IMG/VR virus record: IMGVR_UViG_3300027872_000027
Span: 1-21,652 of that record
Reading direction: 5' to 3' (one strand)
DNA length: 21,652 nt
Source of the DNA: a virus
In this document: positions 1-21,652 of the stretch, piece by piece
Layout of the letters: each line of letters starts with the position of its first letter
Position numbering within the stretch: the stretch's first letter is position 1
Notes under the pieces: model-generated
Seen by the model: the letters and a program-made list of their open reading frames with translations, nothing else
Told to the model about the DNA's origin: nothing
Database searches by the model: none
Program-made: the position numbers and the translations under genes

Positions 1-777
1 GCAGACATGGAGGTCTTTTGCATTCTGACAGAACCTAACGCTATCAACACGCTGACGAACTATCGCAACGCAAGTGATAAGTATAAGTCAGCACTGAAGG
101 ATGGTAGGCTCCATTGGAAGTTCATTCAGCCCTCCAAGGCAGGATGGGATTCAATGCTTAAGAGCGCAAAGCTCTTGACACAGCATGACCTGGGTAGCCT
201 ACAAAAGCTTCCTGCACCAGACAAGCGTGACTATACGCAACTCTACGAAGTCCTCAATGTCTGCTCGAACTTCATCTGTGACGTTACTGGAAAGGAGTTC
301 GGCCCAGTTGACAACTTCGATCCAACAAAGCAAGTTCTTGTCTTAGACAGCTTGTCTGGGCTTAATGAAATGTGTCTCTCCCTAGTGACCGGCTCGAAGC
401 CAGTCAAATCCTTGCCAGAATGGGGAGCAGCAATCGATGCTGAGATGCGATTCACGAATCATTTATGTTTCGGAATCCTATCGCACGTCGTGATCATGGC
501 ACACGTGACGCGAGAGACAGACGAAGTCCTCGGCGGCATCAAGATTATGGTAAATGCTCTCGGACGTAAAGCTCCACAAGAGCTACCGAAATACTTTACC
601 GACTGTATTCTCACCAAGCACGAAAGCGGGACATTTTCTTGGACCACGGCTGATTCCCGTGTAGAAACAAAATCCACAACTCTCGTATCAGGTGCGAAAC
701 TTGAGCCAAGCTTCATTCCGCTAATGAAAGAATGGCGCTCGCGCTCGGCCTTAACCGAAACAGGAGCAAACCAATGA
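1..777 (+). CDS. RecA/Sak4-like phage ATPase, 5' end cut by the window
   Basis: This is the C-terminal part of a P-loop NTPase of the kind phages use in recombination or replication (Sak4/AAA_24-like, RecA fold). The frame is open to the first base, and the nucleotide-binding Walker A loop, which this family carries near its N-terminus, is absent, so the true start lies outside the window. Counting from the ATG at 7, a Walker B-like strand VLVLDSLSGLNE lies near residues 110-121. It is followed by VVIMAHVTRETDEVLGG, which fits the sensor strand and DNA-contact region of the family. The stop overlaps the next start as ATGA (774-777), so the two genes are probably coupled. The next gene encodes a DUF669-like protein, a frequent partner of Sak4-type ATPases. 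The fold is fairly sure; the exact role (annealing, recombination or helicase loading) is inferred. Confidence 0.7.
   Translation, partial: ADMEVFCILTEPNAINTLTNYRNASDKYKSALKDGRLHWKFIQPSKAGWDSMLKSAKLLTQHDLGSLQKLPAPDKRDYTQLYEVLNVCSNFICDVTGKEFGPVDNFDPTKQVLVLDSLSGLNEMCLSLVTGSKPVKSLPEWGAAIDAEMRFTNHLCFGILSHVVIMAHVTRETDEVLGGIKIMVNALGRKAPQELPKYFTDCILTKHESGTFSWTTADSRVETKSTTLVSGAKLEPSFIPLMKEWRSRSALTETGANQ
762..766 (+). promoter_or_regulatory. Ribosome binding site fixing the DUF669-like start
   Basis: AGGAG sits 7 bases before the ATG at 774. It supports that start over the in-frame ATG at 732, which would give 14 extra residues and a 46-base overlap with the ATPase gene. Confidence 0.6.
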
Positions 778-1241
778 ACGACAGTCTATTCGACGCTGAT
801 ACATTCCTTGACCAGACCGTAACCGGAGCACACGAAACCAAGTACCCCGTGATACCGGCAGGCGAATACCCTGCAATCTCGAAGTCGATACAAGCACGTG
901 AGATGCCAAACGCGAAGGAACCTGAAAAGGGTCCGTACACCGTGCTTGACATCGTGTGGAACATCGACGATGCTGGAGTGAAAGAAGAAACCGGGCTCGA
1001 TTCACCGTCCTGCCGCCAGAGCGTGTTCCTTGAGTTACATGAGGGACTGATCGACATGAGGGCAAAGAAGAACATCCCCCTCGGTCGGCTGCGGGAAGCC
1101 TTGGGTTTGAATGATCCAGACGCGGCATTTAGTTTTAATGATCTCGTCGGTCAACCTGCGATCGTTCGCATTGAACAGTCGCCAAACGCCAAGGACCCGG
1201 AGAATCCCTACTCCAACGTAACGAAAGTTGCGCAAGTCTGA
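774..1241 (+). CDS. DUF669-like single-strand DNA-binding-type protein
   Basis: A 155-residue protein with a short acidic N-terminus and then the pattern seen in DUF669-type phage proteins: an 'IPAGEYPAI' strand, a central 'YTVLDIVWNID' strand, a helix around 'GRLREALGL' and a closing strand with 'VGQPAIVRIEQSPN' and 'NVTKVAQV'. Such proteins commonly lie next to Sak4/RecA-like ATPases and are thought to act as single-strand DNA-binding or recombination accessory proteins; that role is inferred from family and context. The start at 774 has an AGGAG site and forms an ATGA overlap with the upstream stop. A short intergenic hairpin follows the gene. Confidence 0.55.
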   Translation: MNDSLFDADTFLDQTVTGAHETKYPVIPAGEYPAISKSIQAREMPNAKEPEKGPYTVLDIVWNIDDAGVKEETGLDSPSCRQSVFLELHEGLIDMRAKKNIPLGRLREALGLNDPDAAFSFNDLVGQPAIVRIEQSPNAKDPENPYSNVTKVAQV

Positions 1242-1251
1242 AACAGTACGA

Positions 1252-1269
1252 GGGCACAGGGATGTGCCC
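1252..1269 (+). promoter_or_regulatory. Perfect 7-bp hairpin with GGGA tetraloop in the largest left-arm gap
   Basis: GGGCACA (1252-1258), loop GGGA (1259-1262), TGTGCCC (1263-1269). It lies 10 bases after the stop at 1241 and 8 bases before the GGAG ribosome binding site (1278-1281) of the ParB-methyltransferase gene. GGGA fits the stable GNRA tetraloop class. No T-run follows, so it does not look like a rho-independent terminator. An mRNA processing site, a translational control element or a protein-binding dyad are all possible. Confidence 0.5.
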
Positions 1270-1286
1270 ACCTTCACGGAGATTGC

Positions 1287-2567
1287 ATGAAGTCCATCCA
1301 CCACAAAGAAGTCATAGTTCCTGACAACCGTCAGCGAAAACAGTTCAAAGAGACTTCACTCATCGAACTTGCCGAGTCTTTACAGAAGCCTCACGGCCAG
1401 TTAAACCCCATCGTTTTGCGTAACGACGAGCGCACGCTTATCTGTGGAGAGCGTCGTCTCAAAGCAATGGAGTTTGTTAAACGCCCATTCATTCACGATG
1501 GCCAGCAATTATTAGATGGCCACATAGCCTACACCACCCTTGGAGAACTCACACCGGAACAACTCTATGAAGCCGAACTCGAAGAAAACGTCCAGCGCGA
1601 AGACCTTACATGGCAGGAGCGGGTTGCTGCAATCGCTGCGCTCCATGCTTTCCGTCTCGACAGTGACCCTAATCACACCGTCAAAGCCACCGCTCAAGAA
1701 ATCTTCGGCGAAAAAGTCTCTGGCCGAAAGCAACAAGAAGTACAAAAAGCAATCGACCTCGCACCTTTCCTCGAAGATGTTCTCGTCCAATACGCACCAG
1801 ATGAAAAGACCGCGCGGAAGGCGATAAAAAACGAGCTAATGAACCGAGAGCGTCTGTCGCGTGTAGATGCTCTTGGTGATATGGACACGACGCACAAGCT
1901 ATATCTTAAAGACGGTTTCTCTACACCACTCACCAACTACTTTGATGTAATCCTCACCGACCCACCATACGGAATAGACATCCACACGAAGGAGACTTTC
2001 GATGCCGACACCCACGAATATGATGACTCCGATGAAGCCTTTACCAAGATACTCTCATCTCTCCCTACACTTGCCTATCGAACGACAAAAGAGAACGCAC
2101 ATCTATATTGCTTTTGCGACATTAGACGATTTACTGAACTTCTTGTCGCATTTGAGCTTGGTGGTTGGCAAGTTTGGCCACGCCCTATCATATGGGATAA
2201 GGGAAATACAGGTTCATACGGAAATATTGAGTATGGTTTTCGTGCATGTTACGACTCGATACTATTCGCCAGAAAAGGTTCAAAAAAGGTTACTGCCGGT
2301 TACAGAGATGTCATCAATATCACTCAAAAAACTAATCAAGCTCATCCGGCAGGGAAGCCTGTGGAACTTTTCTCCGAGCTGCTCAAACGCTCTGTTCTCC
2401 CCGGTGATCGGGTCGCTGATTTTTTCTGCGGTAGCGGACCTATATTCCCCGCCGCCACAAATAATAAATGCATTGCTTACGGATGGGAAATAAATGAGAA
2501 ATATCATGCGATGGCTGCAGAATCGCTTCGGCAAGCAGAGGGACTCGCTCCTCTTCAAACCGAGTGA
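1287..2567 (+). CDS. ParB-domain / DNA methyltransferase fusion
   Basis: A 426-residue two-domain protein. Residues about 1-125 match a ParB/Spo0J-like N-terminal domain: PIVLRN, GERRLKAM with the GERR motif at 54-57, then LEENVQREDLTWQE. Residues about 215-420 are an S-adenosylmethionine-dependent DNA methyltransferase: DPPY at 225-228 (target-amino-group motif IV), HPAGKPVEL at 353-361, and the AdoMet-binding FFCGSG at 379-384. Motif IV before motif I is the beta-type order, and DPPY suggests N6-adenine, less likely N4-cytosine, methylation. No restriction endonuclease is adjacent, so this is probably an orphan methylase for protection against host restriction or for regulation. The ParB part may help DNA binding; no ParA is visible. 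The start has GGAG at 1278-1281 with 5-base spacing. The 3' end overlaps the next open frame. Confidence 0.85.
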   Translation: MKSIHHKEVIVPDNRQRKQFKETSLIELAESLQKPHGQLNPIVLRNDERTLICGERRLKAMEFVKRPFIHDGQQLLDGHIAYTTLGELTPEQLYEAELEENVQREDLTWQERVAAIAALHAFRLDSDPNHTVKATAQEIFGEKVSGRKQQEVQKAIDLAPFLEDVLVQYAPDEKTARKAIKNELMNRERLSRVDALGDMDTTHKLYLKDGFSTPLTNYFDVILTDPPYGIDIHTKETFDADTHEYDDSDEAFTKILSSLPTLAYRTTKENAHLYCFCDIRRFTELLVAFELGGWQVWPRPIIWDKGNTGSYGNIEYGFRACYDSILFARKGSKKVTAGYRDVINITQKTNQAHPAGKPVELFSELLKRSVLPGDRVADFFCGSGPIFPAATNNKCIAYGWEINEKYHAMAAESLRQAEGLAPLQTE

Positions 2568-2796
2568 CCAGCGCGAACAATGGACCAAGTGGCCCAAACA
2601 TCTGACTGCGCCCACAAAGCAGGACATGAATTATCTGGATCGCTTAGATCCTCCCATCGGCAGAGCTGTCTCTCCTGGTGGTCGCATACGAATCATACGG
2701 CACCCAGAGTTTGTCTGGTACTACGACGCAGGACACTCCACAACCTTTAGCCAGCTCCTGTTTAAGGACGGGACTGAATGGAGGCTCAGGAGGTGA
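2494..2796 (+). CDS. Small protein of unknown function
   Basis: I do not recognise this protein. From 2494 it is 100 residues and basic, with aromatic-rich C-terminal strands (RIRIIRHPEFVWYYD, then TFSQLLFKDGTEWRL), suggesting a small beta domain. The start is uncertain: ATGs at 2494 and 2506 overlap the methyltransferase gene by about 60-75 bases and lack a strong ribosome binding site, while an ATG at 2626 would leave only 56 residues. The stop (2794-2796) overlaps the start of the polymerase gene at 2778. Its place between methylase and polymerase suggests it belongs to the replication operon; nothing more can be said. Confidence 0.55.
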   Translation: MRNIMRWLQNRFGKQRDSLLFKPSDQREQWTKWPKHLTAPTKQDMNYLDRLDPPIGRAVSPGGRIRIIRHPEFVWYYDAGHSTTFSQLLFKDGTEWRLRR

Positions 2797-4496
2797 ATCT
2801 ACCGCAAGTATCTTTTAGCTTGCGTCCTCAGGTTCGCCCCCGTGGAAATCCTCGTCCCAAGATACTCATCGTTGGTGAAGCTCCAGGTAAGAACGAAATA
2901 GAAGCTGGCCTGCCATTCGTCGGCGCTTCCGGCCACGAGTTAGGCTTTCAGCTTGCGGAAGCAGGCATAGAAGAAGAAGATTGTCTGTTCACGAACGTCG
3001 TCAACTTCCGCCCGAAAGATAATCTAATCTCCGAGTTCTTTGCTACCTCCAAGAAGAAGGCAGCAGAGATAGGAGCTATACCTTACTGCGGTAAGTATGC
3101 ACTTCCTATTGTCTTTGCAGGTATGCAGGACTTGGAGAGCTTGATCGCCCGCGTCAAACCTAACGTCGTTGTCGCTTGTGGTAACATAGCTTTATGGGCA
3201 TGTACTGGTGAGCAAGGAATCCTCAAGTGGCACGGCTCAGAGATGGAAGGACAGATCAATGAAACAAAGTTCAAATGTATCCCTGTCATTCACCCGGCGG
3301 GTATTCTTCGTAATTGGTCTTGGCGTTGGTTTACTGTTGTTGATTTTCGTCGCGTTAAGCGTGAGGGGGATTTTCCAGAATTGCAACGACCCGGATATTG
3401 CTTTACCATCAGGCCTTCCTTTTCTGCTGTGGTGGATCGTTTACATACTTTATATGACCGCGTGGATATGGCCCCCTATAAACTCGCGGTGGACATTGAG
3501 ACTCGGACTCGTCACATTGCTTGCATCGGTATTGCTTGGAGTGCACATCACGCAATTTGCATCCCTTTGCTCTGTATAGAAGATGATGAAGGATATTGGT
3601 CTAAAGAAGAGGAGGTTGAAATCTGGTGGTTACTATACCGACTGCTAACGCACAAAAACTGCGAAGTCATCGGCCAGAACTTTATGTACGACAACCAGTA
3701 CTTCGTTCGTCGAGCTGGCTTCGCCTGCAATCTCGTAGACGATACCATGATGAAGATGCACGTGTGCTTTCCAGGCGCCAAGAAAGGACTAGACTTCATC
3801 TCCTCTGTCTTCTGCAAGTACCACCGTTTCTGGAAAGAAGAAGGGAAAGAGTGGGCAAAGAAGATGGACGAAGATGTCCTCTGGGAATACAACTGCAAGG
3901 ATGCCGTCGCAACCTACGAGATAGATGGAGCCTTAAACGAATTACTTACCAAGTTCGACTTGTGGCCACAATATCACGAGCGCATGCGCACTGGCGAGTC
4001 AGCTTTCAAAATGATGTTGCGTGGCGTCGATGTATCGCTTACATTCAAGAAGCAACTATTCAACGATTGCGCGAAAGCGATAAATCAACGCAAAGACTTC
4101 TTATGGGAGATACTTGAGATAGATATGTTTGGGCCGAAGGGCGGAGTTTCTCCTAAGAAGATGAAGATGCTCTGCTATGATCTGTTCAAGCTGCCGCCGA
4201 AGTACAGGATAGATCCTGCTACGAAACAGCGCCGCCTTACCTGTGACAAGGACGCCATCGATGAGTGGATACAGACCTGTAATATCTTTTTCCGTCCGAT
4301 CCTTAAAATCATAAAGGACGTTCGGTCTTTAACCGTATTCAAGAGTACCTTCGCGGGTGCTCCGCTTGATTGGGATGGAAGGTTCCGCTGCAGCATGAAC
4401 GTCGCCGGTCCTCACACCTTCAGGTGGAGTACCTCTGAAGATGCTTTTGGTTACGGAACCAATATGCAGAACATACCGAAGGGAGATGAAAGATGA
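2778..4496 (+). CDS. UDG-like domain fused to family A DNA polymerase, N-terminal part of a split polymerase
   Basis: A 572-residue protein. Residues about 28-195 resemble family 4/5 uracil-DNA glycosylases: GEAPGKNE at 33-40, PFVGASG at 46-52, and the HPA motif at 172-174. The N-terminal CxxC of the Fe-S members is absent. Residues about 230-400 are the 3'-5' proofreading exonuclease: DIE at 239-241 (Exo I), N301 to D305 (Exo II), and YNCKDA at 371-376 (Exo III), so the four acidic metal ligands appear present. The chain ends with FRWSTS (548-553) and NMQNIP (562-567), the element just before motif A in family A polymerases. Motifs A-C are absent and lie in the gene at 5225. AAGGA at 2764-2768 supports the start. 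The stop overlaps the next ATG as ATGA. SPO1-type phage polymerases also carry a UDG-like domain. Confidence 0.85.
   Translation: MEAQEVNLPQVSFSLRPQVRPRGNPRPKILIVGEAPGKNEIEAGLPFVGASGHELGFQLAEAGIEEEDCLFTNVVNFRPKDNLISEFFATSKKKAAEIGAIPYCGKYALPIVFAGMQDLESLIARVKPNVVVACGNIALWACTGEQGILKWHGSEMEGQINETKFKCIPVIHPAGILRNWSWRWFTVVDFRRVKREGDFPELQRPGYCFTIRPSFSAVVDRLHTLYDRVDMAPYKLAVDIETRTRHIACIGIAWSAHHAICIPLLCIEDDEGYWSKEEEVEIWWLLYRLLTHKNCEVIGQNFMYDNQYFVRRAGFACNLVDDTMMKMHVCFPGAKKGLDFISSVFCKYHRFWKEEGKEWAKKMDEDVLWEYNCKDAVATYEIDGALNELLTKFDLWPQYHERMRTGESAFKMMLRGVDVSLTFKKQLFNDCAKAINQRKDFLWEILEIDMFGPKGGVSPKKMKMLCYDLFKLPPKYRIDPATKQRRLTCDKDAIDEWIQTCNIFFRPILKIIKDVRSLTVFKSTFAGAPLDWDGRFRCSMNVAGPHTFRWSTSEDAFGYGTNMQNIPKGDER
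3247..3251 (+). promoter_or_regulatory. Possible internal ribosome binding site inside the polymerase gene
   Basis: AAGGA, within GGAAGGA, lies 7 bases before an ATG at 3259 that opens a 106-codon frame offset from the polymerase frame. It may be chance, but spacing and sequence match the other sites in this window. Confidence 0.35.
3259..3579 (+). CDS. Candidate overlapping gene for a three-helix membrane protein
   Basis: A 106-residue frame lying wholly inside the UDG-polymerase gene, over the UDG-exonuclease linker. The product has a polar, basic N-terminus (MKQSSNVSLSFTRR), then three hydrophobic segments at about 15-36, 50-70 and 78-96, separated by charged or proline-containing loops. 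An AAGGA site sits 7 bases upstream of the ATG. Over polymerase codons 3300-3362 the third base is T in 16 of 17 codons that end in T or C, while the stretch 3663-3746 has 6 T to 16 C by hand count. The polymerase third base is the second base of the embedded codons, so this bias is what makes the product hydrophobic. It may be selection for the overlapping protein or only a local composition shift. Holin-like or other membrane roles are guesses. Confidence 0.35.
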   Translation: MKQSSNVSLSFTRRVFFVIGLGVGLLLLIFVALSVRGIFQNCNDPDIALPSGLPFLLWWIVYILYMTAWIWPPINSRWTLRLGLVTLLASVLLGVHITQFASLCSV

Positions 4497-4699
4497 AAGC
4501 AAAGCTAATGCGTTTCTTGTGTGCACTAATTAAACTCACGCTTGGCATAGTAACAATCATTATCATAACTGGCACTTTGGGATGGCTTATAATTACATTT
4601 CCCGTAATAGGATGGATCTATATGGGAACTGTAGGAAGCTTGTTCCTTGCTGGAAGTTTCGCTATAGCTTGGAACTCGTGCGCTCCTAAAGCAAAGTAA
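4493..4699 (+). CDS. Small two-helix membrane protein between the polymerase halves
   Basis: A 68-residue protein with a basic N-terminus (MKAKLMR) and hydrophobic segments at about residues 8-37 and 41-60, ending in a short basic tail (CAPKAK). It is most likely an inner-membrane protein; no family is recognised. The ATG overlaps the stop of the upstream polymerase part as ATGA, and GGGAG at 4481-4485 gives a good binding site. The Lon-like gene starts two bases after its stop, so the two probably form a unit. The gene is visibly richer in A and T than its neighbours, which fits separate acquisition. It could anchor or regulate the adjacent protease; that is inference from position only. Confidence 0.65.
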   Translation: MKAKLMRFLCALIKLTLGIVTIIIITGTLGWLIITFPVIGWIYMGTVGSLFLAGSFAIAWNSCAPKAK

Positions 4700-4701
4700 C
4701 C

Positions 4702-5241
4702 GTGCCCACCGCGAAGTCCATAGTCCTCCTCGGCGATACTCACTTCGCGCTCACCGTCCGTGCGTACTTCCGCGACGGGAACGGTCAACTGTACATAACT
4801 GGTACACTAGGTCAGGAGATTCAAATTGCGCTACTTGCCGCCATCGGAGCTATTAACGAACTTGATTCATATATCGACGGCTTCGACCCAGCGATATTTG
4901 CTGAGCGGAACCTCCACATCAAGATTGATGTTAGCGACGTGGCTAACCTACCTGTTGTCGGAGAAAGCTACGGTCTTGCTTTGTCAATGGCTATACTCGC
5001 AGCAGCAGTACAGAAGCCTATCCCACTCGACCTCGTGTTTGCTGGATGCATCGGCCCAGCCGGAGAAGTCTTACCAGTTGGTGGAATTAAAGACAAAAGA
5101 AAAGCCGCGAAGAAACTAGGCTTCGCAAGGATCATGCTCCCGTGCTCGCAACTGGACATGATGAATAATGAGATAACACAGTGTCCTGTCAAGGACGTAA
5201 AGGAGGCGTTCTCTGTAACGTTCCATGATGAGCCAAGTTGA
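4702..5241 (+). CDS. Stand-alone Lon-type (S16) serine protease domain
   Basis: A 179-residue protein aligning with the C-terminal proteolytic domain of Lon. LYITGTLGQEIQ (30-41) matches Lon's tYTGsLGevmq strand. NLHIKI (70-75) precedes GESYG (87-91), at the place of Lon's GPSAG, giving Ser89 as nucleophile. FAGCIGPAGEVLPVGGIKDK (113-132) matches the segment whose Lys, here Lys130, completes the Ser-Lys dyad. There is no N-terminal substrate-binding or AAA+ ATPase domain, so it cannot unfold proteins by itself; it may cleave peptides, act with another ATPase, or process one specific target. The start is GTG, two bases after the membrane-protein stop; the 3' end overlaps the downstream polymerase part by 17 bases. 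RadA/ComM-type Lon-like domains are an alternative, but they usually lack the catalytic residues seen here. Confidence 0.8.
   Translation: MPTAKSIVLLGDTHFALTVRAYFRDGNGQLYITGTLGQEIQIALLAAIGAINELDSYIDGFDPAIFAERNLHIKIDVSDVANLPVVGESYGLALSMAILAAAVQKPIPLDLVFAGCIGPAGEVLPVGGIKDKRKAAKKLGFARIMLPCSQLDMMNNEITQCPVKDVKEAFSVTFHDEPS
5201..5206 (+). promoter_or_regulatory. Strong but distant ribosome binding site for the downstream polymerase part
   Basis: AGGAGG is the best ribosome-binding match near the 5225 start but lies 18 bases upstream, much farther than usual. The in-frame TAA at 5216-5218 excludes an earlier start. Translation may instead rely on re-initiation after the overlapping Lon-like gene. 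Confidence 0.35.
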
Positions 5242-6025
5242 CTCCTTCATACCTGAGATTTCGGACATAGCGCACTTTATTAAACCCAACGTGCGCTTGA
5301 TGTTCGTTCCGGACATAGGCTACACCATGTTCGATGCAGACCTACGCCAGTCTGACGCACAAGTAGTTGCGTGGGAAGCTGGCGACGCGACCCTTAAAGA
5401 AATGTTCCGTGAAGGCATCGACCTCCATCATCAAAATGCAATCGACATATACCAGCTCCAATCCCCTCCTTCCCCTCATCAAAGACAAATGGCCAAGCAT
5501 GGTGTACATGCTACGGACTTTGGCGCACACCCACGCACTATGGCGAAGAAGCTCGACATGACAGTACAGCAGGCATCGAGCTTCCAAGCCCGATGGTTCA
5601 AGCTACATCCAGCCATTAAGAAATGGCATCAGCGTGTAGAGAAGGAACTCATGCGGACACGAACAATCAAAAATGCCTTCGGCTACCGAAAGATCTTCTT
5701 CGACCGGGTCGAGAGCATCTTGCCTGAAGCTCTAGCCTGGGTGCCACAATCGACCACAGCCAACGTCATAGACAAAGGCATTAACAACATCGACGAACAC
5801 CTTCCTGAAGCTGTACTGTTCCTGCAAGTCCACGACTCCTGCCTCGGCCAATTCAAGAACGAACTCTATCCCACTATCCGCAAGCAAATCCACGACCACA
5901 TGCTCATCACCGTTCCGTATGACGATCCACTCGTAATTGAAGTGGACGTTAGTTGCTCAAGAAAGTCATGGGGGAACTGCACGAAGGTTCCTCTAGCAGA
6001 CGATAAACAATTTTGTCCGTTTTAG
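5225..6025 (+). CDS. Family A DNA polymerase, C-terminal catalytic part of a split polymerase
   Basis: A 266-residue protein holding the catalytic palm and fingers. RLMFVPD and FDADLRQSDAQ (36-46) form motif A, with catalytic Asp37. RQMAKHGVHATDFGA (87-101) is motif B (O-helix), with R87 and K91 at the conserved dNTP-contact positions and Phe99 where many polymerases have Tyr. QVHDS (201-205) is motif C, with catalytic Asp204. Exonuclease, thumb and the NMQNIP element are in the gene at 2778, so activity should need both chains to assemble. The first about 20 residues are not recognisable as polymerase and may be new sequence gained at the split. Two adjacent ATGs (5225, 5228) are possible starts. 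The TAG stop lies inside the next gene's TAGGAG binding site. Confidence 0.85.
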   Translation: MMSQVDSFIPEISDIAHFIKPNVRLMFVPDIGYTMFDADLRQSDAQVVAWEAGDATLKEMFREGIDLHHQNAIDIYQLQSPPSPHQRQMAKHGVHATDFGAHPRTMAKKLDMTVQQASSFQARWFKLHPAIKKWHQRVEKELMRTRTIKNAFGYRKIFFDRVESILPEALAWVPQSTTANVIDKGINNIDEHLPEAVLFLQVHDSCLGQFKNELYPTIRKQIHDHMLITVPYDDPLVIEVDVSCSRKSWGNCTKVPLADDKQFCPF

Positions 6026-6028
6026 GAG
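6023..6028 (+). promoter_or_regulatory. TAGGAG: stop codon merged with ribosome binding site
   Basis: The TAG stop of the polymerase C-part forms the start of TAGGAG, 6 bases before the ATG at 6035. The same arrangement recurs at 14484-14489 and 21324-21329 on the other strand. Confidence 0.6.
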
Positions 6029-6034
6029 AAAGAA

Positions 6035-6274
6035 ATGCAGTATGATGTCAGCGTGACAGTTACAATTACAGCAGAGAATACAGCCCGCGCATTGGATCGA
6101 GCTTCCTCGTTGCTTGGGCAGATCGAGTACAATGACTATGCCGAGGTAACACACGTCACTGTCAATCCACATTGGGAACAGCCAAGCCTCGTAGGAGCAG
6201 GCCAGGACCCTACATCTGCGGCCTTGCGCGACTCTTCGGAGGCCTCCACCCCAGTGGACGAATCTGAAGAATAA
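6035..6274 (+). CDS. Small protein of unknown function
   Basis: A 79-residue acidic protein. The first about 50 residues alternate like a beta-alpha-beta unit: a strand DVSVTVTITA, a helix around ARALDRASSLLGQ, and a strand AEVTHVTVNP. The last about 25 residues are rich in Ser, Glu, Asp and Pro and look disordered. No family is recognised. The AGGAG site with 6-base spacing makes the start secure. It sits between the polymerase and the replicative ATPase, separated from the latter by two bases, so it probably belongs to the replication operon. Confidence 0.65.
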   Translation: MQYDVSVTVTITAENTARALDRASSLLGQIEYNDYAEVTHVTVNPHWEQPSLVGAGQDPTSAALRDSSEASTPVDESEE

Positions 6275-6276
6275 GC

Positions 6277-7500
6277 TTGGCCCGCAACGTATCCAACTGG
6301 CTACAAGGATACATCGAGTACACGAAGCACTTAGAAGCTCCAGATATCTTCCACCTTTGGACTGCCATAGGTACAATCGCCGGAGCGCTACAAGGCAAGG
6401 TCTGGATAGATCAAGGCTACTTCAAATGGAAGCCTAACTTCTTTGTCATCTTCGTTGCCCCACCGGGGGTTGTAAGTAAATCCACAACTCTCGGCGTGGG
6501 CATGGAGATGCTTCGCAAGGTCGATGGAATCCATTTCGGCCCTGAGTCCGCTTCGTGGCAAGCGGTTACGGATGCGTTTATCGAAGCAACTGTCACAGTA
6601 GAAAAGGTCGGACAAATGTCCGCTCTAACAATTGAAGCCTCGGAACTTGGCACCTTCCTAGACCCACGCAACAGAGAGATGATCGACGTTCTCTGTCGCC
6701 TCTGGGATGGACGCGAAGTCCCTTGGCATAGGAGAATACGGAGTGAAGGTGTCAGCGAAATCCCCAACCCCTGGATCAACTTTCTTGGATGTACTACTCC
6801 GGGCTGGATTGAAGAAAACTTCCCTGAGTACGCGATTAGGGGTGGCTTTACGAGTCGCACGGTTTTTGTTTATGCCGAGCGGAAACGACAATTTGTTGCT
6901 TATCCGAAGCTCCGCATGGACGTTGCTGGCGACGAATTCCGACGACTTCGCGTACATCTCATCAACGACCTTAAAACAATCGCCAAAGTTACAGGTGAAT
7001 ATATACTCACAGAATCTGCAACCACCTGGGGTATAGAATGGTACGAGAAGCACTGGACAGAAGAGAAAGGCGACATAGATATGGAACTCTACGGTGGATA
7101 CATCGCCCGAAAGCAGACCCATATCCACAAGGTCGCTATGGTTCTTGCGGCGGCTCGGCACTCGGACTTAATAATAACGGATGAGAACTTGCAAGCGGCG
7201 GAAAAACTTGTCACGAGCCTAGAGCTTTCCTTGCCGAAAGTGTTCTCGCAGATCATGGACTCAAAGGATGCGCAAAATACGGCGACCGTGATTCGTATAG
7301 TACAAGCTTGTCCCAGCGGAATAAAGCGTCGTACCTTGTGGCGGAAGCTCATCACCTACATGTCACAAGACGAGTTCAAGCATTCTGTCATGGGAGCAGT
7401 AGCTGCAGACTTTATTGCAGAATACTCAGTCGGAGATGAGATCTTCTACAAGCCTATTGTTGAGGAGCGCCCTCAGGAAAAGCCTCCTCCAGGTCCTTGA
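6277..7500 (+). CDS. DUF3987-like phage replicative ATPase
   Basis: A 407-residue P-loop ATPase-like protein related to DUF3987/primase-helicase-type proteins of phages and plasmids. The N-terminus (WLQGYIEYTKHLEAPDIFHLW) fits the family's opening. A Walker A-like loop APPGVVSKSTT (61-71) has Ser instead of Gly before the Lys. ALTIEASELGTFL (116-128) is a Walker B/sensor-like strand. GGFTSRTVFVYAERK (189-203) carries the conserved arginine of the family. It probably acts in replication initiation or as a helicase. The start must be the TTG at 6277: an in-frame stop at 6265-6267 blocks extension and the next ATG is about 75 codons on, past the Walker loop. The C-terminal tail is proline-rich and overlaps the convergent virion gene by 47 bases. 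Confidence 0.7.
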   Translation: MARNVSNWLQGYIEYTKHLEAPDIFHLWTAIGTIAGALQGKVWIDQGYFKWKPNFFVIFVAPPGVVSKSTTLGVGMEMLRKVDGIHFGPESASWQAVTDAFIEATVTVEKVGQMSALTIEASELGTFLDPRNREMIDVLCRLWDGREVPWHRRIRSEGVSEIPNPWINFLGCTTPGWIEENFPEYAIRGGFTSRTVFVYAERKRQFVAYPKLRMDVAGDEFRRLRVHLINDLKTIAKVTGEYILTESATTWGIEWYEKHWTEEKGDIDMELYGGYIARKQTHIHKVAMVLAAARHSDLIITDENLQAAEKLVTSLELSLPKVFSQIMDSKDAQNTATVIRIVQACPSGIKRRTLWRKLITYMSQDEFKHSVMGAVAADFIAEYSVGDEIFYKPIVEERPQEKPPPGP

Positions 7501-10500
7501 ACAATCCTCTAAACGCCTTCTCGCTTGGCACGCCAATCTCGCGTAGGTGCCCGCGACGGAACCGTTCACGAACGCTCTGCTTAAGTTTCTTCGAGTCGAT
7601 GCGCAGTCCCGCCGCGGGCGCTTCCTTATTAAACTTTCGCAGACGCTTCAGAGCCATTTCCAGCCCTTCCTTATCTTCCTGGATTATTGCCCAAGCATAG
7701 TTCTCCATCACGGCAGTGTGCCTTGCAACCCAGTACCGTTTCAGTTCTTCTTGACTATGCCGAAGTTCAAACCTCTGATTCACCCGCGTCGTTGCAAAGC
7801 TGAAGAACTGTGCGACGTTCTCCATTCGCTGCTCGATATCCAGCGGATTAAACTTCACTACAGCGCCGCCGCCACGGAAGTTTTCTTCCTCCCTATGCTG
7901 CCGTCGTATCGACTTACTTATTCCCTGCATCGATGTAGGCAGCGCACGCTCCCAGACTTTCCAGGTATCTGGATCATCGCTGTCGAGAGCCTTGATAATA
8001 TTAAACCCCACTCCCATAACTGGCCCTAAAACCTCAGCCATTGTCCGACCAAGTTTCGCGTTCGGATCTCTCTCCTCTCCCAAGAGTGCTTCCGTTCCAG
8101 GAATGAATCTACCGGCTGATAGGCTCCCAGATATGTCTACATTCGGCACTGGTACACCAAGCAGTCCTAGCAAATGCAGTGGTCCGAGACCATAATTCCT
8201 GGACAGTCCATGCATTATGAGGTCTGGTCTATCTGTAAGCGTACTAACGAAGTCGCGTAGATCTTCACGCAACGTAACCTGTGGGTCTTTCAGACCTAGA
8301 AGCTCCTTAGCTTCCGTACCGCCAAAGTCCAAGATATCAAAGATGTTCTCAGCAAATGGAAGTCCTTGCAGTCCAGCCGCAAGCAATAACATCACCCAAA
8401 CCCTCGCGGCTGGGCCCTTGCCTTCTCCGCCATAAGCCATAAAACTTAAGTGCTGCATGAATTGCCAGAACAAGAACAGAACGCTCTTCTTTCCGCGCAT
8501 GAATGCTGGTCTGTTCCACTTCGAGTACTCAAACATCGTGGCCTGGACAGCCTTTCGTGCTGCCTTATACGCGGCTTCCTGATCGTTCGGATTCTTCTTT
8601 AGTGCCAACTCTCTTGCAGCAATGAACGTAACCTCACGATTGAACTTCTCTGCGTGCTTAAACAAGAAGCTTCCGTAGAAAGCAATATCGTTTGTTAGCT
8701 TAACCTTGCGATCTGTCGGCATCAGCCGTTGTAAGTAATCGCTCTCACCCAACCCTGCCATCGACGTCGCATAGGATTGATCAAGGATACCTTCGGCTAT
8801 ACCTCGCTGCAAGTGTGCGTCTGTCTCATTGTCAAAGACAAGTTTGCCTGTTCGCCACTTGACAACATCACGCATACTCCGTAAGAGTGCAGCTGTCGCC
8901 GTAGCGTCTCCATAGTGATGAGCCAGGAATGGATATGCAACCATCGGAACCTGTGTCAGATTGACAACAGCCGACTTGACATTGAACCCGAGATAAAACA
9001 GGAATCCCCACGAGCGGGCCGTAGCCCAATCATTCTCGGGATTCATGATGTATCTAAAGTGATCGTTGAAGTAATTCTGTACGATGCCCGCCGTAGTTGC
9101 TTGTTGTTCTGCTTGCGTAGACCCACGCACCGCCGAGCGCATTTGGTCCTGCGCAATAGCCATATCTTCACCGAACTCAATTCGAGCTACGTGGTGAGAC
9201 GCGTTCATCATGTATGTGGCAAAGACACGCAGCGCGTCAGTGCTATATCCTTCGATACCCTTGTGTCTTGTTAGGTGCCGAAGGAAAGCTTTGCCGGGGC
9301 TGTATCGAAAGAAAAGTTCCTTTAGCGCAGTCTTCTGCTCATCCGAAAGCGGAGCTAGCCTAGTCTCCAGTGCGTCGAATAGCGCAGGCGGCATGCCTAA
9401 GTAGGCATACTCTTCGTTAGATACATATCCTTCAAAGAGCTTGAACCTGTTCTGATCCTTAAACTGTGCAGCCAGTTGCGGACGGCGAGCCGCGCGAGAG
9501 TCTTGCGTATCAAAGGTCTCATAGCTAACCACTTCGCCAAGCACAGACTTGCCTTCCTTAGTTACCCTTGGGCCTTTGAACTTTCTGCCGTTATAAGTAA
9601 TGTCCCTTGTAGCCCGCACAATGCTCGCGTACTGCCCGAAGCGCATCCTTGGAAAGTAATTCCTATCACGAAGATGCGCCATCTCATTTTCAATTTGAGA
9701 GAGCTTTGCTCCAAGCTTAAAGTGTTCAAGTGTTGGACTGGCCGCAATAGATTCCATGAATGCCTTGCGGCCCGCTTTGGATTTATCTTTCTCCCATAGC
9801 GTGAGTAATTCTTCTGCTCTCTGCTTTGGATCAGTAGACTTTCTTGCCGCCTCACGAAATGCTGCTTTTTCAAGTCCTCTTTGTACGAGGTTCAGTGTCT
9901 CATCGAAAGCCTTCCCTACCTTCTTGAACATCTCGAATACTGTCTTCGACGCACCAAGCTTTCGCATGAGAACTATTTCTTCTTCTTGTGTCAACTTCCG
10001 TTCTAGAACATCGCTCTGCTCCATGGCTTCTAACACCGCTTGTGACAGTACCTGCTGTTCCTTTGCAGGTAGAAGCGTCCACTCATGTGCCAGCTTATCC
10101 GGACCACGTATTAGTGTTCCCACTCGAGCAGACCATAGCTGAACTGTCTCGATATATGCACTCGATCCGAGAATGGGCCGCACCTCTGACAGCTGCAATG
10201 GCGTCAGCACCTTGGTCAAGAACTTTGTGCCCCAGACCTTCAAGAGTGATTCAGCTGGAGGCAGTATCGCGTCGATATTTTCTTGTCCAGCTACTCGCAT
10301 GAATGCATCATTCGACAGATGGCTGATTAACCCGCCCCTATTCCGTCCCGGAATCTGCCCCGATAAAAACCGCGACACATCACGCAGCATAAATCTAAGA
10401 TCACCATCCGTGAATTTCATCCTAGGTGCGATCTTTCTAAGAGCCCGTCGAAGGGCTGCAATTACTCTAGCTAACAGGGTCTGGTCTGTGCCGTTCTCTG

Positions 10501-12802
10501 CTATCTCGGCTATGAACTCTTCAGCAAATCTTAACGCTTCACTTTGATCACGTGGTACACCGAACTTAGACTGGATTTCCTGTCCGCGCGTACGATATAC
10601 TGTTTCCAAAAGACTGCGCAGCTCCTGTGGAGAAAAGAATGCGCGCAGACCTTGATGCCCTAACACTTCGTGGGCAAATGTCTGCACTACATCACGTGCG
10701 TCTGCATGCCTGTCAGCAAATATGTAAATACGTCCAGGCTCATCTAAGAAGAACGCACCCTTCGCCTTGCCTTGCACTGCACGCTTGCGTGGTGAGTCTT
10801 TTGGAAATAAGTTCGTGTCCTTTGAGTCAGCGACAATAACTTCCGGACCGGCAGTCAAATTGCTCGCCAATGCACGAACTATTTGTGTCACCTCGTCGAC
10901 GCTCATCTCTTTGGCGCCGCGTGGAGCTTCCGTACGCTCCCGCACGACACGCTCGTCTTGTGTTTCTAGCTCCGTTACTTGTTCGGCTGTGAGCTTTTTG
11001 TCTGGGACAACCTCTGCGCCTTCGCGTTTTGCGACAAGTTCTCGTCTAAAGGTCTCGTCTTCATCCGCGAGGGAACGGCGAGTTCTTTCTTCTTCGAGCT
11101 GGTCAAGGATTGCAGATTCCGCAGTCGTAAGTCTCGAATCCGGTCGAATGCTTCTTTTCGCAGCTTCCTCCGCATTAAACGTAGGTAACTGTTTTTCGGC
11201 ATCTCGTATCTCCTGAGTGATCTGCTGCGTCAGTGGGTTGGGTAATCCCATGCGCTCGCTCAGCGCTTCGATACGTTTGTTGAGCGCTACGATACGCTTC
11301 TGTGCTGCCTTTGTTAGCTGCCCATCAGCCTTCCGCCGCAGCTCAGGAGCCAAGAATATATCATCCCTCATTTGTACGAGTGTCTGAATTACCGGCGGCA
11401 ACTGACGCTGTGCTTCTCCCGATACGGGTATCTCGTGAGTGTCCGTGATGACCGCAGTTCCACGTGCGTCGTCAATTTGGACAATCGCTTGCTGCATTGG
11501 TGTGCGTTGCAGCTCTGGCGTCTGTCGGATCGCGTTTGCGGCAACCGTCTGTGTATCGGGGTCGTTCGGGAACGCAATCCCGTCGTCCGTAAACACCATC
11601 GCGACTGGCAAATCTTGTCGCGGTTCACGCCCTAGTGCCTGCGCTACACCTTCCGCTACAGCAGTGCCTGTGCGCGGTGTGTCTAGTGATACTGGATAGC
11701 TAGCTGTTTCCACACCAGGTGGCAATACAACACCCTCTGGCGTAACACGTAGCGCGGGTGCAGGAAGTAGTTTCGGTCCATCATTTAAGGCCGTAGGATT
11801 GGCCGCTTCCTCGCCAGTAGTCAACTCTTCTTCGGTGGCCGCTCGCATCTGACCAGACGGACGAGCAACTGCTGCCGGGATACCTAACAACCCGAATGCT
11901 GCCGCGCCACCAGCCGCATTCAGCAGTTGGCTCTTTTCTTCTGGAGACAGCTCACCCTCAAATTGTTGGATGCTACGATCGAGTGAGATATTTATTATCT
12001 CTTGAGCAACTTCTGTCGGAACCTCATAGGCTATCAATGTTCCGACATTACCAACGGCTCGTCGTATGAATCCACGCTCGACAAGCTGTCCAGCGATCTT
12101 TGTCTGCACTGCTTCACCGAGCTTAATCCCCTTTAACAAACCAAGCCTTCTTGCCAGCACTGTGATCGGAACGAAGTCCAGCGCGCCCTTGCCAAGTCCA
12201 CTTCCGACAACTCTTAGGTCTAATGGATCAGCTCCTGCTTCAGTAGCAATCTGAGCGCTTTCACCAGTCTGTAGGCCGACATCCGACAAGAACGCCGCTA
12301 TAGTACCAGTGGCTTGTTTTCGTGCTGCTAGTTCTGCAGCAGCTTTTGCTCCGCCTGCCTTGAGTGCGCCCCGTCCAGCAAAACCAGCGATCTTCGCAGC
12401 CGTTAAGCCTGGGATCGCAATACTTGCAAGCAGTGGAGCATTTTCAATAATGCTCTCAAGCGCGAAGATGCCAGTATCCACTGGACCTTTTATATCTTCG
12501 ACACGGGGCACTCTTCGTGTAATTGCTCCAGCTTCTTCTGATAGCTCAGCCGCGCGATTGTAAAATCCTTGTGCTGCCTCGTCGTAACCAAAAACATCTG
12601 CGACTAGCCCGCCCACCGCCGTGAAATCAGACTGAACAGTCTTCAGCCCGCGCTTGAACGGAGCACCAAAGAACCCCGGTTCCGGTTCAGGTTCCGGTCC
12701 GCCCAACGCATTTAGCGATACACGGACGCGTCCATCAGGCAGGCGCTGTGGAGGTATAGGATCTCTTTCTGCTAGAAACTCTTCTAGGGAAACTAATGGC
12801 AT
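7454..12802 (-). CDS. Giant PLxRFG-type internal virion/ejection protein with HEXXXH peptidase-like motif
   Basis: A 1782-residue protein, the largest gene here and the last of the virion operon. The motif FPRMRFGQY (1050-1058) matches the PLxRFG signature of giant phage proteins that are packaged and probably injected with the DNA. Hydrophobic stretches occur at about 112-150, 250-312, 1264-1298 and 1466-1492, fitting an ejectosome component that meets the cell envelope. HEVLGH (711-716), with an acidic helix EEFIAEIAE (761-769) downstream, suggests an embedded zinc metallopeptidase-like domain. A PEPEPEPG tract is at 36-43. Residues about 320-640 are low-complexity and charged, probably coiled or disordered; the last about 130 residues are basic. 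The ATG joins the upstream stop as TAATG, with GGA 7 bases upstream. Structural role is likely; peptidase activity is inferred. Confidence 0.75.
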   Translation of the reverse strand: MPLVSLEEFLAERDPIPPQRLPDGRVRVSLNALGGPEPEPEPGFFGAPFKRGLKTVQSDFTAVGGLVADVFGYDEAAQGFYNRAAELSEEAGAITRRVPRVEDIKGPVDTGIFALESIIENAPLLASIAIPGLTAAKIAGFAGRGALKAGGAKAAAELAARKQATGTIAAFLSDVGLQTGESAQIATEAGADPLDLRVVGSGLGKGALDFVPITVLARRLGLLKGIKLGEAVQTKIAGQLVERGFIRRAVGNVGTLIAYEVPTEVAQEIINISLDRSIQQFEGELSPEEKSQLLNAAGGAAAFGLLGIPAAVARPSGQMRAATEEELTTGEEAANPTALNDGPKLLPAPALRVTPEGVVLPPGVETASYPVSLDTPRTGTAVAEGVAQALGREPRQDLPVAMVFTDDGIAFPNDPDTQTVAANAIRQTPELQRTPMQQAIVQIDDARGTAVITDTHEIPVSGEAQRQLPPVIQTLVQMRDDIFLAPELRRKADGQLTKAAQKRIVALNKRIEALSERMGLPNPLTQQITQEIRDAEKQLPTFNAEEAAKRSIRPDSRLTTAESAILDQLEEERTRRSLADEDETFRRELVAKREGAEVVPDKKLTAEQVTELETQDERVVRERTEAPRGAKEMSVDEVTQIVRALASNLTAGPEVIVADSKDTNLFPKDSPRKRAVQGKAKGAFFLDEPGRIYIFADRHADARDVVQTFAHEVLGHQGLRAFFSPQELRSLLETVYRTRGQEIQSKFGVPRDQSEALRFAEEFIAEIAENGTDQTLLARVIAALRRALRKIAPRMKFTDGDLRFMLRDVSRFLSGQIPGRNRGGLISHLSNDAFMRVAGQENIDAILPPAESLLKVWGTKFLTKVLTPLQLSEVRPILGSSAYIETVQLWSARVGTLIRGPDKLAHEWTLLPAKEQQVLSQAVLEAMEQSDVLERKLTQEEEIVLMRKLGASKTVFEMFKKVGKAFDETLNLVQRGLEKAAFREAARKSTDPKQRAEELLTLWEKDKSKAGRKAFMESIAASPTLEHFKLGAKLSQIENEMAHLRDRNYFPRMRFGQYASIVRATRDITYNGRKFKGPRVTKEGKSVLGEVVSYETFDTQDSRAARRPQLAAQFKDQNRFKLFEGYVSNEEYAYLGMPPALFDALETRLAPLSDEQKTALKELFFRYSPGKAFLRHLTRHKGIEGYSTDALRVFATYMMNASHHVARIEFGEDMAIAQDQMRSAVRGSTQAEQQATTAGIVQNYFNDHFRYIMNPENDWATARSWGFLFYLGFNVKSAVVNLTQVPMVAYPFLAHHYGDATATAALLRSMRDVVKWRTGKLVFDNETDAHLQRGIAEGILDQSYATSMAGLGESDYLQRLMPTDRKVKLTNDIAFYGSFLFKHAEKFNREVTFIAARELALKKNPNDQEAAYKAARKAVQATMFEYSKWNRPAFMRGKKSVLFLFWQFMQHLSFMAYGGEGKGPAARVWVMLLLAAGLQGLPFAENIFDILDFGGTEAKELLGLKDPQVTLREDLRDFVSTLTDRPDLIMHGLSRNYGLGPLHLLGLLGVPVPNVDISGSLSAGRFIPGTEALLGEERDPNAKLGRTMAEVLGPVMGVGFNIIKALDSDDPDTWKVWERALPTSMQGISKSIRRQHREEENFRGGGAVVKFNPLDIEQRMENVAQFFSFATTRVNQRFELRHSQEELKRYWVARHTAVMENYAWAIIQEDKEGLEMALKRLRKFNKEAPAAGLRIDSKKLKQSVRERFRRGHLREIGVPSEKAFRGLFKDLEEAFPEGAPQQ

Positions 12803-13866
12803 TAGAAGATCCTATTGCCGCCGCGGACTTGTGGTTCATCTAGTCGTAATTGTAGACGTTGTGACTTAGTCACACGAGTAGCGCGAAGTGCCAGACGTAC
12901 ATTTACCTTCTCGTCACCGGAGAGCATGCCAGAGAAGTCTTCAAGTAAACTTATCAATCGTTCTTGACTTAAAGCACGCAGCTGTGCTTTATCAGACGCA
13001 AGCTCGCGTGCTTCTTCAACCCTATCCAAGATAGTAGCATCATCTAGGTTCTCAAATCCAGGAACTCTACGCTGCCGATTAACCGAGAAGCTTTGCTCGC
13101 CTTCTGCCTCAAGCAGACTAGCGGGCACGACGTTACCTGTCCGACGTTTGTCTCGCTTAGACGCTGGCTTACTTGCATCTGGATCAGCTGCATCTGGATC
13201 GGCTACATCTGGTATCGGAATACCAAGGATCTTCATTTGTTCCTCGGTCAGATCAACGGTGTTACCTGGACCGACCCCTTGCCTTGCGAGTTCAATTAGC
13301 GTGAATTCTTCTTGCGCTTTCTTGAATATCTCCTGCGTATTCGCGTCTGGGTTGATCGCTAACGCTTCTGTCATTCTTTGAGTAAAGATGCCCTCAAGAG
13401 TAGGAGGTGGCGTTGGTACACCGAGCGCGTCTGTCTGAGCATTCGCCAGTCCTGTTTGTGCTTGAGTCAGAGCTATATCGCTTGGTGATTGCGGTCTTGG
13501 CTGACCTTCTTGCTCGACTCGCTGTCCAAGAATCTCATTCCTCCTAGCACCTTGTGAGGTCACAGCCTGTCCTGCAGCTATCTCAGCATCTTGTGCTTGC
13601 ACAGTTCTTCCTTCCTCGCGCTTCCCAGCACGCTGTGCGTCCACACCTTTCTCCAGCCCGCCTCTAAATCCCAGTGCGCCAACACCGCTCACAAGAGCCT
13701 TATTCAAATCTGTCTGCCCTTCGCGTTTGGGACCGGTAATCCCCGCAACTAACACGAGTGCCGTCGCAAGATTTTCAGGCTTTGTGAGAAACTCCTTCCA
13801 TTTGTTAACGTTTTCGTCTTCTGGAGGGCCAGCTATGACGCGCCCGACATTTTCTTCGTGTGCCAT
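12802..13866 (-). CDS. Probable internal virion protein, unknown family
   Basis: A 354-residue hydrophilic protein between two virion-type genes, joined to both by TAATG overlaps. A short hydrophobic patch (NLATALVLVAGITG, 32-45) is followed by a long Gln/Ala/Glu-rich region (about 75-200) that looks helical. Then comes an Asp-Pro repeat (VADPDAADPDAS) encoded by a 15-bp tandem repeat, and a basic stretch (KRDKRR). The last about 90 residues look helical and charged. No family is recognised. Position just upstream of the giant PLxRFG protein suggests an ejected or internal core protein; this is inference. Confidence 0.6.
   Translation of the reverse strand: MAHEENVGRVIAGPPEDENVNKWKEFLTKPENLATALVLVAGITGPKREGQTDLNKALVSGVGALGFRGGLEKGVDAQRAGKREEGRTVQAQDAEIAAGQAVTSQGARRNEILGQRVEQEGQPRPQSPSDIALTQAQTGLANAQTDALGVPTPPPTLEGIFTQRMTEALAINPDANTQEIFKKAQEEFTLIELARQGVGPGNTVDLTEEQMKILGIPIPDVADPDAADPDASKPASKRDKRRTGNVVPASLLEAEGEQSFSVNRQRRVPGFENLDDATILDRVEEARELASDKAQLRALSQERLISLLEDFSGMLSGDEKVNVRLALRATRVTKSQRLQLRLDEPQVRGGNRIF
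13175..13219 (+). repeat. 15-bp tandem repeat, about 2.5 copies, inside a virion gene
   Basis: Units at 13175-13189 and 13190-13204 differ by one base; the third (from 13205) matches only its first part. On the - strand it encodes the DPDAADPDAS stretch, a likely flexible acidic linker. The unit is five codons long, so copy changes keep the frame. Confidence 0.7.
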
Positions 13867-14477
13867 TATCGCAACCTCGGAATCTGTGCTAGTAATTGTC
13901 CTATAGCCGGAGCTTGTGGAAGCTGAAAGCCAGGAACAACACTACCTAAACCTCCGCCCGCAACAGGAGCAGGACGAGTTCCCCCATCTCCCTGCTGCTG
14001 ATTAAGTCCCAGCAAATTCGCTACGGCAGCGAGAGCTTCTGGTGAAGCTGCAAGGATTTCTCCGATGGACTTCTGCGGCGCTGCTGGTGGCGTGGCTGCC
14101 CCCTGTCTACTTACGGGCGGACCGACAGGCCCACTTCCTGCTCTACTTATCGGAGGCCCTACTGGCTGTGCTGGCTCCAACGGAACTACTGGCGGTGGCC
14201 CCTGTGCAGCGAGAATCTGTGCGGCCTGATCTATCACAGCTGACTGTGCCCCCAGATCAATGCCTGGAACGCCAGCATCTGCTACTGTCTCTTGAGGACC
14301 TGACGTTTGCGGGATAAATTGCTCAAACTCTCCTGCACCACCAGCTTGCTGCCTAGCTCCAGGAAGCTGCCCACCAATCGTGTTTGTCGGTGCATCTGGC
14401 GCGAACGCAGAACTGGCTGCAGAACTAGCTGCCGCCGTAAGCACCGCAATGATAAAATCGTCAATTCCAAATGCCAT
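13866..14477 (-). CDS. Pro/Gly/Gln-rich virion protein with an N-terminal hydrophobic segment
   Basis: A 203-residue protein. Residues about 5-27 form a hydrophobic, Ala/Ser-rich helix (DDFIIAVLTAAASSAASSAF), a possible membrane segment. The rest is low-complexity, rich in Pro, Gly, Ala and Gln, with a repeated GPP(I/V)SR motif near the middle, and is probably disordered. No family is recognised. A clean AGGAG site 6 bases before the ATG supports the start, and the stop overlaps the next start as TAATG. Neighbours on both sides look like internal virion proteins, so a small ejected or membrane-active component is plausible but unproven. Confidence 0.6.
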   Translation of the reverse strand: MAFGIDDFIIAVLTAAASSAASSAFAPDAPTNTIGGQLPGARQQAGGAGEFEQFIPQTSGPQETVADAGVPGIDLGAQSAVIDQAAQILAAQGPPPVVPLEPAQPVGPPISRAGSGPVGPPVSRQGAATPPAAPQKSIGEILAASPEALAAVANLLGLNQQQGDGGTRPAPVAGGGLGSVVPGFQLPQAPAIGQLLAQIPRLR

Positions 14478-14483
14478 GATTAT

Positions 14484-14489
14484 CTCCTA
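14484..14489 (-). promoter_or_regulatory. TAGGAG: stop codon merged with ribosome binding site
   Basis: The TAG stop of the 570-residue gene (14489-14487) forms part of TAGGAG, 6 bases before the ATG at 14477 on the - strand. Confidence 0.6.
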
Positions 14490-16199
14490 GATTGGAATGG
14501 GTAATGGTGATGGCGGCGGCGTCGGCGGTACTTGTATTGGCGGAGGTATTGCTGGCGGAGGCGCTACCGCTGTCGTACCGCCTTTGCTCTGCCCTCCAAA
14601 GATGTCAGTCGTTGGTGCTGTCAGTGATTGGCTGCCACCTCCTTGGCCTCCACGGGCAGGATCGACGGTGCCGCCACCTCCTCCTCCACCGCCTCCATCG
14701 AACAGGCCACCGCCACCTTTGGTTCCTCCAGTGTTTGTACCTCCATCGAAGGTATTTGCATTAGGGTCGTTTGTTCCAGGCGGGAAGATAGAATCGAAGC
14801 CGGTCCCAGCTCCTGGGAAGGCCGTGTTCTCTGCGGCTCCTCCCACACTAGAACCAAATGGTCCACTAACAAAGTTCTGGAATTGCGTCAGTGCATTGAT
14901 CGGACCAAACTCGTTAAAGAAGAACTCCTGTATCGCTGCATCAATCCCTGCTTGATCGAAGCCGAACTGCTGTAGACCACTCTGATTAAGTGCTCCCTGC
15001 TGTGCAAGCTGGTTACCTTGCAAGGCTGGAAGCAAACCAAGTCCACCGAAGAATTGCTCCAGTCCTTGCGCATTACCTGCTTGCAGCAGATTCCCTATCT
15101 GCGATGTGCCAGTGCTTAAGCTGCTCGTACCAAGCCCGAGGCCCTGCCCCAAACCGGACTGCGATAATTCCGCACCCTGCAGCCCTTGTCCAAGTATCGC
15201 GTTCCGGATCTGTTCGTTCAATCCTCCTGCGCCAAGCTCAAATTGTCCTTGTGCTGTCTGTGCTCCGCCAACCTGTGACAGTGCATTCTGCTGGACTCCA
15301 ACATTCCTATCAAAGCCTTGTGCAAATAGCTGTGCAGTAACATCAGCTATGTTCTGTTGTAAGTCGCCTGCGGCTATACCTTGAGCGATCCCTTGTCTTG
15401 AGCCACCTACTTGTCCGGCTTGACTGGCTGCATCGCCTATTGAAGGTATCACGTTCCGCTGGAAGTTATTTACTAACCCGCGTGTTGCCGCATCGACAGT
15501 TTCTCCAATGAAGGGATTTAGCCCGCTACCTCCTAAGTTCGCCTGAAGTATCTGATTTATGTCGATACCGGCTGGCCCGAGGGTAGGTGCCCCTGCAGGG
15601 TTAAAGCCCGGCGGTGGGGCTTGTGCGCCGCCTGTGGCCGCGTTTATGGCCCCTGTAGCACCCGGCGACGTTGCTTGCCCTTGTTCCTTCAAAGGGTTCT
15701 GTGAACCTAGCAAGAGCTGCTGAAGTGATCCACCTAATACACCTGAAAGAGGGTTTGCTACGTCCGATATGGCGTTCGGCGGAAGAGGACTTTCTGATGA
15801 AGCTCCTTTCCCACTTCCCCCAAAAGCATCTTGTCCAGTGGCTGCAGAAAGCGCTAAGTCTGATGCTGTCTGTGCCGACCCCGCATTACCAGACACGATG
15901 TCGGAAATACCTGCTTGACTCGCAAGCAAATCAGCTCCTGGCTCCGCAACAGTTGGAAACTGTGGAAACTGTGGCGGCCCCTGCTGAAAGATATTCGCTG
16001 CCTCTTGAAACAGCGACGTAATGAATGGAATCTGCGGACCGAATGGGCCAGTCGGAACTGTTTCAGTTCCACCTCCACCGCCACCGCCAAATGCGTAGGC
16101 TACCGGACCTTCATAGTCCCGTATAACTCTTTCTTCAACGACAACATATCGCCGCAGCCGCTTTGACCAGATACCAAATAGGTTCTTGCAGAGCCTCAT
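14487..16199 (-). CDS. Gly-rich internal virion/ejection-type protein
   Basis: A 570-residue protein. The N-terminus is basic (KRLRR at 13-17), followed by a seven-glycine run (38-44). Residues about 55-200 are Gln/Ala/Pro-rich. A central block with LNPFIGETVDAATRGLV (227-243), VIPSIGDAASQAG and GGSRQGIAQGIAAGDLQQNI resembles helical internal proteins that accompany PLxRFG giants in podoviruses. The C-terminal about 120 residues are Gly-, Pro- and Thr-rich with a nine-glycine run and a PPxxPPP-type tail, probably disordered. The start overlaps the GNAT-like gene stop as TGATG. A role in the ejection apparatus or tail interior is inferred from context and this block; a tail-tip component is the alternative. 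Confidence 0.6.
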   Translation of the reverse strand: MRLCKNLFGIWSKRLRRYVVVEERVIRDYEGPVAYAFGGGGGGGTETVPTGPFGPQIPFITSLFQEAANIFQQGPPQFPQFPTVAEPGADLLASQAGISDIVSGNAGSAQTASDLALSAATGQDAFGGSGKGASSESPLPPNAISDVANPLSGVLGGSLQQLLLGSQNPLKEQGQATSPGATGAINAATGGAQAPPPGFNPAGAPTLGPAGIDINQILQANLGGSGLNPFIGETVDAATRGLVNNFQRNVIPSIGDAASQAGQVGGSRQGIAQGIAAGDLQQNIADVTAQLFAQGFDRNVGVQQNALSQVGGAQTAQGQFELGAGGLNEQIRNAILGQGLQGAELSQSGLGQGLGLGTSSLSTGTSQIGNLLQAGNAQGLEQFFGGLGLLPALQGNQLAQQGALNQSGLQQFGFDQAGIDAAIQEFFFNEFGPINALTQFQNFVSGPFGSSVGGAAENTAFPGAGTGFDSIFPPGTNDPNANTFDGGTNTGGTKGGGGLFDGGGGGGGGGTVDPARGGQGGGSQSLTAPTTDIFGGQSKGGTTAVAPPPAIPPPIQVPPTPPPSPLPIPI

Positions 16200-16660
16200 C
16201 AGTGTATTCCCGTAAGAGGTCTAATTACTAAATCACAAACGTGATGGAAGCCGTGCTTTTTCAGCTTCCTGCGGAGTCCTGGACGTACATATCCAAAGGA
16301 CTCAGTTGCACCGTGTCGCTGTGCCCATTTCTCAATCTTATCAAGATGGGATAGTAACAAGTCCATATGATTCTCATTGAAGATTCCGTTACCTCCAAAC
16401 AAGTCGAGGATAAGTCTCTTTCCTCCAGCAATATTTTGAATCTTTGTTACTAACCAACCCTGTATCCGCATCTCTTCTGACGCCAAAACCCACAACTGAC
16501 GACGTTCGTGATATAACTCTTCTACAACAGAATGATAAGTACAGTGTCCCATCGTGAACTCATCGACTACTTCTTCAATATCCTTTCCGATCACCTCTAA
16601 GATGATCGGGACATTTTCCTTTGCGATTAAAACAGGTTCTGTCATTCCTTTCTCATCCAT
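16199..16660 (-). CDS. GNAT-like (acyltransferase-fold) protein in the virion operon
   Basis: A 153-residue protein resembling the acyl-CoA N-acyltransferase-fold proteins often found in podovirus structural operons. It has an N-terminal helix (VVDEFT, SVVEELYHERRQLWVL), central strands (GWLVTKIQN, KRLILDLFGG), a helix with IEKWAQRHGATE, and a closing GYVRPGLRRKLKKHGFHHV segment that fits the end of the GNAT fold. A canonical acetyl-CoA loop is not evident, so activity is uncertain. Two starts are possible: ATG at 16660, with no clear binding site and a 19-base overlap with the upstream gene, or ATG at 16645, which overlaps that stop as ATGA and matches the style of other junctions. The stop overlaps the next start as TGATG. 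Confidence 0.6.
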   Translation of the reverse strand: MDEKGMTEPVLIAKENVPIILEVIGKDIEEVVDEFTMGHCTYHSVVEELYHERRQLWVLASEEMRIQGWLVTKIQNIAGGKRLILDLFGGNGIFNENHMDLLLSHLDKIEKWAQRHGATESFGYVRPGLRRKLKKHGFHHVCDLVIRPLTGIH

Positions 16661-17091
16661 GCGCAGATAACATTAGTTGCGGCGGTAGTTGTCTGCGACA
16701 CCGTTCTAAAGTTTATTATGCTTCCAGGATAAAACTCAAGCGGCTCGTGGAACTCCTGGAATCCGTTATTGCTTGCTGTCAGATCAACCGCATAGGCGGA
16801 TTCAATTGTTCCGTCGCGTTCAACTTCGACCTTCGCGCGCGCCGACGCACCAGACAACGACAGCGACAGCGCAATCAAACCGCAGCGAAACGGAAGTACT
16901 AGCCCCTCTCCTGTGGGCGTAGCTGCTCCGTCGCCGAAAGCCCATTCGTAAGTCGTCGCGGCAAGTGCGGCATTCTCCTCCGCCCATATCGGAAAGATGG
17001 GCTTATGCACTTGCTCTAACAAGAGCCGGAGCGCATCTAGTTCCGAGTCCACGAAAACTGCAAGTTGGTTAATTTCTGTTGGAGCTGCCAT
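16642..17091 (-). CDS. Small beta-rich virion-associated protein of unknown function
   Basis: A 149-residue protein with an N-terminal helix (INQLAVFVDSELDALRLLLEQ) followed by alternating beta-type strands (GLVLPFRCGLIALSLSLS, AKVEVERDGTI, GSIINFRTV), suggesting a short coiled segment and a beta-sandwich head. This would suit a tail or decoration protein. No family is recognised. It starts at a TAATG junction with the nozzle-like gene and lies before the GNAT-like gene, inside the tail block. A carbohydrate-binding or head-fibre role is possible but not shown. Confidence 0.55.
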   Translation of the reverse strand: MAAPTEINQLAVFVDSELDALRLLLEQVHKPIFPIWAEENAALAATTYEWAFGDGAATPTGEGLVLPFRCGLIALSLSLSGASARAKVEVERDGTIESAYAVDLTASNNGFQEFHEPLEFYPGSIINFRTVSQTTTAATNVICAWMRKE

Positions 17092-18707
17092 TAGTACTTA
17101 CCGAGCGAAGCGAGCTCTAAGTCGTACCCATCCAACTTCCACGAGATAGCAGATGAGCTCGGTGTCTCGAACTTGATAGCAATATATCGGCCCTCCACTG
17201 GAGGATCTACGTCAATCTTCTGATCGACAGTTGGGTCAAAAGGAAACGCAGCTGACCAAGAGATTGGAGCTTCAGGAACATCCTGTGAGCCTACAAATAT
17301 ATTCACGCTTGTTCCATTCTGTACACGCATACGTGGCCACACTTCCGTAACCAGTTTCAAAACTTCCGTGTCTACCTTTGGACGCCCCTGACGATCTTGT
17401 CCAATAATCGCAAGGCCTGTTCGTTCCACAAAGGCTCTGAAATTAGCTCCGGCAAAACTAAATGTCGAATCCGCCAGATAAAAGCTCGGGTCGCCTGAAC
17501 TCGGATCGACCATGATAAGTCTCTTACTTCCTGGAAGTCCTTGTCGTTGCCCAAACTGTCCAACCATCAAATCGAAGTCAATGGTCTGTGCATCAAACGT
17601 CAACGACGCAGCGTTCGGATCGAATTCTGCCAAAGCAATATCCGATATGTTCGGAACCTCACGGATCGTATGTGTTGCATCCTTCATGTTTATAATCAGC
17701 ACAAGGTTCGGATATTCTTGTCCTGCTTCCGTAATTGCTGCCCACACTTCATTCTCTCTAGGGTGCAGCGCTAAGAAACTTCGCTCTGCTTTGGTAGGAT
17801 CAACTCGTCCCTGATACCAACGGCGCATCCTGTCGTCCAAGAGGCTCCGCATCTGGAATCCATCATGCTCGACAATGTCCTCGGGTGTCATCAAAACATG
17901 CACATGTCGGTCTGCTTTCTGATATTCTTTAACGCAACGCTGCGCAAGCAGTCCAACCTGACCAAACGCCTGCTTGAACCTGAAGACAAAATTGCCTCCA
18001 ACCTCTTCCATGGACTGGATTTCGTCTTCCTTATAGACGAAGTTTATGTTGCCCAGTGCGAGAGAGTCTATGATCGCACTGTCCGTATCTAATAAAGGCC
18101 ACTCACCCGCACGCGTTGTGGGGTCTGTTTCATCCCATGAACTAGGCACAGCACCTATATCTGCACGTTCTGACCATTTCACGAGTTGCGTATTACGTAT
18201 GGAAGACTTCGTCACGTCATACGCAATCAGGAAGCGCCTGAACGGACGGATAATTTCTGCTTCTGTGCTTGCAGGCCAGTTCGCTAAATCCACAAGCGGA
18301 GTGCCCAGCGCCGGAGAAATCCACGCCTGCGGTACATCCTCTCCATTATTCAAGATTAAGATGTTACCTAACAATCCTCCATTCCAGAGGTCATCTACAG
18401 TGCCTGTGTAATCACCACCGACTGTACGGGAAATCTCTGTATGCGTGGTTCCGTCAGTAGCATAAATGTCTGTAAGTCCAGGATAAGCAAACAGTTGCGC
18501 GCCGCTGGCGGTAAAAGCTGGGAACAGCGCAAAAGTCTGTATGCTTGGTGGGTCCATGATCTTCTCATGGCCGAGGGACTTCCACATCGCACCATCATGC
18601 GCACGGACATTCAGCCCATCGCTCCAGGCTTCCGGCGGCAGGTCATACGCTGGAACATCTTGCAATATCCCAATCGCGCCCACGTTATGGAATTTTACTC
18701 TTGCCAC
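17091..18707 (-). CDS. Tail nozzle / stabilisation-like protein
   Basis: A 538-residue protein. Its N-terminus, with YDLPPEAWSDGLNVRAHDG (21-39), is the recurring opening of podovirus tail nozzle or stabilisation proteins (P22 gp10/T7 gp12-like in position and size). The body has regular beta-rich repeats (FLALHPRENEVWAAI, NLVLIINMKDATHTI, KRLIMVDPSSGDP) suggesting a beta-propeller. It would extend the tail below the adaptor ring and hold fibres. The start is GTG (complement of CAC at 18705-18707), overlapping the metallopeptidase-like gene by 13 bases, with only a weak GGAA upstream. The stop overlaps the next ATG as TAATG. Structural assignment is likely; the exact ring position is inferred. 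Confidence 0.55.
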   Translation of the reverse strand: MARVKFHNVGAIGILQDVPAYDLPPEAWSDGLNVRAHDGAMWKSLGHEKIMDPPSIQTFALFPAFTASGAQLFAYPGLTDIYATDGTTHTEISRTVGGDYTGTVDDLWNGGLLGNILILNNGEDVPQAWISPALGTPLVDLANWPASTEAEIIRPFRRFLIAYDVTKSSIRNTQLVKWSERADIGAVPSSWDETDPTTRAGEWPLLDTDSAIIDSLALGNINFVYKEDEIQSMEEVGGNFVFRFKQAFGQVGLLAQRCVKEYQKADRHVHVLMTPEDIVEHDGFQMRSLLDDRMRRWYQGRVDPTKAERSFLALHPRENEVWAAITEAGQEYPNLVLIINMKDATHTIREVPNISDIALAEFDPNAASLTFDAQTIDFDLMVGQFGQRQGLPGSKRLIMVDPSSGDPSFYLADSTFSFAGANFRAFVERTGLAIIGQDRQGRPKVDTEVLKLVTEVWPRMRVQNGTSVNIFVGSQDVPEAPISWSAAFPFDPTVDQKIDVDPPVEGRYIAIKFETPSSSAISWKLDGYDLELASLGKY

Positions 18708-18991
18708 AACTTAGTTTCCGCGTCTGTAAGAGGATCATTCTCTCGTTCGTTTGCCTCAAGTTCAAATGGATGTTTCTTATATCCATAGCGAATACCTAAC
18801 CATAGGTATTTGATATAGAAACAAAACCAGCCCATACGTCTGACCTGATAGACGTGTTCCATTTCATGACGAAACAATATGTTCGTCACGTCCTTTTGTG
18901 CTTGAGAAAACAATACAAAAGGATATAAGACCTTCCCTCTCCATTTTCCCATAATCCAGCGACCAACGCTGTATTTGATTCTTAGTTTCAT
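18695..18991 (-). CDS. Small HEXXH metallopeptidase-like protein
   Basis: A 98-residue protein from the ATG at 18991. HEMEH (42-46) is a zincin motif: two His zinc ligands and the catalytic Glu. ELEA (77-80) downstream supplies a possible third Glu ligand, as in gluzincins. The stretch between, WFCFYIKYLWLGIRYG (55-70), is aromatic and hydrophobic and may pack on or enter a membrane. The frame is open farther upstream, but the ATG at 18991 follows the tail-fibre stop by one base (TAAAATG), so it is preferred over a start at 19069 inside the fibre gene. It lies between tail-fibre and nozzle genes and could act in tail maturation or on the host envelope; its substrate is unknown. Confidence 0.6.
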   Translation of the reverse strand: MKLRIKYSVGRWIMGKWRGKVLYPFVLFSQAQKDVTNILFRHEMEHVYQVRRMGWFCFYIKYLWLGIRYGYKKHPFELEANERENDPLTDAETKLWQE

Positions 18992-18992
18992 T

Positions 18993-20231
18993 TTAATCCA
19001 GGAAGTAGCTAATAACCTGCGAGCCTGGAAATCCTTTAAGACCCGACGATGTAAAGGCTCCAGCGCCAACCGTTGCGTTATGCTGAATCCGACCGCCAGC
19101 AGTTATAATTATTTTTCCCATTTGGTCTACTCCGTTGTCTCTAACAATGTGTGCCCGAGTTAACGAAGCTACAGGACGAATACTTGCAGGGACGTCTGTA
19201 GTACCGCTCGACATACCACTATTATTGCTCGTCGCATTCAAAATGGCGGCTGGTGCCATCATTACTAGGTTTCCGAGCTTCGTATAGTCGAAAGTAATGT
19301 TTTCTGGGTCAGTTGTAAACCCTGTGAACGCAGCAACAAAAGAACCTGTCTCAAATCCGTAATTACTCGACGCAGCTAGTGCGGCTGCATCTACGATTTT
19401 GTTGGCTGTTCCTGCATCAACTTCTGCTGCGGTTGCCAGCTCTACACCACCTACAGCTGCCGCTGTAGCAACTGGAAGACGATCTGTATGAACGTTCTCT
19501 GCACCAGTTACAGCCCAGTCAATGTGTTCAGCTCCGAGGAAGCCGAGCAAACTATCGTGATTGACAATCGCTTCGATTTCGGCACCGGTCTGATCTGCTG
19601 TTGCGCCAGTCTCAACACCAATCAGAGTGAGAACTTGTGCTCCTGTGAGTTCAGTTACAATTCCGCCAGCACCCCCGATGTTGCCGAGAATACGATCATT
19701 TGTAACGACATTCTGCATCTTGGCGTAAGTCACAGCATCAAGCGCAATAGTCAGCGCTGTCTGTCCTGTTACCTCGCCTGTGTGCGTTGGGATACGTGCT
19801 GCAGCAAACACACCTGTCGTTGTATCACCTGCATCTAGGGCAGAAATCTCTGCTCCAGTGTGCGAATGTGCTATTGCTGCTTTGGTGGCAAGCTGCGTTT
19901 GTATATTAGACGTAACGCCGTTAAGGAATAGAAGTTCTGTCGCCGTCAATCCAGCGGCTGCGGCGGCAGCAAGAATGTCCAAATCTGCCGCGACGAGCGA
20001 GCCACTCGTACCTGCGAGTTTGTTAAGCTCTACTTGTGACGCTGTTAGTCCATCGAGCTTGTTCAGCTCTGCTGCGTCGGCAGTTATCGCATTAAGCCCG
20101 AAGTTAGGAAACTGTGTTTGTAAGACAGCTTTGACCAACCGCAGATGATCATCCGCCGTTGAATAATCATCAGAACCTGTCGGATTCAAAGGATCTAAGT
20201 TACTAATATGTGTTGCGGCTTCCAACCCCAT
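18993..20231 (-). CDS. Tail fibre protein
   Basis: A 412-residue protein. The N-terminus (ISNLDPLNPTGSDDYSTADDH followed by LRLVKAVLQTQFPNF) is a common virion-attachment opening of phage tail fibres. Residues about 49-107 hold repeated T-A-x-x-E-L-N/F-x-L-x-G units (AAELNKLDGLTAS, QVELNKLAGTS, ATELLFLNGVTS) typical of fibre shafts. HSHTGAEISALDAGDTTTGVF (122-142) is another shaft pattern. The Gly/Ser/Thr-rich end (SGLKGFPGSQVISYFLD) is the likely receptor-binding tip. It joins the adaptor stop as TAATG. Host-receptor recognition is expected; the receptor is unknown. Confidence 0.8.
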   Translation of the reverse strand: MGLEAATHISNLDPLNPTGSDDYSTADDHLRLVKAVLQTQFPNFGLNAITADAAELNKLDGLTASQVELNKLAGTSGSLVAADLDILAAAAAAGLTATELLFLNGVTSNIQTQLATKAAIAHSHTGAEISALDAGDTTTGVFAAARIPTHTGEVTGQTALTIALDAVTYAKMQNVVTNDRILGNIGGAGGIVTELTGAQVLTLIGVETGATADQTGAEIEAIVNHDSLLGFLGAEHIDWAVTGAENVHTDRLPVATAAAVGGVELATAAEVDAGTANKIVDAAALAASSNYGFETGSFVAAFTGFTTDPENITFDYTKLGNLVMMAPAAILNATSNNSGMSSGTTDVPASIRPVASLTRAHIVRDNGVDQMGKIIITAGGRIQHNATVGAGAFTSSGLKGFPGSQVISYFLD

Positions 20232-20956
20232 TATGGGTCTCCCATGACATGTACTTGACCTGCCTGCTCACGCGCTTCCACAGCCTTTATGAAGTTACTT
20301 TGCGCAAGAGCTAAATCCGTTTCAAATCGTGTAGTAGCATCGTTGTCTCTCAATGTCCATGCGATTTCCTTACCTGCCAAATTCATGAGCAGAGCAGAAA
20401 AGTTCTTGCTCCATAGCGTTGTTACTCCTAGAGCTGGCGCAGTCGGGTCTTTACGGAAGAAGCGAAACTGATAAGTAATCGCCTGTGTAGGAATAGGGCG
20501 AACAATAATCTCTTCTCCTAGCAGCACAAATTCCTTAGGAATCTCGCCTGTACCCGGAAAGCGTTGCTTCGTAATTAAAAGCTCAGAGTTCTGTGGTAGA
20601 ACCACCTTTTCTGTAGCCTCTCCTGTAGGGTCGGTATATACTAACGGCTCGTCTTCAATAAAACGGATAAAGTTAGAAGTCAGATCTGAAACCACGTTGA
20701 TAATTTCTGTATTCGCAACCGTTATTTCTGCTTCTTTGTGCATCAAGAACCACGGTAGCGTCACGCGCTCCTCAAGCTCATCCTGTGCTCTGACAAGCTC
20801 ATCTATAATCTCTGTCAGCAACGTTGTTCCAGCACCGACACCACGTCGAAGCCTGCGTCCGATTCGGGTGACAATATTGTCAATCGTAGTCCCTGGAATC
20901 GCCGACGATTCGGCCATCCCGTGCCATACACTAGGTTCCCATATAGGGCCGCTCAT
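20231..20956 (-). CDS. Head-tail adaptor (P22 gp4-like)
   Basis: A 241-residue protein matching the pattern of podovirus adaptor proteins that form the ring below the portal. It has a helical N-terminal half (LLTEIIDELVRAQDELEERVTLPWF, split here as LLTEIIDELV and RAQDELEERVTLPWFL), with the LPWF typical of this family. A beta-rich middle follows (EAEITVAN; PKEFVLLGEEIIVRPIP; YQFRFFRKDP), then a helical C-terminal part (NLAGKEIAWTLRDND). The adaptor prevents DNA leakage and docks the tail nozzle; the presence of a tail-nozzle gene downstream agrees. The start overlaps the upstream stop as ATGA and has no strong ribosome binding site, so it is probably coupled. Confidence 0.7.
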   Translation of the reverse strand: MSGPIWEPSVWHGMAESSAIPGTTIDNIVTRIGRRLRRGVGAGTTLLTEIIDELVRAQDELEERVTLPWFLMHKEAEITVANTEIINVVSDLTSNFIRFIEDEPLVYTDPTGEATEKVVLPQNSELLITKQRFPGTGEIPKEFVLLGEEIIVRPIPTQAITYQFRFFRKDPTAPALGVTTLWSKNFSALLMNLAGKEIAWTLRDNDATTRFETDLALAQSNFIKAVEAREQAGQVHVMGDP

Positions 20957-21318
20957 GCTACATTAAACGGTGTAGCGCCACCGTCTCCGATAAGCTGCTT
21001 ATTGTTAACTTCTTCAATGTTAACATCTGGTCGCGCTTTGAAGATTTCAATCTTTTCCAGATGTGGCTGCATTCCCCCTGCGGTGATGTAGAAACACATC
21101 TCTTCTGTCGCTGTGAGCGCAGTAATGACCATGTCCTCATCCATAAGTACCGAGTAAATACCCGGCGCGTTAACCGAATCATTTTCCGTAACGGTCGGCG
21201 TCGTCATTGCCGTCCAAGCGCCAGCACCTCGCTTGCGAAAGATAGCAAAGGCAGATAGAGCTGTCTGCCGCTCGAAGTGGAAGACTTGGGTGATGACTCC
21301 TGATGCTACACGTACCAT
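20953..21318 (-). CDS. Small beta-rich virion protein
   Basis: A 121-residue protein. Strand-like segments (VFHFERQ, FAIFRKRG, GIYSVLMDEDMVI, EEMCFYITAGGM, KIEIFK) suggest a beta-sandwich. The tail (VNNKQLIGDGGATPFNV) resembles the linker ends of neck or tail proteins in environmental podoviruses. No named family. The AGGAG site 5 bases before the ATG makes the start secure. The 3' end overlaps the adaptor gene as ATGA, placing it in the head-tail connection block. Confidence 0.55.
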   Translation of the reverse strand: MVRVASGVITQVFHFERQTALSAFAIFRKRGAGAWTAMTTPTVTENDSVNAPGIYSVLMDEDMVITALTATEEMCFYITAGGMQPHLEKIEIFKARPDVNIEEVNNKQLIGDGGATPFNVA

Positions 21319-21323
21319 GTTAA

Positions 21324-21329
21324 CTCCTA
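21324..21329 (-). promoter_or_regulatory. TAGGAG: stop codon merged with ribosome binding site
   Basis: TAG (21329-21327) ends the edge-truncated gene and forms part of TAGGAG, 5 bases before the ATG at 21318. Confidence 0.6.
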
Positions 21330-21652
21330 CCTAAAAGGATCACAGCCGGGAGCAGGCATCAGAACATATGTATTTGTACTGATCGCTTGTGTCGCAGCCG
21401 GCGTGAAATTGACTGTGTCAGTAGCTGGAACAAATGACGAAACACAGAACACCTGACCCTGCACCGTACCCGAGGTAAATACAACAGCAAGGTTCTTGGC
21501 CCAATAATTAGAATCTGCTTCCGTCAGGGTCGCATCGACGAAACTGAATGCATTGCCGGAATCAGCAGTGCTGTTTTTTACATAGAAATTATTCCAAATC
21601 TCTGTGACCGCTGAGGCGTCTAATGCTCCAGCATCAATAGCATCAGCATCCA
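21327..21652 (-). CDS. Partial virion protein, C-terminal part only
   Basis: An open frame enters from the right edge on the - strand and gives 107 residues before a TAG stop. It begins with a repetitive Asp/Ala stretch (DADAIDAGALDASAVTEIW), similar to Ala-rich linkers in phage neck and fibre proteins. A beta-type domain follows (AVVFTSGTVQGQVFCVSSF, TVNFTPAATQAISTNTYVL), ending in MPAPGCDPFR. The start lies beyond the window. Its position upstream of the adaptor block suggests a structural protein of the head-tail region; the family is not recognised. Confidence 0.6.
   Translation of the reverse strand, partial: DADAIDAGALDASAVTEIWNNFYVKNSTADSGNAFSFVDATLTEADSNYWAKNLAVVFTSGTVQGQVFCVSSFVPATDTVNFTPAATQAISTNTYVLMPAPGCDPFR

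Follow-up and report, generated by a model that had tools for sequence, protein, structure and literature searches.

Fission of a gene encoding an essential enzyme is commonly regarded as a rare accident or as the trace of a homing nuclease. Split phage polymerases are already known. In T4-related phages, gene 43 (PolB) is divided into 43A and 43B, sometimes with other DNA between them (PMC2988022). In the OM43 phages MEP401 and MEP402 (Zobellviridae), the family A polymerase PolA is encoded by two ORFs on either side of a small unknown one; the authors suspected that an intron was involved but did not settle the question (PMC10580990). Among other core enzymes, nrdA of Aeromonas phage Aeh1 is split by mobE, and its halves were shown to form an active enzyme (PMC2988022).

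The window analysed here is the whole 21,652-nucleotide stretch of the virus record IMGVR_UViG_3300027872_000027 (21.6 kb, possibly a fragment), in which a family A polymerase is encoded by two genes. It shares with 43A/43B a replicative polymerase made from two genes, but the T4-related enzyme belongs to family B and its insert is a homing endonuclease or untranslated DNA. Aeh1 nrdA is likewise a core enzyme split by inserted DNA, although the enzyme is a ribonucleotide reductase and the split is a single event caused by a homing endonuclease. MEP401 and MEP402 resemble the window in their two-ORF PolA and in the Shine-Dalgarno-like sequence GGAGAATAACATG at the junction, and in MEP401 GGAG lies upstream of the next ATG, as in splits of the window type. 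These phages represent a different group, however, and their cut lies immediately in front of motif A (NLQNFDGEIKTLFLSRYGE* / MILNADAK), about 15 residues beyond the one described here. The cultured Vibrio phage VS-ABTNL-3 (genes PVS_27-29) is cut in the same loop as the window (NLQNLPKGDG*) and its gene neighbourhood also corresponds, including an upstream methyltransferase gene, whereas its gap is occupied not by a Lon-like gene but by a gene for a 184-aa protein matching PHROG 8380. No published discussion of the VS-ABTNL-3 split was found, nor was any account of recurrent PolA fission at the NLQNIP loop found in the open-access literature. The apparently new aspects are the many cuts at a single loop, the cargo-free intermediates and their order, the ribosome site at the level of codons, and the stand-alone Lon peptidase in the gap of one clade.

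All features of the window described below lie on the forward strand. The N-half of the polymerase (2778..4496, 572 aa) contains the polymerase as far as NMQNIPKGDER*, together with a UDG-like domain and a 3'-5' exonuclease; the C-terminus of the protein reads GTNMQNIPKGDER*. It matches Pfam UDG (2.2e-24) and DNA_pol_A_exo1 (2.8e-8), as well as PHROG 17 (DNA polymerase, 1.4e-35). The C-half (5225..6025, 266 aa) extends from motif A (FDADLRQ) through motif C (QVHDS) to the end of the enzyme and matches Pfam DNA_pol_A (1.5e-27) over profile positions 138-379 of 381, that is, from just upstream of motif A to the end. The exonuclease domain and then motifs A and C thus follow each other over the two chains in the order of a family A polymerase. 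Since the halves match consecutive stretches of PHROG 17 (positions 476-989 and 995-1243), almost no polymerase sequence was lost by the split. The original prediction of a clean division between NMQNIP and motif A, with the motifs kept by both halves, was confirmed to the base by ORFs and profile searches.

Two genes lie between the halves. The first (4493..4699) encodes a 68-aa protein with two predicted membrane helices (hydrophobic stretches) and a KD-19 hydropathy maximum of 2.48. The second (4702..5241) starts with GTG and encodes a 179-aa Lon-like protein (Pfam Lon_C, 1e-17). The junctions are as the original prediction described them: ATGA at 4493-4496, where the stop codon of the N-half overlaps the ATG of the membrane protein gene; a two-base spacer, CC, at 4700-4701; and a 17-base overlap of the Lon-like gene with the C-half at 5225-5241. 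The last polymerase codons (K-G-D) supply the Shine-Dalgarno sequence AAGGGAG (4479..4485), which serves the ATG at 4493; its duplex with the anti-Shine-Dalgarno is -8.4 versus -6.2 for the synonymous null. Another candidate, AAGGAGG (5200..5206), lies inside the Lon-like gene, 18 bases upstream of the ATG of the C-half. This is distant for a classical Shine-Dalgarno sequence, so translation of the C-half is more likely coupled across the 17-base overlap. The C-half is followed by a 79-aa gene and then by a DUF3987/primase-like gene.

The same gene order is found in an independent contig, L001, recovered by a scan of viral contigs with the C-half, at about 50% protein identity (55% between the two C-halves). 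In L001 the N-half ends in NLQNIPKGDER*, and an ATGA junction leads to a 76-aa gene whose product has no membrane helices; the Lon-like gene comes next, and then a C-half that lacks an ATG start (TTG or GTG is assumed). Four further scans, two of them with queries built from split sequences, yielded 218 distinct loci in which both halves are present, 160 of them fused and 58 split, the window and VS-ABTNL-3 included; because split sequences had seeded part of the sampling, the proportion 58/218 should not be read as the frequency in nature. Uninterrupted genes, sought as the original prediction proposed, are therefore plentiful in this set, among them those of Microcystis phage Mel-JY34 and of MW202489, and the unusual character of the split site stands. 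All 58 splits fall between NLQN(I/L)(P/T) and PN(I/V)R, in the loop after NLQNIP, and only five loci have the polymerase gene broken at other positions. The patterns of motifs A and C, on which motif scoring was based because the motif B pattern was too narrow, are present in every one of the 58 split C-halves.

An intein-split polymerase was rejected for the window, where the N-half stops five codons past NIP and neither half contains an extra domain. An intein-like insert was seen only in L141, elsewhere in the polymerase gene.

Many splits contain no cargo. In 17 of the 57 split representatives of the tree set fewer than 100 bases separate the motif ends (just 23-76 bases), and the genes overlap or abut; short overlaps at the split were found in L014, L042, L128 and L269. 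The other 40 representatives have a larger gap. For comparison, the linker in fused relatives is mostly 18 to 75 bases long, and once 156.

By alignment, the loop of Taq polymerase that corresponds to the split point is NLQNIPVRTPLGQRIRRAF. In an AlphaFold prediction for a fused relative (mean pLDDT 89), made from metagenome loci, confidence is lowest (49-74) over residues ~511-560; this stretch, a coil that strands 524-526 and 572-578 flank, includes the split point. The usual residues K-G-D/G-E are encoded by AAR-GGN-GAN, which explains why the codons that follow NLQNIP pair well with the anti-Shine-Dalgarno sequence, fused genes included. In fused genes the duplex is -5.73 versus -5.81 after synonymous resampling (not significant), compared with about -2.3 in background windows from other parts of the gene. 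In split genes it reaches -7.27 versus -6.00 after resampling (p 8e-6). Correspondingly, GGA accounts for 34 of 58 glycine codons in split genes and for 14 of 83 in fused ones (p 3e-7), and an ATG is present 7-8 bases downstream of the Shine-Dalgarno core in 30 of 52 split loci. Under phylogenetic pairing the direction was kept (GGA in 5.1 versus 0.6 of 8 pairs) in an underpowered comparison (median p 0.125). The loop codons of L026, another split relative, contain no Shine-Dalgarno sequence. It seems that the loop is predisposed to turn into a gene boundary, and that selection tunes the Shine-Dalgarno sequence at this boundary afterwards.

The order of events was reconstructed on a tree of 130 representatives (IQ-TREE), whose backbone is weak, with 42 of 127 inner branches open. 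The fused/split trait requires 17 changes on this tree, versus 42.7 when the labels were shuffled; 8 changes are required even if only strongly supported branches are counted, and irreversible fission under a midpoint root needs 19 events. Three-state Mk models in which fused genes become cargo-free splits and then cargo-bearing ones performed better than direct cargo insertion by 7-9 lnL, and this preference held for every threshold and root tried, on each of the two trees. Allowing the direct insertion route gave no gain, and re-fusion was not required. Individual loci illustrate both steps: L032, a cargo-free split, is the only member of its 22-member clade that is not fused, and L222, with a 58-aa cargo, is nested among the cargo-free L226, L213 and L241.

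The explanation that we consider likely is recurrent fission by an internal translation start, with the halves reassembling and the gap then serving as a regular gene junction in the operon. The segment linking NLQNIP with the palm strand of motif A is a variable, weakly structured loop, and its usual residues, P-K-G-D/G-E, are encoded by purine-rich codons similar to a Shine-Dalgarno sequence. A stop codon together with a nearby ATG could make a gene boundary of this loop, complete with a ribosome binding site. The N chain would then consist of the UDG-like domain, the exonuclease, the thumb and the start of the palm, and the C chain of motifs A, B and C; the two chains could reassemble without a peptide bond and, by analogy with nrdA of Aeh1, we infer that they form an active enzyme. 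The new boundary would act as a normal junction of the replication operon and gather small genes. According to this scheme, the ancestor of the window, L001 and L026 would have gained a stand-alone Lon-type peptidase gene in the gap, and the lineage of the window would subsequently have gained the gene for the two-helix membrane protein beside it.

The Lon-like protein of the window has the catalytic dyad of Lon. Its putative residues are Ser89 (codon 4966-4968, in PVVGESYG) and Lys132 (codon 5095-5097, the second lysine of GGIKDK), and the spacing of 43 residues is that of the Lon dyad, as in S16 Lon_C domains. In E. coli Lon the dyad is Ser679/Lys722. Both residues are invariant in the three Lon-like relatives, whose overall identity is 32-41%. 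A profile of the three sequences matches solved proteolytic domains of Lon at ~1e-14, and RadA and BrxL far more weakly. The 179-aa protein consists of the Lon_C domain only and has no AAA+ ATPase domain, hence it is not an ATP-dependent Lon. Judging by its sequence, it is probably an S16 peptidase that is active or was so until recently; the AlphaFold model built from the three-sequence alignment (pLDDT 36) is too poor for judging geometry.

The Lon-like family is confined to the polymerase gap, and its three carriers (the window, L001 and L026) make up one clade. The clade has a support of 100, and it is recovered by the separate trees of the N-half (98) and the C-half (90), so neither half was replaced from outside. 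The Lon-like query alone gave no match in viral contigs, and the alignment of the pair retrieved L001 only. The trio gave a single weak partial match in genome contigs, in Paenibacillus (35% over 84 residues), and matches in phage records were RadA entries or unannotated contigs at ~25-36% identity. A precedent for a Lon domain outside an ATPase-bearing enzyme is YlbL of Bacillus, which combines a membrane helix, a Lon domain and a PDZ domain (PMC6051672). The window protein resembles the proteolytic domain of Lon protease (S16) in profile and Ser-Lys dyad, but differs from the Lon and YlbL forms in having neither ATPase nor PDZ domain and in being encoded by a phage inside a polymerase locus.

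Other gaps are occupied by various genes. Pfam and PHROG scans revealed dUTPase (4 loci), pyrophosphatase-like proteins (4), Lon_C (3, those of the clade above), HNH nucleases (3, and one more by profile), DUF7768 (2) and methyltransferase (2), together with an RNase_T exonuclease and a Mom-like protein in L007, DUF3310, HTH and many unknowns. The dUTPase, pyrophosphatase/MazG-like, HNH, DUF7768 and methyltransferase families also flank the polymerase upstream or downstream in relatives, fused ones included. The 68-aa membrane protein of the window matched nothing in Pfam or PHROG. Its gene was found in the window only: L001 has the 76-aa gene, which encodes no hydrophobic helices, in the corresponding place, and in L026 the Lon-like gene is alone in the gap. 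The two cargo genes of the window are thus not a conserved unit, contrary to the original prediction of a membrane protein/protease pair, and the membrane protein gene is probably a late, lineage-specific addition.

A homing endonuclease or a group I intron could have split the gene, the nuclease being replaced later by the Lon-like and membrane protein genes. Gene-splitting insertions of homing endonucleases are documented in T4-like phages (PMC2988022), and HNH nucleases do occur in the gaps of L008, L119, L318 and, by profile, L050, i.e., in 3-4 of 40 cargo-bearing relatives. However, the same HNH families are found at other positions near the polymerase, and Pfam and PHROG detect no homing nuclease in the gap of the window, only the membrane protein and the Lon-like protein. 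No intron RNA core was matched in Rfam at the gathering threshold in ten loci (the window and nine relatives), 17 of 57 splits carry no cargo, and direct cargo insertion is 7-9 lnL worse. Such an origin is distinctly unlikely, and the suggestion that a former intron site was reused loses its footing, with trait models favouring cargo-free fission first. The absence of Rfam families in the ten loci, the proper starts in most loci and the cargo-free cases together make RNA or protein splicing unlikely and two assembling chains most likely, which supports the original prediction of translation restarts instead of splicing. The short overlaps in four loci suggest that ribosome hopping or programmed frameshifting could join the halves into one chain where there is no cargo, if not elsewhere, and frameshifting may rescue some of the cargo-free cases; still, most C-halves have their own ATG, at Shine-Dalgarno distance in cargo-free cases, and in the window hopping would implausibly have to cross 0.7 kb of other genes, which renders the explanation highly improbable in general. 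The chance that the split is a misassembly, a product of sequencing frameshifts or a decaying polymerase is close to negligible: the arrangement recurs in L001 and other independent contigs, the window being one of 58 splits at the same site, the breaks are concentrated in a single loop, the patterns of motifs A and C are kept in 58 of 58 loci, and start codons and Shine-Dalgarno sequences are properly placed.

The cargo of the window could also have a function linked to the split. The Lon-like protein would be a working partner of the split polymerase (a subunit, a processing or a turnover factor), with the cassette and the split forming one functional module. The location of the gene only in the polymerase gap in all three clade members, the dyad kept despite just 32-41% identity and the tight translational coupling speak for this, but other split polymerases manage without a Lon-like protein and a single acquisition suffices to account for its placement, so a partnership of this kind is unlikely. 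Quite doubtful, too, is the broader proposal that, in the clade of the window, L001 and L026, the ATPase-free peptidase is dedicated to the two-chain polymerase (controlling its assembly, its turnover or a switch of replication stage), and that fission was selected for polymerase regulation through separate synthesis of the halves. A two-component module in which the membrane protein is the anchor or substrate of the peptidase, similar to the membrane-linked Lon domain of YlbL (PMC6051672), would agree with the two-base gap between the adjoining genes; it is very unlikely given that the membrane protein gene is missing from L001 and L026.

Recurrent fission by an internal translation start, the preferred explanation, means that a replicative polymerase gene in a large group of uncultured phages has undergone repeated breaks at a single loop, in many cases without any insert. 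With the resulting series of intermediates (fused, overlapping, with a short gap and with a loaded gap), the path by which one gene becomes two can be tested. The recurrent splits also explain how polymerase genes of such phages can come to be wrongly annotated as truncated or intron-bearing, and natural two-chain family A polymerases could provide a scaffold for split enzymes.

The family A DNA polymerase gene can be broken at positions other than the main fission loop, which lies between NLQNIP and motif A. A second, rarer fission site is found in three relative loci (L017:4280, L035:3247 and L062:3818) close to the end of the exonuclease domain, the N-part ending in ...QWKPDKAAWKAGG* and the reading frames overlapping. 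In L079 and L264 the gene is broken at yet other positions. The fused relative L141 (7629-8754) carries an intein-like in-frame insert of ~320 residues at HG/TNY of motif B, a position different from the fission loop.

The longest cargo observed between polymerase halves occupies a gap of 1.8 kb (L007:4177-6005), containing a Mom-like DNA modification protein and an RNase_T-like exonuclease. HNH nucleases related to the cargo of another relative, L119, are located immediately downstream of the polymerase in L154, L228, L057, L206, L125, L035, L198 and L235.

In the window, the gene at 1287-2567 encodes a fusion of a ParB_N-like domain with an N6_N4 DNA methylase. L001, the relative with the same gene order, has a similar gene upstream of its polymerase, and methylase genes occupy upstream positions in named relatives as well. 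The opposite strand (7454-12802) encodes a 1782-aa protein with a zincin-like HEVLGH motif, for which Pfam gave no match; L001 has a long opposite-strand gene in the same place.

The window polymerase begins with an N-terminal fusion to a uracil-DNA-glycosylase-like domain (2778-3320). This domain is also present at the polymerase N-terminus of the fused relative L003 and is therefore not peculiar to split genes.
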